DNA from: Streptomyces globisporus | GTDB taxonomy: Bacteria > Actinomycetota > Actinomycetes > Streptomycetales > Streptomycetaceae | Direction: 5' to 3' | DNA length: 64,000 nucleotides | Assembly (NCBI GenBank): GCA_014649555.1 | Contig: BMTG01000004.1 | Span: 62,001-126,000 of the forward strand | Shown here: positions 1 through 64,000 of the stretch, piece after piece | Layout of the letters: each line of letters starts with the position of its first letter | Numbering within the stretch: position 1 is the first letter of the stretch | Notes under the pieces: generated by a model | The model's input: the letters and a program-made list of their open reading frames with translations, nothing else | Databases searched by the model: none | Told to the model about the DNA's origin: nothing | Translations under genes and position numbers: made by a program

Positions 1-101
1 TCGTGGCCCTGGGCGGCCAGGTCGGCATCGAGGTGGCGGAGCAGGCGGGCGGTGCGGGAGGTGGCGGAGGGACTGCCGGAGACGGAGAGGACGGTGGCCA
101 T
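1..101 (-). CDS. NADPH-dependent FMN reductase, SsuE/MsuE-like (partial, N-terminus only)
   Basis: Only the first 33 residues lie in the window; the gene runs off the left edge. It begins MATVLSVSGSPSATSRTARL, the flavodoxin-fold start of SsuE-type reductases, where the GSP..SRT stretch forms the FMN phosphate loop. These enzymes make FMNH2 for flavin-dependent desulfonating monooxygenases. Such monooxygenases (sfnB, sfnG) lie directly upstream on the same strand, which supports the call. A GAGG ribosome site precedes the ATG at 101. An 18-bp hairpin separates it from sfnB, so it may have its own promoter or depend on read-through. The rest of the protein cannot be judged. Confidence 0.72.
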   Translation of the reverse strand, partial: MATVLSVSGSPSATSRTARLLRHLDADLAAQGH

Positions 102-122
102 GGGGACCTCGTTTCTGGGGGT

Positions 123-163
123 GCCGGGGCCCGGGGCGTCGGGATGACGCCCCGGGCCCCGGC
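123..163 (-). terminator. Strong hairpin downstream of sfnB
   Basis: A perfect 18-bp GC-rich inverted repeat (arms 123-140 and 146-163, 5-nt loop) lies just after the sfnB stop. It is read leftward and would partly separate sfnB from the ssuE-like gene. Confidence 0.7.
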
Positions 164-169
164 GGCCGG

Positions 170-1387
170 TCAGGAGTACCAGGTGGGTTCGGGGAGTTCG
201 CCGGTCAGGACGTGCCGGCCGACCTCGCGCCGCTTGTAGGCGACCGGGTCGTGGAGGGTGTGGGTGCGGACGTTGCGCCAGAAGCGGTCGAGGCCCTCGG
301 CGGAGGCGGTGGCGCGGGCGCCGGTGACCTCGAAGATGCGGCTGGTTACCTCCAGCGCGACCTCGGTGGCCCGTGCCTTTGCTGCCGCGACCCGCACCTC
401 GAACGCGGCACGGGACTGCTCGGTCACCTCGTCGGGCGCGTCGTGCAGCTTCTGCCCCTCGGCGGCGACCGCTTCGGCCAGGGCTTCGACGGCCCAGAGC
501 TTGGCGGTGAGGTCGCCGTAGGTGTCGATGACGTACGGCTCGTCGACGGCCTGGTCGTACCCGCCGTGCAGCCAGGAGCGGGCCTTGGTACGGGTGTAGG
601 TGGCGGCGGTCTCCAGGGCCCCGGCGGCGATGCCCAGGTAGAAGCTGATGAACACCAGCTGGATCGTGGGCACGTTGAGGGTGTTGTAGACGCGGGGCCG
701 GAACTCCTTGTCGACATAACCGGCGGCGGAGGCCCACGGGGTGCGGACGCCGTCGATGGTGACGCCACCGCTCTCGGTGAGGCGCTGGCCGATGTTGTTC
801 CAGTCGTCGTGGAAGACCAGCCCCGGGCTGTCGGAGGGCACGATGGCGAAGATGTGCTGGTCGGTGCCTTCGAGAACGCCTTCGAGGACGGTGACGTCGG
901 AGACCTTGCTGCCGGTGGAGAAGGTCTTGGCGCCGGTGAAGACGAGGTCGTCGCCGTCCTCGGTGACGACCACATCGCTGTCGCGCGGGTTGACCGCGCC
1001 GCCGAAGAACCAGGTGTGCCGGACCGCCTCGGCCTCGACGTGCTCCCACTGCTCGCGGGTGCCGACGAGACGGGCCGCCCAGTTCCAGAGGTAGTGGTAG
1101 CCGAGGAGCTGACCGATCGAGCCGTCGGCCTTGGCCACCTCGCGGATCACCCGGTAGGCGGTCGTCCAGTCCTGTCCCCCGCCGCCGTGCTCGGCCGGGC
1201 CGAGCAGGGTGACGAGCCCGGAGTCCTTGAGCAGCTGGATCTCGGTGTACGGGGTGGCGCCCGCCTTGTCGCGGGCGGCGGCGTCGGTGGCGAGGATGGC
1301 CGCGGCCTCGGCCGCGCGCACGATCCAGGCGTCGGGGCTGTCCGGGGCGGGGAGGGTCTTCCACTGCGTGGGCGCTGCGGTGCTCAT
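170..1387 (-). CDS. sfnB: FMNH2-dependent monooxygenase of the SfnB/DszC acyl-CoA dehydrogenase-like family
   Basis: A 405-aa protein with the acyl-CoA dehydrogenase fold: an N-terminal helical domain, a central beta domain (VFTGAKTFSTGS) and a C-terminal four-helix part (RFWRNVRTHTLHDPVAYKRR). The terminal RNxRTHTLHDPV motif marks the SfnB/DszC/DnmZ branch, which oxidises sulfur or nitrogen compounds using reduced flavin and oxygen. The ATG at 1387 was chosen because it overlaps the sfnG stop as ATGA, although the frame stays open further upstream. With sfnG and an FMN reductase next door it probably helps release sulfur from organosulfur compounds such as dimethyl sulfone derivatives. The exact substrate cannot be read from sequence. 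Confidence 0.8.
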   Translation of the reverse strand: MSTAAPTQWKTLPAPDSPDAWIVRAAEAAAILATDAAARDKAGATPYTEIQLLKDSGLVTLLGPAEHGGGGQDWTTAYRVIREVAKADGSIGQLLGYHYLWNWAARLVGTREQWEHVEAEAVRHTWFFGGAVNPRDSDVVVTEDGDDLVFTGAKTFSTGSKVSDVTVLEGVLEGTDQHIFAIVPSDSPGLVFHDDWNNIGQRLTESGGVTIDGVRTPWASAAGYVDKEFRPRVYNTLNVPTIQLVFISFYLGIAAGALETAATYTRTKARSWLHGGYDQAVDEPYVIDTYGDLTAKLWAVEALAEAVAAEGQKLHDAPDEVTEQSRAAFEVRVAAAKARATEVALEVTSRIFEVTGARATASAEGLDRFWRNVRTHTLHDPVAYKRREVGRHVLTGELPEPTWYS

Positions 1388-2508
1388 GACGAACCTTCCG
1401 ACGACGGACGGGCTTGGTGGTCCTCCAGCTCCCGCACGAGCGGCAGCACCTTCTTGCCGAAGTACTCGACCTCCTCGTGGTAGTGGAGGAAGCCGAGGAG
1501 CAGCAGATCCACGCCGAGGCGCTTGTAGGCGACGATGCGCTCGGCGATCTGTTCCGGGGTGCCGATCAGCCCCGTACGGAAGCCGTCGTTGTACTGGACG
1601 AGGTCCTCGAAGGAGGAGTCCTGCCACATGCCCTTGCCGTCGGCGGTGGAGCTTCCGGCCTGCCTGACGGCCGAGCCGAAGCCGTGGACGGCCTCGGTGT
1701 CGGCCTTGGCGACGATCTCGCGCAGGGTGTCGCGGGCCTCCGCCTCGGTGTCGCGGGCGATGAGGAATCCGTTGAGGCCGAAGCGCGGCGGGGTGCGTCC
1801 GGCGCCCTCGGCGGCGGCCCGGACGTCCGCGATCTGCTCGGTGACGCCGTCGAAGTCCTTGCCGTTGGAGAAGTACCAGTCGGAGACGCGTCCGGCCATC
1901 TTCCGGGCGGCGGTGGAGTTGCCGCCCTGGAAGATCTCCGGATGCGGGCGGTCCGGTGAGGCGATCGGCCTGGGCTTCAGCGAGAAGTCGCGGATGCGGT
2001 AGAAGTCTCCGGCGAGTTCGGCGTGGTCCTCGGTCCAGACGGCACGCAGGGCCCGGATGAACTCCTCGGAGCGGCGGTAGCGCTCGTCGTGTTCCAGCCA
2101 GGGTTCGCCGAGCGCGGTGAACTCGTCCTTGAACCAGCCGCTGACCACGTTGACGGCGAAGCGTCCGTTGCTCAGGTGGTCGGCGGTGGCGCCGAGTTTG
2201 GCGAGGACGCCGGGGTGCCAGAGGCCGGGGTGGACGGCGGCGATGACCTTCAGCCGCTGGGTGGCGAGGAGCAGGGCGAGGCTGAAGGAGGTGGACTCGT
2301 GCTGGTACTCGGCGCCGTAGCCGGCCAGGTAGCGGACCTGGCTGAGCGCGTAGTCGAACCCGTTGTTCTCGGCGAGGACGGCGAGTTCGCGGTTGTAGTC
2401 GTAGCCCCAGTCGGTGCGTTGCTCGATCGTGCTGGTGACGAGGCCACCGCTGACGTTGGGGACCCAGTACGCGAAGCGCACCGGGTCGGCGGAGGGCGGA
2501 TGGGACAT
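1384..2508 (-). CDS. sfnG: Dimethyl sulfone monooxygenase SfnG (bacterial luciferase-like)
   Basis: A 374-aa TIM-barrel flavin monooxygenase. It opens RFAYWVPNVSGGLVTSTIEQ, and the VNVVSGWFKDEF and LEHDERYRRSEEF blocks are characteristic of SfnG and close SsuD relatives. SfnG converts dimethyl sulfone to methanesulfinate using FMNH2 from an SsuE-type reductase. The length fits the family (about 360-375 aa). A GGGAGAA ribosome site lies 5 nt before the ATG. It is coupled to sfnB by a 4-bp overlap and lies 225 nt downstream of a cysteine-containing leader ORF, so expression probably responds to cysteine supply. An alkanesulfonate monooxygenase role is the main alternative. Confidence 0.85.
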   Translation of the reverse strand: MSHPPSADPVRFAYWVPNVSGGLVTSTIEQRTDWGYDYNRELAVLAENNGFDYALSQVRYLAGYGAEYQHESTSFSLALLLATQRLKVIAAVHPGLWHPGVLAKLGATADHLSNGRFAVNVVSGWFKDEFTALGEPWLEHDERYRRSEEFIRALRAVWTEDHAELAGDFYRIRDFSLKPRPIASPDRPHPEIFQGGNSTAARKMAGRVSDWYFSNGKDFDGVTEQIADVRAAAEGAGRTPPRFGLNGFLIARDTEAEARDTLREIVAKADTEAVHGFGSAVRQAGSSTADGKGMWQDSSFEDLVQYNDGFRTGLIGTPEQIAERIVAYKRLGVDLLLLGFLHYHEEVEYFGKKVLPLVRELEDHQARPSSEGSS

Positions 2509-2589
2509 GGAGTTCTCCCGGAACAGGAACAGGCCCAGGAACAGGCGCAGGAAGGCGGGTCGGGCGTGGTGGCGGGCACGGCGAACCGG

Positions 2590-2618
2590 CCCCGGTGATC
2601 GAGAAACCCGATCAGGGG
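2590..2618 (-). promoter_or_regulatory. Candidate attenuator hairpin before sfnG
   Basis: An inverted repeat TGATCG/CGATCA with a 7-nt loop, extended by CCCC/GGGG across a 2-nt bulge. It lies in the leader between the cysteine leader ORF and sfnG. It could be part of an attenuator, but it has no clear U-run. Confidence 0.3.
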
Positions 2619-2706
2619 CGATGGGCGCGGCAAGGAAGCCGCGAGGGCGTGCACGGACTCACACGGCCGGACATGGGCGTACGTGTGGGGGTGCGGGAGC
2701 GCGAAG

Positions 2707-2722
2707 GAGGGGCCGACCCCTC
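2707..2722 (-). promoter_or_regulatory. Hairpin just after the leader ORF stop
   Basis: A 6-bp stem (GAGGGG/CCCCTC, loop CCGA) starting about 10 nt beyond the leader peptide stop codon, where a ribosome paused on the Cys codons could affect folding. Its role is inferred only. Confidence 0.3.
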
Positions 2723-2732
2723 GGACCTCGCG

Positions 2733-2804
2733 TCAGCGGGAACAACAGAAGGCGCTGGAAACGCGGCCGAGGTCGATGTGGCGGCGACGGGTCAAGCGGC
2801 GCAC
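2733..2804 (-). CDS. Putative cysteine-responsive leader peptide upstream of sfnG
   Basis: A 23-codon ORF starting GTG at 2804, with AAAGGAGAGG placed 5 nt before it. Translated, it is MRRLTRRRHIDLGRVSSAF followed by Cys-Cys-Ser-Arg. The R-R-H-I-D-L-x-R-V-S-S-A-x-C pattern is the recurrent 'putative leader peptide' signature found in Streptomyces upstream of sulfur-metabolism genes. Two adjacent Cys codons close to the stop fit a cysteine-sensing attenuator, as described for polycysteine leader ORFs in mycobacteria. It precedes sfnG-sfnB by 225 nt, and two hairpins lie between. It is too short for ordinary gene finders. An overlapping ATG two bases upstream (2806) opens only a four-codon frame and was not chosen. 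Confidence 0.75.
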   Translation of the reverse strand: MRRLTRRRHIDLGRVSSAFCCSR

Positions 2805-2918
2805 ATCCCTCTCCTTTCGCGTTCCGCGGCGGGCGCCCGGTGGCTCACGGGGCGCCTTCGGGTTCCAGAGTAGGGCGCGGGAACGCTCCGGGTCGAGAAG
2901 GCATCGACGAAGGAGCGA

Positions 2919-2924
2919 TAGGGT
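2919..2924 (+). promoter_or_regulatory. Candidate -10 for the lysR gene
   Basis: TAGGGT matches the TANNNT -10 pattern 35 nt before the LysR start. On the other strand TACTCT (2872-2867) is a comparable -10 for the leader-sfnG transcript, so the two promoters would be divergent and about 50 bp apart. Confidence 0.35.
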
Positions 2925-2959
2925 TCCCCTTCCACGGCCTCAGGCTGGAAGGAAAAGCG

Positions 2960-3871
2960 ATGCGGATCGAACAGCTTGAGTACATCGAGGCCGTCACCCG
3001 GCTGGGGTCCCTGCGCCGGGCGGCGGAGGAACTGCACCTGTCCCAGCCCGCGTTGAGCGAGACCGTACGGAACCTGGAGCGCGAGCTCGGGGTGACCGTG
3101 CTGGACCGCAAACGGTCGGGGGCGACGATCAGCGACGCCGGGCGCGAGCTGCTGCCGCACATCATCGGGGTGCTGGACGCGGTCGACCGGCTGCGCCGGG
3201 CGGCGGACGAGCAGCACCGCACGAGCCGTACGGTCCGGCTCGGCACGGTCTTCGCGGCGACGGTCCCCCTGCTCGTCCCGGCGATCCGGGAGTTCCACGC
3301 GCTGCACTCGGCCACCGAGGTGGAGGTGATCGCGGCCCAGCAGTCGGTGATCCACCGCTCCCTGCTGGAGGGCGGCGTCGACCTCGGCCTGGTGAACTAC
3401 CTGGAGGGCGACGACCTGGCGCCCGACCTCCACACCACGGAGCTGCTCCGGGGCCGCCCGGTCGTCTGCCTGCGCCCGGACAGCCCGCTGGCGTCCCGGG
3501 AGTCGGTCGGGGTGGACGACCTGCTGAGCGAGCCGCTGATCGTGATGCGCTCCGGCTATCTGATGCACCGCTTCACCCACCGGCTGCTGAAGGGCCGGGT
3601 GCCCTCGTTCTCGTACTCCGCCGACGGCGCGGAGATGGGCAAGCTGATGGTGGCGGAGGGTCTTGGCGCCACCGTGCTGCCGGACTACAGCGTCATCGGG
3701 GACCCGCTGGAGCGCACGGGCGCGATCACCTGCCGCCCTCTGCAGGACGACACGACCACGGTCCTCCTGGTGGTGCAGCGCAGCCGCTCGGGCTCGGTCA
3801 CGCGGGCCGCGCGCGATCTGCACCGGATCTTCGTGGAGCGCGCGGAAGCGCACCGCACGGAAGACGTCTGA
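2960..3871 (+). CDS. LysR-family transcriptional regulator
   Basis: A 303-aa protein. The N-terminal winged HTH is typical of LysR: MRIEQLEYIEAVTRLGSLRR, then AAEELHLSQPALSETVRNLE, residues about 1-60. An effector-binding domain fills about 90-300. GGAAGGA lies just before the ATG at 2960; the frame is open further upstream but contains no better start. It is divergent from the leader-sfnG-sfnB unit across a 155-nt region, the usual place for a LysR regulator to control both itself and its target. By position it may act as a CysB/SfnR-like sulfur-status regulator, but the effector cannot be predicted from sequence. Confidence 0.88.
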   Translation: MRIEQLEYIEAVTRLGSLRRAAEELHLSQPALSETVRNLERELGVTVLDRKRSGATISDAGRELLPHIIGVLDAVDRLRRAADEQHRTSRTVRLGTVFAATVPLLVPAIREFHALHSATEVEVIAAQQSVIHRSLLEGGVDLGLVNYLEGDDLAPDLHTTELLRGRPVVCLRPDSPLASRESVGVDDLLSEPLIVMRSGYLMHRFTHRLLKGRVPSFSYSADGAEMGKLMVAEGLGATVLPDYSVIGDPLERTGAITCRPLQDDTTTVLLVVQRSRSGSVTRAARDLHRIFVERAEAHRTEDV

Positions 3872-3973
3872 GGACACCTAAGGCATCCACCCGATGCCGC
3901 CGGACGGCCTTACTCCCCACGATGAGCCGCACACAGCGCGGATGCGGAGCGTGGAGCGGAGGGGGACGGCGGC

Positions 3974-5254
3974 ATGGGCGGCGGTTCGGCGGTGGTGAGG
4001 GTCCTGCGGGACCGGACGGCGGGGCGCTGTCTGGCGGGGGTGGTCGTCTCCGGTTTCGGTACGTCGGCGCTGTGGCTCACGGCGGGCATCTGGGCCAAGT
4101 CGCTGACCGGGTCGAACAGTCTGGCGGCGCTGACGGTGTTCGCGATGTGGGCCCCGGTGCTGGCCGGGCCGGCGCTCGGCGCGCTCGCGGACCGGATGGA
4201 CCGGAAGGTGCTGCTGGTGCGGGGCAATCTGGTGACAGCCTGCCTGCTGGTCCCGCTGGTGCTGGTGGACTCGGGCCGCACCGTCTGGCTGCTCTTCGCG
4301 GTTCTGGTGCTCCACGGGGCGAGCGGTGTCGTGCTCGACGCGGCGGAGTCGGCACTCGTCGCGGGGACCGTGCCCGCCTCGCTGCTGGCGGATTTCAACG
4401 GGCTGCGGATGACGGCCAACGAGGGCATGAAGCTGGTCGCCCCGCTGGCGGGCGCGGGGCTGTACGTCCGGTTCGGCGGCCCGGCCGTGGCGCTGCTGGC
4501 GGCGGCGGGCTGCGCGCTGGCCGCCCTGGTCTTCGCGAGGCTGCCGGTACGAGGGACGCCCCGGACTCCGGCCCGTGACTCGGCGCCGGCGCCGGAACTC
4601 CCGACGCCCCCGCCCCCGGCGGGTACCTGGCGCGATGAACTCGCCGCCGGGCTGCGGCGGATCCGCGCCTCGGCCGTGCTGCGCCCACTGGTGACGGCGG
4701 GGGCGGCGACGATGTTCCTGGCGGGGGTGAACGGGGCCGTGACCTTCGCGTACGTCGACGAGGTGCTCGGCCGGGCCCCGGCGTACGCGGGCGTGCTGTA
4801 CGCGGTGCAGGGCGCGGGTTCGGTGGCGGTGGGGCTGCTGGCGGGGCCGCTGCTGCGACGGCTGCCCGAGCGGCTGTTCGCGGCGGGCGGGATCGCGGTG
4901 TTCGCGCTGGGGGTCGGGGCGCGGACGGTGTCACCGGACGCGGTGGCGCTGGGAGCGAGCGCGGCGATCGGGTTCGGCCTGCCCTGCGTCCTGATCGCGG
5001 CGATGACGGCGGTGCAGCGGGAGACGCCGGACGCGGTGCTGGGGCGTACGGCGGCGACGGCGGGCTCCCTGATGACGGCGCCGAACGCGGTGGCCCTGGC
5101 CCTGGGGGCGGGGCTCGTCGCGGTGGCGGACGTGCGGGTGCTGACGGCGGCGGCCGGGGCTGCGGGGGTGCTGGCCTCGATAGTCCTGGCGGCGGGCGCG
5201 CGACGCCGAGGGGGCGCACCCGTGAAATGCGGGGGCCCGTCACCCCAGCCGTGA
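3974..5254 (+). CDS. MFS transporter
   Basis: A 426-aa polytopic membrane protein with about 12 hydrophobic segments. The MFS loop motif ALADRMDRKVLLVRGN falls between segments 2 and 3, and a cytoplasmic loop rich in Pro and Ala lies at about residues 195-220, dividing the two six-helix halves. It resembles drug or multidrug exporters of the DHA3-like group, with LTGSNSLAALTVFAMWAPVL near the N-terminus. GAGGGGGA precedes the ATG. It follows the LysR gene by 102 nt on the same strand, but nothing ties it to sulfur. It converges on the next gene, and the stop codons are only 13-15 nt apart. The substrate is unknown. Confidence 0.8.
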   Translation: MGGGSAVVRVLRDRTAGRCLAGVVVSGFGTSALWLTAGIWAKSLTGSNSLAALTVFAMWAPVLAGPALGALADRMDRKVLLVRGNLVTACLLVPLVLVDSGRTVWLLFAVLVLHGASGVVLDAAESALVAGTVPASLLADFNGLRMTANEGMKLVAPLAGAGLYVRFGGPAVALLAAAGCALAALVFARLPVRGTPRTPARDSAPAPELPTPPPPAGTWRDELAAGLRRIRASAVLRPLVTAGAATMFLAGVNGAVTFAYVDEVLGRAPAYAGVLYAVQGAGSVAVGLLAGPLLRRLPERLFAAGGIAVFALGVGARTVSPDAVALGASAAIGFGLPCVLIAAMTAVQRETPDAVLGRTAATAGSLMTAPNAVALALGAGLVAVADVRVLTAAAGAAGVLASIVLAAGARRRGGAPVKCGGPSPQP

Positions 5255-5282
5255 GGCGCGGTCACGTCACCCCAGCCGTGAG
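5239..5282. repeat. 17-bp direct repeat spanning two convergent stop codons
   Basis: GTCACCCCAGCCGTGAG occurs at 5239-5255 and again at 5266-5282. The first copy encodes the last codons of the MFS gene; the second, read on the other strand, encodes the end of the 391-aa gene. Confidence 0.9.
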
Positions 5283-6442
5283 AGTGCGGCCGCGACCGCC
5301 TCCAGGTCCGGTCCGGAGGCCAGTCCCGCGTGGTACAGGCGCAGTTGGTCCGCGCCGAGCGAGGCGGCGTGGGCCGCGTCGCGCTCCAGGGTGCGGGGGC
5401 TGCCGCCCATCCCGGTGACGACCCCGAAGTTGGCGGCGCGCACACCTCCGCGCCCGGCGAACGGCCCGAGGACGGCTTCCCGTACGGCGTCGGACCCGGT
5501 GCAGGGCAGCACCACCCCGTCGGCCACGGCGAGGACGTGGTCCGGTTCGACGCCGACGTTGGCCCCCGTGCGGTACGGGACGGGGTCGGCGTGCAGCAGC
5601 ACCTGGAAGCCGGGCGGGGCCGCCGCCCGTACGGCTGCGACGGCCGCCTCCTGCACCGTACGGGCCACCCGGCCGCGCCATCGCAGGGTGGCGTCCGCGT
5701 ACGTCGGCCCGAGCAGCTTCGCGATGCCGGCGCGGCCGGACTCCGGGGAGCCGCCGCCGGACCAGGCCGGCTCCAGGGCCCGGCGTACGGCGGCGGACAG
5801 CGCCTCCGGGTCGGCGCCCGCGTCCCCGTACCCCTCGCGGCACACCGCGCAGAAGCACAGCGACATCAGATACTGCGCCGCGTCGCCGAGGCCGACGCCG
5901 GCGACCTTGTCGTGGGCGTGGAGATGGGCGAAGCCGTACCAGCCGCAGGACTCCAGTTCGGTGCCGTGCGTGCCGGGCCGGGCGGCGGCCTCCGCCGCGA
6001 GGTCCACGAGGTAGGCGCGTACGTCGGGGCGGGCGATGCAGGGAGCCCAGGGGTAGCGGTCGCCGTAGGCGTTGACCACCGAGGTGTCCGGGTGTTCCGC
6101 GCCGAGCCGGGAGCTGTGCGCGAGGACCACCCAGCTGTGCACCTCCAGGCCCGCGGCGGCCAGTGCATCGGCGGCCTCCCCGTACGGATCGCCGCCGGGC
6201 GTCCAGCTCTGGCGGTACGGGGCGAGGGAACGGCCCGCCCAGCGGTCCGGGTCCGGCGGGTAGAGGACGGCGGCGTGCCCGGCGGTCACGATGCGGTGGG
6301 CGGGGTGGCGGGGGGTCAGGGCCCGGGTGGAGTGGTAGGCGGAGGCCAGGGTGACCTGCCGGACGCCGAGGTCGGCGATCCGTGCAGCGGCGTCCGGGTC
6401 CCCGACGACGTCCCAGGGGTAGAGGAAGGCACCCGCCTTCAC
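5267..6442 (-). CDS. Uncharacterised 391-aa protein, probable (beta/alpha) barrel, in the kdgD operon
   Basis: I do not recognise a named family. The protein opens MKAGAFLYPWDVVGDP and has repeated strand-helix patterns (VRQVTLASAYHS, LEVHSWVVLAHSS, FQVLLHADPVPY, LRLYHAGLA). A Cys-rich patch CFCAVCREGYGD lies near residue 200 and an ESCGWYGFAHLH segment before it, suggesting a metal site or a barrel active site of the glycoside-hydrolase-like or TIM-barrel type. There is no signal peptide. It overlaps kdgD by 4 bp (ATGA), so it is coupled to aldarate breakdown, and it is divergent from uronate dehydrogenase. An enzyme acting on uronate-containing sugars is plausible but unproven. Confidence 0.6.
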   Translation of the reverse strand: MKAGAFLYPWDVVGDPDAAARIADLGVRQVTLASAYHSTRALTPRHPAHRIVTAGHAAVLYPPDPDRWAGRSLAPYRQSWTPGGDPYGEAADALAAAGLEVHSWVVLAHSSRLGAEHPDTSVVNAYGDRYPWAPCIARPDVRAYLVDLAAEAAARPGTHGTELESCGWYGFAHLHAHDKVAGVGLGDAAQYLMSLCFCAVCREGYGDAGADPEALSAAVRRALEPAWSGGGSPESGRAGIAKLLGPTYADATLRWRGRVARTVQEAAVAAVRAAAPPGFQVLLHADPVPYRTGANVGVEPDHVLAVADGVVLPCTGSDAVREAVLGPFAGRGGVRAANFGVVTGMGGSPRTLERDAAHAASLGADQLRLYHAGLASGPDLEAVAAALSRLG

Positions 6443-7416
6443 GCCCGGCCTCCCGGAGCGGCGTGCCCGTCGGCGGCGTGCTCCTCCAGCAGGGTGCGGC
6501 CGCTCGCGATGATCTCGATGAGGTCCTTGACGTGCGCGGCGGACGGTTCGGAGAGCGGCGTGCGGACCTCGCCGACGTCCAGCCCCTGCAGCCGGACACC
6601 GGCCTTGACCAGGGAGACGGCGTAGCCGCGGCCCTTGGCGCGCAGTTCGACGAGCGGCCGGTAGAAGTGGTCGAGCAGCCCGTTGGCCAGGGCGTCGTCG
6701 CCGGAGTCCAGGGCCCGGTGGAAGGCGAGCGCGATGTCCGGGGCGAACGCGAAGACGGCGGAGGAGTAGAGGGTGACGCCGATGCCCCGGTAGGCGAGGC
6801 CGGTGAGCTCGGCGGTGGGCAGTCCGTTGAAGTAGAGGAAGTCGTCGTCGGGCCGGTGAGTACGGACCGCGCTGACGATGCGCTGCATGAGATCGAGGTC
6901 GCCGAGGCCGTCCTTGAGCCCGATGATGCCGGGCGTGCGGGCGAGGGCGACGACGGTCTCCGGGGTGAAGACGGCGTTGTCCCGCTGGTAGACGATCGTC
7001 TCCAGGCCGGTGGCCGCCGCGAGGGCCGCGTAGTGGTTCAGCAGACCTTCCTGGTCGGCGACGACGAGGTAGGGCGGCATGGCGAGGAGCCCGTCGGCTC
7101 CGGCCTCCTCGGCGGCCCGCGCGTACTGGACGGCGAGGGCCGTGCCGTAACCGGCCCCGGCGACGACCGGGATCCGTCCGGCCGTCTCCTCGACGGCGGC
7201 GGCGACCGCGAGGCGGAACTCATCGATGGTCAGCGCATGGAACTCGCCCGTGCCGCAGCAGGCGAAGACCGCGGCGGCTCCGGCGTCGGTCCCGGCGCGC
7301 ACATGGGCGCGGAAGACATCGAGGTCGACGGTGCCGTCCGGCCCGAACGCGGTCACGGGAAAGAAGAGAGGCCCGGCAACTTCACGGAGCCGGGCGGCAA
7401 GGGGGGCTGAGGTCAC
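6439..7416 (-). CDS. kdgD: 5-dehydro-4-deoxyglucarate dehydratase (DHDPS/NAL superfamily)
   Basis: A 325-aa aldolase-type TIM barrel. It has the family signature CCGTGEFHALT, the tyrosine loop TIVYQRDNAVF and the Schiff-base lysine in IIGLKDGLGDLDLM. These features separate KdgD (decarboxylating dehydratase giving 2-oxoglutarate semialdehyde) from DapA, which appears separately at 14,634. The GTG at 7416 was chosen because AGGGAG lies 6-7 nt upstream; the in-frame start at 7449 lacks a ribosome site. It acts late in the oxidative glucarate/galactarate route, and the first enzyme of uronate oxidation (udh) is divergent next door. It is coupled to the unknown 391-aa gene. Confidence 0.85.
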   Translation of the reverse strand: MTSAPLAARLREVAGPLFFPVTAFGPDGTVDLDVFRAHVRAGTDAGAAAVFACCGTGEFHALTIDEFRLAVAAAVEETAGRIPVVAGAGYGTALAVQYARAAEEAGADGLLAMPPYLVVADQEGLLNHYAALAAATGLETIVYQRDNAVFTPETVVALARTPGIIGLKDGLGDLDLMQRIVSAVRTHRPDDDFLYFNGLPTAELTGLAYRGIGVTLYSSAVFAFAPDIALAFHRALDSGDDALANGLLDHFYRPLVELRAKGRGYAVSLVKAGVRLQGLDVGEVRTPLSEPSAAHVKDLIEIIASGRTLLEEHAADGHAAPGGRA

Positions 7417-7572
7417 GGGCGCTCCCTGAGCAGATGCAGGCGTGCACAATTCTGATCGACGTCCATATTTCTGAACACCGTAACGCTAAGCCAGCTCTCG
7501 ACGACAGGTCAAGGCAGACGCAGCCTCGTGACGCCGCCGATCACCCGTCCCTAGCTTGTCCACGCATGTGAA

Positions 7573-7581
7573 TGTCAGACA
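7573..7581. promoter_or_regulatory. Candidate operator in the kdgD-udh divergent region
   Basis: The odd-centred palindrome TGTCAGACA resembles operators of FadR-subfamily GntR regulators, common controllers of sugar-acid genes. A second partial dyad (TGTTC...GGACG on the minus strand, near 7463-7485) lies closer to kdgD. No regulator gene is adjacent, so the pairing is speculative. Confidence 0.35.
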
Positions 7582-7624
7582 GCATGTCGCACAGCATCCG
7601 CGTACGCCCCGAGGAGACCCCCGT

Positions 7625-8434
7625 ATGACCGCTCCCCGCACCGTCCTGCTCACCGGCGCCGCAGGCGGCCTCGGCACCCTGATGCGGGGGCTGCTGCCCG
7701 CGTACGGATACGACCTGCGGCTCTTCGACCTGGTACCGGTGGAGGGCGAGCCCGAGGCGATCACCGCCGACCTGAACGACCGGGAGGCGCTGCGCGAGGC
7801 GGTGCGCGGCGTGGACGCGGTGATCCATCTGGCCGGCATCTCGCTGGAGTCCACGTTCGACAAGATCCTCCGCGCCAACATCCAGGGCACGCACCACCTC
7901 TACGAGGCGGCCCGCGAGGAGGGCGTCCGGCGCATCGTGTCGGCGTCCTCCAACCACGTCATCGGCCACACCCCGCGCCCGGCCTCCGGCGATCCGATGA
8001 TCCCGCTGGACACACCGCGCCGCCCGGACACCTTCTACGGGCTCTCGAAGTGCTTCGGCGAGGATCTGGCCCAGCTCTACTGGGACCAGCACGGAGTGGA
8101 GACGGTCTCGGTGCGGATCGGGTCCTGTTTCCCGGAGCCCACCTCGGTGCGGATGCTGTCGGTCTGGATGAGCCCGGCCGACGGCGCCCGGCTGTTCCAC
8201 GCGGCCCTCACCGCCGAGGGCGTCGGCCACACCGTCGTCTACGGCTCCTCCGCCAACACACGCCTGTGGTGGGACCTGGCCCCGGCGCGGGCGCTGGGCT
8301 ACCGGCCGCTGGACGACTCCGAGCCGTACGCGGCGAAGCTCGTCGCCGACCAGGGCGAGCTGGACCCGGACAACCCGGCGCACGCCTGCGTGGGCGGCCA
8401 CTTCGTGACGGACCCGCCGATCTGGCCGCGCTGA
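7625..8434 (+). CDS. udh: Uronate dehydrogenase (NAD-dependent, extended SDR)
   Basis: A 269-aa extended short-chain dehydrogenase. The NAD-binding motif LLTGAAGGLGTLM is at residues 8-20, VIHLAGISLE follows, and the catalytic Tyr-Lys is in TFYGLSKCFGEDLA. The ASSNHVIGHTPR and VRIGSCFPEPTSVRMLS blocks closely match characterised Udh enzymes, which oxidise glucuronate or galacturonate to the aldaro-lactone. The ATG at 7625 follows GAGGAG; the open frame reaches further upstream without a good start. It is divergent from kdgD, so the two probably form one uronate-to-2-oxoglutarate pathway. The lactonase and aldarate dehydratase steps are not in the window. Confidence 0.85.
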   Translation: MTAPRTVLLTGAAGGLGTLMRGLLPAYGYDLRLFDLVPVEGEPEAITADLNDREALREAVRGVDAVIHLAGISLESTFDKILRANIQGTHHLYEAAREEGVRRIVSASSNHVIGHTPRPASGDPMIPLDTPRRPDTFYGLSKCFGEDLAQLYWDQHGVETVSVRIGSCFPEPTSVRMLSVWMSPADGARLFHAALTAEGVGHTVVYGSSANTRLWWDLAPARALGYRPLDDSEPYAAKLVADQGELDPDNPAHACVGGHFVTDPPIWPR

Positions 8435-8528
8435 GCCGCCCGGGAGCGGCGGCGGGGACGGCGCGCGCAAGGCCGGGGCGACGGAAATCCGGGCGACGCG
8501 GGGGCGTCCGGACGGGCAGGATACGGCC

Positions 8529-8750
8529 ATGCCGAGACCTTCCGGATTCCAGTACGAACAGCAGGGCGACCAGAGCGTCACGATCACCCACCACGGCAGG
8601 CCCGCGGGCACGCTGCGCGGCGGCCGGGCGGAGAAGTTCCTGGCCGAGGTGGTATCGGGCGACGCCCAACTGGTGATGGCGCGCTGGACCGGCGCGTACA
8701 AGCACGGCAACGAGCGCACGGCCCGCAACCACCCGCGCAACCACCGCTGA
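8529..8750 (+). CDS. Small conserved hypothetical protein (73 aa)
   Basis: A 73-aa basic protein starting MPRPSGFQYEQQGDQSVTIT. It has a Gly-Arg-rich middle (HHGRPAGTLRGGRAEKFL) and ends in an Arg/Asn/His-rich tail. It looks like one of the short cytoplasmic proteins widely conserved in Streptomyces, and I cannot assign a function. GCAGGA lies shortly before the ATG. The same stretch could also serve as a -10 (CAGGAT, 6 nt from the ATG), which would make a leaderless mRNA. It stands alone between udh and the TerD-type gene, on the same strand. Confidence 0.65.
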   Translation: MPRPSGFQYEQQGDQSVTITHHGRPAGTLRGGRAEKFLAEVVSGDAQLVMARWTGAYKHGNERTARNHPRNHR

Positions 8751-8857
8751 GCCCGTTCCGGGCCCTTCCTTCGGGTCGTTCCGACGGCCGAAAAGCATCT
8801 GGTGGACCGAGGGAAAGGTAAGGGAACGGCAAAGCCGGGTCGTTCGTTACCCCGTGC

Positions 8858-10099
8858 ATGACCGCAATGACCCCCGGCTCGAACATTCCCCTCTCCGCCG
8901 CCCGCGTGGCGGTGGACGTCGCCGCTCCGGTGCGGCTCGACGTCTCGGGCCTGCTGCTCACCGCCGACGGCAAGGTGCGCTCCGACAACGACTTCATCTT
9001 CTACAACCAGCCCTCGGGCCCCGGCGTGACCTACCGCACCGGCGGGGGCTCGGCGCCCGACGCGATCGTGGTGGACACCGCCGCCGTGCCGCCGGGCATC
9101 GAGAAGATCGTCGTCACCGCGAGCCCGGACGCCGCGGGCCAGACCTTCCAGGGCATCGAGCCCACCGCCACCGTGCGCAACGCGGACGACGGCAGCGCGA
9201 TCGCCACCTTCACCCCGCCGCAGCTGGGCGCCGAGACGGCGCTCGTGGTCATCGAGATCTACCTGCGCAACGGCGCCTGGAAGGCCCGCGCGGTCGGCCA
9301 GGGGTACGCGAACGGGCTGGCCGGGATCGCCACGGACTTCGGCGTCTCGGTCGAGGAGCCCGCGGCCCCGGTGGCCCCTCCGGTTCCGGCGGCCCCCGCC
9401 CCGGTCGCCCCCCAGCCCCCGGCCCCGGTCGCCACCCCCGTCGACCCGAGGATCGCGCCGCCCGCCCCGCCCGCCCCGGCCGCCCCGCCCGCTCCCCCGG
9501 CGACGCCCGCCCCGGGCTCCGGCAAGATCAACCTGGACAAGGGCCGGGTCAACCTCCAGAAGAACCAGACCGTGTCCCTCGTCAAGGGCGGCGCACCACT
9601 GCTCTCGCGGGTCCGGATGGGCCTGGGCTGGGAGCCCGCGTTCCGCGGCAAGGACATCGACCTGGACGCGTCGGTGATCGCCTACGGCCCCAACCGCAAC
9701 CACCTGGACAGCTGCTACTTCGGCAAGCTGGCCATCCTGAACGGGGCGATCAAGCACTCCGGCGACAACCTCACCGGTGAGGGCGCGGGCGACGACGAGA
9801 CGATCGTCGTGGACCTGGGCCGGATCCCGGCCGACGCGACGGGCCTGGTCTTCACGGTGAACTCGTTCACCGGCCAGAAGTTCAACGAGGTCGCCAAGGC
9901 CTACTGCCGGCTGATCGACGACGCCTCCGGCGAGGAGCTGGTCCGCTTCGACCTCACCGGCGCCGAGCCGCAGACCGGGGTGATGATGGCCAAGCTCATC
10001 AAGCAGTTCACCGGCGAGTGGGAGATGACCGCGATGGGCGAGTTCGTGAAGTCACGCACCGTGCGCGGCATGGTGAAGCCCGCCGCCCAGGCGCTCTAG
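8858..10099 (+). CDS. Tandem-TerD domain protein (tellurium/stress response family)
   Basis: A 413-aa protein with two TerD-like domains, at residues about 1-170 and 225-410, joined by a Pro/Ala-rich linker of roughly 55 residues. The C-terminal domain carries the usual TerD landmarks: INLDKGRVNLQKNQTVSLVK, MGLGWEPA, IDLDASVIAYG and GAGDDETIVVDL, the last two holding acidic calcium ligands. The N-terminal domain is more divergent (LDVSGLLLTADGKVRSDNDF). TerD proteins are calcium-binding, cytoplasmic and linked to tellurite, phage and membrane stress; Streptomyces strains carry several paralogs. ATG is at 8858 with no strong ribosome site. It ends at a 17-bp-stem terminator. Confidence 0.85.
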   Translation: MTAMTPGSNIPLSAARVAVDVAAPVRLDVSGLLLTADGKVRSDNDFIFYNQPSGPGVTYRTGGGSAPDAIVVDTAAVPPGIEKIVVTASPDAAGQTFQGIEPTATVRNADDGSAIATFTPPQLGAETALVVIEIYLRNGAWKARAVGQGYANGLAGIATDFGVSVEEPAAPVAPPVPAAPAPVAPQPPAPVATPVDPRIAPPAPPAPAAPPAPPATPAPGSGKINLDKGRVNLQKNQTVSLVKGGAPLLSRVRMGLGWEPAFRGKDIDLDASVIAYGPNRNHLDSCYFGKLAILNGAIKHSGDNLTGEGAGDDETIVVDLGRIPADATGLVFTVNSFTGQKFNEVAKAYCRLIDDASGEELVRFDLTGAEPQTGVMMAKLIKQFTGEWEMTAMGEFVKSRTVRGMVKPAAQAL

Positions 10100-10104
10100 A
10101 CGTG

Positions 10105-10143
10105 TCCGGGGCACCTGAACCGGTGCGGTTCAGGTGCCCCGGA
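10105..10143. terminator. Bidirectional terminator between the TerD gene and the 76-aa gene
   Basis: A perfect 17-bp inverted repeat (arms 10105-10121 and 10127-10143, loop GGTGC) sits between two convergent genes and can serve both strands. Confidence 0.8.
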
Positions 10144-10161
10144 TCCGGAGAAGGTGAGGCC

Positions 10162-10392
10162 TCAGAGCTTGGTCAGCTTGGAGTAGGGGCTCAGGATCCT
10201 TCCCTGGCGCCCCGAGAAGTCGATGAGGACCGCGTCGTTGTCGCCCTCGACAGCAAGAATCCTGCCGAGTCCGAACTGGTCGTGCGACACCCTGTCGCCC
10301 ACATCGAAGCATTCGACCGGTGGGGCCTCCTGGGCCGGGCGGTTGAAGGGACTGGACGGCAGGTGACGCCGGGAACCGGCTGACTGTTTCAT
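10162..10392 (-). CDS. Small protein with a UvrD/CarD-type C-terminal domain (76 aa)
   Basis: A 76-aa protein starting MKQSAGSRRHLPSS. Its second half (CFDVGDRVSHDQFGLGRIL, then DAVLIDFSGRQGRILSPYSK) has the VGDRVxHxxFGxGxV pattern of the Tudor-like module at the C-terminus of UvrD/PcrA helicases, also seen in CarD-like RNA polymerase-binding proteins. That suggests binding to RNA polymerase or DNA, but this is an inference from a short motif. The start at 10392 was chosen to match where homology-like sequence begins; the frame stays open to 10464. No clear ribosome site is visible. It converges with the TerD gene. Confidence 0.6.
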   Translation of the reverse strand: MKQSAGSRRHLPSSPFNRPAQEAPPVECFDVGDRVSHDQFGLGRILAVEGDNDAVLIDFSGRQGRILSPYSKLTKL

Positions 10393-10571
10393 CAAGTCGA
10401 GTATGCGCCCTGTAAACGCGTGACGCCATGCCCGTCTGCCGCTCGACCCCCAGAAGTACCGCATTCGTGACCCACGCCGACCGGGGCCGGTCAGCGCTTT
10501 CCCCGGCTCCCAGCGGCAGAATCACGCGGAACGGGGCACCGGAAAAGCACCCCGAACGTGTGGCGATTCCC

Positions 10572-12029
10572 TCATCCCCCCGCGCGCGACCGAGCCTTGA
10601 ACGCCGCCTTGCGGGCGTCCTTGGCGGCCTTCTTGTCGCTGTGCAGGCGGCCCATGGCCTCCAGCACAGCGGCGGTGGCCGGGTGGTCGACGCGCCATAC
10701 CTCGTCGAAGAAGCCGCTGTGCTGGGCGGAGAGGCCCTCGATCAGGCCCTGGAGCTCGTCCAGCTCGCCGTCCGCGTCCAGGTGGGCGGCGATGGTGTCG
10801 ATGGCCAGCCAGAAGATCATGTCCTCCGGCGGGGCGGGCACGTCGGCGGCGCCGTGCTCCGCGAGCCAGACGCGGGCGAGGCCGCCCAGCTCCTGGTCCC
10901 CGAGCACCGCGCGTACGGCGGGCTCCGCCCCGGGGCCCGCCAGGGCAAGGGCCTGCTGGCAGTGGAGGCGGCGCAGCGGTCCGCCCTCGTCCGCGCCGCG
11001 CGCGGCGGCCAGCAGTTCCGCCGCCGCCGATACCGCGCCGTCGGCGTACCCGGCGAGCCAGAGCTTGACCTCGGCGCGGGCGACGGACTCGGGGTAGTGG
11101 GCGATGCCGTCGAGGAGGGCGTCGGCGCCCTTGTCCGCGAGGTCGCCGACGGCGGGGGCGTCCACCCCGGCCTCCAGCATCCGGGCCCGGATGCCGTACA
11201 GGCCGAGGGGGGTGAGCTTGACCATGCCGTACCGGGTGACGTCGTCCTCGTCGCCTGCGACGGTGTCGGCCGGCGCCTCGCCCTCCTCGACCATGAGCGC
11301 CTCGTCGACCGGCCGGTACTCGACGATCCCGATGGGTTCGAGGAGCCGGAACTGGTCGTCGAGGCGCATCATCGCCTCCGACACCTGCTCCAGGATGTCG
11401 TCGGTGGGCTCGCCCATGTCGTCGGGGACGATCATCGACGCGGCGAGGGCGGGCAGCGGGACCGGTCCTTCGCCCGCGCCGTTGTCCGCGAGGGTCAGCA
11501 GGTAGAGGTTGCCGAGGACGCCGTCGAGGAACTCCGCCTCGGCCTCCGGGTCCCAGTCCAGGGCGTCGAAGTCGATCGAACCGTCCTCGCCGACGAGGTC
11601 CGCGAAGTCGTCCAGGACGGGCGCGGTGGCGTCGGCGTGCACGGCGTCCAGGCCGTCGAGCCAGATGGACAGGACGTCCTGCGGGGAGCCGCCGGTGAGC
11701 AGGGCCAGATTCTCGCCCGCGGAAGCGGTCCCCTCGGCGTCCTCCTCCTCGGGGTCGGTGACGTCGAGGAGGCCGGTGTCCACGGCGAGCCGCCAGGCCT
11801 CGCTGGCGTACGCGGCACCGTCGTCGTCGGCCGCGAGCCCGAGGTGCTCGGCGGCCGCGGGCAGTTGCGCCTCGACGAGTTCGCCGCCCGCGCCGACCCG
11901 GGTGTCGGGACCGGCCCACCGGGCGAGCCTGACGGCCCGGACGAACAGCGGAGCGGCGAGCGCGTCCCGTGCCAGTTCGGCCTCGGAGTTGAGCCGCACC
12001 GGCGGCAGGGAGGGGCGCTCTGCGGACAT
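10572..12029 (-). CDS. Conserved hypothetical protein, acidic, 485 aa
   Basis: A 485-aa, strongly acidic cytoplasmic protein starting MSAERPSLPPVRLNSEAELA. The N-terminal part has a domain like those in Streptomyces proteins of unknown function (ALAAPLFVRAVRLARWAG). An acidic centre contains YGMVKLTPLGLYGIRARML, a winged-helix-like strand, and helical repeats with many Ala and Glu follow. It ends in a basic tail (DKKAAKDARKAAFKARSRAG). I do not recognise a catalytic motif. GAGGAG precedes the ATG at 12029, and TAGGCT (12097-12092) is a good -10 about 60 nt upstream. It appears to be a single-gene unit. Confidence 0.7.
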   Translation of the reverse strand: MSAERPSLPPVRLNSEAELARDALAAPLFVRAVRLARWAGPDTRVGAGGELVEAQLPAAAEHLGLAADDDGAAYASEAWRLAVDTGLLDVTDPEEEDAEGTASAGENLALLTGGSPQDVLSIWLDGLDAVHADATAPVLDDFADLVGEDGSIDFDALDWDPEAEAEFLDGVLGNLYLLTLADNGAGEGPVPLPALAASMIVPDDMGEPTDDILEQVSEAMMRLDDQFRLLEPIGIVEYRPVDEALMVEEGEAPADTVAGDEDDVTRYGMVKLTPLGLYGIRARMLEAGVDAPAVGDLADKGADALLDGIAHYPESVARAEVKLWLAGYADGAVSAAAELLAAARGADEGGPLRRLHCQQALALAGPGAEPAVRAVLGDQELGGLARVWLAEHGAADVPAPPEDMIFWLAIDTIAAHLDADGELDELQGLIEGLSAQHSGFFDEVWRVDHPATAAVLEAMGRLHSDKKAAKDARKAAFKARSRAGG

Positions 12030-12091
12030 CGGGGGTTCTCCTCGGTGCGTGCTCGGGGGCATACGGAGTGCGTACGCGGTTCAGCCGCCCA

Positions 12092-12097
12092 AGCCTA
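12092..12097 (-). promoter_or_regulatory. -10 element for the 485-aa hypothetical gene
   Basis: TAGGCT on the minus strand fits the Streptomyces housekeeping -10 pattern, giving a leader of about 60 nt. Confidence 0.4.
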
Positions 12098-12147
12098 GAC
12101 GCATTTCACCGCATGCCGCCCACGGCTTCGGCAGCCTGCCCTCCCCC

Positions 12148-12861
12148 TCAGGCGCCCCCGCCCGGTTCCATGCTGAGCGCGGGCGTGTAGCGGTGCACGC
12201 CGCCGCCGGTCATGCCCGGGTACTTCTGGACGCGTTCCCAGAGCGGGGACGGGGATCCGACGCCCTCACCGGGTTCGGCGAGAGCCGCGATGTGGTGCTC
12301 GGCGCTCTCCCACTCGGCGTAGTTGAGGACCCGGGTGCCGTCGGTGCCGACGTGGAAGTGTGCGGCGATGCCGCCCTCGGGCAGGCCCTCCTCCTGTCCG
12401 AGGGCCTCGAACACGCTGTCCACCCAGTCGCGTTGACGCGCCGCGTCGGGCCCGTCGAACTCGACGTCGACGATGACGACGCAGCCGGTCTCCCGGGTGT
12501 CGCCCTCCGCCCGCAGCCCGGAGCGGTACAGCTCGTACGTGTGCAGCCCGAGGCGTTCGATGCCGGGGACGGCCGCGTCGATCTCGGCGTTGCGGGTGTC
12601 GCGCCCCTCCCGTATGAAGTCCTGGTAGGCCCGTTCGCCGGTCCACTGGGAGTAGTGCAGCAGGGTCGCGCCGTCCTCCCCGGCGTGGACGCTGTAGGAG
12701 AGCAGCCCGGGATGCGGCCATTCCCGGCTCCCCCACACCTTCCGGATCGCGTCGACTGCCTCCCGCTGCCGCTGCGGTGTCCCGACGTTCCAGGTGCTGG
12801 CCTTGGCGATCCCGGCGTCGGCGCGAGCCGGGTCGGGGCGGTCGGTGACGTGGGTGGTCAT
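12148..12861 (-). CDS. Two-domain antibiotic biosynthesis monooxygenase (ABM) protein, SoxR target
   Basis: A 237-aa protein with two ABM ferredoxin-like repeats. The first (residues about 18-105) includes PGLLSYSVHAGEDGATLLHY and WTGERAYQDFI. The second (about 115-225) includes IAAHFHVGTDGTRVLNYAEW and SAEHHIAALAE. ABM monomers oxidise quinone-like or polyketide substrates without cofactor. GAGAGGGGAAC precedes the ATG at 12861. An in-frame ATG at 12900, exactly 7 nt after the probable -10, could give a leaderless, 13-residue-longer product. A SoxR box lies in its promoter, as recalled for the putative monooxygenase SCO1909 of the S. coelicolor SoxR regulon. It probably acts on redox-active quinones. 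Confidence 0.8.
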   Translation of the reverse strand: MTTHVTDRPDPARADAGIAKASTWNVGTPQRQREAVDAIRKVWGSREWPHPGLLSYSVHAGEDGATLLHYSQWTGERAYQDFIREGRDTRNAEIDAAVPGIERLGLHTYELYRSGLRAEGDTRETGCVVIVDVEFDGPDAARQRDWVDSVFEALGQEEGLPEGGIAAHFHVGTDGTRVLNYAEWESAEHHIAALAEPGEGVGSPSPLWERVQKYPGMTGGGVHRYTPALSMEPGGGA

Positions 12862-12916
12862 GACAGTGTTCCCCTCTCCCGCGCACCGTTCGGTGCGCAT
12901 GACCACCACGTTCACA

Positions 12917-12934
12917 CCTCAAGCTCGGTTGAGG
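12917..12934 (-). promoter_or_regulatory. SoxR box in the ABM monooxygenase promoter
   Basis: CCTCAAGCTCGGTTGAGG has the 18-bp dyad CCTCAA-N6-TTGAGG of SoxR operators. On the minus strand it sits between TTGACC (-35, 12938-12933) and GAACGT (-10, 12913-12908) with a 19-bp spacer. That overlong spacer is typical of MerR/SoxR-activated promoters. Confidence 0.85.
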
Positions 12935-13028
12935 TCAAGGCTGTTCCGCCGGATGCGGCCGGACTCCGTTCGCCCATGGCGTGATGGTGTGCGGGTGCGG
13001 TCCTCCGGCGCCGGGGAAGGGTGCGGGC

Positions 13029-13814
13029 ATGACCCTCTCCGTGGCCCACCTGAGCGACCCGCACATCACCATCGGCCCCGGGTCGGCGGCTCCGGCGGCG
13101 GGGTTACGGGCCGCCCTCGGCCGGGTGCTCGCCTTGGACCCGCTCCCGGACTGCGCCGTGATCACCGGTGATCTCACCGAGCGCGGGGAGCCGGGTGAGT
13201 ACGCGGCGCTGCGTGAGGAGATCGACGCGTTCCCGCTGCCCCTGCATCTGGTGACGGGCAATCACGATGTGCCCGAGGCTCTCGTGGGCGGGTTCGGCGG
13301 GACGCGCTTCCTGGGCGGAGGGACCGGGACGTCGTACGTGGTCGAGCACCCGGCGTTCACGGTCGTGGTCCTGGACTCGTGGGTCTCCGGTTCGCCGGGC
13401 GGGCGCCTGGGTTCCGGGCAGGTGGCCTGGCTGGGCCGCGCCCTCGCCGAGCGCCCCGGCGTACCGGCGCTCGTCTGCCTGCACCATCCACCGGTTCCGG
13501 TCGGCATCCCGTTCCTGGACGCGATGGGTCTGGCGGACGGCCCCGAGCCGGCCGGGGTGGTCGCCGCGCATCCCCGGGTCGTCCGGGTGCTGGCGGGCCA
13601 TGTGCACCGCCCGGTGACGGCGCCCTTCGCGGGCAGCACGGTGGCCGTCGCGCCGAGCACGTACCGGCAGAGCGGACTGGTGCTGCGGGAGGGCGTGCCC
13701 GGCTATCCGGACGAGCCCTCGGCCTTTCTCCTGCACGTACTGCCGGACGGGTCACCGGGGACTGCCTGGGCCACCCACACCGTTCCCACGGCCCCCGCCG
13801 CACCGCAGGACTGA
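13029..13814 (+). CDS. Metallophosphoesterase, CpdA-like phosphodiesterase
   Basis: A 261-aa calcineurin-like phosphoesterase with all five metal and substrate blocks in order: HLSDPHIT (residues 7-14), ITGDLTERG, VTGNHDVPEA, LVCLHHPPVPVG and LAGHVHRP. This is the class III cyclic-nucleotide phosphodiesterase arrangement (CpdA, Rv0805), so hydrolysis of cyclic or linear phosphodiesters is likely. The length matches the family. The ATG at 13029 follows a GGGGAAGGG stretch; an in-frame upstream start at 12981 exists but is less well placed. It is divergent from the SoxR-controlled gene and converges on the lipoprotein gene. The physiological substrate is unknown. Confidence 0.82.
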   Translation: MTLSVAHLSDPHITIGPGSAAPAAGLRAALGRVLALDPLPDCAVITGDLTERGEPGEYAALREEIDAFPLPLHLVTGNHDVPEALVGGFGGTRFLGGGTGTSYVVEHPAFTVVVLDSWVSGSPGGRLGSGQVAWLGRALAERPGVPALVCLHHPPVPVGIPFLDAMGLADGPEPAGVVAAHPRVVRVLAGHVHRPVTAPFAGSTVAVAPSTYRQSGLVLREGVPGYPDEPSAFLLHVLPDGSPGTAWATHTVPTAPAAPQD

Positions 13815-13824
13815 AGTCCCCTGC

Positions 13825-14484
13825 TCAGCCGCCGAGTTCGGTCCGCCAGGCCGTCGTGTTGAGCTCGTCCATCAGCCGGATGTCGTGACCCTCCAGCGGG
13901 AAGACCCGCACCGGGAGGCCGGGGGCGGCGGAGATGGCCAGGGCGTCGCCCTCGATGAGGTCGCCGCCCTCGGGAGTGGAGACCCAGGCGAGGATCGACT
14001 TCACGGTGAGGCCGGGGTCGAGCAGGAGCTTCTCCGGGCCCGGGTCGCTGCCGAAGTACGAGCCGTCCTCGTTGACCTTGACGGAGAGCGGGTTGCCGTC
14101 CTCGCCGAGGGCCTGGACCCAGGGATAGCCGTCGACGGCGTAGGGCTTGCGGCCGCAGTTGGTGAGGGTGAGCACGACGGCCCGGTGCATCATTCCGGTC
14201 TCCACCGGGCCCATGTCCACGACGACCCCGGAGGAGGGGCACGTCCCGGGCGGGGCGGCGGTCGGGCCGGTCTGCGCCGGGGCGCCCTGGGCGGGGGTGT
14301 CCGCGCCGGGTGCGGGGGTCGGGGGCAGCGTCTCGGCGCGGGGCGCCGAGGCGGACGGGGTGGGGTCCGGCCGTTCGCCCTCGCCGGCCGGGACGAGGAA
14401 GCCGGAGCAGCCGGTCAGTGCCGTGAGCGTGGCCGTCAGCAGGGCCACCCGGACCCGTCTCCGTACCCGTACGCGCTCGTTCAT
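13825..14484 (-). CDS. DUF4232-type lipoprotein
   Basis: A 219-aa lipoprotein. The Arg-rich N-region (MNERVRVRRRVRVALLTATL) leads to a lipobox LTALTGCS, so the mature protein starts at that Cys, anchored outside the membrane. A Pro/Ala-rich spacer (residues about 40-85) follows. The globular C-terminal domain contains CPSSGVVVDMG and VLTLTNCGRKPYAVDGYPWV, which fits the DUF4232 fold (a probable disulfide-linked beta sandwich). The ATG at 14484 was preferred over the in-frame GTG at 14493 because GAGGGG lies 8 nt before it. It converges on the phosphodiesterase gene, leaving only 10 nt between stops. Function unknown. Confidence 0.75.
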   Translation of the reverse strand: MNERVRVRRRVRVALLTATLTALTGCSGFLVPAGEGERPDPTPSASAPRAETLPPTPAPGADTPAQGAPAQTGPTAAPPGTCPSSGVVVDMGPVETGMMHRAVVLTLTNCGRKPYAVDGYPWVQALGEDGNPLSVKVNEDGSYFGSDPGPEKLLLDPGLTVKSILAWVSTPEGGDLIEGDALAISAAPGLPVRVFPLEGHDIRLMDELNTTAWRTELGG

Positions 14485-14633
14485 GTCGCCCACCCCTCGC
14501 TACGGCCGGTCGTCCGCCCGTTCGATCGTGTCAGAGGAACAGCAGCGGTCACCGCACTCTTCAGCAGCTCTTGCCGTTCACCACAAGGAGATCTAAGTGG
14601 ACCTTCACGGTTCCGGGCGTCGAGACTTCCCCC

Positions 14634-15515
14634 ATGACCGCCACCGCACCGCGCCCCTTCGGCCGCGCACTCTGCGCCATGATCACGCCCTTCACCGCCG
14701 CCGGGTCCCTGGACCCGGACGCCGCCCGCGCGCACGCTGCGCGCCTGGTGGCCAAGGGCTGCGACGGGATCGTCCTCAGCGGCACCACGGGCGAGTCCCC
14801 CACCACGACGGACGCCGAGAAGTCCGCCCTGCTGCGGGCCGTCCGGGCCGAGGTCGGCGACGGGGTGCCGCTGCTCTCCGGCGTCGGGGGCCCGGACACC
14901 GCGGCCACCCTGCGCCTCGCCCGGCAGGCCGAGGAGGCGGGCGCGGACGGGCTGCTGGTGGTGAGCCCGTACTACAGCCGCCCGCCGCAGGCCGCCGTCG
15001 AGGCGTACTTCCTGCGGGTGGCCGAGTCCACCGGTCTGCCGCTGATGCTGTACGACATCCCCGGCCGCACCGGCGTCCGGATCGAGCCGGAGACCCTGCT
15101 GCGGCTGGCGGAGCACCCGCGGGTGGTGGCGGTGAAGGACTGCTCCTTGGACCTGCTCGGCGCCACGCAGGTGCTGGCCCGCACCTCGCTCGCGTACTAC
15201 TCGGGCTGCGAGGAGCTGAATCTGCCGCTGTACGCGGTGGGCGGCGCGGGCTACGTCAGTACGGTCGCGAACGTGGCCCCGCGCCAGGTGCGGGCGCCGC
15301 TCGACGCCTTCGACGCGGGCCGCACCGACGAGGCGGCCCGGCTCAACGGGCACACGGCCCGGCTCGTCGAGCTGATGATGGCGAGCGGGCTGCCCGGGAC
15401 CGTCACGGCCAAGGCGCTCCTGGACGCGGGCCCGGTCCGGGAACCGCTGCAGCCCGCCGGGCGCGAGGCGGCCGACGGGCTGCGGAAGGCGTACGAGGAA
15501 CTCCTCGCGGCCTGA
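14634..15515 (+). CDS. dapA: 4-hydroxy-tetrahydrodipicolinate synthase
   Basis: A 293-aa DHDPS barrel. It carries the pyruvate-binding GTTGESPTTT motif, the catalytic tyrosine in MLYDIPGRTGVR and the Schiff-base lysine in VVAVKDCSLDLL. DapA condenses pyruvate with aspartate semialdehyde in lysine/diaminopimelate synthesis, and dapD, a later enzyme, is convergent next door. DHDPS-family members are easily mis-assigned, so another pyruvate aldolase role is possible. The ATG at 14634 lacks a good ribosome site; an AAGGAG at 14585-14590 would suit a GTG in another frame. A short hairpin follows the gene. Confidence 0.8.
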   Translation: MTATAPRPFGRALCAMITPFTAAGSLDPDAARAHAARLVAKGCDGIVLSGTTGESPTTTDAEKSALLRAVRAEVGDGVPLLSGVGGPDTAATLRLARQAEEAGADGLLVVSPYYSRPPQAAVEAYFLRVAESTGLPLMLYDIPGRTGVRIEPETLLRLAEHPRVVAVKDCSLDLLGATQVLARTSLAYYSGCEELNLPLYAVGGAGYVSTVANVAPRQVRAPLDAFDAGRTDEAARLNGHTARLVELMMASGLPGTVTAKALLDAGPVREPLQPAGREAADGLRKAYEELLAA

Positions 15516-15520
15516 GGACT

Positions 15521-15542
15521 GTCCGGCAGATCGGAGCCGGAC
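15521..15542. terminator. Short hairpin between convergent dapA and dapD
   Basis: GTCCGGC/GCCGGAC arms with an 8-nt loop in the 44-nt convergent gap. It is modest in strength but well placed. Confidence 0.5.
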
Positions 15543-15559
15543 GCCCCCGGGCGAACAGC

Positions 15560-16558
15560 TCAGTTGTGGGCGTGCAGGACCTCGTTCAGGCCGCCCCAGA
15601 CCGCGTTGTTCGGGCGGGCCTCGACGGTGCCGGTGACCGAGTTGCGACGGAAGAGGATGTTCGAGGCGCCGGACAGCTCGCGGGCCTTGACGACCTGGCC
15701 GTCCGGCAGCGTGACGCGCGTACCGGCGGTGACGTACAGACCGGCCTCGACGACGCACTCGTCGCCCAGCGCGATGCCGACGCCCGCCTCCGCGCCGACC
15801 AGGCAGCGCTCACCGATGATGATGCGCTCCTTGCCGCCACCGGACAGGGTGCCCATGGTGGAGGCGCCGCCGCCGATGTCGGAGCCGTCGCCGACGACGA
15901 CGCCCGCGGAGATCCGGCCCTCGACCATGGAGGTGCCGAGGGTGCCCGCGTTGAAGTTGACGAAGCCCTCGTGCATGACGGTGGTCCCGGCGGCGAGGTG
16001 CGCGCCGAGCCGGACGCGGTCGGCATCCGCGATGCGGACGCCCTGGGGGGCGACGTAGTCCGTCATGCGCGGGAACTTGTCGACCGAGGTGACCTGGAGG
16101 TGCAGGCCCTCGGCGCGGGCGTTGAGCCGCACCCGCTCCAGGTCGTCGACGGCGACCGGTCCGAGCGAGGTCCAGGCGACGTTGGCGAGCAGCCCGAAGA
16201 GGCCGTCGAGGTTCTGGCCGTGCGGCTGGACGAGCCGGTGCGAGAGCAGGTGCAGACGCAGGTAGGCGTCGTGCGCGTCGAGCGGCTTGTCGTCGAGCGA
16301 AGAGATGACCGTGGACACGGCGACGATCTCGACGCCGCGCCGGGCGTCCACGCCGATCGCCTTGGCGGCGCCCTCGCCGAGCCGGTTGACGGCCTCGTCC
16401 GGGGAGAGCCGCGTCGTACCGGCCGGGCCGGGGTCGGAGGTCAGCTCGGGGGCGGGGAACCAGGTGTCGAGGACGGTGCCGTCACCGGCGACGGTGGCGA
16501 GGCCGGCGGCGACGGCGCCGGTGGTGCGGGCAGAACCCTGGGAAGTCGTGTCGGTCAT
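15560..16558 (-). CDS. dapD: 2,3,4,5-tetrahydropyridine-2,6-dicarboxylate N-succinyltransferase
   Basis: A 332-aa protein of the actinobacterial DapD type. The N-terminal domain ([20 protein letters not shown]) is followed by a left-handed beta-helix of hexapeptide repeats from about residue 165 ([20 protein letters not shown], then [40 protein letters not shown]). It transfers succinyl from succinyl-CoA in diaminopimelate synthesis. The length agrees with the roughly 315-330-aa actinobacterial form rather than the shorter proteobacterial one. ATG is at 16558 with AGGTTG upstream. It converges with dapA and lies 10 nt after the end of an MFS gene on the same strand. Confidence 0.92.
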
Positions 16559-16568
16559 GAACAGCAAC

Positions 16569-17813
16569 CTAACCGGCCGGGGCCCGCTCGGGCGAACCGG
16601 TCTCAGCGTGCGGCCCCTTTCCCGCCGCCCGCGCCCGCTCCCCCGGTCCGGGCAGCCGCCGCGCCGCCAGCACCGCTCCCCCGGCGGCCGCCGCGAGCAG
16701 GGCGCATACCGGCCAGAGCAGAGCGGGGGCCGCCGCGTACAGGGCGGCCCCGAGCGGCGGGGCGAGCACCTGCCCGCTGATCGACGCACCGGCGTACAGG
16801 CTCTGGAAGCGGCCCTGGGCGTGGCCCGGCGCCTGGTCGGCGACGTAGGCGGTGGCGGGGGTCTTGTAGAGGATCTCGCCGAGGGTCAGGGAGAGCATCA
16901 TGGTGACGGCGAGGAGCGCGCCCGCGCCGGGGATCAGGACGGCGTAGCCGGCTCCGACGAGCAGGAGTCCGGCGCCGACGAGGCCGAGCGGGGTGCGGCG
17001 GCGCAGGGCGTGGGCGGCGGGCAGTTCGAGGCAGAGGATGACGCCGCCGTTGACGGCGAGCAGCCAGCCGTAGAGCTGGGTGGTGTGCCCGTGGTCGGCG
17101 AGGAAGACCGGCAGGGTCGAGTACTGCTGCCGGTAGACGGTGTCGACGACCACGATCGCGGCGAGCAGCACCAGGACGGCGGGTCTGGCCCGCAGTTCGC
17201 GCCAGAGGCCCGGCGCGTCCGGGTCGTGGGAGCGCACCGCGTGGGCGCCGCCATGGGCGGGCAGGATCCGGGCGGCGTAGAGCGCGAAGAGCAGGGTGCC
17301 GAGGCCGTCGGCGACGAAGAGCCAGTCGTACGAGAAACGGGTGGCGACCAGCGCGCCGAGCGGCGGGCCGATGGCGAAGCCGCCGTTGGCGGCGAACCGG
17401 AAGAGGGCGAAGCTCTGGCGGCGGCTTCCGCCCTCGGGTACGGAGACCGCGACGAGGGCGGCGTTGGCGGCGCGGACGACGCCCGCCGCGTACTGGGCGA
17501 CCGGGAGCACCGCGTACAGGGCGCCGACCGGCAGGAGGGGCAGGACGACGAGCGCCGTGCCGCTCACGCAGGCGCCGGTCAGCAGGGCGCGGCGGTGGCC
17601 GAACCGGTCGCCGAACCAGCCGCCGGTGAAGTTCCCCGCGACCAGGCCGATACCGCCGACGCCGCTGATCACTCCGGCCTGGGTGACGCTCAGACCGCGA
17701 GGCCCGACGAGGTACACGAAGAGATAGACGAAGGTGAAGCTGACGACGGCGTTGAGGAACGCCCCCAGCGCCAGCAGCCGTACCGTCCTCGGTACTCCGC
17801 GCACCATGCCCAT
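16569..17813 (-). CDS. MFS transporter upstream of dapD
   Basis: A 414-aa membrane protein with about 12 hydrophobic segments and the MFS loop [14 protein letters not shown] between segments 2 and 3. The second half begins after a charged loop near residue 200 ([18 protein letters not shown]). It ends in a Lys/Arg/Pro-rich cytoplasmic tail. The ATG at 17813 follows GGAGGGGGCG, and a second in-frame ATG lies two codons on. It is divergent from the HxlR-peroxiredoxin fusion gene, sharing a 163-nt control region with a GTTCC/GGAAC dyad, so redox control of an exporter is possible. The substrate is not evident. Confidence 0.8.
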
Positions 17814-17872
17814 CCCCCGCCCCCTCCGTGCGACTCCGTGCGACTCCTGACGACTGCCGCGCGCCGCAGTGA

Positions 17873-17887
17873 GTTCCTTATGGGAAC
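17873..17887. promoter_or_regulatory. Dyad GTTCC-N5-GGAAC between the MFS and HxlR genes
   Basis: A 15-bp perfect dyad midway between the divergent starts; a plausible operator for the adjacent HxlR protein. Confidence 0.4.
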
Positions 17888-17976
17888 GGACTATGGCAGC
17901 ATGATTCCATCAGGGTCAACCGAAAGGCCCCGGAGGGGTGGGCGGGGCGGACAGCGGCCACAACCGGAGGACGACC

Positions 17977-18855
17977 ATGCCCCAGCGCACCAGCCTCGCC
18001 GACGCCGACTGCTCGATCGCCCAGGCGCTCGACGTCGTCGGCGACTGGTGGACGCTGCTGATCGTGCGGGACACCGCGCGCGGAGTGCACCGGTTCGACG
18101 CGCTCCAGCAGGAGCTGGGCGTCTCGCGCAAGGTGCTGACCGAGCGGCTGCGACTGCTGGTCGACGCCGGCGTGCTGACGCGGGAGCCGTACCAGGACCG
18201 CCCGGTCCGGTACGACTACCGCCTCACCCCGCGCGGCCGGGCCCTGCTGCCCGTGCTGATCGCGCTCCAGGACTGGGGCGACACCTGGGTACTGGGAGAA
18301 GGGGAGACGATGGCGACGACGGCGGAGGCCTCGCAGGAGGCGGCACGGGTGCGGGCCCTCAAGGGGACGCGGCTGCCGGAGCTGCTGCTACCGGGGAGCG
18401 ACGGCCGGCTCCGCGACCCGGTCGCCGACACCCCGTACACCGTCCTGTACTGCTTCCCCAGCGCCTACGCCACCCGCGACGCCTATCCGCCGGGCTGGGC
18501 GAGCATCCCTGGGGCGAGCGGCTGCACCCTCGAATCGTGCACGTACCGCGACCAGTTGGCCGAGTTCACGGCGGCGGGCGCGACGGTGCACGGGGTGTCC
18601 GTGCAGCGCCCGGACGAGCAGCGCGCGTTCGCGGAGAAGGAGGGGCTGCGCTTCCCGCTGCTCTCGGACGCGGACCTGGCCCTGACGGCGGCGCTGCGGC
18701 TGCCGACGTTCCGGGCGGCGGGCGTGAGCAGGCTCAAGCGGCTGACGCTGGTGGTGGACCGGGAGCGGACGATCCGCGAGGTGCTGTACCCGATCACGGA
18801 CATCGAGGCGAGTGTGCGGGAGGCACTGAAGGCGGTACGCCGAGGGACGGACTGA
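17977..18855 (+). CDS. HxlR-family regulator fused to a BCP/PrxQ-type peroxiredoxin
   Basis: A 292-aa two-domain protein. Residues about 10-105 form an HxlR winged helix (CSIAQALDVVGDWWTLLIVR, then FDALQQELGVSRKVLTERLR) with the conserved N-terminal cysteine, C12, that acts as a redox sensor in several HxlR proteins. Residues about 128-290 form a thioredoxin-like AhpC/TSA domain. ASGCTLESCTYRDQL holds C183 and C188, matching the BCP/PrxQ GCTxxxCxFRD active site. The fusion suggests a protein that both senses and removes peroxides. GGAGG precedes the ATG at 17977, and there is no frameshift or stop between domains. It is divergent from an MFS gene. Confidence 0.85.
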   Translation: MPQRTSLADADCSIAQALDVVGDWWTLLIVRDTARGVHRFDALQQELGVSRKVLTERLRLLVDAGVLTREPYQDRPVRYDYRLTPRGRALLPVLIALQDWGDTWVLGEGETMATTAEASQEAARVRALKGTRLPELLLPGSDGRLRDPVADTPYTVLYCFPSAYATRDAYPPGWASIPGASGCTLESCTYRDQLAEFTAAGATVHGVSVQRPDEQRAFAEKEGLRFPLLSDADLALTAALRLPTFRAAGVSRLKRLTLVVDRERTIREVLYPITDIEASVREALKAVRRGTD

Positions 18856-18867
18856 CGGGAGCGGGCC

Positions 18868-18916
18868 GACGGGGGCGGACCGACCGGGGAGGGCGGACTG
18901 ACGGGGGCGGACCGAC
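18868..18916. repeat. 17-bp direct repeat in a convergent intergenic gap
   Basis: GACGGGGGCGGACCGAC occurs at 18868-18884 and 18900-18916. A looser third copy lies just before, within the end of the HxlR-fusion gene. The whole stretch reads as an imperfect tandem array. Confidence 0.8.
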
Positions 18917-18932
18917 GAGGGCCGTGACGCGG

Positions 18933-19505
18933 TCAGGCGTCGCCGCCCGCGACGATCCGCTCCAGCATCACGCGGGTGTACGGCGCGTCGAACGTGCCCC
19001 CGGTCAGCAGGACCTGGAGGCAGACGCCGTCCATCAGCGCGACGAGGGCCCGCGCGGTCTCCGGATCGGTACGCCGGGACAGCAGCGCGACGGCCTCCTC
19101 GGTCCACTCGGCGGCGACGGGGCGCAGCGCGGGGCGGCGCAGGGCCGCGAGGTACAGCTCGTACTCCAGCTCGATCGCTCCGCGTTCACCCGCGAACCAC
19201 TGATCGAGCAGCCGGGTCAGCTCCCCCGCGAGGTCCGCCTCCGCCGCACCCCGCTCGCCGCCCCTCTCCTCGGCGAAGAGGCCGCTGGCGCGCAGCGCCT
19301 GGACGAAGTTCTCGTTGCAGCGGCGCAGGGCGGCGACGAGGAGTTCGTCGAGCGAGGCGAAGTGGTACGTGGTCGAGCCGAGCGGCACGTCGGCCTCGGC
19401 GGCCACGGTGCGATGACTGAGTCCGGCTATGCCGTCGGCCGCGATCACGGTCAGCGCCGCGTCCATGATCCGCGTCCGCCGCTCGGGGTCGTACCGGCGG
19501 GCCAT
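18933..19505 (-). CDS. TetR-family regulator of the SMR pump
   Basis: A 190-aa TetR protein. The N-terminal HTH is at residues about 5-50 (RRTRIMDAALTVIAADGIAG, then LSHRTVAAEADVPLGSTTYH), followed by a helical ligand-binding domain. ATG at 19505 shares its A with the stop of the SMR gene (TGATG), so the two are translationally coupled. A long open frame continues upstream over the SMR gene, but it is a shadow. TetR proteins beside SMR pumps usually repress the pump and respond to cationic drugs. The palindromes upstream of the SMR gene are the likely operator, making this an autoregulated unit. Confidence 0.85.
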   Translation of the reverse strand: MARRYDPERRTRIMDAALTVIAADGIAGLSHRTVAAEADVPLGSTTYHFASLDELLVAALRRCNENFVQALRASGLFAEERGGERGAAEADLAGELTRLLDQWFAGERGAIELEYELYLAALRRPALRPVAAEWTEEAVALLSRRTDPETARALVALMDGVCLQVLLTGGTFDAPYTRVMLERIVAGGDA

Positions 19506-19831
19506 CAGTGGGCTCCTCCCAGGTTCAGGACGACGACCCCGACGACGATCAGGGCGATGCCCGCGATCTTGACCAGGCTGCTGGACTCGCCGAGGAACAG
19601 GATCCCGATGAGGGCGACGGCAGCGGTGCCGACGCCGGCCCAGATGGCGTACGCGGTCCCCACGGAGAGGGTCTTGAGGGTCTGGGCGAGCAGGGTGAAG
19701 GCGATCAGGTAGCCCACCACGGTGCCGATCGAGGGCCAGAGCCGGGTGAAGCCCTCGCTGTACTTCATGGCCGTCGTCCCGGCCACCTCCGCCGCGATGG
19801 CACCGGCGAGCAGTCCGTATGCGTATCCCAT
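19505..19831 (-). CDS. Small multidrug resistance (SMR) family transporter
   Basis: A 108-aa membrane protein with four transmembrane helices, the exact SMR layout. The membrane-embedded glutamate essential for proton/drug exchange is in AGAIAAEVAGTTAMKYSEGF (helix 1), and the helix-3 block AYAIWAGVGTAAVALIGIL is typical of EmrE/QacC/SugE. It likely exports quaternary ammonium or guanidinium compounds as a dimer. The ATG at 19831 lies exactly 7 nt after TACAGT, so the mRNA is probably leaderless, in line with the absent ribosome site. It is co-transcribed with the TetR gene downstream. A guanidinium exporter role cannot be excluded. Confidence 0.88.
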   Translation of the reverse strand: MGYAYGLLAGAIAAEVAGTTAMKYSEGFTRLWPSIGTVVGYLIAFTLLAQTLKTLSVGTAYAIWAGVGTAAVALIGILFLGESSSLVKIAGIALIVVGVVVLNLGGAH

Positions 19832-19838
19832 GTGTACG

Positions 19839-19870
19839 ACTGTACCCAACGTTACGTACGGCCGTACATA
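19839..19870 (-). promoter_or_regulatory. SMR promoter with overlapping TetR-type operator
   Basis: The -10 TACAGT (19844-19839) lies 7 nt before the ATG. A near-perfect dyad, TACGTACGG/CCGTACATA (19853-19870, core GTACGGCCGTAC), covers the spacer region, and a smaller GTAC-N4-GTAC overlaps the -10. This is a natural site for the TetR protein. Confidence 0.6.
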
Positions 19871-19954
19871 TCATCGGCCCGCGTCGGGGGCGCTACGGTG
19901 TGCCGACAAAACGAACGGCCCGGCCGACCGGGCCGACGACTCGACGGAGACGCA

Positions 19955-21109
19955 GTGGCGCAGGATGCAGGGTGGGGCGGTGGCCCGTACGGGGGCGCAC
20001 CTCACGGTGGGGGGCCCTTCCACGGGGGCGCGCAGGGACCGGGCGGCGGCTGGCACGGCGGATGGGCCGCACCGCCCAAGCCGGGGGTGATACCCCTGGC
20101 GCCGCTGAGGATCTCGGACTTGCTCAGCGGCGCCTTCACGACGCTCGGGCGGTACTGGAAGCCGCTGATCGGTACGGCGCTGACGCTGTTCGGCGCGGCG
20201 ACGCTCGTGATGATCGTGGCGCTGGTGGTGGCCGCCTCCGCCGTCGCGAGCCAGTGGGACGAGCTGACGTCCGACTCCCCGGGGTCACCGACCTCGGCAC
20301 AACTGGTCCCGCTGGGCGTCGCGTTCGGTGTGCTGATGATCCTCGGCCTGATCAGCTACCTGCTGGCGTCGGCCGTGGTGCAGGCGGCGGTCCCGGTCGT
20401 CCTCCAGGAGGCCGTCCTGGGCCGGCCGATCCGCTTCGGGGAGGTCTGGAAGCGGGCGTGGGCGCGGGTCTGGTCGGTCATCGGCACGGTGTTCCTGACC
20501 GGGCTGATCATGCTCGTCCCGATGGCGCTCTTCTTCGTCGGCTTCGCCGGGCTGATGATCTACATGATCTCGCTGGGTGACGAGGACGGCGTCATGCCGC
20601 TGGTCGCCGTCGGACTCATCGGCGCGCTGCTCATCGGCCCGTTCGCGGTCTGGCTCTGGGTGCGGTTCTCCCTGGCCCCGACGGTGGTGGTCTTCGAGGG
20701 GCAGAGCCCGGTCGCGGCCCTGCGCCGCTCGGCCCAGCTGGTGCGCGGCACGTGGTGGCGGGTCTTCGGCGTCGGGCTGCTCGCCTACGTGCTCGCGTCC
20801 ATGATCGGCTACATGATCCAGATGCCGTTCCAGATGCTCGGGCTGCTCCCCGGCCTGTTCCAGCCCGAGGAGATGGGCTCCGATCCGAGCAGCGGGGAGC
20901 TCATCGCCGTGTTCGGCGGTCTGATGCTGCTGTCGTTCATCAGCCAGCTGATCGCCCAGCTGTTCACGGCGATCTTCCCGCCGCTGGTGACCGGCCTGCT
21001 CTACGTCGACCTCCGGATGCGTACGGAGAACCTGGGCCCGGTCCTGGCCGAGGCGGCGGGATCGACGCTGCCCGAGCAGTACGGCCCGCCGCCGCCCGCC
21101 CACGTCTGA
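19955..21109 (+). CDS. Polytopic membrane protein with Gly/Pro-rich N-terminus
   Basis: A 384-aa protein. Residues 1-45 are Gly/Pro/His-rich and disordered (VAQDAGWGGGPYGGAPHGGG). LRISDLLSGAFTTLGRYWKP follows, then about six transmembrane helices. These include TALTLFGAATLVMIVALVVA, LGVAFGVLMILGLISYLLAS and WSVIGTVFLTGLIMLVPMAL. The pattern resembles the actinobacterial membrane-domain family annotated as 'glycerophosphoryl diester phosphodiesterase membrane domain', which has no catalytic residues here. GTG start at 19955 with GGAGA upstream; the open frame continues further upstream as a shadow. It is divergent from the SMR-TetR unit. Function unknown. Confidence 0.72.
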   Translation: MAQDAGWGGGPYGGAPHGGGPFHGGAQGPGGGWHGGWAAPPKPGVIPLAPLRISDLLSGAFTTLGRYWKPLIGTALTLFGAATLVMIVALVVAASAVASQWDELTSDSPGSPTSAQLVPLGVAFGVLMILGLISYLLASAVVQAAVPVVLQEAVLGRPIRFGEVWKRAWARVWSVIGTVFLTGLIMLVPMALFFVGFAGLMIYMISLGDEDGVMPLVAVGLIGALLIGPFAVWLWVRFSLAPTVVVFEGQSPVAALRRSAQLVRGTWWRVFGVGLLAYVLASMIGYMIQMPFQMLGLLPGLFQPEEMGSDPSSGELIAVFGGLMLLSFISQLIAQLFTAIFPPLVTGLLYVDLRMRTENLGPVLAEAAGSTLPEQYGPPPPAHV

Positions 21110-21136
21110 CGCGGCGCCGGGGGCCGGGGGCCGGGC

Positions 21137-21502
21137 TCAGTCCAGCAGGGTCCGCTTGGGACGGAGCACGCAGAACTCGTTGCCCTCGGGGTCGGCCATC
21201 ACCACGAAGGTGGCGTCCGGGCCCTGCCCGACGTCCACCCGCCGGGCGCCGAGCGCGAGGATCCGCCGGACCTCGGCGTCCTGGTCGTCCGGGGTCAGAT
21301 CGATGTGCAGCCGGTTCTTGACGGTCTTCCCCTCCGGCACGGGGACGAAGCACATCCCCGGCAGCGCGGCCGGGTGCGCACCGATGATGATCTCCTCCTC
21401 GTGCTCGAAGACCACCTGCCAGTCCAGCACGGCACTCCAGAAGCGGGCCATGCGCGGCAGATCGTGGGAGTCGACGGTGATCTGGTACAGGGAAACGGCC
21501 AT
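21137..21502 (-). CDS. VOC-family (glyoxalase-like) protein
   Basis: A 121-aa single-domain vicinal oxygen chelate protein. It opens MAVSLYQITVDSHDLPRMAR and ends with the family closing motif VVMADPEGNEFCVLRPK. HIDL in the middle and the final Glu are likely metal ligands. VOC proteins include glyoxalases, dioxygenases and antibiotic-binding resistance proteins, and the specific role is not evident. Its start codon lies inside the 19-bp hairpin that terminates the upstream suf operon, so translation may be held back when read-through occurs. It converges with the membrane-protein gene. Confidence 0.8.
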   Translation of the reverse strand: MAVSLYQITVDSHDLPRMARFWSAVLDWQVVFEHEEEIIIGAHPAALPGMCFVPVPEGKTVKNRLHIDLTPDDQDAEVRRILALGARRVDVGQGPDATFVVMADPEGNEFCVLRPKRTLLD

Positions 21503-21534
21503 GCCCGCCAGTGTGACTGGCGGGCATGGCCGTT
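21494..21534 (-). terminator. suf operon terminator overlapping the VOC start codon
   Basis: A perfect 19-bp inverted repeat (arms 21494-21512 and 21516-21534, 3-nt loop) lies 22 nt after the sufT-like stop. The VOC gene ATG (21502-21500) is inside the 3' arm. Confidence 0.85.
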
Positions 21535-21555
21535 CATCGCTCTTGCGCGAGCGTG

Positions 21556-21894
21556 TCAGACGTTGAACCCCAGCGCACGGAGCTGCTCGCGTCCGTCGTC
21601 CGTGATCTTGTCCGGGCCCCACGGCGGCATCCAGACCCAGTTGATCCGGAGCTCGTTGACGATGCCGTCCGTGGCGGACTTCGCCTGGTCCTCGATGACG
21701 TCGGTCAGCGGGCAGGCCGCGGACGTCAGGGTCATGTCGAGGGTGGCGATGTTGGCGTCGTCGACGTGGATGCCGTAGATCAGGCCCAGGTTGACGACGT
21801 CGATGCCCAGCTCGGGGTCGACGACGTCGTACAGCGCCTCGCGGACCTCCTCCTCGGAGGCCGGCTTCATGGTCGCGGTCTCGTTGTCGCTCAT
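21556..21894 (-). CDS. MIP18/DUF59-family Fe-S assembly factor (SufT-like)
   Basis: A 112-aa DUF59 protein with the family core ALYDVVDPELGIDVVNLGLI, the conserved cysteine in TSAACPLTDVIEDQ, and INWVWMPPWGPDKI near the end. This family (SufT, Cia2, PaaD N-part) helps mature Fe-S proteins. It is the last gene of the suf operon and overlaps sufU by 4 bp (ATGA), consistent with Fe-S cluster work rather than phenylacetate degradation. ATG is at 21894. Usual length is about 100-115 aa. It ends before a strong terminator. Confidence 0.85.
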   Translation of the reverse strand: MSDNETATMKPASEEEVREALYDVVDPELGIDVVNLGLIYGIHVDDANIATLDMTLTSAACPLTDVIEDQAKSATDGIVNELRINWVWMPPWGPDKITDDGREQLRALGFNV

Positions 21895-22346
21895 GCGGTC
21901 TTCCCTTCGGACAGCGCCTTGGCCGTCGCGTCCTTCCACGCCATCCAGCTCAGCAGCGCGCACTTGACCCGGGCGGGGTACTTGGAGACACCGGCGAACG
22001 CGACGGCGTCCTCCAGCACCTCCTCCATCGCGTCGTCCGGCTCCAGCTGGCCCTTGGACTGCATCAGCTCCAGGAAGGCGTCCTGGATCTTCTGCGCCTG
22101 GGACAGCTCCTTGCCGACGAGCAGCTCGTTCAGCACGGAGGCGGAGGCCTGGCTGATGGAGCAGCCCTGGCCCTCGTAGCTCACGTCGGCGATGGTCTCG
22201 CCGTCGTACTTCACGCGGAGTGTGATCTCGTCGCCGCACGTCGGGTTGACGTGGTGCACCTCGGCGTCGCCGTCCCGCAGGCCACGCCCGTGGGGGTGCT
22301 TGTAGTGGTCCAGGATCACTTCCTGGTACATGGAATCAAGCTTCAC
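21891..22346 (-). CDS. sufU: SUF system NifU-like sulfur-transfer protein
   Basis: A 151-aa SufU. The zinc-site residues are visible: C37 and D39 in NPTCGDEI, C62 in GCSISQAS, and C129 in ARVKCALLSW. The roughly 20-residue insertion between the second and third cysteines marks Gram-positive SufU rather than IscU. SufU takes the persulfide sulfur from SufS by zinc-ligand swapping and passes it on to SufB. The GTG start at 22346 follows GAGGG; the ATG five codons later is an alternative. It lies 10 nt after sufS and is coupled to sufT. Confidence 0.92.
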   Translation of the reverse strand: MKLDSMYQEVILDHYKHPHGRGLRDGDAEVHHVNPTCGDEITLRVKYDGETIADVSYEGQGCSISQASASVLNELLVGKELSQAQKIQDAFLELMQSKGQLEPDDAMEEVLEDAVAFAGVSKYPARVKCALLSWMAWKDATAKALSEGKTA

Positions 22347-22356
22347 CAGTCAGCCC

Positions 22357-23625
22357 TCAGCCGAAGAAGTTCCGGACGTGCTCCAGGCCGTCCACCAGGG
22401 CGTCGACCTCGGCGGGCGTGGAGTACAGATAGAACGACGCTCGCGTCGTCGCGGGAATTCCGTACCGCAGGCAGACCGGGCGGGCGCAGTGGTGGCCGAC
22501 CCGGACGGCGACGCCCTGCTCGTCGAGGACCTGGCCCACGTCGTGCGGGTGGATGTCGCCGAGCGTGAAGGAGATCGCCGCGCCGCGGTCCTCGGCCGTC
22601 GTCGGACCGATGATCCGCAGATCGGGGACGTCCAGGAGGCGCTTCAGCGCGTACTCGGTGATCGCCTTTTCGTGCTGGTGGATCCGCTCCATGCCGATCG
22701 AGGTGAGGTAGTCCACGGCCGCGCCGAGGCCGACGGCCTGGGCGATCGGGGGCGTACCGGCCTCGAACTTGTGCGGAGCGGGGGCGTACGTCGACGAGTG
22801 CATCGACACGGTCTCGATCATCTCGCCGCCGCCGAGGAACGGAGGCAGGTCCTCCAGGAGCTCCTGCCGCCCCCACAGCACGCCGATGCCCGTCGGGCCG
22901 ACCATCTTGTGGCCGGTGAAGGCCACGAAGTCCGCCTGGAGCGCCTGCACGTCGAGCACCATGTGCGGGGCCGCCTGCGAGGCGTCGATGCAGACAAGCG
23001 CGCCGACCTGCTGGGCGCGGCGGATGATCTGCTCGACCGGGTTGACCGTGCCCAGGATGTTGGAGACCAGCGTGAAGGAGACGATCTTCGTCTTCTCGGT
23101 GATGATCTCGTCGATGTTCGACAGGTCGAGCCGGCCGTCGTCGGTGATGCCGAACCACTTCAGCTTCGCGCCGGTGCGCTGCGCGAGCAGCTGCCACGGC
23201 ACGATGTTGGAGTGGTGCTCCATCTCCGTGGTGACGATCTCCGTGTCACGGTCCACCCGATAGGGCTCGTCCGCCCAGCCGAGCATGTTCGCCACGAGGT
23301 TCAGCGACTCCGAGGCGTTCTTCGTGAAGATCACCTCGTCACGGCTGGGTGCGTTGATGAAGGCGGCGACCTTGTCGCGGGCGCCCTCGTACAGCGCGGT
23401 GGCCTCCTCGGCGATCGTGTAGACGCCGCGGTGCACGTTCGCGTTGTGACGCTCGTAGTACGTGTTGAGCGCGTCGAGGACCTGGCGCGGCTTCTGCGAG
23501 GTCGCCGCGGAGTCCAGGTACACGACCTTCTTGCCGTCGTGGACCGTGCGGTCCAGGAGCGGGAAGTCCTTGCGGATCGCCTCGGTGTCGAGGAGGCCGG
23601 AGAGCCCCTGTCGGGCGTCAGTCAC
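22357..23625 (-). CDS. sufS: Cysteine desulfurase SufS
   Basis: A 422-aa class V aminotransferase-fold desulfurase. The PLP lysine is K240 in DFVAFTGHKMVGPTG, the catalytic cysteine is C380 in VRVGHHCARPVC, and the early YLDSAATSQKP motif is present. The HHCARP context with no long loop insertion marks SufS (group II). It releases sulfur from cysteine as a persulfide for SufU. GTG start at 23625 overlaps the sufC stop (GTGA). It lies in the suf operon order D-Rieske-C-S-U. The length is typical. Confidence 0.95.
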   Translation of the reverse strand: MTDARQGLSGLLDTEAIRKDFPLLDRTVHDGKKVVYLDSAATSQKPRQVLDALNTYYERHNANVHRGVYTIAEEATALYEGARDKVAAFINAPSRDEVIFTKNASESLNLVANMLGWADEPYRVDRDTEIVTTEMEHHSNIVPWQLLAQRTGAKLKWFGITDDGRLDLSNIDEIITEKTKIVSFTLVSNILGTVNPVEQIIRRAQQVGALVCIDASQAAPHMVLDVQALQADFVAFTGHKMVGPTGIGVLWGRQELLEDLPPFLGGGEMIETVSMHSSTYAPAPHKFEAGTPPIAQAVGLGAAVDYLTSIGMERIHQHEKAITEYALKRLLDVPDLRIIGPTTAEDRGAAISFTLGDIHPHDVGQVLDEQGVAVRVGHHCARPVCLRYGIPATTRASFYLYSTPAEVDALVDGLEHVRNFFG

Positions 23626-24386
23626 GCGGAAGCGCCACCCTTCGTGTAGGCCTCGTAGCCCTCGTTCTCCAGCTGGTCGGCCAGCTCGGCGCCGCCGGAG
23701 GCCGCGATCCGGCCGTTGGCGAAGACGTGCACGAAGTCGGGCTGGATGTACTTGAGGATGCGGGTGTAGTGGGTGATCAGCAGGGTGCCGACCTCGCCGG
23801 TCGCGCGGACCCGGTTGACGCCCTCGGAGACGGTCTTGAGCGCGTCGACGTCCAGGCCGGAGTCGGTCTCGTCCAGGACGGCGATCTTCGGCTTGAGGAG
23901 CTCCAGCTGAAGGATCTCGTGGCGCTTCTTCTCACCGCCGGAGAAGCCCTCGTTGACGTTGCGCTCGGCGAAGGCCGGGTCCATCTGGAGCCCGGCCATC
24001 GTCTCCTTGACCTCCTTGACCCACGTCCGCAGCTTGGGGGCCTCGCCGCGGATGGCGGTGGCGGAGGTGCGCAGGAAGTTGGAGACCGAGACACCGGGGA
24101 TCTCGACCGGGTACTGCATGGCGAGGAACAGGCCGGCGCGGGCCCGCTCGTCGACGGACATCTCCAGGACGTCCTCGCCGTCCAGGGTGACCGTACCGCC
24201 GGTGATCGTGTACTTGGGGTGACCCGCGAGCGAGTACGCGAGGGTGGACTTGCCGGACCCGTTGGGGCCCATGATGGCGTGGGTCTCGCCCTGCTTCACG
24301 GTCAGGTCGACGCCCTTGAGGATCTCCTTCGTGGCGTTGTCGGCCTCGACGGAGACGTGCAGGTCGCGGATTTCAAGCGTTGCCAT
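23622..24386 (-). CDS. sufC: Fe-S cluster assembly ATPase SufC
   Basis: A 254-aa ABC ATPase. Walker A is GPNGSGKSTL, the signature is FSGGEKKRHEI, and Walker B is KIAVLDETDSGLD, whose SGGEKKR and DETDSGLD forms are typical of SufC. It powers the SufBCD scaffold from the cytoplasm, not transport. The ATG at 24386 (MATLEIRDLHV) was chosen; the frame extends upstream into the preceding gap without a better start. It lies 7 nt after the Rieske ferredoxin gene and overlaps sufS by 4 bp. Confidence 0.95.
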   Translation of the reverse strand: MATLEIRDLHVSVEADNATKEILKGVDLTVKQGETHAIMGPNGSGKSTLAYSLAGHPKYTITGGTVTLDGEDVLEMSVDERARAGLFLAMQYPVEIPGVSVSNFLRTSATAIRGEAPKLRTWVKEVKETMAGLQMDPAFAERNVNEGFSGGEKKRHEILQLELLKPKIAVLDETDSGLDVDALKTVSEGVNRVRATGEVGTLLITHYTRILKYIQPDFVHVFANGRIAASGGAELADQLENEGYEAYTKGGASA

Positions 24387-24393
24387 GGGTGAC

Positions 24394-24711
24394 TCAGGAC
24401 TCCTGGGTGACGGAGACGAGCACATCGTCCCCTTCGATCTTTACGGGGTATACGGGGACGGGGCGCGTCGCGGGAAGGCCGGACGGCTTGCCGGTGCGGA
24501 GGTCGAACGACGATCCGTGCAGCCAGCACTCGATCGCGCAGTCCTCCACCTCGCCCTCCGAGAGGGAGACGTTCGCGTGCGAGCAGATGTCGTTGATCGC
24601 GAACACCTCGCCCTCGGTGCGGACGACGGAGACGGGTGTGCCGTCGAGCTCCACCCGCTTGGGGGTGTCGTCCTCCAGCTCACTCAGCGCACAGGCTTTG
24701 ACGAAGGACAT
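24394..24711 (-). CDS. Rieske-type ferredoxin in the suf operon
   Basis: A 105-aa Rieske [2Fe-2S] protein of the bacterial ferredoxin-subunit type. The two ligand pairs are in NDICSHANVSL and ECWLHGSSFDL (Cys-x-His and Cys-x2-His). It ends with a VYPVKIEGDDVLVSV strand typical of NirD/BphF-like Rieske ferredoxins. No oxygenase is nearby; its place between sufD and sufC is a conserved actinobacterial arrangement and suggests an electron-donor or Fe-S role within SUF assembly. The ATG at 24711 shares a base with the sufD stop (TGATG), so it is coupled. Confidence 0.88.
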   Translation of the reverse strand: MSFVKACALSELEDDTPKRVELDGTPVSVVRTEGEVFAINDICSHANVSLSEGEVEDCAIECWLHGSSFDLRTGKPSGLPATRPVPVYPVKIEGDDVLVSVTQES

Positions 24712-25892
24712 CAGACGGACGCCTTCAGCTCGGCCTCGATCTTCTCGATGAGCCGCTCCTCGACGTCCGGCAGGCCGATCTGCTGGACCAGCTCGGCGAA
24801 GAAGCCACGCACGACCAGGCGGCGGGCCTCCTCGGCGGGGATACCGCGGGACTGGAGGTAGAAGAGCTGCTCGTCGTCGAAGCGGCCGGTCGCCGAGGCG
24901 TGGCCGGCACCGACGATCTCGCCGGTCTCGATCTCCAGGTTGGGCACGGAGTCGACCCGGGCGCCGTCGGTGAGGACGAGGTTCCGGTTCATCTCGTAGG
25001 TGTCGGTGCCCTCGGCCGCGGCCTGGATGAGGACGTCGCCGATCCAGACGGCGTGTGCGCCGTCGCCCTGGAGGGCGCCCTTGTACACCGCGTTGGACTT
25101 GCAGTGCGGGGTGTTGTGGTCGACCAGGAGGCGGTGCTCCTGGTGCTGGCCCTTGTCGGTGAAGTACAGACCGAAGAGCTCCGCCTCGCCGCCGGTGGCC
25201 GCGTAGGCGACCCGGGGGTGCAGGCGCACGACGTCGCCGCCGAAGGTGACGACGATCGACTTGAAGGAGGCGTCCCGGCCGACCAGTGCGTTGTGCTGGC
25301 CGACGTGGACGGCCGTGTCGTCCCAGTCCTGGACGGAGACGACGGTCAGCTTGGCGCCGTCGCCGAGCACATAGTCGACGTTGGCGGCGAGCACCGCGTC
25401 CCCGGTGTGGTCGATGACGACGACGGCCTCGGCGAAGGCGCCCAGCTCGATGAGCTGGTGGCCGAAGGCGGTACCGCCCTCGCCGTGCACGGCGATCCGG
25501 ATCGGCTCGGTGAGCACGGCTTCCTTGGCGACCGTGACGACCGAGGCCTGCTCGAAGGAGCTGTACGCCTGGGCGGCGACCCGGTCCACCGGGGTGCCGG
25601 CCTTGCCGAGCCGGGAGTCGTCCCGGCCGACGGTCTCGACGGTGACACCCTCGGGGGCCTCGATGGCGACCTTCACGCCACTGCCGGTGGCGACGGCGGT
25701 GCCGTCGTGCAGTCCGCGCAGGCGCTCCAGCGGCGTGAAGCGCCACTCCTCCTCGCGGCCGTGCGGGACGGGGAAGTCCGCGACGTCGAAGGACGGGGGT
25801 GCGCTCATGCGGGTGGCGACGGTCGACTCGGCGGCGACCGCGATGGAGCCGGCGGTGGTGGAGCCCACCGGAGTGTTCTGAGCCTCAGCCAT
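24711..25892 (-). CDS. sufD: Fe-S cluster assembly protein SufD
   Basis: A 393-aa SufD with the right-handed beta-helix core. It carries FDVADFPVPHGREEEWRFTP near the N-terminus. The SufBD C-terminal block VGAGHASATGRFDDEQLFYL is followed by SRGIPAEEARRLVVRGFFAE, which holds the His used in cluster binding. It pairs with SufB and SufC to form the scaffold. The ATG at 25892 (MAEAQNTP) was chosen; the frame also allows a TTG ten codons upstream. It follows sufB by 99 nt and is coupled to the Rieske gene. Confidence 0.92.
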   Translation of the reverse strand: MAEAQNTPVGSTTAGSIAVAAESTVATRMSAPPSFDVADFPVPHGREEEWRFTPLERLRGLHDGTAVATGSGVKVAIEAPEGVTVETVGRDDSRLGKAGTPVDRVAAQAYSSFEQASVVTVAKEAVLTEPIRIAVHGEGGTAFGHQLIELGAFAEAVVVIDHTGDAVLAANVDYVLGDGAKLTVVSVQDWDDTAVHVGQHNALVGRDASFKSIVVTFGGDVVRLHPRVAYAATGGEAELFGLYFTDKGQHQEHRLLVDHNTPHCKSNAVYKGALQGDGAHAVWIGDVLIQAAAEGTDTYEMNRNLVLTDGARVDSVPNLEIETGEIVGAGHASATGRFDDEQLFYLQSRGIPAEEARRLVVRGFFAELVQQIGLPDVEERLIEKIEAELKASV

Positions 25893-25991
25893 GGCTGTCG
25901 TAGTGCTCGCTTTCTCAGTCAAGAAGGGGGGTGGTTCGGTGGGGCGGGGGACGGCCGCGGACGGCCGTCCCGGTGGTCCTCGGGTGCGGAC

Positions 25992-27413
25992 CTAGCCGAC
26001 CGAACCCTCCATCTGCAGCTCGATCAGCCGGTTGAGCTCCAGGGCGTACTCCATGGGCAGCTCCTTGGCGATCGGCTCGACGAAGCCGCGCACGATCATC
26101 GCCATGGCCTCGAACTCGGTGAGTCCGCGGCTCATGAGGTAGAAGAGCTGGTCCTCGGAGACCTTGGAGACGGTCGCCTCGTGGCCCATCGACACGTCGT
26201 CCTCGCGGACGTCGACGTAGGGGTAGGTGTCCGAGCGGGAGATCGTGTCGACGAGCAGAGCGTCGCAGAGGACGTTGGACTTCGCGCCCGGCGCGCCCTC
26301 GCCGATCTCGATCAGTCCGCGGTAGGACGTACGGCCACCGCCTCGCGCCACCGACTTGGAGACGATGTTCGAGGAGGTGTTCGGGGCCATGTGGACCATC
26401 TTGGCGCCGGCGTCCTGGTGCTGGCCCTCGCCCGCGAAGGCGATGGACAGGGTCTCGCCCTTGGCGTGCTCGCCCATCAGGTAGACGGCCGGGTACTTCA
26501 TGGTGACCTTGGAGCCGATGTTGCCGTCGACCCACTCCATGGTCGCGCCCTCGTAGGCCACGGCCCGCTTGGTGACCAGGTTGTAGACGTTGTTCGACCA
26601 GTTCTGGATGGTCGTGTAGCGGCAGCGGCCGCCCTTCTTCACGATGATCTCGACCACGGCGCTGTGCAGCGAGTCCGAGGAGTAGATCGGGGCGGTGCAG
26701 CCCTCGACGTAGTGGACGTAGGCGTCCTCGTCGACGATGATCAGCGTCCGCTCGAACTGGCCCATGTTCTCCGTGTTGATACGGAAGTAGGCCTGGAGCG
26801 GGATGTCCACGTGGACGCCCTTGGGCACGTAGATGAACGAGCCGCCGGACCACACGGCCGTGTTCAGCGAGGCGAACTTGTTGTCGCCGACCGGGATGAC
26901 GGTGCCGAAGTACTCCTTGAAGAGCTCCGGGTGCTCCTTCAGCGCGGTGTCGGTGTCCAGGAAGATGACGCCCTGCTCCTCCAGGTCCTCGCGGATCTGG
27001 TGGTAGACGACCTCGGACTCGTACTGCGCGGCGACACCGGCGACGAGGCGCTGCTTCTCCGCCTCGGGGATGCCGAGCTTGTCGTACGTGTTCTTGATGT
27101 CCTCGGGCAGGTCCTCCCAGGAGGCGGCCTGCTTCTCCGTGGAGCGCACGAAGTACTTGATGTTGTCGAAGTCGATGCCCGACAGGTCCGAGCCCCAGCT
27201 GGGCATGGGCTTCTTGCCGAAGAGCTTGAGGCCCTTGAGCCGCAGCTTCAGCATCCACTCGGGCTCGTTCTTCTTCTCCGAGATGTCGCGGACGACAGCC
27301 TCGGAGAGACCGCGCTTCGCCGCCGCGCCTGCCGCGTCGGAGTCGGCCCAGCCGAATTCGTACGTACCCAGACCCTCGAGCTCAGGGTGGGCAGTCTCCG
27401 TGGGGAGCGTCAT
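25992..27413 (-). CDS. sufB: Fe-S cluster scaffold protein SufB
   Basis: A 473-aa SufB. The middle is highly conserved ([37 protein letters not shown]). The C-terminal cluster-binding part carries [20 protein letters not shown] and [20 protein letters not shown]. The Cys in SNVLCDALL and the Glu/His around GHEA are the likely cluster ligands. Length is usual (about 470 aa). GGAGGAA lies 8 nt before the ATG at 27413. It overlaps the sufR stop by 4 bp (ATGA), so it is coupled to its repressor. Confidence 0.95.
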
Positions 27414-28153
27414 GCGGGGTTCCTCCCGGCTGTGCTTGCAGATGCTGAATGGGTGGTCTGTGGGGGTGCTGCGTGGCCACTGCGTGGCACGTAGGTCGTG
27501 CACACGCCGTCGCCGTGGGCGAGGGTGGCCAGCCGCTGCACATGGGTCCCGAGGAGGCTGGAGAAGAATTCCGTCTCCGCCTCGCACAGCTGTGGGAACT
27601 GCTCGGCGACATGCGCCACCGGGCAGTGGTGCTGACACAGCTGTTCGCCCTGCTGCGGGCCCGGCGCGCTTCGCGCCGTAGCAGCGTACCCGTCGGCGGT
27701 CAGGGCCTTGGCCAGGGCCTCGGTGCGTCCCTCGGGCCCCGCGGCCTCGACCGCCGCGCGGTACGCCTCGCCCATCGCGGCCATCCGGGCGCGGGCGAAG
27801 GCGATGACCGCCTCGTCCCCGCCGGATTCGGCGATGAAGCGCAGGGCGTCGGCGGCCAGCTTGTCGTAGGACTGGTCGAAGGCGTCCCGGCCGCAGTCGG
27901 TCAGGGCGAACACCTTGGCGGGCCTGCCGCGGGTCCGCGCCCCGTACACCCGCTGTTCACGGGCTTCGACGACATCGTCGGAGACGAGGGCGTCCAGGTG
28001 GCGGCGGACGGCGGCCTGGGTGAGACCGAGACGCTTGGCAAGGTCCGCGACGGTGGAGGGACCGTGGTCCAGGATGGAGCGCGCGACCCGGTTGCGCGTC
28101 GAGCGCTCACCGGTCGCGAGTTCCTCCTGAGGAGCCCGTCCGTCGTATTTCAC
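27410..28153 (-). CDS. sufR: SufR, [4Fe-4S]-dependent repressor of the suf operon
   Basis: A 247-aa DeoR/ArsR-like winged-helix regulator. The HTH is at residues about 18-75 ([20 protein letters not shown]). [15 protein letters not shown] and an iron-sulfur region follow. Cysteines C173, C177 and C190 form the C-x3-C-x12-C pattern reported for the S. avermitilis SufR cluster (from memory). The GTG at 28153 was chosen because the frame upstream has no better start and the operator and promoter end exactly there. It heads sufR-sufB-sufD-Rieske-sufC-sufS-sufU-sufT and very likely represses this operon when its cluster is loaded. The lack of a ribosome site suggests a leaderless mRNA. Confidence 0.9.
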
Positions 28154-28166
28154 AACACCATTGTTG
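28153..28166 (-). promoter_or_regulatory. SufR operator overlapping the sufR start
   Basis: CAACACCATTGTTG is a perfect CAAC-N6-GTTG 14-bp dyad, the published SufR operator form in S. avermitilis as I recall it. A TTGTCA (-35, 28189-28184) and AACAAT (-10, 28165-28160) pair would place the operator over the -10 and start codon. Confidence 0.85.
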
Positions 28167-28275
28167 CGTAATTCATTCGACCCTGACAACCACGGTCCGA
28201 AACGATCTACGGTGTGGTTCGTCACTTAGGGTTACCTAATCTGGCCCCGCGGGAAGGCCCCCGCCGACCGCTGCC

Positions 28276-28281
28276 TAGACT
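28276..28281 (+). promoter_or_regulatory. -10 of a probably leaderless ABC-transporter mRNA
   Basis: TAGACT lies 8 nt before the ATG at 28290, and no ribosome site is visible. Confidence 0.55.
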
Positions 28282-28289
28282 GGTGCGCC

Positions 28290-29216
28290 ATGGAGAACGA
28301 GCCCGTCGTACAGGTCACCGGCCTGGTGAAGAGGTACGGCGCGAAGACCGCGGTGAACGGCCTCGATCTGGTCGTCGCGGCGGGCGCGGTGACCGCCGTC
28401 CTCGGCCCGAACGGCGCCGGGAAGACCACCACCATCGAGACCTGCGAGGGCTACCGCCGCCCCGACACGGGCACCGTGCGGGTTCTCGGACTCGACCCGG
28501 TCGCCGACGCGGAGCGGCTGCGTCCGCGGGTCGGCGTGATGCTCCAGTCCGGCGGCGTGTACTCCGGTGCCCGCGCCGAAGAGATGCTCCGGCACATGGC
28601 CGGGCTGCACGCCCACCCTCTCGACGTGGACGCCCTGATCGAGCGCCTCGGCCTCGGCGACTGCGGCCGCACGACCTACCGGCGGCTCTCCGGCGGCCAG
28701 CAGCAGCGGCTCTCCCTGGCCCTGGCGGTCGTCGGCCGGCCCGAGCTGGTCTTCCTGGACGAGCCGACCGCCGGCCTCGACCCGCAGGCCCGCCGGTCCA
28801 CCTGGGACCTGGTCCGCGAGCTGCGCGCCGACGGCGTGTCCGTGGTGCTGACCACCCACTTCATGGACGAGGCCGAAACGCTCGCCGACGACGTCGCGAT
28901 CATCGACGCGGGCCGGGTCATCGCCCAGGGCAGCCCGGAGGAGCTCTGCCGGGGCGGCGCGGAGAACACCCTGCGCTTCACCGGACGCCCGGGGCTCGAC
29001 CTCGGCTCCCTCCTCAAGGCGCTGCCCGACGGCTGCGGGGCCGCCGAGCCGCTGCCGGGGACGTACCGGATCACCGGGAGCGTCGACCCGCAGCTGCTGG
29101 CCACCGTGACGTCCTGGTGCGCCCAGCACGGTGTGATGCCCGACGGCATCTCGGTCGAGCGGCACACCCTGGAGGACGTCTTCCTCGAACTGACCGGCAA
29201 GGAGCTGCGCGCATGA
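28290..29216 (+). CDS. ABC transporter ATP-binding protein (exporter type)
   Basis: A 308-aa ATPase. Walker A is GPNGAGKTTTIETCEGY, Q-loop region RVGVMLQSGGVY, signature RLSGGQQQRLSLALA and Walker B ELVFLDEPTAGLDPQ, with the switch His in VLTTHFMDEAETLADD. The C-terminal 80 residues form the DrrA/CcmA-type extension common in drug and lipid exporters. It overlaps the permease gene by 4 bp (ATGA). No ribosome site is present, but TAGACT is placed for a leaderless start. It is divergent from sufR. In several actinobacteria an ABC-2 pair lies between suf and ctaA; the substrate is not known. Confidence 0.9.
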   Translation: MENEPVVQVTGLVKRYGAKTAVNGLDLVVAAGAVTAVLGPNGAGKTTTIETCEGYRRPDTGTVRVLGLDPVADAERLRPRVGVMLQSGGVYSGARAEEMLRHMAGLHAHPLDVDALIERLGLGDCGRTTYRRLSGGQQQRLSLALAVVGRPELVFLDEPTAGLDPQARRSTWDLVRELRADGVSVVLTTHFMDEAETLADDVAIIDAGRVIAQGSPEELCRGGAENTLRFTGRPGLDLGSLLKALPDGCGAAEPLPGTYRITGSVDPQLLATVTSWCAQHGVMPDGISVERHTLEDVFLELTGKELRA

Positions 29217-29980
29217 GCGCCGGTACGTACACCCCGCGCCCCGGCGCCGCCCCGCTCCCCCGGATGATCGCCGCGCAGACCGCGCTGGAGACCCGGATGC
29301 TGCTGCGCAACGGCGAGCAGCTGCTGCTGACGGTGATCATCCCGACGCTGCTGCTGGTTCTGTTCAGCGCGGTGGACATCGTGGACACCGGCGCGGGCGA
29401 GTCGGTCGACTTCCTCGCCCCGGGCATCCTGGCGCTCGCCGTGATGTCCACCGCCTTCACCGGCCAGGCCATCGCCACCGGCTTCGAACGCCGCTACGGG
29501 GTCCTCAAGCGGCTCGGGGCCTCCCCGCTGCCCCGCTGGGCTCTGATGACCGCGAAGACGCTGTCGGTGCTGGTCACCGAGGTGCTCCAGATCGTGCTGC
29601 TGACGGCGATCGCCTTCGCGCTCGGCTGGTCGCCCGAGGGCAACCCGCTCTCGGTGCTGCTGCTCCTCGTCCTCGGCACCGCCGCGTTCTCCGGGCTCGG
29701 GCTGCTGATGGCGGGGACGCTGAAGGCGGAGGCGACGCTCGCCGCCGCCAATCTGGTCTTCCTGCTGCTGCTGGTCGGCGGCGGGGTCATCGTGCCGCTG
29801 GACAAGTTCCCGGACGCGGTGCAGTCGGTGCTGGGGCTGCTGCCCGTGTCGGCGCTCTCGGAGGGGCTGCGGGACGTCCTCCAGCACGGCGCGTCGATGC
29901 CGTGGGCCCAGGCCGGGATCCTCGCGGTGTGGGCGGTGCTGGGACTCGGCGCGGCGGCGAAGTTCTTCCGCTGGGAGTAG
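29213..29980 (+). CDS. ABC-2 type transporter permease
   Basis: A 255-aa ABC-2 membrane protein with six hydrophobic segments (LLLTVIIPTLLLVLFSAVDI, ILALAVMSTAFTGQAIATGF, NLVFLLLLVGGGVIVPLDKF and others). FERRYGVLKRLGASPLPRW matches the coupling-helix region typical of DrrB/NodJ-like exporters. It is the partner of the ATPase upstream (4-bp overlap) and would form a dimer with it. It ends 88 nt before ctaA, and no terminator is obvious in between. Confidence 0.88.
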   Translation: MSAGTYTPRPGAAPLPRMIAAQTALETRMLLRNGEQLLLTVIIPTLLLVLFSAVDIVDTGAGESVDFLAPGILALAVMSTAFTGQAIATGFERRYGVLKRLGASPLPRWALMTAKTLSVLVTEVLQIVLLTAIAFALGWSPEGNPLSVLLLLVLGTAAFSGLGLLMAGTLKAEATLAAANLVFLLLLVGGGVIVPLDKFPDAVQSVLGLLPVSALSEGLRDVLQHGASMPWAQAGILAVWAVLGLGAAAKFFRWE

Positions 29981-30055
29981 GACTCGCGACGGGCGGTTTT
30001 CCGGGCAGGCAGCCACATACCCACCCCCTCGTGAAAACGCGCACAAGCCCCGTCC

Positions 30056-30061
30056 TACGAT
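30056..30061 (+). promoter_or_regulatory. -10 of leaderless ctaA mRNA
   Basis: TACGAT lies exactly 7 nt before the GTG at 30069, the leaderless spacing also seen at 19831, 62336 and 63036. Confidence 0.5.
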
Positions 30062-30068
30062 GGTCCGC

Positions 30069-31046
30069 GTGGAAACCCCCATCTCCCTCATCGCCAAGCG
30101 CTGGACGCCGTCCACCAAGGTGGTGAAGCGCGCCGCGCTCTCCGCCATCCTGATGAGCGTCTTCATCATCATCACCGGCGGGGCCGTCCGGCTCACCGGT
30201 TCGGGGCTCGGCTGCGACACCTGGCCCAAGTGCACCGACGACAGCTTGTTCGCTACGCCCGAGCAGGGGCTGCACGGTGCGATCGAGTTCGGCAACCGGA
30301 TGCTGGCCTACGTGCTGTCGGCCGCGGTCGGCTGGGCGATCATCGCCGTCAGTTCGATGAAGCCGCGCCGCTGCAAGCTGACCCGGCTGGCCTGGGTGCA
30401 GTTCTGGCTCGTGCTGGGCAACGCCATCGTCGGCGGGCTCACGGTCTGGGCGGGGCTCAACCCGTGGTCGGTGGCCGGGCACTTCCTGCTGGCCAACGTG
30501 CTCCTGGCGATCGCCGTGATCACCTGGGTGCGGATCGACGAGGGCGACGGCCCGCCGCGGCCCCGGGTCCCGCTGCCGGTGCGCCGGCTGTCCTGGGCGA
30601 TCCTCGCGTTCACGGTCGTCCTGATCGTGCTGGGCACCTCGGTGACCGGTTCCGGCAAGCACGCCGGCGACAGCAGCGACGTACCGCGCATGCCGTGGGA
30701 CTGGTCGGCCGCCGCCCACATCCACGCCATCGCCGCCTGGGTGGTCTGCGCCCTGGCCATCGCGATGTGGCTGGCCCTGCGGGTGGTCGACGCGCCCGCC
30801 GACACCCGGGCCCGCGCCCGCGACCTGCTGCTCGTCCTGCTCGCCCAGGGAGCGATCGGGTACGTGCAGTACTTCAGCGACGTCCCCGAGATCCTGGTCG
30901 GCATCCACATGTTCGGCTCGGCCATCCTGTTGATCGCCGTCGTCCGGCTCCTCCTGAGCATGCGCGAGCGCGGCGACGACACGACCGCCCCGCTGCCCGG
31001 CCCCTCCGCCGAGCGGCCGGAGACGGCACCGGCGACAACCGTCTGA
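30069..31046 (+). CDS. ctaA: Heme A synthase (COX15/CtaA)
   Basis: A 325-aa integral membrane protein with eight helices. The first half has GGAVRLTGSGLGCDTWPKCT, where the Cys pair of the first extracellular loop lies, and FGNRMLAYVLS. The second half repeats the pattern with TSVTGSGKHAGDSSDVPRMP and AAHIHAIAAW, holding heme-ligand histidines. CtaA oxidises heme O to heme A for the aa3 oxidase; ctaB (heme O synthase) is 1.7 kb away. The GTG at 30069 was chosen because TACGAT precedes it by 7 nt; the ATG at 30060 falls inside that -10. The C-terminal tail is Pro/Thr-rich. Confidence 0.92.
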   Translation: METPISLIAKRWTPSTKVVKRAALSAILMSVFIIITGGAVRLTGSGLGCDTWPKCTDDSLFATPEQGLHGAIEFGNRMLAYVLSAAVGWAIIAVSSMKPRRCKLTRLAWVQFWLVLGNAIVGGLTVWAGLNPWSVAGHFLLANVLLAIAVITWVRIDEGDGPPRPRVPLPVRRLSWAILAFTVVLIVLGTSVTGSGKHAGDSSDVPRMPWDWSAAAHIHAIAAWVVCALAIAMWLALRVVDAPADTRARARDLLLVLLAQGAIGYVQYFSDVPEILVGIHMFGSAILLIAVVRLLLSMRERGDDTTAPLPGPSAERPETAPATTV

Positions 31047-31063
31047 AACAGACACACGTACGG

Positions 31064-31106
31064 CGCATGAGGGGCGGCGGGCCGGGGGCCCGCCGCCCCT
31101 CATGCG
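31064..31106. terminator. Bidirectional terminator between ctaA and the amidohydrolase gene
   Basis: A perfect 20-bp inverted repeat (arms 31064-31083 and 31087-31106, loop GGG) lies in the 71-nt convergent gap. Confidence 0.85.
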
Positions 31107-31117
31107 TGCCCGGCCTC

Positions 31118-32245
31118 TCACCGTTCTCGCAGCCCGTACACCCGGCGTGCGTTGCCCGACCCGATCATCGTGGCGACCCTGGCCGCGTCCTGCCGGGTCC
31201 ACGCGCCGTCCTCGACCCAGGCGCCCAGCACCCGTCCCAGCGCCTCGCGGAACTGACGGGCGCCCACCAGGTGCAGTTCCGGCAGGGCCTGTGCCCCGCT
31301 GGAGAAGAGCAGCTTGCCGAACGGTGCCAGCTCCATGATCTCCGCGAGCACGGCCGCCGCCCGCGCCCCCGTCCGCGCCGGTACGGCCCCGAGGTCCGCG
31401 TAGACGTGGGGATGCCGGCCTGCCAGCGCGGCGGTCTGCCGGTGGTGCGGGTAGCCGTGCAGGAGGACGAGGTCGCAGCCGTGCCCCTCGGTGGCGGCGG
31501 CGAAGTCGGCGAGGCGGGCCGGGTCCGCGGTGCCCAGGCGCAGTTGCAGCGGCAGCCCGCAGGCCACCGCGGACCAGCGCAGATGGTCCAGCAGCTCCGG
31601 TTCGACGGGCGCCCCGCCGCCCTCCCGGCCCGCCGCGCCCCGGCGGACGGCCCGGCGGACCTCCTCCCGCCGGGCCAGCCAGCGCCCGGCCGCCGCCCGC
31701 ACCCGGACCGGTCCCGGCGGCTCGGGGGCGGCGTACGGCGCGGCGCCGACGGAGGTGAACGCGGCGGCCGACAAGGCTGCGGTGTGCACGGCCTCGCCGA
31801 GGTTGACGAGGAAGGTGTCGACGGTGCCCGAGGTGTCGGCCACCTGCTCGGCGAGGACCTCCAGCCGGACGATCTCCCGGGCGTCGGACCCGGCCGCCGA
31901 GGCCAGCTCGGCCGGTCCCGTGAGGTCGCCGGGGAGGCCGGTGTCGACGAGGTGGGCGGAGACCCCGGCGGCGCGCAGCAGGCGGCGGGATGTCTCGGCG
32001 ACGCCCAGTTCGCGCCGCCTGGCCAGATAGCGGGCGGGCGGGCAGTGCGCTTCGAGGCCGAGCAGGGGCGGGCACCAGCGGCGTACGGCGAAGCCGGTCT
32101 GGGTGTCGAAGAAGGTGGTGCCGGGGGCGGCCGGGGCGCGGGCGGTACCGAGCCGGGCCTCGAAGGTGCCGAGGCCCAGCTCGGTGCGGAGCACTCCGTG
32201 GCAGTTCTGGTCGACCAGATCGGCCACGGGCACGGGGTCGGTCAT
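31118..32245 (-). CDS. Amidohydrolase-2 family protein
   Basis: A 375-aa TIM-barrel hydrolase of the amidohydrolase-2 type. The N-terminal DQNCHGVL corresponds to the metal-binding HxH region, although the pattern is D-x-N-C-H rather than a clean HxH. VLLHGYPHHRQTAALAGRHP and KLLFSSGAQALPE mark later barrel strands, where the last Asp of typical members seems replaced by Ser-Ser. Such replacement occurs in FluG-like and glutamine-synthetase-associated amidohydrolases. It may be a decarboxylase-like or metal-light member; the substrate is unknown. ATG is at 32245. It converges on ctaA. Confidence 0.7.
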   Translation of the reverse strand: MTDPVPVADLVDQNCHGVLRTELGLGTFEARLGTARAPAAPGTTFFDTQTGFAVRRWCPPLLGLEAHCPPARYLARRRELGVAETSRRLLRAAGVSAHLVDTGLPGDLTGPAELASAAGSDAREIVRLEVLAEQVADTSGTVDTFLVNLGEAVHTAALSAAAFTSVGAAPYAAPEPPGPVRVRAAAGRWLARREEVRRAVRRGAAGREGGGAPVEPELLDHLRWSAVACGLPLQLRLGTADPARLADFAAATEGHGCDLVLLHGYPHHRQTAALAGRHPHVYADLGAVPARTGARAAAVLAEIMELAPFGKLLFSSGAQALPELHLVGARQFREALGRVLGAWVEDGAWTRQDAARVATMIGSGNARRVYGLRER

Positions 32246-32294
32246 CCGGGGCTCCCTGGGACGGCGTGTCTACGCACGGCCTAACGGGTGAGCC

Positions 32295-32316
32295 CCCGGA
32301 CGGGACACCGTCCGGG
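32295..32316 (-). terminator. Hairpin after the 125-aa gene
   Basis: CCCGGACGG/CCGTCCGGG with loop GACA lies 9 nt beyond the stop of the 125-aa gene. Confidence 0.65.
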
Positions 32317-32324
32317 CGGAAGCC

Positions 32325-32702
32325 TCAGCGGTCGTTGGACGGGCCGCCGACCTGGATCCCGGCCATCCGGGTCCACTCGTAGGGGCCGGTACGGACCTTG
32401 AGCGCGAACTCGCCGTCGAACTCGTCGTGCATCGTGATGCCGGACTTCGCGGCCGCGCTCTCGGCCACCGCGTAGGTCGGGGCCACGAGGTCGCCCCAGG
32501 CGCCGTCCTGGCCGACCAGGACGATACGGGCGCCCGCCTGGCCGATGTAGGCGAGCTGCCCCTCCGCGCCGCCGTGCTCCTTGGCGAAGGCGCCGATCTC
32601 GCGGGCGAGCTTCGCCGCCCTGCGCCCGTCGCGCGCCGCCTTCCTGGCGTCCGTCCGTGAGGTCTGCTCGGTGTCCGCTGCGTCTGCTGCCGTCTCTGCC
32701 AT
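32325..32702 (-). CDS. Conserved hypothetical protein (125 aa)
   Basis: A 125-aa cytoplasmic protein starting MAETAADAADTEQTSRTDAR. It has a basic helical N-terminal half (ARKAARDGRRAAKLAREIGA) and a compact C-terminal half (GARIVLVGQDGAWGDLVAPT, then EFALKVRTGPYEWTRMAGIQ). I do not recognise a functional domain. It looks like a protein conserved near ctaB in Streptomyces, but its role is not known. ATG is at 32702. It is flanked by terminators on both sides, so it is probably a monocistronic unit. Confidence 0.65.
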   Translation of the reverse strand: MAETAADAADTEQTSRTDARKAARDGRRAAKLAREIGAFAKEHGGAEGQLAYIGQAGARIVLVGQDGAWGDLVAPTYAVAESAAAKSGITMHDEFDGEFALKVRTGPYEWTRMAGIQVGGPSNDR

Positions 32703-32737
32703 GAACAGGATGCTACCGACGGGTAGATGAACTGGCG

Positions 32738-32777
32738 ACGGGCGGGTCGCGTGGCTTGTGCCACGCGACCCGCCCGT
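32738..32777 (-). terminator. ctaB terminator
   Basis: A perfect 18-bp inverted repeat with a TTGT loop, 18 nt beyond the ctaB stop. Confidence 0.8.
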
Positions 32778-32795
32778 ACGCCGGAAGCGGGGGTG

Positions 32796-33743
32796 TCAGC
32801 GGAGGAAGGGGTCCACCGCGACGGCGAGGAAGAGGAGCGAGACGTAGGTGATGGACCAGTGGAAGAGCCGCATCTCCTTGAGCTTGGCCCCGGTCACCCC
32901 GGCCTTGGCGCGGTTCTGCAGGCCGTGGGCCTCCCAGAGCCAGGCGCCGCCGGAGAGCAGCGCCACCGCGGTGTAGAACCAGCCCGTGTAGCCGAGCGGG
33001 GTGAGCAGCAGTGAGACCGCGACCATCACCCAGCTGTAGAGGACGATCTGCTTGGCGACCACCCGGTTGCTGGCGACGACCGGGAGCATCGGGACGCCGA
33101 CCCGGGCGTAGTCGTCCTTGACCTTCATCGAGAGCGGCCAGTAATGCGGCGGCGTCCAGAAGAAGATGACGGCGAAGAGGATGACGGCGGCCCAGGAGAC
33201 CGTGTTCGTCACGGCCGACCAGCCGATGAGGACGGGCATGCAGCCCGCGATTCCGCCCCAGACGATGTTCTGGGAGGTGCGGCGCTTCAGCAGCATCGTG
33301 TAGACGACGACGTAGAAGAGCAGCGCGCCGAGCGCGAGGGCGGCCGAGAGCCAGTTGACCAGCAGCCCGAACCAGAGCGTGGAGAACACCGCGAGGCCGA
33401 TGCCGAAGGCCAGGCATTCGCGGGGGCTGACCATGCCCGTGACCAGGGGGCGCTGGGACGTACGGTCCATCAGCGCGTCGATGTCCCGGTCGATGTACAT
33501 GTTGAGCGCGTTGGCGCCGCCCGCGGAGAGGTATCCCCCGATGGTGGTCGTGAGAACGAGCCACAGATCGGGTACACCCTGGGCAGCGAGGAACATCACC
33601 GGAACGGTGGTGATGAGCAGCAGCTCGATGATCCGTGGCTTGGTAAGCGCCACGAATGCCTTGACGCGGGCCCCGAACGGGCGATGGCCCCCTGGGCTGG
33701 GAGTCAAGGCGACCCCTGCGGGTCGGGACTCGACGGCCGTCAC
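32796..33743 (-). CDS. ctaB: Protoheme IX farnesyltransferase (heme O synthase)
   Basis: A 315-aa UbiA-family membrane prenyltransferase with about nine helices. The prenyl-diphosphate aspartates are in [20 protein letters not shown], and the second conserved loop is in [40 protein letters not shown] at the start of helix 1 is typical of CtaB. The enzyme farnesylates heme B to heme O, which CtaA then oxidises. The GTG at 33743 was chosen because AGGGG lies 5-6 nt upstream; the nearby GTG at 33749 is an alternative. It is divergent from tkt, and TAGAGT (33823-33818) is a likely -10. Confidence 0.93.
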
Positions 33744-33817
33744 GCACACCCCTGACAGAGAAATCCCAGCAAGCTCCGGGCCTGGAGGCCCTTGTGAAGA
33801 CTTGCGCGAACTCGACC

Positions 33818-33823
33818 ACTCTA
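33818..33823 (-). promoter_or_regulatory. ctaB -10 element
   Basis: TAGAGT on the minus strand, about 75 nt before the ctaB start. Confidence 0.45.
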
Positions 33824-33931
33824 GACGTTGGGGATACACCGCCCTTCGCGGGGGTGGGGTCGTGTTGAGGGTGACTGTTCGCCGGATGTGCATTCCGCCG
33901 GGAGGCGAACTCCACGGGTCGCCCACACCCT

Positions 33932-33972
33932 GGAAAGTGCACGGAAAGTGCGCCCGGCAACGGGGGTAGGCT
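33932..33972 (+). promoter_or_regulatory. tkt promoter with upstream 9-bp direct repeat
   Basis: GGAAAGTGC occurs at 33932-33940 and 33943-33951, an 11-bp (one helical turn) phase. TAGGCT (33967-33972) follows as a strong -10. The repeat spans the -35 position, so it may bind a regulator of the pentose-phosphate operon. Confidence 0.5.
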
Positions 33973-34036
33973 CGACAGCGCCCGGTGCGGTAACGGTCAC
34001 CGGTTTACGAACAGTGGAGAGGAGCCCTGACTCAGG

Positions 34037-36124
34037 GTGAGCATCAAGCCGACCACCACAGACCTCCAGTGGACCGATGTGGACCAGCGGGCCGTGGACA
34101 CTGCCCGCGTCCTCGCTGCGGACGCCGTACAGAAAGTCGGGAACGGCCACCCGGGCACGGCGATGAGCCTGGCTCCTGCCGCGTACACCCTGTTCCAGAA
34201 GGTGATGCGGCACGACCCCGCGGACGCCGAGTGGACCGGTCGCGACCGGTTCGTCCTCTCCGCCGGCCACTCCAGCCTGACGCTCTACATCCAGCTCTAC
34301 CTGGCCGGCTACGGGCTGGAGCTGGACGACCTGAAGGCCTTCCGCACCTGGGGCTCCAAGACCCCGGGCCACCCGGAGTACGGCCACACCACCGGTGTCG
34401 AGACGACGACCGGGCCGCTGGGCCAGGGTGTCGCCAACGCGGTGGGCATGGCGATGGCCGCCCGCTACGAGCGCGGCCTGTTCGACCCCGAGGCGGCCCC
34501 CGGCACCTCCCCGTTCGACCACATGGTGTGGGCCATCGCCGGTGACGGCTGCCTCCAGGAGGGCATCTCGGCCGAGGCGTCCTCGCTGGCCGGGCACCAG
34601 AAGCTGGGCAACCTGGTCCTGCTCTGGGACGACAACCACATCTCCATCGAGGGCGACACGGAGACCGCGGTCTCCGAGGACACCATCAAGCGGTACGAGG
34701 CGTACGGCTGGCACGTCCAGCGTGTCGACCAGCTGCCGAGCGGCGACCTGGACCCGGCGGGTCTGTACGCGGCGCTGCAGGCGGCCAAGGCCGAGACCGA
34801 GCGCCCCTCGTTCATCGCGGCCCGCTCGATCATCGCCTGGCCCGCCCCGAACGCGCAGAACACCGAGGCCGCGCACGGCTCGGCACTCGGCGACGACGAG
34901 GTCGCGGCGACCAAGCGGGTCCTCGGCTTCGACCCGGAGCAGACCTTCGAGGTCTCCGACGAGGTCATCGGCCACACCCGCGAGGCCCTGGACCGCGGCC
35001 GTGAGGCCCGCGCCGAGTGGGACAAGTCGTTCGCCGCGTGGCGCACGGCCAACCCGGAGCGCGCCGCCTCCTTCGACCGGATCGCCGCGGGCGAGCTGCC
35101 CGAGGGCTGGGAGGAGAAGCTCCCCGTCTTCGAGCCCGGCAAGGGTCTGGCCACCCGTGCCGCCTCCGGCAAGGTGCTCCAGGCGCTCGGTGAGATCGTG
35201 CCCGAGCTGTGGGGCGGCTCCGCCGACCTCGCGGGCTCGAACAACACGACGATCGACAAGACGTCGTCGTTCCTCCCGGCGGGCAACCCGCTGCCGGAGG
35301 CCGACCCGTACGGCCGGACGATCCACTTCGGCATCCGCGAGCACGCGATGGCCGCCGCGATGAACGGCATCGCGCTGCACGGCAACACCCGCATCTACGG
35401 CGGCACCTTCCTGGTGTTCTCCGACTACATGCGCAACGCGGTGCGGCTCTCCGCGCTGATGCACCTGCCGGTGACGTACGTGTGGACGCACGACTCGATC
35501 GGCCTCGGCGAGGACGGCCCGACCCACCAGCCGGTCGAGCACCTGGCCTCGCTGCGCGCCATCCCGGGCCTGAACGTCGTGCGCCCGGCCGACGCCAACG
35601 AGACCGCCATCGCCTGGCGCGAGATCCTGCGCCGCTACACCAAGGTGTTCGGCAAGGGCACCCCGCACGGTCTGGCGCTGACCCGCCAGGGCGTGCCGAC
35701 GTACGAGGCGAACGAGGACGCGGCCAAGGGCGGTTACGTCCTGTTCGAGGCCGAGGGTGGCGAGCCGCAGGTGCTGCTCATCGCGACCGGTTCCGAGGTC
35801 CACGTCGCCGTCGAGGCGCGCGAGCAGCTCCAGGCGGCCGGTGTGCCGACCCGGGTGGTCTCGATGCCGTCGGTCGAGTGGTTCGAGGAGCAGGACCAGG
35901 GCTACAAGGACAGCGTGCTGCCGCCGTCGGTGAAGGCGCGCGTCGCCGTCGAGGCGGGCATCGGCCTGACCTGGTACCGGTACGTGGGCGACGCGGGCCG
36001 GATCGTCTCGCTGGAGCACTTCGGGGCCTCCGCCGACGCGAAGGTGCTGTTCCGCGAGTTCGGCTTCACGCCGGAGCACGTGGCCGCCGCCGCGCGGGAA
36101 TCTCTCGAAGCCGCAGCACGCTGA
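34037..36124 (+). CDS. tkt: Transketolase
   Basis: A 695-aa thiamine-diphosphate enzyme. The N-terminal ThDP-binding motif is WAIAGDGCLQEGISAEASSL, running on to LVLLWDDNHISIEG. The middle domain has GIREHAMAAAMNGIALHG with the catalytic Glu and YVWTHDSIGLGEDGPTHQPV. The C-terminal domain is LLIATGSEVHVAVEA. It moves two-carbon units in the non-oxidative pentose phosphate pathway. GTG start at 34037; AGGAG lies unusually far upstream (about 13 nt). It heads tkt-tal-zwf-opcA-pgl, with 34 nt to tal. Confidence 0.95.
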   Translation: MSIKPTTTDLQWTDVDQRAVDTARVLAADAVQKVGNGHPGTAMSLAPAAYTLFQKVMRHDPADAEWTGRDRFVLSAGHSSLTLYIQLYLAGYGLELDDLKAFRTWGSKTPGHPEYGHTTGVETTTGPLGQGVANAVGMAMAARYERGLFDPEAAPGTSPFDHMVWAIAGDGCLQEGISAEASSLAGHQKLGNLVLLWDDNHISIEGDTETAVSEDTIKRYEAYGWHVQRVDQLPSGDLDPAGLYAALQAAKAETERPSFIAARSIIAWPAPNAQNTEAAHGSALGDDEVAATKRVLGFDPEQTFEVSDEVIGHTREALDRGREARAEWDKSFAAWRTANPERAASFDRIAAGELPEGWEEKLPVFEPGKGLATRAASGKVLQALGEIVPELWGGSADLAGSNNTTIDKTSSFLPAGNPLPEADPYGRTIHFGIREHAMAAAMNGIALHGNTRIYGGTFLVFSDYMRNAVRLSALMHLPVTYVWTHDSIGLGEDGPTHQPVEHLASLRAIPGLNVVRPADANETAIAWREILRRYTKVFGKGTPHGLALTRQGVPTYEANEDAAKGGYVLFEAEGGEPQVLLIATGSEVHVAVEAREQLQAAGVPTRVVSMPSVEWFEEQDQGYKDSVLPPSVKARVAVEAGIGLTWYRYVGDAGRIVSLEHFGASADAKVLFREFGFTPEHVAAAARESLEAAAR

Positions 36125-36158
36125 CGCCGGTAGATACGACTAGTAGGAGATGCAACTC

Positions 36159-37277
36159 ATGACAGACGCACTCAAGCGCCTCTCCGACGAGGGCGTGGCG
36201 ATCTGGCTCGACGACCTGTCGCGCAAGCGGATCACGTCCGGCAACCTGGCCGAGCTGATCGACCAGAGCCATGTCGTCGGCGTCACCACCAACCCGTCGA
36301 TCTTCCAGAAGGCGATCTCGCAGGGCGACGGCTACGAGCAGCAGCTCACCGATCTCGCCGCCCGCAAGGTCACCGTCGAGGAAGCGGTCCGCATGATCAC
36401 TACGGCGGACGTCCGCGACGCCGCCGACATCCTGCGCCCGGTCTTCGACGCCACCGACGGCCAGGACGGCCGGGTCTCCATCGAGGTGGACCCGCGTCTG
36501 GCCCACAACACCCTGGCCACCACCGCCGAGGCCAAGCAGCTGGCCTGGCTGGTCGACCGGCCGAACACGCTCATCAAGATCCCGGCCACCAAGGCGGGCC
36601 TCCCGGCGATCACCGAGACGATCGGCCGGGGCATCAGCGTCAACGTGACGCTGATCTTCTCGCTGGAGCGCTACCGCGCGGTCATGGACGCCTACCTGGC
36701 GGGCCTGGAGAAGGCGAAGGCCGCGGGCCTGGACCTCTCCAAGATCCACTCGGTGGCGTCGTTCTTCGTGTCCCGCGTGGACACCGAGATCGACAAGCGT
36801 CTGGACGCGATCGGCTCCGACGAGGCGAAGGCCGCCAAGGGCAAGTCCGCCCTGGCCAACGCACGGCTGGCCTACGAGGCGTACGAGGAGGTCTTCTCCT
36901 CCGACCGCTGGGCGGCCCTGGACAACGCGCAGGCCAACAAGCAGCGTCCGCTGTGGGCCTCGACCGGCGTCAAGGACCCGTCGCTCAAGGACACGCTGTA
37001 CGTCGACGACCTGGTGGCGCCGAACACGGTGAACACCATGCCGGAGGCGACGCTGGAAGCGGTGGCCGACCACGGCGAGATCACCGGCAACACCGTCGCC
37101 GGCGGCTACGACCAGGCGCGCGCGGACCTGGACGCCATCAAGAAGCTCGGCATCTCCTACGACGAGGTCGTACAGGTGCTGGAGGACGAGGGCGTCGAGA
37201 AGTTCGAGGCGTCCTGGAACGACCTGCTCAAGTCGACCGAGGCGGAGCTTTCGCGCCTCGCCCCCTCGGAGGGCTGA
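36159..37277 (+). CDS. tal: Transaldolase
   Basis: A 372-aa actinobacterial (subfamily 2) transaldolase. It has [19 protein letters not shown] near the N-terminus, the Schiff-base lysine in [16 protein letters not shown], and [14 protein letters not shown]. It exchanges three-carbon dihydroxyacetone units between sedoheptulose-7-phosphate and glyceraldehyde-3-phosphate. AGGAG lies 8 nt before the ATG at 36159, which was preferred over the in-frame ATG three codons earlier. It lies 34 nt after tkt and only 5 nt before the TTG start of zwf. Confidence 0.95.
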
Positions 37278-37282
37278 CCACT

Positions 37283-38815
37283 TTGTCTGCTGTTCCCGGA
37301 GCCAACCCGCTCCGTGACGCACAGGACCGACGGCTCCCGCGTATCGCGGGGCCGTCGGGCCTGGTCATCTTTGGCGTCACGGGCGATTTGTCCCGTAAAA
37401 AGCTGATGCCTGCCGTCTACGACCTGGCCAATCGCGGCCTGCTGCCGCCGGGCTTCTCGCTCATCGGCTTCGCGCGCCGCGACTGGGAGGACGAGGACTT
37501 CGCCCAGGTAGTCCACGACGCCGTCAAGGAGCACGCCCGTACGCCGTTCCGCGAGGAGGTCTGGCAGCAGCTCATCCAGGGCATGCGCTTCGTCCAGGGC
37601 AACTTCGACGACGACGAGGCGTTCGAGACGCTGAAGGCGACCATCGAGGAGCTCGACAAGGCACAGGGGACGGGCGGCAACTTCGCCTTCTACCTGTCCG
37701 TGCCGCCGAAGTTCTTCCCCAAGGTCGTCCAGCAGCTGAAGAAGCACGGCCTGGCCGACCAGAAGGAGGGCTCCTGGCGGCGTGCCGTCATCGAGAAGCC
37801 GTTCGGTCACGACCTGGCCAGCGCGCAGGAGCTCAACCAGCTCGTGCACGACGTCTTCCCGCCCAACGAGGTCTTCCGGATCGACCACTACCTGGGGAAG
37901 GAGACGGTCCAGAACATCCTGGCGCTGCGGTTCGCCAACACGATGTGGGAGCCGATCTGGAACCGGTCCTACGTCGACCACGTGCAGATCACGATGGCCG
38001 AGGACATCGGCATCGGCGGCCGGGCCGGCTACTACGACGGCATCGGCGCCGCCCGTGACGTCATCCAGAACCACCTGCTCCAGCTGCTGGCGCTGACCGC
38101 GATGGAGGAGCCCGGCTCCTTCCACCCGAAGGCCCTGGTCGCCGAGAAGCTCAAGGTGCTCACCGCCGTCGAGCTGCCCGAGGACCTCGGTCTGCACACC
38201 GTGCGCGCCCAGTACGAGCACGCCTGGCAGGGCGGCCAGGAGGTCCTCGGCTACTGCGAGGAGGACGGCATCGACCCCAAGTCGACGACCGACACCTACG
38301 CGGCCATCAAGCTGACGATCAACAACCGGCGCTGGGCGGGCGTGCCGTTCTACCTCCGGACCGGAAAGCGGCTCGGCCGCCGGGTCACGGAGATCGCGGT
38401 CGTCTTCAAGCGCGCCCCCTACCTCCCCTTCGAGTCGGGTGCGACCGAGGAGCTGGGCGGCAACGCCCTGGTCATCCGGGTCCAGCCGGACGAGGGCGTC
38501 ACCGTGCGCTTCGGCTCGAAGGTGCCCGGCACCTCGATGGAGGTCCGGGACGTCACGATGGACTTCGCGTACGGCGAGTCGTTCACGGAGTCCAGCCCGG
38601 AGGCGTACGAGCGGCTCCTCCTGGACGTCCTGCTCGGCGACGCCAACCTCTTCCCCCGCCACCAGGAGGTCGAACTCTCCTGGACCATCCTCGACCCGAT
38701 CGAGGAGTACTGGGACAAGCACGGCAAGCCCGCGAAGTACGCGGCCGGCACCTGGGGTCCGGCCGAGGCCGACGAGATGCTCGCACGTGACGGACGGAGC
38801 TGGAGGCGGCCATGA
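37283..38815 (+). CDS. zwf: Glucose-6-phosphate 1-dehydrogenase
   Basis: A 510-aa G6PDH. The NADP-binding motif is LVIFGVTGDLSRKKLMPAVY, the active-site lysine-histidine block is VFRIDHYLGKETVQNILALR, and AVIEKPFGHDL follows the substrate site. It makes NADPH and 6-phosphogluconolactone. A TTG start at 37283 was chosen because GGAGGG precedes it and the upstream frame is a shadow of tal. The protein begins LSAVPGANPLRDAQDRRLPR. It sits 5 nt after tal and overlaps opcA by 4 bp. Confidence 0.93.
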   Translation: MSAVPGANPLRDAQDRRLPRIAGPSGLVIFGVTGDLSRKKLMPAVYDLANRGLLPPGFSLIGFARRDWEDEDFAQVVHDAVKEHARTPFREEVWQQLIQGMRFVQGNFDDDEAFETLKATIEELDKAQGTGGNFAFYLSVPPKFFPKVVQQLKKHGLADQKEGSWRRAVIEKPFGHDLASAQELNQLVHDVFPPNEVFRIDHYLGKETVQNILALRFANTMWEPIWNRSYVDHVQITMAEDIGIGGRAGYYDGIGAARDVIQNHLLQLLALTAMEEPGSFHPKALVAEKLKVLTAVELPEDLGLHTVRAQYEHAWQGGQEVLGYCEEDGIDPKSTTDTYAAIKLTINNRRWAGVPFYLRTGKRLGRRVTEIAVVFKRAPYLPFESGATEELGGNALVIRVQPDEGVTVRFGSKVPGTSMEVRDVTMDFAYGESFTESSPEAYERLLLDVLLGDANLFPRHQEVELSWTILDPIEEYWDKHGKPAKYAAGTWGPAEADEMLARDGRSWRRP

Positions 38816-39852
38816 AGATCGATCTCACGGAAACCACGTCCAGCAAGATCAACCAGGCGCTGGTCTCGGCCCGCCGGGCGATCGGCACCCCCGCCATCGG
38901 CATGGTGCTCACGCTGGTCATCGTCACCGACGAGGAGAACGCGTACGACGCGCTCAAGTCGGCCGGTGACGCCTCGCGCGAGCACCCCTCGCGGCTCATC
39001 GCGGTGATCAAGCGGCACAGCCGCTCGCCGCGCGCGCGCCGGGACGCCCGGCTCGACGCCGAGGTCCGGGTCGGTTCCGACGCGGGCACCGGCGAGACGG
39101 TCGTCCTGCGCCTCCACGGCGAACTGGCCAACCACGCCCAGTCGGTGGTCCTGCCGCTGCTGCTGCCGGACGCCCCGGTCGTGGTGTGGTGGCCCGAGGA
39201 CGCCCCCGCCGACCCGGCGAAGGACCCGCTCGGTGCGCTGGCCCAGCGCCGGATCACCGACACCTACTCGGCGGAGCTGCCGCTCGACGAGCTGGCGGTA
39301 CGGGCCGCGACGTACAGCCCCGGCGACACGGACCTGGCCTGGACCCGGATCACCCCGTGGCGCTCGATGCTGGCCGCCGCGCTGGACCAGCAGCCGGCCG
39401 AGGTCATCGGCGCGACCGTCGAGGGCGAGAGCGACAACCCGAGCTGCGAGCTGCTGGCCATGTGGCTCGCGGACCGGCTCGGCGTCCCGGTGGAGCGCAC
39501 GCTCTCCGAGGGGCCCGGTCTCACCGCGGTCCGGATGGAGACGAAGAACGGCGTCATCGTCCTGGACCGCGCCGACGGCGGGCTGGCCACGCTCTCCATG
39601 CAGAACCAGCCGGACCGCGCGGTGGCGCTCAAGCGCCGTGACACCGCCGAGCTGCTGGCGGAGGAGCTGCGCCGGCTCGACCCGGACAACACCTACGCCT
39701 CGTCGGTGAAGTTCGGCGTCGACAAGCTGCACGCGGGTGGCGAGGTCACGGCCAAGCCGGTCGACAGCGCCGCGGACAAGGCGGACAAGGCCGCCGAGGC
39801 CAAGGCTCCCGCCGCGAAGAAGGCCCCGGCCAAGAAGGCGGCGTCGAAGTGA
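38812..39852 (+). CDS. opcA: Glucose-6-phosphate dehydrogenase assembly protein OpcA
   Basis: A 346-aa OpcA. The family start KIDLTETTSSKINQALVSAR is followed by a central GETVVLRLHGELANHAQSVV and the PVVVWWPEDAP strand. OpcA binds G6PDH and makes it active in actinobacteria and cyanobacteria, in a redox-linked way. The last roughly 30 residues are Lys/Ala-rich (AAEAKAPAAKKAPAKKAASK), an extension not needed for the core fold. ATG at 38812 overlaps the zwf stop (ATGA), and the pgl GTG overlaps its stop (GTGA), so all three are coupled. Confidence 0.93.
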   Translation: MKIDLTETTSSKINQALVSARRAIGTPAIGMVLTLVIVTDEENAYDALKSAGDASREHPSRLIAVIKRHSRSPRARRDARLDAEVRVGSDAGTGETVVLRLHGELANHAQSVVLPLLLPDAPVVVWWPEDAPADPAKDPLGALAQRRITDTYSAELPLDELAVRAATYSPGDTDLAWTRITPWRSMLAAALDQQPAEVIGATVEGESDNPSCELLAMWLADRLGVPVERTLSEGPGLTAVRMETKNGVIVLDRADGGLATLSMQNQPDRAVALKRRDTAELLAEELRRLDPDNTYASSVKFGVDKLHAGGEVTAKPVDSAADKADKAAEAKAPAAKKAPAKKAASK

Positions 39853-40631
39853 CGCCTCCCCAACTGGTCGTCCACCGCGACAAGGAGCTGATGGCCCAGG
39901 CCGCGGCGGCCCGGCTGATCACGAAGATCGTGGACGCCCAGGCTTCCCGGGGCCACGCCTCGGTGGTGCTGACCGGCGGGCGCAACGGCAACGGCCTGCT
40001 GGCCGCGCTCGCCGCCGCGCCCGCCCGGGACGCGGTCGACTGGTCGCGCCTGGACCTGTGGTGGGGCGACGAGCGGTTCCTGCCCGAGGGCGACCCGGAG
40101 CGCAATGTCACCCAGGCCCGCGAGGCGCTGCTCGACGCGGTACCGCTGGACCCGGCCCGGGTCCACGCGATGCCCGCGTCCGACGGCCCGTACGGCGACG
40201 ACGCGGACGCCGCCGCGGCCGGTTACGCCGACGAACTGGCCGCCGCCGCGGATCCCGAGGACCACGGCCCGGTGCCCACGTTCGACGTGCTGATGCTGGG
40301 CGTCGGCCCGGACACGCACGTGGCCTCGCTCTTCCCGGAGCTGCCCGCGGTACGGGAGACCGAGCGCACCGTCGTCGGTGTGCACGGGGCACCCAAGCCG
40401 CCGCCGGTCCGCGTCTCGCTCACGCTGCCGGCGATCCGCGCGGCGCGCGAGGTGTGGCTGCTCGCGGCGGGCGAGGACAAGGCGGAAGCCGCGGCCATCG
40501 CGCTGTCCGGAGCCGGGGAGATCCAGGCCCCGGCGGCGGGCGCGTACGGCCGCAGCCGCACGCTGTGGCTGCTGGACGCGGCGGCGGCCTCGCAACTGCC
40601 GCGCGCGCTCTACCCTCCGGCCTCCGCCTGA
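39849..40631 (+). CDS. pgl: 6-phosphogluconolactonase
   Basis: A 260-aa Pgl of the NagB/RpiA fold. It has VVLTGGRNGNGLLAALAAAP near the N-terminus and VDWSRLDLWWGDERFLPEGD, then FDVLMLGVGPDTHVASLFPE with the general-base His/Asp region. It hydrolyses the lactone made by Zwf. GTG start at 39849 overlaps the opcA stop. It is the last gene of the pentose-phosphate operon and is followed by a good terminator. Confidence 0.92.
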   Translation: MTPPQLVVHRDKELMAQAAAARLITKIVDAQASRGHASVVLTGGRNGNGLLAALAAAPARDAVDWSRLDLWWGDERFLPEGDPERNVTQAREALLDAVPLDPARVHAMPASDGPYGDDADAAAAGYADELAAAADPEDHGPVPTFDVLMLGVGPDTHVASLFPELPAVRETERTVVGVHGAPKPPPVRVSLTLPAIRAAREVWLLAAGEDKAEAAAIALSGAGEIQAPAAGAYGRSRTLWLLDAAAASQLPRALYPPASA

Positions 40632-40644
40632 GCGTTCACTCCCT

Positions 40645-40683
40645 GAAGGCCCGGCCCGCTCTTCCCGAGCGGTCCGGGCCTTC
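40645..40683 (+). terminator. pgl operon terminator
   Basis: GAAGGCCCGG-C-CCGCTC pairs with GAGCGG-T-CCGGGCCTTC around loop TTCCC, a 16-bp stem with one mismatch, 13 nt after pgl. Its right half is copied 1,234 bp downstream. Confidence 0.85.
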
Positions 40684-40690
40684 GGCGTGA
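40665..40690. repeat. 26-bp direct repeat, left copy (flank of the barstar islet)
   Basis: Bases 40665-40690 are identical to 41899-41924. This copy forms the right half of the pgl terminator and the base after it. Confidence 0.9.
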
Positions 40691-40722
40691 CCGGCGCGCC
40701 GGTCGAAGAGCGGCGCGGAACA

Positions 40723-41505
40723 TCACCCCGGGGACAGCTCGGTCTCCACACCGCACTCCTCGAACAGGGCGAGAACTCTTTCGGTGAAATCGCTGCCCAG
40801 TGCCTCGCGGGCGACGGAAAAGTTCCACCACACCAGACGGAACGGAGCCACGTCGTCGCGCCGCATGGTCCGAAGGCAGTCGAAGACCGCGTCGAGGTTG
40901 GAACCGAAGTAGCCACCGGGTCCGTTGACGGCTTCTCCCAGGGCGCAGTAGAAGCCGTCCCTCGTGGTGATTCCGGTGCCGTCGATGACCGCCGTCCCGC
41001 CGGTCTCGTAGCGGGTCGCCTCCCGCCCGGACTCGAACCAGGCGGTCTGCACGACGTGCAGCCAGCTCTCGTGCCAGTCGGACGGGCAGCGAGCCCACTC
41101 TCCGCGCTCCACGGGTCGCCCCGTGGCCCACTTCCGCCAGATCTCTCCGGCCCGGGGGTACTCGCAGGTATACCCGAAGGAGTAGTCGAGGTCGGGGCGG
41201 TCGGCGCCGGACGCCCCCGGCTCGTGCCGGAAAGCGGCGGACGCCCTCCCGATGAAGTACGTCCCGATCGTTCGCCCCTGCCGGTCGACGACCTGCAGCT
41301 CGGCGCGCTCGGTCTTCCGCCGGGCGGGGTCGACCTGGTGCGCTCGGACAAAGGTGACGGTGACGGTCTCCGGCGGCTCCGGGTCCTCCTCCGTGAAGTA
41401 GTCGAGAAGATCCTCTGCAGCCAGCAGAACCTCTCCGGACTCCTGATCGACAAGTCGGTACAGGACGTCCTGCGCATCGCCGATGCCTTCACTTGCGGAG
41501 CTCAT
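40723..41505 (-). CDS. Barstar-domain (RNase inhibitor/immunity-like) protein
   Basis: A 260-aa protein. Residues 176-260 form a barstar-like domain: a start ITTRDGFYCALGEAV, the family hallmark YFGSNLDAVFDCLR, then PFRLVWWNFSVAREAL and a closing helix-strand. Barstar domains block barnase-type RNases and serve as immunity proteins in polymorphic toxin systems. Residues 1-175 form another, unrecognised domain (LYRLVDQESGEVLLAAEDLL, DRQGRTIGTYFIGRASAAF) that may contact the toxin. ATG at 41505 overlaps by 4 bp the end of a frameshifted ORF, suggesting the pair was once a toxin-immunity operon. No intact toxin is visible. Confidence 0.75.
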   Translation of the reverse strand: MSSASEGIGDAQDVLYRLVDQESGEVLLAAEDLLDYFTEEDPEPPETVTVTFVRAHQVDPARRKTERAELQVVDRQGRTIGTYFIGRASAAFRHEPGASGADRPDLDYSFGYTCEYPRAGEIWRKWATGRPVERGEWARCPSDWHESWLHVVQTAWFESGREATRYETGGTAVIDGTGITTRDGFYCALGEAVNGPGGYFGSNLDAVFDCLRTMRRDDVAPFRLVWWNFSVAREALGSDFTERVLALFEECGVETELSPG

Positions 41506-41845
41506 GCGTAACCGTTTCGTTTCCAGCCCCAGTCAGGGAAATGCGGGGCGGTGAAGCGCTGGATCTTCTTGTAGTGGATCGCTGTCCACCCAATCATCTG
41601 AACCCCGCCCGCCGCAGTCGCGTTGCGGGCCGTACGTGCGGATTCCGCCGCCTCGTCGGAGCACGCGGCCGCCTCGTTCCCACGGTCATGGCCCTCTGCG
41701 CCGCCTTCAGCGCGGTGTCGGCGGACGCCGTCGCCTCGTTCGCGGCGGCGGTGGCCGCCGCCGCGGCATCCACCGCCTTGCCCGCTTCGCCGGCCGTCTT
41801 GTCCGCCGCCTTCGCCACCGCTCCCCGGAATGGTTGTGCGGCCAT
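41502..41845 (-). pseudogene. Frameshifted Ala-rich ORF upstream of the barstar gene (toxin-like remnant?)
   Basis: An ATG at 41845, with AGGTG upstream, opens an Ala-rich helical segment (AVAKAADKTAGEAGKAVDAA, then AANEATASADTALKAAQRAM). Near 41680 this frame turns into Arg/Pro-rich nonsense. The next frame continues a sensible protein: GNEAAACSDEAAESARTARN, then MIGWTAIHYKKIQRFTAPHF and PDWGWKRNGYA. That frame ends in TGA overlapping the barstar ATG. A 1-nt deletion (or 2-nt insertion) joins the two parts into a roughly 113-aa protein. Ala-rich 'NEAASAxxA' repeats of this kind occur in Streptomyces secreted toxins. No known nuclease motif is seen in the tail, so the toxin reading is tentative; programmed frameshifting or sequencing error are alternatives. 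Confidence 0.5.
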
Positions 41846-41898
41846 CCGTAACACCTGTACAAAGGCACAGCCGCATGACGGAGCCCGGACTGCTTCTA

Positions 41899-41924
41899 CC
41901 GAGCGGTCCGGGCCTTCGGCGTGA
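41899..41924. repeat. 26-bp direct repeat, right copy
   Basis: Identical to 40665-40690. Together with 41883-41890 it forms a weaker hairpin (GCCCGGAC/GTCCGGGC), a diverged copy of the pgl terminator, just before the VOC gene. Confidence 0.9.
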
Positions 41925-41936
41925 AAGGCTCGCCCC

Positions 41937-42299
41937 ATGGTGCATATCGGAACCGTGGTGATGGGCGCGACCGACGTGAGCAGGGCCGCCGCGTTCTGGA
42001 AGGCGGCGCTCACGTACACCGAGCGCGAGCCGGGGACGGACGACTGGGTGGTGCTGGTCCCGGTCGAAGGGCCCGGCGTCGGCGTGGCGTTGGGGCGCTC
42101 CACCTCCCCCGTGCAGGAGGTCCCCCGGGTCCACCTCGACCTCTACTCCGACGAGCAGGAGGCCGAGGTGGAGCGGCTGATGGGGCTGGGAGCCGAGCGG
42201 GTCGCGTGGGAGCTCTATCCGCCGGACCCGGACTTCGTGGTGCTCGCCGACCCTGAGGGCAACCGCTTCTGCGTCATCGACACGACGCACGCCGGCTGA
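41937..42299 (+). CDS. VOC-family (glyoxalase-like) protein
   Basis: A 120-aa vicinal oxygen chelate protein. It opens MVHIGTVVMGATDVSRAAAF, has VHLDLYSDEQEAEVERLMGL in the middle and closes with VVLADPEGNRFCVIDT, whose Glu is a usual metal ligand. It is distinct from the VOC protein at 21,137 (short shared motifs only). No clear ribosome site; AAGGCT lies 6 nt before the ATG, so leaderless translation is possible. It follows the right copy of the islet repeat and originally probably lay directly after pgl. Specific function is unknown. Confidence 0.78.
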   Translation: MVHIGTVVMGATDVSRAAAFWKAALTYTEREPGTDDWVVLVPVEGPGVGVALGRSTSPVQEVPRVHLDLYSDEQEAEVERLMGLGAERVAWELYPPDPDFVVLADPEGNRFCVIDTTHAG

Positions 42300-42314
42300 C
42301 CGCCCCGCCCCCCC

Positions 42315-43832
42315 TCAGGCCTTCTTCGGGGACCGCTCCAGGAAGGGCTCCAGCAGTCCCGGTACGGCCTCGGCGGCGAAGGTCAGGCCCTCGGACGCGT
42401 CGGTGTCGTACGCCGTGTACGCGCCGCCCCCGGCTGCCGTGGTGGCCGTGACGCTCAGCAGCCCGGCCCGGCGCTGGAACACCGACTGCTTGACCGTCCA
42501 GCCGATCACCCCGGCCCGTTCCAGGGCGGCCGTGGAGCGGCGCACCGTACCGGAGCGGGTGACCAGATAGCGGCCGGAGAGCGCATGCCCGAGGCCCCGG
42601 TACGCGTCCAGGGCGAGCACCACCGCCACGGGGACGGCCACCACCGCGCAGCCGAGCGCGATCCACAGCAGCACGGGGGTGAGCAGCGCCCCGAGGAGGG
42701 TCAGGACCAGGACCGGGCCGAGGACCGCGGCGAGCGACCAGCGCAGCCGGCGGCCCCGGGCGGCGCGCGGGTGCGGGGTGAGCGCCGCGCCGGTCGGGGT
42801 GTACGCCTCGCGCAGGACGTCGGCGGCGACGGAGTCGGCGCGGGCCCGGGGCGCGACCGGGAGCAGGGTGTTGTGGTCGGCGTTCCTGGCCTCGTGGTCC
42901 TTGGCCAGGCCGGTGGTGATGGCGTCGAGGCGAGCCGCGCCGAGGAGCCGGACGCCCAGGGGCTCGACCAGGTCGACGCCGCGCAGCCGGGCCTCCTCGA
43001 CGGAGATGGACCGGGAGGTGAACAGCCCGCGCCGGACCCGTAGTGTGCCGCCCGCCTCGCGCTCCAGGCGGTAGTTCCACCACATCTCGATCCAGAGGCC
43101 GAGCGCCCCGAGGACACCCGCGACCAGGGCGGCCAGGACCAGGGCGATGATCGTCCAGAGCAGCGGGGTGTCCCGGAACCGGTCGCCGACCCACTCGATG
43201 ACCTGGCCCTGGGCCCCGACCCATTCGCTGACCTGCATCACGGCCCCGGCGGCGGCCCCGCCGAGCATGGGGGTGACGAAGGAGACCGGGGCATAACGGA
43301 TCCAGCGGGGGTCCAGGACGGCCAGTTCGCCCTCGTGGTGGACGCCGCCGGCCGGTGCGGTGGCGGCCCGGTCCAGGAGGAGGCGGCGCAGCCGTTCGCC
43401 CTCGGCGCGGGTGACCGGGTCCAGTTCGAGGGTGGACTCGGAGCCCTGTTCGCCGGTGCCGATCCGGACGGTGACCAGGCCGAGGAGGCGGAGCATCGGG
43501 TTGGCCGTGAGGTCGACCGTACGGATGCGGTCGCGGGCCAGGGAGCGGCGTTTGACGAGGAGGAGGCCGGTGTGGAGGTCGACGTGCTCCTGGCCGATCC
43601 GGTAGCGGGTGCGGTGCCAGCGGACCCGGTCGGCGCCCGCCGCGACCCCGATGACCAGGACGGCTCCGGCGAGCACCTGGAGCACGGCGACGGGGAGGCT
43701 GAACCAGCGGGTCAGCCCGAGCGTGAGGGGGACGGCGGCGCCCGCGACGACCCCCGCCACGACGAGTGCGGTGACCAGGACTGTACGGGGGTCGAGGCGG
43801 CGCCAGTCGGCGGGCGGGGCGACGGTGCTCAT
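42315..43832 (-). CDS. Membrane protein with multiple bacterial PH (bPH2) domains
   Basis: A 505-aa protein with paired hydrophobic helices followed by bPH2 domains, as in YdbT. The first TM pair is TALVVAGVVAGAAVPLTLGL and VLQVLAGAVLVIGVAAGADR. A first PH part has RTRYRIGQEHVDLHTGLLLV and RDRIRTVDLTANPMLRLLGL. A second part, after TIIALVLAALVAGVLGALGL, has RLEREAGGTLRVRRGLF, and a third lies at ALDAYRGLGHALSGRYLVTR. It is coupled by 4 bp to a smaller bPH2 protein. YdbS/YdbT pairs in Bacillus have been linked to membrane-active bacteriocin resistance; the role here is not known. Confidence 0.8.
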   Translation of the reverse strand: MSTVAPPADWRRLDPRTVLVTALVVAGVVAGAAVPLTLGLTRWFSLPVAVLQVLAGAVLVIGVAAGADRVRWHRTRYRIGQEHVDLHTGLLLVKRRSLARDRIRTVDLTANPMLRLLGLVTVRIGTGEQGSESTLELDPVTRAEGERLRRLLLDRAATAPAGGVHHEGELAVLDPRWIRYAPVSFVTPMLGGAAAGAVMQVSEWVGAQGQVIEWVGDRFRDTPLLWTIIALVLAALVAGVLGALGLWIEMWWNYRLEREAGGTLRVRRGLFTSRSISVEEARLRGVDLVEPLGVRLLGAARLDAITTGLAKDHEARNADHNTLLPVAPRARADSVAADVLREAYTPTGAALTPHPRAARGRRLRWSLAAVLGPVLVLTLLGALLTPVLLWIALGCAVVAVPVAVVLALDAYRGLGHALSGRYLVTRSGTVRRSTAALERAGVIGWTVKQSVFQRRAGLLSVTATTAAGGGAYTAYDTDASEGLTFAAEAVPGLLEPFLERSPKKA

Positions 43833-44335
43833 GTGGCGTCGCCGGGGGTGTCGCGGGTGATCCGGGTGAGCCGCTCGGCCAGGTCGGCGGCGACCTCGTG
43901 GTCCAGGCCCTCGATCCGTACCGCACCCTTGGCGGAGGCGGTGGTGACCGTGACGGTGGCGAGCCGGAAGAGCTGTTCCAGCGGGCCCCGTACGGTGTCC
44001 ACGGTCTGGATCCGGGACATCGGGGCGATCCGCCACTCCTGCCAGAAGAAGCCGGTGAGGACGTAGACCGCGTCCTCGGTGACCTCCCAGCGGTGCGTGC
44101 GGAACCACCACAGGGGGAAGAGCACGGCGGTCGCCGTGCCCGCCGCGGCGAGGACCGCGGCGGGCAGCAGCAGCCAGAAACGGGCCGGCTCGATCAGCGC
44201 GCCCAGCACCGCGAGCGGCACGACGGGCACGGCGGTCATCAGCAGCCACTGGGCCCGCCACCAGCCGACAGCGCGCTCGTTCAGCGTGTTGCGCGGCGGC
44301 CGCAGCCGGACCGTCTCCCCCTCCCCCGGTGGCAT
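43829..44335 (-). CDS. Bacterial PH-domain membrane protein (YdbS-like)
   Basis: A 168-aa protein starting MPPGEGETVRLRPPRNTLNE, with two hydrophobic helices (LMTAVPVVPLAVLGALIEPA and LLLPAAVLAAAGTATAVLFP). A bPH2 domain follows (HRWEVTEDAVYVLTGFFWQE, RIAPMSRIQTVDTVRGPLEQ, FRLATVTVTTAS). It precedes the larger PH-domain gene with a 4-bp overlap, the same order as ydbS-ydbT. ATG is at 44335, only 4 nt after the pgi stop; an in-frame start at 44422 would overlap pgi. No ribosome site is visible, so it may depend on ribosomes terminating at pgi. Confidence 0.75.
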   Translation of the reverse strand: MPPGEGETVRLRPPRNTLNERAVGWWRAQWLLMTAVPVVPLAVLGALIEPARFWLLLPAAVLAAAGTATAVLFPLWWFRTHRWEVTEDAVYVLTGFFWQEWRIAPMSRIQTVDTVRGPLEQLFRLATVTVTTASAKGAVRIEGLDHEVAADLAERLTRITRDTPGDAT

Positions 44336-44339
44336 CGGC

Positions 44340-45998
44340 TCAGCGCCCGCGCAGGGTGCGGTAGGCGTCGACCAGGGCGGCGGTGGAGCTGTCGAGCTGC
44401 CCGGCGTCCGCTCCCCCGTCACCGGTCAGCAGCGGTTCGATCTTCTTGGCGAGGACCTTGCCGAGCTCGACGCCCCACTGGTCGAAGGAGTCGATGTTCC
44501 AGATGGCGCCCTGGACGAAGACCTTGTGCTCGTACAGCGCGACGAGCTGGCCGAGGACCGAGGGGGTCAGCTTGTCGGCGAGGATCGTCGTCGTGGGGTG
44601 GTTGCCCCGGAACGTCTTGTGCGGGACGAGCTCCTCGGGCACGCCTTCGGCGCGGACCTCCTCGGGCGTCTTGCCGAAGGCCAGGGCCTGCGTCTGGGCG
44701 AAGAAGTTGGCCATCAGCAGGTCGTGCTGGGCGATCAGGCCGGGCAGCAGGTCGTGGACCGGGGCGGCGAAGCCGATGAAGTCCGCCGGGATCAGCTTGG
44801 TGCCCTGGTGGATCAACTGGTAGTAGGCGTGCTGCCCGTTGGTGCCCGGGGTGCCCCAGACGACCGGGCCGGTCTGCCAGTCGACGCGGTCGCCTTCGCG
44901 GTCGACGGACTTGCCGTTGGACTCCATGTCGAGCTGCTGGAGATACGCGGTGAACTTGGACAGGTAGTGGCTGTAGGGCAGCACCGCGTGCGACTGGGCA
45001 TCGAAGAAGTTGCCGTACCAGACGCCGAGGAGGCCCAGCAGGAGCGGGGCGTTCTCCTCGGCGGGGGCGGTGCGGAAGTGCTCGTCGACGAGGTGGAAGC
45101 CGTCCAGCATCTCGCGGAAGCGGTCCGGGCCGATGGCGACCATCAGCGAGAGGCCGATCGCCGAGTCGTAGCTGTAGCGGCCACCGACCCAGTCCCAGAA
45201 CTCGAACATGTTGGCCGTGTCGATGCCGAACTCTTCGACCTTCTCGGCGTTGGTCGACAGCGCCACGAAGTGCTTCGCGACGGCGTCCTGACCGGCTTTC
45301 AGCTCGGTCAGCAGCCAGTCGCGGGCGGAGGTGGCGTTGGTGATGGTCTCGATCGTCGTGAACGTCTTGGAAGCGATGACGAACAGCGTCTCGGCCGGGT
45401 CGAGGTCGCGGACGGCCTCGTGGAGGTCGGCGCCGTCGACGTTGGAGACGAAGCGGAGGGTGAGGTCGCGGTCCGTGAAGGAGCGCAGCACCTCGTAGGC
45501 CATGGCGGGGCCGAGGTCGGAACCGCCGATGCCGATGTTGACGATGTTCTTGACCGGCTTGCCGGTGTGGCCGGTCCACTGCCCGGAGCGGACCTGGTCG
45601 GCGAAGGAGGCCATCTTGTCGAGGACGGCGTGCACCGCCGGTACGACATTCTCGCCGTCGACCTCGACGACCGCGTCGCGCGGGGCGCGGAGCGCGGTGT
45701 GCAGGACCGCCCGGTCCTCGGTGGTGTTGATCTTCTCGCCGCGGAACATCGCGTCCCGCAGCTCCGCGACCCCGGTGGCGGCGGCCAGCTCGCGCAGCAG
45801 GCGCAGCGTCTCGTCGGTGACCAGGTGCTTGGAGTAGTCGAGGTGGAGGTCGCCGACCCGCAGGGTGTAGGCGGTGCCCCGCTCCGGCTGCCGCGCGAAC
45901 AGCTCGCGCAGCTGGGGTGCGCCGAGCTCCTCACGGTGCTTGGCGAGGGCCGTCCACTCGGGCGTCTGGTTGAGCTTGGTTCGGCTTGCTGCGTTCAT
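44340..45998 (-). CDS. pgi: Glucose-6-phosphate isomerase
   Basis: A 552-aa isomerase. It has [20 protein letters not shown], the SIS-domain phosphate loop [20 protein letters not shown], and [17 protein letters not shown]. Catalytic-region motifs [18 protein letters not shown] and [20 protein letters not shown] follow. It interconverts glucose-6-phosphate and fructose-6-phosphate, linking the pentose-phosphate operon and the glycolytic genes in this window. The ATG at 45998 ([15 protein letters not shown]) was chosen over the start eight codons upstream. It is followed at once by the PH-domain pair. Typical length. Confidence 0.95.
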
Positions 45999-46110
45999 CC
46001 GGGATATCAGCCCACTTCTCACTCGTCATCAGCATCCCCGCTGCCCCTCCAACCTAATTGATCGAGGAGGCCGACGGCGTGGAGGAGGGCGGTGGCGCGG
46101 GAACGCGATA

Positions 46111-46139
46111 CGGCCGGACACCCGTGGGGTGTCCGGCCG
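46111..46139 (-). terminator. rbpA terminator
   Basis: A perfect 13-bp inverted repeat with a GTG loop, 41 nt after the rbpA stop. Confidence 0.7.
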
Positions 46140-46179
46140 GTGAATGACTGGGGTTTCCGTGGAGCTGTGCGGGGAGATG

Positions 46180-46515
46180 TCAGATCTCGCCGCGGAGTTT
46201 GGCCAGTGCCTCGGCGAGGATCGCCTCGCCGTCCTCGTCGCTGCGCCGCTCGCGTACGTACGCCAGATGCGTCTTGTACGGCTCGGTGCGGGGCGGGTCG
46301 GGGGGGCTGTCCTTGTCCTGGCCGGCCGGGAAGCCGCAGCGCGGGCAGTCCCAGGTGTCCGGCACCTGCGCGTCATGGGCGAAGCTCGGCTGCGTCTCGT
46401 GCCCGTTCGAGCACCAGAAGGAGATGCGGGCGCGCGGCGCGGACTCACCGCGCTCGGCCTCCCCCATCGGCCCCGCTCCGACCCGGCTTCCCCGGATCGC
46501 GTTGCCACTTGCCAC
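46180..46515 (-). CDS. rbpA: RNA polymerase-binding protein RbpA
   Basis: A 111-aa RbpA-family protein. The N-terminal AIRGSRVGAGPM matches the core loop region, and a zinc-ribbon-like part follows with C35 and H39 (WCSNGHE) and C57 and C60 (WDCPRC). The C-terminal sigma-interacting part is THLAYVRERRSDEDGEAIL, then AEALAKLRGEI. RbpA binds RNA polymerase and group 1/2 sigma factors and promotes transcription in actinobacteria. Streptomyces has RbpA paralogs, so this may be the paralog rather than the main copy. GTG start at 46515 with AGGGAG upstream; TAGACT (46561-46556) is a good -10. Confidence 0.8.
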   Translation of the reverse strand: MASGNAIRGSRVGAGPMGEAERGESAPRARISFWCSNGHETQPSFAHDAQVPDTWDCPRCGFPAGQDKDSPPDPPRTEPYKTHLAYVRERRSDEDGEAILAEALAKLRGEI

Positions 46516-46555
46516 GGTCGTAACTCCCTGCGTGATGGTGCTCGAAGGATGCCTC

Positions 46556-46561
46556 AGTCTA
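46556..46561 (-). promoter_or_regulatory. rbpA -10 element
   Basis: TAGACT on the minus strand, 40 nt before the GTG start. Confidence 0.5.
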
Positions 46562-46626
46562 CGTAAGGCCCAACGTGCGTCCAGTGGAAGGAGTTACACC
46601 GTTACCGGAATCGCGGAACGGGTCGT

Positions 46627-46860
46627 TCAGTCGAGCTTGATGAGCAGACCGAGGACGACGATGCACGCGAACCAGACCAGACCGACCACCACGGTGATCC
46701 GGTCGAGGTTACGCTCGGCGACCGAGGAGCCACCGACGGAGGACTGCATTCCGCCACCGAACATGTCGGAGAGGCCGCCGCCCTTGCCCTTGTGCATGAG
46801 CACCAGCAGCATCAGCAGCAGGCTGAAGACGATCAGGGCGATCTGGAACGCCAGAATCAC
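46627..46860 (-). CDS. secG: Preprotein translocase subunit SecG
   Basis: A 77-aa SecG with two transmembrane helices, ILAFQIALIVFSLLLMLLVL and ITVVVGLVWFACIVVLGLLI, joined by the family loop LMHKGKGGGLSDMFGGGMQS. It assists SecYE-mediated export. GTG start at 46860. It lies between the tpiA terminator and rbpA, the usual place in Streptomyces, downstream of gap-pgk-tpiA. Confidence 0.92.
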   Translation of the reverse strand: MILAFQIALIVFSLLLMLLVLMHKGKGGGLSDMFGGGMQSSVGGSSVAERNLDRITVVVGLVWFACIVVLGLLIKLD

Positions 46861-46905
46861 GGCTGGTCCCTACTTTCCGGATTTCTCGAATACTGCCTAC
46901 GTACA

Positions 46906-46942
46906 GCGGGGGCCGGAGGGTGACCACCCCCTCGGCCCCCGC
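46906..46942 (-). terminator. Hairpin between tpiA and secG
   Basis: GCGGGGGCCG and AGGG pair with CCCT and CGGCCCCCGC (one bulged G), 32 nt after the tpiA stop. Confidence 0.7.
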
Positions 46943-46973
46943 AAGGGTACGACGGATCGGCGCTACCGCATAC

Positions 46974-47750
46974 TCACTGGTCGCGGAAGCGGACGATCTT
47001 GACGAACTCGTCGGCGTCCAGTGCGGCGCCGCCGATGAGGGCACCGTCCACGTCGGGCTGCGCCATGATCGCGGCGACGTTGCCGGACTTGACGGAACCG
47101 CCGTACTGGATACGGACGGCGTCGGCCAGCTCCTGCGAGTACAGCTCGGCAAGACGGCGGCGGATCGCGCCGCAGACCTCCTGGGCGTCCTCGGGGGTGG
47201 CCACCTCGCCGGTCCCGATGGCCCAGACCGGCTCGTAGGCGATGACGATGGTCTCGGCCTGCTCGGCGGGGATGTCCTTCAGGGCGCCGTCGAGCTGCGC
47301 GAGGGTGTAGGAGACCTGGTCACCGGCCTTGCGGATGTCCAGGCCCTCGCCGACGCAGAGGATCGGGGTCAGGCCGTTCTTGAACGCGGCCTTCACCTTG
47401 GCGTTGCAGATCTCGTCGCTCTCGGCGTGGTACTGGCGGCGCTCGCTGTGGCCGACGGCCACGTAGGTGCAGCGCAGCTTGGCGAGCATCGGGCCGGAGA
47501 TCTCACCGGTGTACGCGCCGGAGTCGTGCGCCGAGATGTCCTGGGCGCCGTACTTGATCTTCAGCTTGTCGCCGTCGACGAGGGTCTGTACGGAGCGCAG
47601 GTCGGTGAAGGGCGCCAGGACGGCGACCTCGACGTCCTCGTAGTCCTTGTCGGTCAGCGCGAAGGAGAGCTTCTGGACGTGGGCGATGGCCTCGAGGTGG
47701 TTGAGGTTCATCTTCCAGTTGCCCGCCATCAGCGGGGTGCGGGTGGTCAT
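46974..47750 (-). CDS. tpiA: Triose-phosphate isomerase
   Basis: A 258-aa TIM barrel. N-terminal [16 protein letters not shown] holds the catalytic Lys, [14 protein letters not shown] the catalytic His, and [20 protein letters not shown] the catalytic Glu with loop 6. YGGSVKSGN and [18 protein letters not shown] bind phosphate. It interconverts the triose phosphates. ATG at 47750 lies 6 nt after the pgk stop. Length and motifs are textbook. Confidence 0.96.
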
Positions 47751-47756
47751 GAAAGG

Positions 47757-48968
47757 TCAGTCCTCCAGTGCGGCGAGCCCGGGAAGCGTCTTGCCCTCGA
47801 GGTATTCGAGGCTCGCGCCGCCACCGGTCGAAATATGTCCGAAAGCATTCTCGTCGAAGCCCAGGATGCGGACGGCCGCGGCGGAGTCGCCACCGCCGAC
47901 GACGCTGAAGGCCGGGGAGTCGACGAGCGCCTGGGCGACCGCGCGGGTGCCGTCGGCGAAGTCGGGGTGCTCGAAGACGCCCATCGGGCCGTTCCAGAAG
48001 ACGGTGGCCGCGTCGGCGAGCTTCGATGCGTAGAGCTTGTTGGTCTCGGGTCCGTTGTCCAGCCCCATCTGTGCGGCCGGAATGGCGTCGGCGGCGACGG
48101 TGGTGGGGTGGGCCGGGGCCTTGGTCTTCAGGTCGGGGAAGGCGGGGGCGACGACGACGTCGACGGGGAGGACGAACTCCACACCCTTCTCCTCTGCCCG
48201 GCGCAGGTACTCCTGCACGGCGGGGATCTGGTCCTCCTGGAGCAGCGAGCTGCCGACCTCGTGGCCCTGGGCCTTGAGGAAGGTGTACGCCATGCCGCCG
48301 CCGATGAGGATGCGGTCGGCCCGCTCCAGCAGGTGGTCGATCACGCCGAGCTTGTCGGAGACCTTGGCACCGCCGAGGACGACCGCGTACGGGCGCTGGA
48401 CGTCGGTGGTGAGCTTCTTCAGGACGCCGACCTCGGTGGCGATGAGGTAGCCGGCGTAGTGCGGCAGCCGGGCCGGGAGGTCGAAGACCGAGGCGTGCTT
48501 GCGGTGTACGGCGCCGAAGCCGTCGCCCACGTAGACGTCGGCGAGCTCGGCGAGCCGGTCGGCGAAGGCGCCGCGCTCGGCGTCGTCCTTGGAGGTCTCG
48601 CCGGGGTTGAAGCGCAGGTTCTCGATGACGGCGACCTGGCCGTCGGCGAGCCGGGCGACCGTGGCGCGGGCGGACTCGCCGACCGTGTCGGTGGCGAAGG
48701 CGACGTCGGCGCCGAGAAGTTCACCCAGGCGGGCGGCGGCGGGCGCCAGCGAGAAGGCCGGGTCCGGGGCGCCCTTGGGGCGGCCGAGGTGCGAGGCGAC
48801 GACGACACGCGCGCCGGCCTCGGCGAGCTTGGCGACCGTCGGGAGGACGGCGCGGATCCGGCCGTCGTCGGTGATCGTGGTGCCGTCGAGCGGCACATTG
48901 AGGTCGGCGCGGACGAATACCCGCTTGCCCGCGACCCCTTCGGCGAGAAGTTCGTCGATCGTCTTCAT
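47757..48968 (-). CDS. pgk: Phosphoglycerate kinase
   Basis: A 403-aa kinase of two Rossmann-like domains. [17 protein letters not shown] binds 3-phosphoglycerate, [16 protein letters not shown] and [13 protein letters not shown] lie in the first domain, and [20 protein letters not shown] binds the nucleotide. [20 protein letters not shown] closes the second domain. It makes ATP from 1,3-bisphosphoglycerate. It lies downstream of gap, with a terminator-like hairpin in the 113-nt gap, and 6 nt before tpiA. Confidence 0.96.
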
Positions 48969-49007
48969 CTGTTCCGTTTACTCCTTGGAAGGACCGATGA
49001 GCATGCT

Positions 49008-49049
49008 AAGGGGCCCGACCCGCGCTCCGTTGCGCCGGTCGAGCCCCTT
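49008..49049 (-). terminator. Hairpin between gap and pgk
   Basis: AAGGGGC-C-CGACC pairs with GGTCG-A-GCCCCTT around a 16-nt loop, 32 nt after the gap stop. It may lower but not stop transcription into pgk. Confidence 0.65.
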
Positions 49050-49081
49050 CGCTCACATCGATGTGCCTGCCGACCCGAGGA

Positions 49082-50107
<1,026 letters not shown>

Positions 50108-50231
50108 TTAGGTACGCCGGTTTTCGACGCCGGCGAGTTGTATAGGGATGTCCCCGACCGCTTCCGACCCTACCTCTCCGAGGGCCGGGGAGTGACATCG
50201 AGAGGGGCACTGTGCGCCACCGGAAACGGCC

Positions 50232-50267
50232 GGAGGCCCGTACTCGCCAGTAGGAGTACGGACCTCC
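50232..50267 (-). terminator. whiA operon terminator
   Basis: GGAGG-C-CCGTACTC pairs with GAGTACGG-A-CCTCC around an 8-nt loop, between whiA and gap. Confidence 0.7.
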
Positions 50268-50279
50268 GTTTCGCCTGCC

Positions 50280-50339
50280 GGGACCTGGGTCCCGGTGGGT
50301 TCGGGACCGAGGTCCCGGTGGGATCGGGACCAACGTCCC
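50280..50339. repeat. Tandem 23-bp palindromic repeat between whiA and gap
   Basis: Two full units (50280-50302 and 50303-50325) and a partial third (50326-50339). Each begins with a GGGAC(C)...(G)GTCCC inverted repeat, followed by GGTGGG-T/A-TC in the two full units. Confidence 0.9.
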
Positions 50340-50354
50340 CCTCTCGGCGCCGAG

Positions 50355-51344
50355 TCAGCCGACCAGGCCGTCGGCGAGCTCCTCGCTGAGGGTCGCCTCG
50401 GTCCCCGGGATGCCCAGGTCCTGGGCCCGCTTGTCGGCCATCGCGAGCAGCCGGCGGATCCGGCCGGCCACCGCGTCCTTGGTCAGCGGCGGGTCGGCGA
50501 GCGCGCCCAGCTCCTCCAGGGAGGCCTGCTTGTGCTCCATGCGCAGCCGTCCCGCGGCGGCGAGGTGCTCGGGAACCTCCTCGCCGAGGATCTCCAGCGC
50601 GCGCCCCACCCGGGCCCCGGCGGCGACCGCGGCGCGGGCCGAGCGGCGCAGGTTCGCGTCGTCGAAGTTGGCGAGCCGGTTGGCCGTGGCGCGGACCTCG
50701 CGCCGCATCCGCCGCTCCTCCCAGGCGAGCACCGCGTCGTGGGCGCCGAGCCGGGTCAGCAGGGCGCCGATCGCGTCGCCGTCGCGGACGACGACGCGGT
50801 CCACGCCGCGCACCTCGCGGGCCTTGGCGGCGATGGAGAGCCGGCGGGCCGCGCCGACCAGGGCGAGGGCCGCCTCGGGGCCAGGGCAGGTGACCTCCAG
50901 GGAGGAGGAGCGGCCGGGCTCGGTGAGCGAGCCGTGGGCGAGGAAGGCGCCGCGCCAGGCCGCCTCGGCGTCGCAGGTGGCCCCCGAGACCACCTGCGGG
51001 GGCAGCCCGCGGATCGGCCGGCCGCGGCCGTCGACCAGACCGGTCTGGCGGGCCAGCTGGTCGCCGCCCGCCACCACGCGTACGACATAGCGCGAGCCGC
51101 GCCGCAGTCCGCCGGGGGCCATCACGATCAGCTCCGAGCTGTGCCCGAAGATCTCCAGGATGTCGCGCTTGAGGCGGCGGGCGGCGTTGCCGGTGTCCAG
51201 CTCCGCCTCGATCACAATCCGGCCGCTCACCAGGTGCAGCCCGCCCGCGAACCGAAGAATCGCCGAGACCTCTGCTTTCCTGCAGCAGGTCCGGGTGACG
51301 GGAAGATGAGAGATTTCGTTCTTCACCGCTGGCGTCATCGCCAT
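50355..51344 (-). CDS. whiA: Sporulation regulator WhiA
   Basis: A 329-aa WhiA. The N-terminal part is the degenerate LAGLIDADG homing-endonuclease-like fold ([40 protein letters not shown]). The C-terminal part is the HTH ([20 protein letters not shown], then [17 protein letters not shown]). WhiA controls aerial-hyphal sporulation septation with WhiB in Streptomyces. ATG at 51344, with a second in-frame ATG at 51338 that gives the ATGA overlap typical of this gene series with yvcK. It is the last gene of uvrC-rapZ-yvcK-whiA. Confidence 0.96.
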
Positions 51345-52369
51345 GGGCCGATCCTTCCATGCATCCGAAAAATACGGTCGTACGCGGCGGCCAACAGCTC
51401 CTGGTCATGGACCGGAACGCCGTCGGGCGATGCCACCGGCGCCAGCTCGACCGCGGCTCCGAGCCGCTGGGCGGCGTCGGCGAGGGACTCACGGTCGGGC
51501 ACGGCGGCCTCGTCGGCCAGCACCACGTCCAAGGCGAGTTTAGGGGCGTGTCGCCCCAAAACCTCCAAATGACGCTGCGGTGAGAAGCCTTCTGTTTCGC
51601 CGGGCTGGGGTGCGAGATTCAGCGAGAGGACCTTGCGGGCCTTCGTGGTGACCAGGGCGTCGAGCAGTTCCGGCACCAGCAGGTGCGGGATCACGGAGGA
51701 GAACCAGGAGCCGGGGCCGAGGACCACCCAGTCGGCGTCCAGGACCGCCGCGACGGCCTCCGGGACGGCCGGCGGGTCGGGCGGGACCACGTGCACGGAC
51801 TGCACCTCGCCGGGCGTGAGCGCCACCGTGGCCTGGCCGCGCACGGTGACGATCGCGTCGGGCAGGTCGGGGTCGTGGCCCTTGACCAGCGCCTGGAGCT
51901 CCAGCGGGACGGCCGACATCGGCAGCACCCGGCCGTGCGCGCCGAGCAGCTTGCCGACCAGGTCGAGCGCCTGGACGTGGTCGCCGAGCTGCTCCCAGAG
52001 GGCGACGATCAGCAGATTGCCGACCGCGTGCCCGTGGAGGTCGCCCTTGGACTCGAACCGGTGCTGGACCACCTGGGACCAGGTGCGGCCCCAGTCGTCG
52101 TCGCCGCACAGCGCGGCGAGCGCCTTGCGGAGGTCGCCGGGCGGCAGCACGCCCAGCTCCTCGCGCAGCCGGCCGCTTGAGCCGCCGTCGTCGGCGACGG
52201 TGACCACGGCCGTGAGATCGCCGGTGATCCGGCGCAGCGCCGTCAGGGACGCCGAGAGACCCATGCCGCCGCCGAGCGCGACGACCTTGGGCTGAGCACC
52301 GCGCTTGCGGCCCGAGAGCGCCGATGTGGCGCGGCTCAGGCGCCGCATCCGCAGATTGCGTCCGGTCAC
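51335..52369 (-). CDS. YvcK/CofD-like gluconeogenesis factor
   Basis: A 344-aa YvcK-family protein. The nucleotide-binding start is [20 protein letters not shown], followed by [20 protein letters not shown] and the [20 protein letters not shown] block. YvcK-type proteins bind UDP-sugars and are needed for growth on gluconeogenic carbon and for cell-wall homeostasis. GTG at 52369 overlaps the rapZ stop (GTGA), and the gene overlaps whiA by up to 10 bp. The rapZ-yvcK-whiA order is widely conserved in Gram-positive bacteria. An Arg-rich N-terminal extension ([20 protein letters not shown]) precedes the core. Confidence 0.9.
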
Positions 52370-53334
52370 TCTCGCCCCATGTCGCGGTGTACGAGGACGG
52401 TCTCGATGCCTTCGGCGGCGAGGCGGGCGGAGAGCTTCTCGGACATCGCGACGGAGCGGTGCTTGCCCCCGGTGCAACCCACGGCGATGGTCACGTACCG
52501 CTTGCCCTCGCGGCGGTAGCCCGCAGCGATCAGCTGGAGCAGCTCGGTGTACTGGTTGAGGAACTCCTTGGCGCCCGGCTGATCGAAGACGTAGTCGGAC
52601 ACCTCCTCGTTGACACCGGTGAAGGGGCGCAGCTCGGGGACCCAGTGCGGGTTGGGCAGGAAGCGGCAGTCGACGACCAGGTCGGCGTCGACGGGCAGGC
52701 CGTACTTGTAGCCGAAGGACATCACCGTGGCGCGCAGCTCCGGCTCCGACTCGCCCGCGAACTGGGCGTCCATCTTGGCCCGCAGCTCGTGCACGTTGAG
52801 GCTGGAGGTGTCGATGACCAGGTCGGCGTCGCCGCGCAGCTCGCGCAGCAGGTCGCGCTCGGCCGCGATGCCGTCGACGATGCGCCCGTCGCCCTGGAGG
52901 GGGTGCGGGCGGCGGACGGACTCGAAGCGGCGCACGAGGGCGTCGTCGGAGGACTCCAGGAAGACGATCCGCCGGGTGACGTGCTTGGCCTCCAGGTCCG
53001 CGAGGGATTCGCGGAGGTTGTCGAAGAAGCGCCGGCCGCGTACGTCGACGACGACGGCGATCCGGGCCACGTTGCCCTGGGACCGGGCGCCGAGCTCGAC
53101 CATGGTGGGGATCAGCGCGGGCGGCAGGTTGTCGACGACGAACCAGCCGAGGTCCTCCAGACACTTGGCGGCGGTGCTGCGGCCGGCGCCCGACATCCCG
53201 GAGATGATCACCAGCTCGGGGATGGCCGCGTCACCCGTCTCGTTCGGGGTGTTCGTACTCACGTCTGCTGCTCCGTCTGCTCGGTGTGCTCGGTCTGCGG
53301 TGTGCTGTGCGGTCTCGTGGCTGTTCTCGGTCAT
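52366..53334 (-). CDS. rapZ: RNase adapter/nucleotide-binding protein RapZ (YvcJ)
   Basis: A 322-aa RapZ/YvcJ protein. After a disordered N-terminus (residues 1-38) comes a P-loop-like [20 protein letters not shown] in which the usual Walker A lysine is arginine. [40 protein letters not shown] and the C-terminal [19 protein letters not shown]-like block (here [18 protein letters not shown]) follow. In E. coli RapZ targets GlmZ sRNA; actinobacteria lack GlmZ, so its role is more likely nucleotide or sugar sensing. It overlaps uvrC and yvcK by 4 bp each. Confidence 0.92.
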
Positions 53335-55430
53335 GAGCTGCCCCCGTCGTCCTCTTCAATGATCTCTCCTGTGGCCGTGTTCACGGCAGGTGCCGCGGGA
53401 GTGGTCGAGGCGAGGGCGGCGGCCACCGATTCCGCCGTCCTTCGCCCTATCCCGGGGACCTCGCAGATCTCGTCGATTGTCGCCTGCCGGAGCTTCTTCA
53501 CCGAGCCGAAATGCTTGATCAGTGCCTGCTTCCGGGTCTCGCCGAGGCCGGACACGTCATCGAGGGGGCTGGTGCGGATGCGCTTGGCGCGCTTGGCCCG
53601 CTGGTAGGTGATGGCGAAGCGGTGCGCCTCGTCCCGGATGCGCTGGAGGAGGTAGAGGCCCTCGCTGGAGCGGGGCAGGACCACGGGATCGTCATCGTCG
53701 GGGAGCCAGACCTCTTCGAGGCGCTTGGCGAGGCCGCAGACGGCGATGTCGTCGATGCCCAGCTCGTCCAGGGCGCGCTTGGCGGCGGCGACCTGGGGCT
53801 GCCCGCCGTCGACGACGACGAGCTGCGGCGGGTAGGCGAACCGCTTGGGCCGGCCGTCGTCCTCCCGGGGCTCGGTGTCCTCGGCGACGGCGGTGGGCTC
53901 GGCGTCCCCGACGGCCGGGTCGGCGGCGAGGGCCGGGTCGGCGGCGAGGGCCGGGCCGGGAACGGGGCCGATGGGGGCGGGACCGTCGGCCGGGGTGCCC
54001 GTCGGCTGCTCCTCCCACTCCCCCGTGCGCTCCTTCTCCTGGAGGTAGCGCTTGAAGCGGCGGCCGATCACCTCGTGCATCGAGCGGACGTCGTCCTGGC
54101 CCTCGAAGCCCTTGATCTGGAAGCGGCGGTACTCGCTCTTGCGGGCGAGGCCGTCCTCGAAGACCACCATGGAGGCCACCACGTCGTCGCCCTGGAGGTG
54201 GGAGATGTCGTAGCACTCGATGCGCAGCGGGGCGGTGTCGAGACCCAGCGCCTCGGCGATCTCCTCCAGGGCGCGGGAGCGGGTGGTCAGGTCGGAGGCG
54301 CGCTTGGTCTTGTGCAGCCCGAGGGCCTGCTGGGCGTTGCGCTGGACCGTGGCCATGAGGTCCTTCTTGTCGCCGCGCTGCGGGATGCGCAGGCTGACCT
54401 GGGAGCCCCGGCGCTCGGCGAGCCACTGGGAGACGGCTTCGGTGTCCTCGGGCAGGGCGGGGACCAGGACCTCCTTGGGGACGGCGTCGCCGCGCTCCTC
54501 CCCGTACAGCTGCTGGAGGGCGTGCTCGACGAGGCCGGAGGTGTCGACCGCCTCGACCTTGTCGGTGACCCAGCCGCGCTGGCCTCGCACCCGGCCGCCG
54601 CGTACGTGGAAGATCTGGAGGGCGGCCTCCAGCTCGTCCTCGGCGACGGCGATCAGGTCGGCGTCGGTGGCGTCGGCCAGGACGACGGCGCTCTTCTCCA
54701 TGGCCCGCTTGAGGGCCCCGGCGTCGTCGCGGAGGCGGGCGGCCCGCTCGTACTCCATCTCCTCGGCCGCCTGCATCATGTCCTTCTCCAGGCGGCGGAT
54801 GTAGGTGCCGGTGCGCCCGGCCATGAAGTCGCAGAAGTCCTCGGCCAGCTCGCGGTGTTCCTCGGGGGTGACCCGTCCGACACAAGGGGCGGAGCACTTG
54901 CCGATGTAGCCCAGCAGGCAGGGGCGGCCGGTGCGCGCGGCGTTCTTGAAGACCCCGGCGGAGCAGGTGCGGACGGGGAAGACGCGGAGCATCAGATCCA
55001 CCGTCTCGCGGATCGCCCAGGCGTGGCCGTACGGACCGAAGTAGCGCACGCCCTTCTTCTTGGCGCCGCGCATCACCTGGACGCGGGGGAACTCCTCGTT
55101 GAGCGTGACCGCGAGATAGGGATAGCTCTTGTCGTCCCGGTACTTGACGTTGAACCGGGGGTCGAACTCCTTGATCCAGGAATACTCCAGCTGGAGCGCC
55201 TCGACCTCGGTGGAGACGACCGTCCACTCGACGGACGCGGCGGTGGTGACCATCGTGCGCGTACGCGGGTGGAGATGGGCCAGGTCCTGGAAGTAGTTGG
55301 CCACGCGCTGGCGCAGGTTCTTGGCCTTCCCGACGTAGATCACCCGGCGGTGCTCGTCGCGGAACTTGTAGACCCCCGGGGAGTCGGGGATCTGTCCCGG
55401 CTTGGGGCGGTAGCTGGAGGGGTCTGCCAT
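53331..55430 (-). CDS. uvrC: Excinuclease ABC subunit C
   Basis: A 699-aa UvrC. The GIY-YIG domain comes first ([33 protein letters not shown]), then the Cys-rich region [24 protein letters not shown] motif (residues about 215-245), the RNase H-like endonuclease domain ([36 protein letters not shown]) and a C-terminal double HhH ([40 protein letters not shown]) follow. A Pro/Ala-rich insertion interrupts the RNase H part at about residues 480-530, encoded by an 18-bp tandem repeat. It makes both incisions in nucleotide-excision repair. ATG is at 55430; it overlaps rapZ by 4 bp. Confidence 0.95.
53913..53955. repeat. 18-bp tandem repeat inside uvrC
   Basis: Two full copies (53913-53930 and 53931-53948) plus a partial third. 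They keep the reading frame and encode a repeated Leu-Ala-Ala-Asp-Pro-Ala in the UvrC insertion. Confidence 0.9.
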
Positions 55431-55492
55431 GTCTCACACCCTACTTGCGGGCAGTGACAGCGCGTCGTCCTCATGTGTTGCCGGGGGCGGTG

Positions 55493-55537
55493 CCGCGCTC
55501 CGGAGTGCCGTGGGGTGTTCCGCACCCCGGAGCGCGG
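55493..55537 (-). terminator. Terminator of the protease operon
   Basis: CCGCGCTCCGG pairs with CCGGAGCGCGG, with an inner GGGGTG/CACCCC stem in the loop, after the 321-aa gene and before uvrC. Confidence 0.7.
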
Positions 55538-55563
55538 GCCGATGGGCCGCTGGAGCCCCGCGC

Positions 55564-56529
55564 TCAGGCGTCCCTGGCCGGGGATCGCCCGGTACGGCTC
55601 CGGCGGCGCAGCGCGGCCGCCCCGCACAGGACCAGGGCGAGCAGCGCCCCGGCGCCCGCGGTGGTGGAGACCGCGGTCAGGGCCGTGTCGGGGCCCTGGG
55701 CAGCATCTGCCAGTGCGGGGCCTCCGGCGCCGTCCGGAGCGGCCTGGTCCGCCGCCGGGCCCGAGACGGGGCCAGGGGCGGGCGCGGGTCCGCCGGCCGG
55801 TCCGGGGGCCGCGTCGGGGCCGTAGCCGCCCGCCTTGCCGGAGCGGGCGTATCCGGAGCCGGGCAGCTTGTCGCCGTAGGCCTCCTTGACCCGGGTCCGG
55901 TAGGCGTCGAGCGTGGTGCCCTTCGCTCCGACGGCGGTCTTGGCGTCCTGGTCGAGCGGGAGCACCCGGGAGCCGTCGTGGACGTACCAGGCGTCGATCT
56001 GCGGTTCGCGGAAGACGGTGCCGCCGGGGAGCGCGCGGGCCCCCTGGGCGACGTAACGGGCCTCGTCGTCGCCGGTGGCGATGTTCACCACCTGCCAGTC
56101 ACCGTCGGCGCTCGCACCGGGGAGGGTCCACAGGGAGGCCTTCTGGCCGTCGGAGGAGACGGCGGTGCTGGCGAGGTAGTCCAGGGTGCTCGGGGCGGCC
56201 CCGGCCTTTCCGGCGACGAAGGCGGCCGAGAGCGTGCGCACGGGCACGGCCTCGCCCTCGATCTTCGGTGCGCTCGCCTTCCGGCTCACCGCGCCCTCCC
56301 GGGCGAAGAACCGGGACAGGGTGTCCAGGGTCGCCGGCTCGGTCGCGGCCTCGTGGGCGGCTTCGAGGGTCGACGCGGTCAGCTTGGGCGGGGCCGCGTG
56401 GCCGTCGTCGGCGAGGGCGGGAGCGGCGGCGGTGAACAGGGCGGCACCGGTGAGGGCGGTGGCGACGGCGATGCGCCGGGTGGTGGCCGCGTTCCGCGTG
56501 GTGGTTGTGCGCCGGGTGGTGGAGTTCAT
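55564..56529 (-). CDS. Secreted, membrane-anchored protein paired with the papain-like protease
   Basis: A 321-aa exported protein. The Arg-rich N-region leads to ATALTGAALFTAAAPALADD with a likely AxA signal-peptidase site. A helical domain (KLTASTLEAAHEAATEPATL) is followed by a mixed domain with WTLPGASADGDWQVVNIATG and EPQIDAWYVHDGSRVLPLDQ. A Pro/Ala/Gly-rich spacer at about residues 235-280 leads to a C-terminal membrane anchor (STTAGAGALLALVLCGAAAL) and RRRSRTG. No enzyme motif is recognised. It lies 4 nt after the papain-like protease gene, so it may be its substrate, inhibitor or surface partner. Confidence 0.7.
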   Translation of the reverse strand: MNSTTRRTTTTRNAATTRRIAVATALTGAALFTAAAPALADDGHAAPPKLTASTLEAAHEAATEPATLDTLSRFFAREGAVSRKASAPKIEGEAVPVRTLSAAFVAGKAGAAPSTLDYLASTAVSSDGQKASLWTLPGASADGDWQVVNIATGDDEARYVAQGARALPGGTVFREPQIDAWYVHDGSRVLPLDQDAKTAVGAKGTTLDAYRTRVKEAYGDKLPGSGYARSGKAGGYGPDAAPGPAGGPAPAPGPVSGPAADQAAPDGAGGPALADAAQGPDTALTAVSTTAGAGALLALVLCGAAALRRRSRTGRSPARDA

Positions 56530-56533
56530 GTCC

Positions 56534-57169
56534 TCACGCCCCGATCCGGTAGAGCGAGTGGGTCCAGGAGAACTCGTTGTTGTTCACGTACCAGGCGTGC
56601 GAAGCCCAGTTGTAGCGGTCGCTGGAGGGCCAGGGATCGCCCCAGTAGACCCAGCTGTTGGCATCGTCGTACCCGTAGATGACATGCATGTGGCCGCCGC
56701 CGGACGACCACTGGATCCGGGTCTCGATGGGGCGCTGGGCGGATATCTCGGCCTGCACGGTCGGGTAGCGCAGCCAGCCGGTGACGTAACTGCCGGGCCT
56801 GACCCCGGCCCAGGACAGGCCGGTCTGGACATTGCCCAGGGTGGCCTGCGAGTTGGGGCACTGGGTGTTCTGGTTGCGGTTGAAGGCGGCGTTGCAGAAC
56901 TGGTTCTGGGAGTAGCCGCGGCCGAACCAGGCGGCGATGGTGTTGCCGCCGGCCGCCCAGCACCAGTTGCTCTGCTGTTGCGCCTGCATGGTGATGTCGA
57001 GCCGCTGGGCGGCGGCGACGGTGGAGCCGGTCGTGGCAGGGGACTGGACGGCGGTGGCGGTGGCTGCGGGGACAGCGAGGAGGGCGGCGGCCAGAAGGGC
57101 GGTGAACGAGAACCTTCCGCGCCCTTGGGACCTCGGGGACCGTCTGGGGCTGACTTTTCGGTTGCGCAT
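56534..57169 (-). CDS. Secreted papain-like cysteine protease (C39_2/C70 type)
   Basis: A 211-aa secreted protein. The signal peptide (SFTALLAAALLAVPAATATA) is followed by a papain-like fold. The active-site Cys is in QQQSNWCWAAGGNTIAAW with the oxyanion Gln upstream, the His is in SSGGGHMHVIYGYDDANSWV and the likely Asp/Asn in VYWGDPWPSSD. QxxxxWCWAA is the signature of AvrRpt2-type (C70) and C39_2 peptidases. GGAGGAA precedes the ATG at 57169 (MRNRKVSPRRSPR). It heads a two-gene operon with the 321-aa anchored protein and is divergent from the HTH gene. Confidence 0.85.
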   Translation of the reverse strand: MRNRKVSPRRSPRSQGRGRFSFTALLAAALLAVPAATATAVQSPATTGSTVAAAQRLDITMQAQQQSNWCWAAGGNTIAAWFGRGYSQNQFCNAAFNRNQNTQCPNSQATLGNVQTGLSWAGVRPGSYVTGWLRYPTVQAEISAQRPIETRIQWSSGGGHMHVIYGYDDANSWVYWGDPWPSSDRYNWASHAWYVNNNEFSWTHSLYRIGA

Positions 57170-57283
57170 GGCGTTCCTCCCGAAACGGGGGTGGGGATCG
57201 GAGGAGCGCGTCCGGACGCTGACGAAGAGCATCCGGCGTTGTCCGGAGCAGGTCAACACGCTTCAATGCGAGGTGACATCACG

Positions 57284-57384
57284 GTGTGAACGGCACGGCG
57301 TCCGTGTGAACGGCACCGCCCCGGTCACCTGCTCCCCCGCATCCCCCGGGGGCCGGTGTCGCCACTCCCCACGTGAACGTTCAC
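57284..57384. promoter_or_regulatory. GTGAACG-type repeats between the protease and HTH genes
   Basis: GTGTGAACGGCAC occurs at 57284-57296 and 57304-57316, exactly two helical turns (20 bp) apart. A perfect palindrome GTGAACGTTCAC lies at 57373-57384, just before the HTH gene ribosome site. The shared GTGAACG core suggests one regulator, most simply the adjacent HTH protein. Confidence 0.55.
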
Positions 57385-57397
57385 CGGAGGCCCGCCC

Positions 57398-58330
57398 ATG
57401 CGGCAGACCGAGACCGAGACCGAACTGGCGCAGGTGCTGCGGACCGGACCGTTCCATCTGGCGTTGCGCACGGCCCTGTCGGTGCGCGGGCTGCCGCTCC
57501 AGCGGGTGCAGCACCATCTGGCGCACCGAGGCGTCAAGCTCGGGGTGACCAGCCTCAGTTACTGGCAGCAGGGGGTGCGCCGCCCCCGGCGGGCCGAATC
57601 GCTGCGGGCCGTCGCCGCGCTGGAGGAGGTGCTCGCGCTGCCGGACGACTCGCTGCTGCGGCTGCTGCGCGACGGCGACGCCCCGGGCGAGGGGGACCGC
57701 CCGGCGGGACGTTCGTACCGGTCGCTGATGGAGGCGTCGGGCTCGGTGGAGCGGCTCCTCGCGGCGATGGAGTCACCCGTGGACGGCGGGCTGCACACGG
57801 TGGGCCACCAGGAGCGGGTACGGATCGGGGCGCGCCGGGAGCTGGCGGGCCGCACCTCCCGGCATGTGGTGCGCGCGCACCGGGACGGCGTGGACCGCTA
57901 TCTCGCGGTGCACCGGGGCGACCCCGGCTGCGACCCGTCGCGGATCGCGGTGCGGGCCCTGGAGAACTGCCGGACGGGCCGGGTCCGCTGGGACGGGGAC
58001 GCGGGGGTGCTGGTGGCGGAGCTGCTGTTCGACACCCGGCTGCGGTCCGGCGAGACGTACCTCTTCGGGTACGGCTTCGACGACGGTACGGGTGGGGCGA
58101 GCGGTGAGTACGTGCGCGGCTTCACCTTCGGGGGCGGGCAGTACGTCCTCCAGGTCGGCTTCGACGAGGCCGCGCTCCCGGTGCGGTGCCGCCGGTTCGC
58201 CCAGGCGTCGGCGGGGGCGGCGCGCGGGGCCCGCGGGGACCTCACCCTGACCGGCCGGCACCGGACCGTGCACCTGGTGGAGGAGGGCGTACGGCCGGGG
58301 CTGATCGGGATCGACTGGGACTGGGTGTGA
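57398..58330 (+). CDS. HTH-type regulator-like protein (310 aa)
   Basis: A 310-aa protein. Residues about 15-75 read as a helix-turn-helix region (TALSVRGLPLQRVQHHLAHR, then GVTSLSYWQQGVRRPRRAES), like an XRE domain. The C-terminal 200 residues form a beta-rich domain (TSRHVVRAHRDGVDRYLAVH, VRWDGDAGVLVAELLFDTRL, GETYLFGYGFDDGTG) that I do not recognise. GGAGG precedes the ATG at 57398. It is divergent from the protease operon across a region with GTGAACG repeats, so regulation of those genes and of itself is likely. It converges on the Rieske gene, with 18 nt between. Confidence 0.68.
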   Translation: MRQTETETELAQVLRTGPFHLALRTALSVRGLPLQRVQHHLAHRGVKLGVTSLSYWQQGVRRPRRAESLRAVAALEEVLALPDDSLLRLLRDGDAPGEGDRPAGRSYRSLMEASGSVERLLAAMESPVDGGLHTVGHQERVRIGARRELAGRTSRHVVRAHRDGVDRYLAVHRGDPGCDPSRIAVRALENCRTGRVRWDGDAGVLVAELLFDTRLRSGETYLFGYGFDDGTGGASGEYVRGFTFGGGQYVLQVGFDEAALPVRCRRFAQASAGAARGARGDLTLTGRHRTVHLVEEGVRPGLIGIDWDWV

Positions 58331-58348
58331 GGGGCCGGCGTTCGTGGT

Positions 58349-58777
58349 TCAGGCGTCGGGGCCCGCGACGAGGTTGCCGCCCTCGGCGGTGAGGGGGACG
58401 GCGGGGAGCGGCACGGTGGCCGGGCCCTCGATGACCTCGCCGGTGGTCGTGTCGAAGCGGCTGCCGTGGCAGGGGCAGTGGCCCTCGGTGCCCTCGATCT
58501 TGGTCAGGACGCAGCCGCCGTGGGTGCACTGGGCGCTGAACGCCTTGTACTCGCCCTTGGCCGGGCAGCTCACGACGAGGCGCGCTTCCCGGTAGAGCTT
58601 GGCGCCGCCGACCGGCACCTCGGAGGCCGCGCCGAGCGGAACGGGGGCGGTCGGCGTGGGGTTCTTGGCATGCCCGAGCTTGGACTCGGTCGAGCAGGCG
58701 GCCGCTCCCAGCCCGGCGGCACCGGCGAGCGCGGCGCCCTTCAGCACGGTACGGCGGGCGGCGGGCAGGCCGGGCAT
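58349..58777 (-). CDS. Tat-exported Rieske [2Fe-2S] protein
   Basis: A 142-aa protein. The N-terminus is a twin-arginine signal (AARRTVLKGAALAGAAGLGA) ending at a probable lipobox AAACST, so it is probably folded in the cytoplasm, exported by Tat and lipid-anchored. The Rieske domain has both ligand loops, QCTHGGCVLT and HCPCHGSRFD, including the disulfide cysteines of respiratory-type Rieske proteins. The partner is unknown; similar small Tat Rieske proteins are common in Streptomyces. ATG is at 58777, and TATCGT (58881-58876) is a possible -10. Confidence 0.82.
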   Translation of the reverse strand: MPGLPAARRTVLKGAALAGAAGLGAAACSTESKLGHAKNPTPTAPVPLGAASEVPVGGAKLYREARLVVSCPAKGEYKAFSAQCTHGGCVLTKIEGTEGHCPCHGSRFDTTTGEVIEGPATVPLPAVPLTAEGGNLVAGPDA

Positions 58778-59115
58778 GCGGACTCCACGGGGTGTCGTTC
58801 GAGGCGGATCGCGGTCGGGTTCGCCGGACGGGCGCGGAGCGACGACGGCGGCCGCGTGTGCCGGTGACAGAACCGACGATACCGGCGAGGAACGGGAGCC
58901 TTGCGGGCGGGCCGGTCGGGAGGGGACCGGCCGGGGCGTCCCGCCTCCGCCGGGGAGCGGCCGAGCACTGCCCGGCGCTCGCCGGACGGCGCTCGCGGGG
59001 CGGCGCGGATCCGCCCGGACGCCACGGCTGCGGCGGACAGGCGGGGGCCGCCCACGCCGATGACGGCGGCCCCCCTCGTCCTGCGGGGGCCGCCGCCATC
59101 GGTGAGCCCGGGGGC
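58778..59115. other. Intergenic region between the Rieske gene and uvrA
   Basis: A 338-nt gap. It holds the likely Rieske promoter (TATCGT, minus strand, 58881-58876) on the left and the uvrA terminator on the right. I see no further gene, and the open frames here are G+C shadows. Confidence 0.6.
59058..59101 (-). terminator. uvrA terminator
   Basis: CGATG-A-CGGCGGCCCCC pairs with GGGGGCCGCCG-C-CATCG around a 10-nt loop, 15 nt after the uvrA stop. Confidence 0.8.
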
Positions 59116-62160
<3,045 letters not shown>

Positions 62161-62322
62161 GCCGGTCCGCACCTTTCTAGAGAGAAGCGGGGGAACTGAG
62201 CCCCTCTCCCAGGGTATGGGGGGCGCCACAGTGGTGTCAGAGGCTTTCGACTCCGAGCGTATAGCACGCACATTCGATTTACGGCCGCCCTTCCCCTCCT
62301 TCACCCGAATGAGTGGCGAGGC

Positions 62323-62328
62323 TAGGCT
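62323..62328 (+). promoter_or_regulatory. -10 of a leaderless mRNA (maleylpyruvate isomerase-family gene)
   Basis: TAGGCT lies exactly 7 nt before the ATG at 62336, so the transcript probably begins at the A of the start codon. Confidence 0.65.
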
Positions 62329-62335
62329 CGGCCGC

Positions 62336-63025
62336 ATGATTGACCATGCGCACGACCTGGGAGCTGTACGCGAAGCGACCGAACGGCTGCTCGACGCAGT
62401 CGGCAAACTGGACAACGCCGCTGTCGCCGAGCCGTCACGGTTGCCCGGATGGAGCCGGGGCCATGTCCTGACCCACCTGTCACGTAACGCCGACGCGATC
62501 GGAAATGTTCTCCGGGGCCTCCCGATGTACGCGAGCAGCGAAACCCGCGACGCCGACATCGCCGACGGTGCCCCCCGCCCGGTCGCCGAGCAACTGGCCG
62601 ACCTGCGGGAGACCGCGGACGCCCTCCGGGCGGTCAGCGCCGAACCGGCCGACTGGTCCCGTACGGTCACCCTGCGCAACGGTGTGACGGACTCGGCGGC
62701 CCGGGTCCCCTTCCGGCGCTGGGTCGAGGTGGAGCTGCACCACGTCGACCTGGACATCGGCTACGAGCTGGAGGACCTGCCCGCCGAGTTCGTGGAGCGG
62801 GAGATCACCTTCCTCGCCGATCGCTTCCTGGGCAACGAGAGCGTGCCCGCCACCGGGCTGACCGACCTCGACGGCCGCACCTGGAGCACGGGCGGCGGCC
62901 CGCCGAGCGACCTGGTGACGGTGCAGGGGCCCGCCGTGGAGCTGCTGGGCTGGCTCTGCGGGCGCCGTGACGGCTCCGCCCTGACGGTGGCCGGAGGCCC
63001 GTTGCCCACGCTGCCCCCGCTATAG
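62336..63025 (+). CDS. Maleylpyruvate isomerase/DinB-like family protein
   Basis: A 229-aa protein of the mycothiol-dependent maleylpyruvate isomerase N-terminal (DinB-like) family. [20 protein letters not shown] has the metal-ligand His, and a second set is in [20 protein letters not shown]. The C-terminal part has the MDMPI-type block [20 protein letters not shown]. These enzymes are mycothiol S-transferases or isomerases. ATG at 62336 with a leaderless promoter; an in-frame upstream ATG at 62309 would lie before the -10 and was not chosen. It is divergent from uvrA and ends at the -10 of the next gene. Confidence 0.82.
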
Positions 63026-63028
63026 GCT
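63023..63028 (+). promoter_or_regulatory. -10 of the leaderless MBL-hydrolase mRNA, overlapping the upstream stop codon
   Basis: TAGGCT starts with the TAG stop of the previous gene and lies exactly 7 nt before the ATG at 63036. Confidence 0.65.
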
Positions 63029-63035
63029 GAGCCGC

Positions 63036-63692
63036 ATGACGTACAGCGGAGCGGTGAAGGTCGGCGGACCGGCGAGCGTGCACGAACTGACGGATCTGAT
63101 GATCTCCAAGGTCGCCGTCGGTGCGATGAACAACAACGCGTATCTGCTGCGCTGCCGGGCCACCGGCGAGCAGCTGCTGATCGACGCGGCCGCCGAGCCG
63201 GAGACCCTGCTCGCGCTGATCGGTGACGACGGCATCACCTCCGTCGTCACCACGCACCAGCACGGGGACCACTGGCAGGCACTCGCCCAGGTCGCCGGGG
63301 CGACGGGCGCCCGGACGTTCGCGGGCCGCTACGACGCCGAGGGCATCCCGGTGCCGACCGACGTCCTGGTCGAGGACGGCGACACGATCACCGTCGGCCG
63401 GGTCGAGCTGACCGCCCGCCATCTGGTCGGCCACACCCCGGGCTCCATCGCCCTGGTCTACGACGACCCGCACGGCGCCCCGCATCTGTTCACCGGGGAC
63501 TGCCTCTTCCCCGGCGGGGTCGGGAACACGCACCAGGACCCCGAGGCGTTCGCGAACCTGCTGAACGACGTCGAGACGAAGCTGTTCGACCGGCTGCCCG
63601 ACGAGACGTGGGTCTACCCGGGCCACGGACACGACACGACGCTGGGCGCCGAGCGCCCCCAGCTGCCCGAGTGGCGCGCCCGCGGCTGGTAG
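63036..63692 (+). CDS. MBL-fold metallo-hydrolase (glyoxalase II-like)
   Basis: A 218-aa metallo-beta-lactamase-fold protein. The metal motif HxHxDH appears as TTHQHGDHW (Gln-Gly-Asp variant H-Q-H-G-D-H), followed by LVGHTPGSIAL with the next His, FTGDCLFPGGVGN with the bridging Asp, and VYPGHGHDTTLGAE with the last His. The set of ligands matches glyoxalase II-type enzymes, so a thioester (possibly mycothiol conjugate) may be the substrate. It lies 10 nt after the mycothiol-type gene but has its own leaderless promoter. A terminator follows. Confidence 0.87.
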   Translation: MTYSGAVKVGGPASVHELTDLMISKVAVGAMNNNAYLLRCRATGEQLLIDAAAEPETLLALIGDDGITSVVTTHQHGDHWQALAQVAGATGARTFAGRYDAEGIPVPTDVLVEDGDTITVGRVELTARHLVGHTPGSIALVYDDPHGAPHLFTGDCLFPGGVGNTHQDPEAFANLLNDVETKLFDRLPDETWVYPGHGHDTTLGAERPQLPEWRARGW

Positions 63693-63718
63693 CCCGCCCA
63701 CGTCCCGGACGACGCGAA

Positions 63719-63762
63719 AGCGGCCGGGGTGGACGGCTTTCGCCGTTTCCACCCCGGCCGCT
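63719..63762. terminator. Terminator between the MBL gene and the terC-like gene
   Basis: A 14-bp perfect stem (63719-63732 with 63749-63762) whose loop holds a second small hairpin (ACGGC/GCCGT); it serves the two convergent genes. Confidence 0.75.
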
Positions 63763-63803
63763 GCCGGTGTGTCCCTGTGCCGCTCGGGGCGGCCCCGGGT
63801 CAG

Positions 63804-64000
63804 CTAGCTGAGGGTCTTGCTCTCCTCGTCGGCCGGGCCGGAGGTCTCGGCCTTCGTGGCTTCCTCCGCCTCGGCCGCCGCCTGCTTCTTGCTGGCGATG
63901 AGACTGGTGATCGTGGTGATCACCAGGACGCCGCAGATGACGGAGAGCGAGAACGGGATGGAGATCTCGGGCGTGTGCACGCCGTTCTCGTGCAGGGCGT
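63804..64000 (-). CDS. TerC-family integral membrane protein (partial, C-terminus only)
   Basis: The last 65 residues of a membrane protein running off the right edge. ALHENGVHTPEISIPFSLSV and ICGVLVITTITSLIASKKQA match the final loop and helix of the TerC/Alx family, which are linked to metal-ion (manganese) export and tellurite resistance. The cytoplasmic tail is Glu/Ala-rich and ends in Lys-Thr-Leu-Ser. TAG stop at 63806-63804. A terC gene near uvrA is usual in Streptomyces. The family call rests on this end alone. Confidence 0.62.
   Translation of the reverse strand, partial: ALHENGVHTPEISIPFSLSVICGVLVITTITSLIASKKQAAAEAEEATKAETSGPADEESKTLS

Follow-up and report, generated by a model that had tools for sequence, protein, structure and literature searches.

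Mycobacteria are said to carry leaderless polycysteine short ORFs that mediate cysteine-responsive attenuation, and in Escherichia coli the tnaC leader brings about Rho attenuation through the control that the ribosome exerts on Rho access. The mycobacterial ORFs, credited to Canestrari et al. 2020, are cited in the accessible text of two papers (PMC13236596, PMC9094748), and leader peptides of cys operons have been described from Mycobacterium, Propionibacterium and Bifidobacterium (PMC1262725, accessible sections), where Seliverstov et al. proposed Rho for the mycobacterial cys leaders while calling this a rather weak prediction. For Streptomyces, the available part of the S. lividans reannotation names eight leader peptides and links none of them to cysteine (PMC8079986). 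Among the titles and abstract openings listed, a scope that leaves most subscription papers outside, neither an sfnG leader nor the codon rule described below is reported.

The window analysed here, a stretch of 64,000 nucleotides from Streptomyces globisporus, contains on its minus strand (2804..2733) a 23-codon ORF that runs from a GTG start (2804-2802) to a stop codon at 2735-2733, translates as VRRLTRRRHIDLGRVSSAFCCSR and is separated by 224 nt from the sfnG start codon (ATG, 2508). An AAAGGAG Shine-Dalgarno sequence (2811..2817, minus) stands 6 nt 5' of the GTG, in agreement with the first-pass annotation, which had reported an ORF with a strong ribosome site; read on the plus strand, 2733-2804 is unrelated to the leader peptide. 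We consider it likely that this ORF is translated into an NF042934-type leader peptide which acts in cis and ties expression of the sfnG operon to the supply of cysteine (sulfur). A candidate promoter of the leader transcript, TCGACC-18 nt-TACTCT (2867..2896, minus), was recognized by eye, and matches TAnnnT with one deviation from nTGACn, the S. lividans consensus as found in the available part of PMC8079986. A strict sigma-70 scan of 2300-3100 called no promoter. An overlapping ATG in another frame (2806-2792, minus) opens a short M-C-A-A-stop frame that shares the leader's ribosome site and is retained, by eye, in seven loci (L001, L004, L031-L035; with altered bases in L035) of the window's own clade, which we take from the species names to be the griseus clade.

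The NCBIfam model NF042934, "putative leader peptide", covers leader residues 3-20. With the cut-off at 27 bits, the leader reaches 33.7 bits in the peptide search (E 2e-8) and 31.4 bits in a whole-genome search (E 2.3e-6), so that the actinobacterial leader-peptide motif noted at first reading is upheld above a curated cut-off. These E-values, together with the coding conservation described below, place the leader ORF beyond chance. The mycobacterial Cys-rich leader models NF042936 (Ms4527A) and NF042933 (Ms5788A) gave 21.2 and 20.5 bits, both below their cut-off of 45, and an Rfam scan of the window returned none of 4227 families at gathering score.

Downstream of the leader, sfnG (1384..2508, minus; ribosome site CGGGAG, 2520-2515) encodes a dimethylsulfone monooxygenase (TIGR04021, 633 bits; cut-off 383), and its stop is overlapped by 4 nt by the start of a flavin monooxygenase gene (170..1387, minus). 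The product of the latter falls under both curated cut-offs (269 against 431 bits for SfnB, TIGR04022; 304 against 850 for a second model); hence the sfnG-sfnB pair named previously stands as regards sfnG, whereas its partner is better called SfnB/DszC-like. This second gene has a match at more than 60% identity in 56 of the 96 leader loci considered below. On the other side of the leader lies a divergent LysR-type regulator (2960..3871, plus; PF00126, PF03466). The closest named sfnG loci among the matches listed are from Streptomyces, at 96% protein identity, and a plasmid search with sfnG gave five records at 74-79% identity. Farther away, a minus-strand ORF of 391 residues (5267-6442) is matched by no NCBIfam model and by no Pfam family above cut-off.

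Conservation of the leader was assessed in front of sfnG. The gene was found in 36 of 150 genomes of the same genus, and loci from 30 of these, among them that of the window, were analysed; the best 80 out of at least 585 confirmed relatives in a named collection brought the total to 110 loci. A leader of NF042934 type precedes sfnG in all 96 Streptomycetaceae loci examined, the window's included, and these represent 87 distinct sequences; the comparison with relatives that the first-pass annotation had called for thus comes out in its favor. Among other actinobacteria the motif pattern, applied to 1200 nt upstream (898 nt for L110), identified a leader in one of 14 sfnG loci, that of Nocardia concava (L105), which is excluded from the counts of 96 and 87 and whose motif Cys codon, by eye, is TGT. 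Pattern matches in L100 and L101, lying 49-50 nt before sfnG and without the motif Cys, were rejected as leaders. Across the 96 loci the motif starts 149-331 nt upstream of sfnG. In the 87 distinct leaders the motif residues L, T, R, H, D, L, R, V and S are near-fixed while third codon positions vary, as is expected of a translated peptide: the motif His is encoded by CAC in 53 and CAT in 34, and the Arg five codons on by CGC in 49, CGT in 32, CGG in four and AGG in two.

The manner in which the leader begins is less uniform. In 70 of the 87 distinct loci the leader ATG is preceded at 28-45 nt by TTGAC or CTCGACC and no ribosome site is apparent, an arrangement from which a leaderless leader ORF is predicted; the griseus clade instead has a ribosome site and GTG. 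Across this switch between predicted leaderless and Shine-Dalgarno-led starts (Streptomyces loci L001-L098) the peptide motif and its UGU codon remain constant. The number of cysteines is far less constant: from the motif His onward there is one in 21, two in 50 and three in 16 of the 87 leaders. The emphasis originally placed on a Cys-Cys pair is therefore not sustained, since 21 of the 87 sfnG leaders have a single Cys; it is one particular cysteine, and not the pair, that is conserved.

In the window the codon of this motif cysteine, the proposed sensor codon, is the TGT at 2745..2747 (minus), followed by a second TGT at 2744-2742. The motif Cys is TGT in 87 of 87 distinct sfnG leaders and in nine of nine leaders from the same genome. 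Across the class, the window's genome included, it is TGT in 114 of 116 leaders and TGC in two (L213, L222), while the remaining Cys codons of those leaders are TGC in 93 and TGT in 22 cases (n=115). Fisher's test on motif against other Cys codons gives p 3e-40, a value computed over orthologues that are not independent, yet 109 of 111 distinct strings agree. Background usage also runs the other way, with a TGC:TGT ratio of 122:9 in 42 genes of the window predicted by a rough script and of 135:20 in script-predicted genes near 29 class loci. The class set derives from a search of 60 genomes, with matches at E 0.001 in 50, above the cut-off in 45, and in none of 14 control genomes. By hand count the listing comprised 128 rows, and the motif codon place was read in 115, the 13 unread rows being L137 (at a contig end and out of register), two sfnG rows duplicating L001 and L029, and ten below the cut-off. 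Addition of L118 and L119, both below the cut-off, from the own-genome search gave 117, and removal of L200 gave 116; a TGC row for L134, at 1369, is off-target and not the family match. The own-genome search itself gave 13 rows, of which the four weakest (L120-L123, within longer open frames) were dropped. L200 is a leader-like ORF with a UGA stop at the motif Cys place, where the profile match ends one codon earlier (profile position 18).

Such near-invariance speaks in favor of the Cys codon acting through its decoding; read most simply, selection may bear on the decoding of UGU itself. Two other explanations bear on the same counts. The nascent HxDLxRV peptide could act as an arrest peptide that responds to cysteine or a sulfur metabolite by stalling the ribosome, in which case the codon would be incidental. 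In the rows read, the NF042934 match is ungapped over the profile positions across differing operons and families, fixing the distance from motif to Cys, which counts in its favor; UGU and UGC, however, specify the same residue, and the retention of UGU over its synonym in 114 of 116 leaders means that the peptide alone is insufficient to explain the conservation. We hold arrest by the peptide to be possible, though rather doubtful. UGU could also be conserved as an element for RNA pairing or RNA binding and not for decoding. In favor of this, a C or T directly follows the motif Cys codon in 112 of 116 class leaders and in all 87 sfnG leaders, and in 49 of 103 cases the downstream ribosome site pairs better with UGU than with UGC. 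In the other 54, however, UGC pairs equally well or better, so that ribosome-site pairing leaves the conservation of UGU unexplained, and the downstream ribosome sites vary among operons. An RNA element of this kind appears unlikely, and we retain selection on UGU decoding as the preferred reading.

The genes that follow the sister leaders mostly point to sulfur. The same genome has nine leaders, seven above the NF042934 cut-off and two under it, which precede a ThiS-family gene (followed, by eye, by a cysM-like frame), cysteine dioxygenase, sulfite reductase, sfnG, an ABC permease, flavin reductase, rhodanese, a dicarboxylate-type symporter and a TauD dioxygenase. The earlier statement that similar leaders precede sulfur genes in Streptomyces is therefore corroborated within this genome by eight further leaders, mostly before sulfur-linked genes. 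Ten hand-picked loci from across the class add DUF4395, luciferase-like monooxygenases, CbiX, APS kinase, sulfite and PAPS reductases, a PLP enzyme and a substrate-binding protein. In L164 (by Pfam) and L218 (by likeness) the leader precedes a 2-oxoacid ferredoxin oxidoreductase-like gene, which is not an obvious sulfur gene and is perhaps linked through iron-sulfur. A UGU leader stands before cysteine dioxygenase in L112 (by Pfam) and in L157, L158 and L160 (by likeness of leader and protein start), and the device may thus also govern cysteine breakdown. Because this cysteine-degrading enzyme has a sister leader, a uniform rule in which low cysteine means expression is unsafe.

The breadth of these downstream genes also bears on whether the leader matters for sfnG at all. 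The peptide might be a trans-acting small protein, with sfnG controlled by the divergent LysR regulator alone, and that regulator is indeed divergent in 90 of the 96 leader loci, no match being found within the available stretch of the other six. Against this, the same leader type precedes unrelated genes and its conservation reaches the level of the codon; we regard a peptide acting in trans as most improbable, and continue with a leader acting in cis.

What the leader would act upon is the untranslated spacer between its stop and sfnG (2509..2732, minus). The two hairpins of the first-pass annotation are both visible by eye: one directly after the leader stop, CGCGA...GAGGGG TCGG CCCCTC..TCGCG without a T run (2700..2732, minus), and the dyad CCCCTGATCGGGTTTCTCGATCACCGGGG (2590..2618, minus). 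Stems resembling the former are seen by eye in the griseus-clade alignment, and a terminator scan did not call it a terminator. The core of the dyad is retained in six of six aligned griseus-clade sequences, bar one variable base and one inserted C, while the spacers around it otherwise diverge. The region as a whole, however, folds no better than shuffled sequence: the RNA 2845-2490 has a z of -0.51, with 33 of 100 shuffles folding equally well or better. The intrinsic terminator scan found none in the spacer, which removes an intrinsic terminator as the output in the window, its sole terminator-like site (one found, 0.4 expected) lying inside the leader. Modelling a ribosome at the UGU of the window moved the accessibility of the sfnG ribosome site from 0.19 to 0.18. 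With no signal from shuffling or ribosome masking, a folded switch in the window was rejected. The dyad was also rejected as a regulon operator, as the genome has only two more sites, both with 3 mismatches, and no second copy of its 19-base core at fewer than 3. A dyad-like sequence, RRTCGGGYWT, is present in 36 of 87 loci, at a distance of 40-115 nt 5' of the codon for the motif His and, in those inspected, just 5' of the leader -35.

Base composition suggests another output. The first 204 nt of the spacer are 45% C and 28% G, and C outnumbers G in every one of the 87 sfnG spacers and in 83 of 85 spacers from the class; of 27 control gaps, all taken from the window, 15 show the same. The excess of C over G is greater in the spacer than in the DNA preceding the leader in 87 of 87 sfnG and 81 of 85 class cases, and 13 control loci with sfnG and no leader have, over the 150 nt ahead of the ribosome site, a C minus G of only -0.13 to +0.11. 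Rho prefers C-rich, G-poor RNA. Given this preference and the generality of the C-richness, we place Rho first as the putative output in the window, where the spacer would be a candidate Rho-loading region. This spacer and the UGU rule are the two points of our analysis that look new.

In mycobacterial polycysteine leaders the reported output is different, in that codons of the Cys region are said to sequester the ribosome site until a ribosome stalls. An equivalent arrangement at sfnG, with codons around the Cys paired to its ribosome site and a stalled ribosome freeing the site, draws its evidence from the main Streptomyces clade, where TCC-TGT-TGC pairs with GCAACAGGAG. This helix has 10 of 10 pairs in 28 and nine of 10 in 19 of the 87 loci (47 together), and its seventh pair is T-A in 39 and C-G in 22, though a C-A mismatch in 11. 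The mean number of pairs, 8.16, lies above all of 500 swaps (mean 7.95, maximum 8.07), a small gain in a statistic that ignores kinship; the mean duplex energy of -16.6 compares with -15.1 in 200 permutations, none as low; and 37 of 87 loci reach p <=0.05 against synonymous resampling, under a null that fixed Cys as TGC. The ribosome site is paired to the leader, at p >0.5, in 43 of 87 loci, and its mean accessibility is 0.12 when free, 0.19 with a ribosome at UGU and 0.11 with a ribosome 12 codons earlier. Modelled stalling nevertheless raises accessibility by more than 0.2 in just 15 of 87 loci, and lowers it in one. In the window the pairing ranks 0.19, with a synonymous-codon p of 0.87, and in the ensemble the sfnG ribosome site is unpaired with the leader. 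Class-wide the median rank is 0.47 (n=93), with ranks of 0.1 or less in six, and the pairing was rejected as a general output. Direct sequestration is thus conceivable but on the whole somewhat unlikely; pairing of the Cys codons with the sfnG ribosome site is plausible solely in Streptomyces clades other than the window's.

Taken together, the kind of explanation first offered, in which a ribosome stalled by low cysteine opens sfnG expression, is strengthened by the conserved leader motif and the sulfur-linked sisters, but loses the hairpin switch in the window. We infer a cysteine response, and its direction, as follows. When Cys-tRNA(Cys) is scarce, the ribosome would halt with UGU in the A site and HIDLxRV in the upper exit tunnel, and the halted ribosome would alter what becomes of the RNA downstream. 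The likeliest route in the window would be that it controls how Rho reaches the C-rich spacer, as the base composition suggests; in the main Streptomyces clade, freeing the sfnG ribosome site from Cys-codon pairing is a possible added output. By analogy with mycobacteria, stalling would raise sfnG expression.

It is tempting to speculate that the whole NF042934 family is a UGU-specific sensor, combining a wobble-read UGU with HxDLxRV at a fixed distance and an output mainly through Rho, although we think this improbable. Were halting specific to UGU, the signal might include how well tRNA(Cys) reads that codon, beyond its charging. Methylthiolation of A37 in tRNA(Cys) is known from other bacteria, and this sulfur-dependent modification may serve as an example of such an input; miaA and miaB are both present in the genome. 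Apart from this speculation, the leader connects dimethyl sulfone desulfurisation in Streptomyces with nine leaders of one genome that resemble a single ribosome-read sulfur regulon, and the UGU rule offers a one-base test of the 'Cys-rich leader' idea. Replacing UGU with UGC leaves the peptide intact and, under established decoding rules, calls on the same tRNA, but should break or weaken the sensor. The rule is equally a simple mark by which such leaders may be found and checked in actinobacteria.

Compared with the described systems, the window leader shares with the mycobacterial polycysteine ORFs a short ORF, Cys codons and a position upstream of sulfur genes. It differs from those leaderless ORFs in having a Shine-Dalgarno sequence and GTG with two Cys only, and in the window a sequestration of the next ribosome site, as in mycobacteria, is not supported. 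With tnaC of E. coli, as that system is generally known, it would share ribosome-controlled Rho access, the ligand, peptide and sequence being unrelated. Like the cys leaders in the accessible sections of PMC1262725, it has no conserved terminator; unlike it, those carry runs of Cys codons, and a cysteine leader from Streptomyces is not among them in these sections. With NF042934 (cis_reg_atten) it has in common an above-cut-off match, an actinobacterial host and a place before a sulfur gene, and we found nothing that excludes membership. The window leader is real, another NF042934-type leader of a kind already known and most likely cysteine-responsive.
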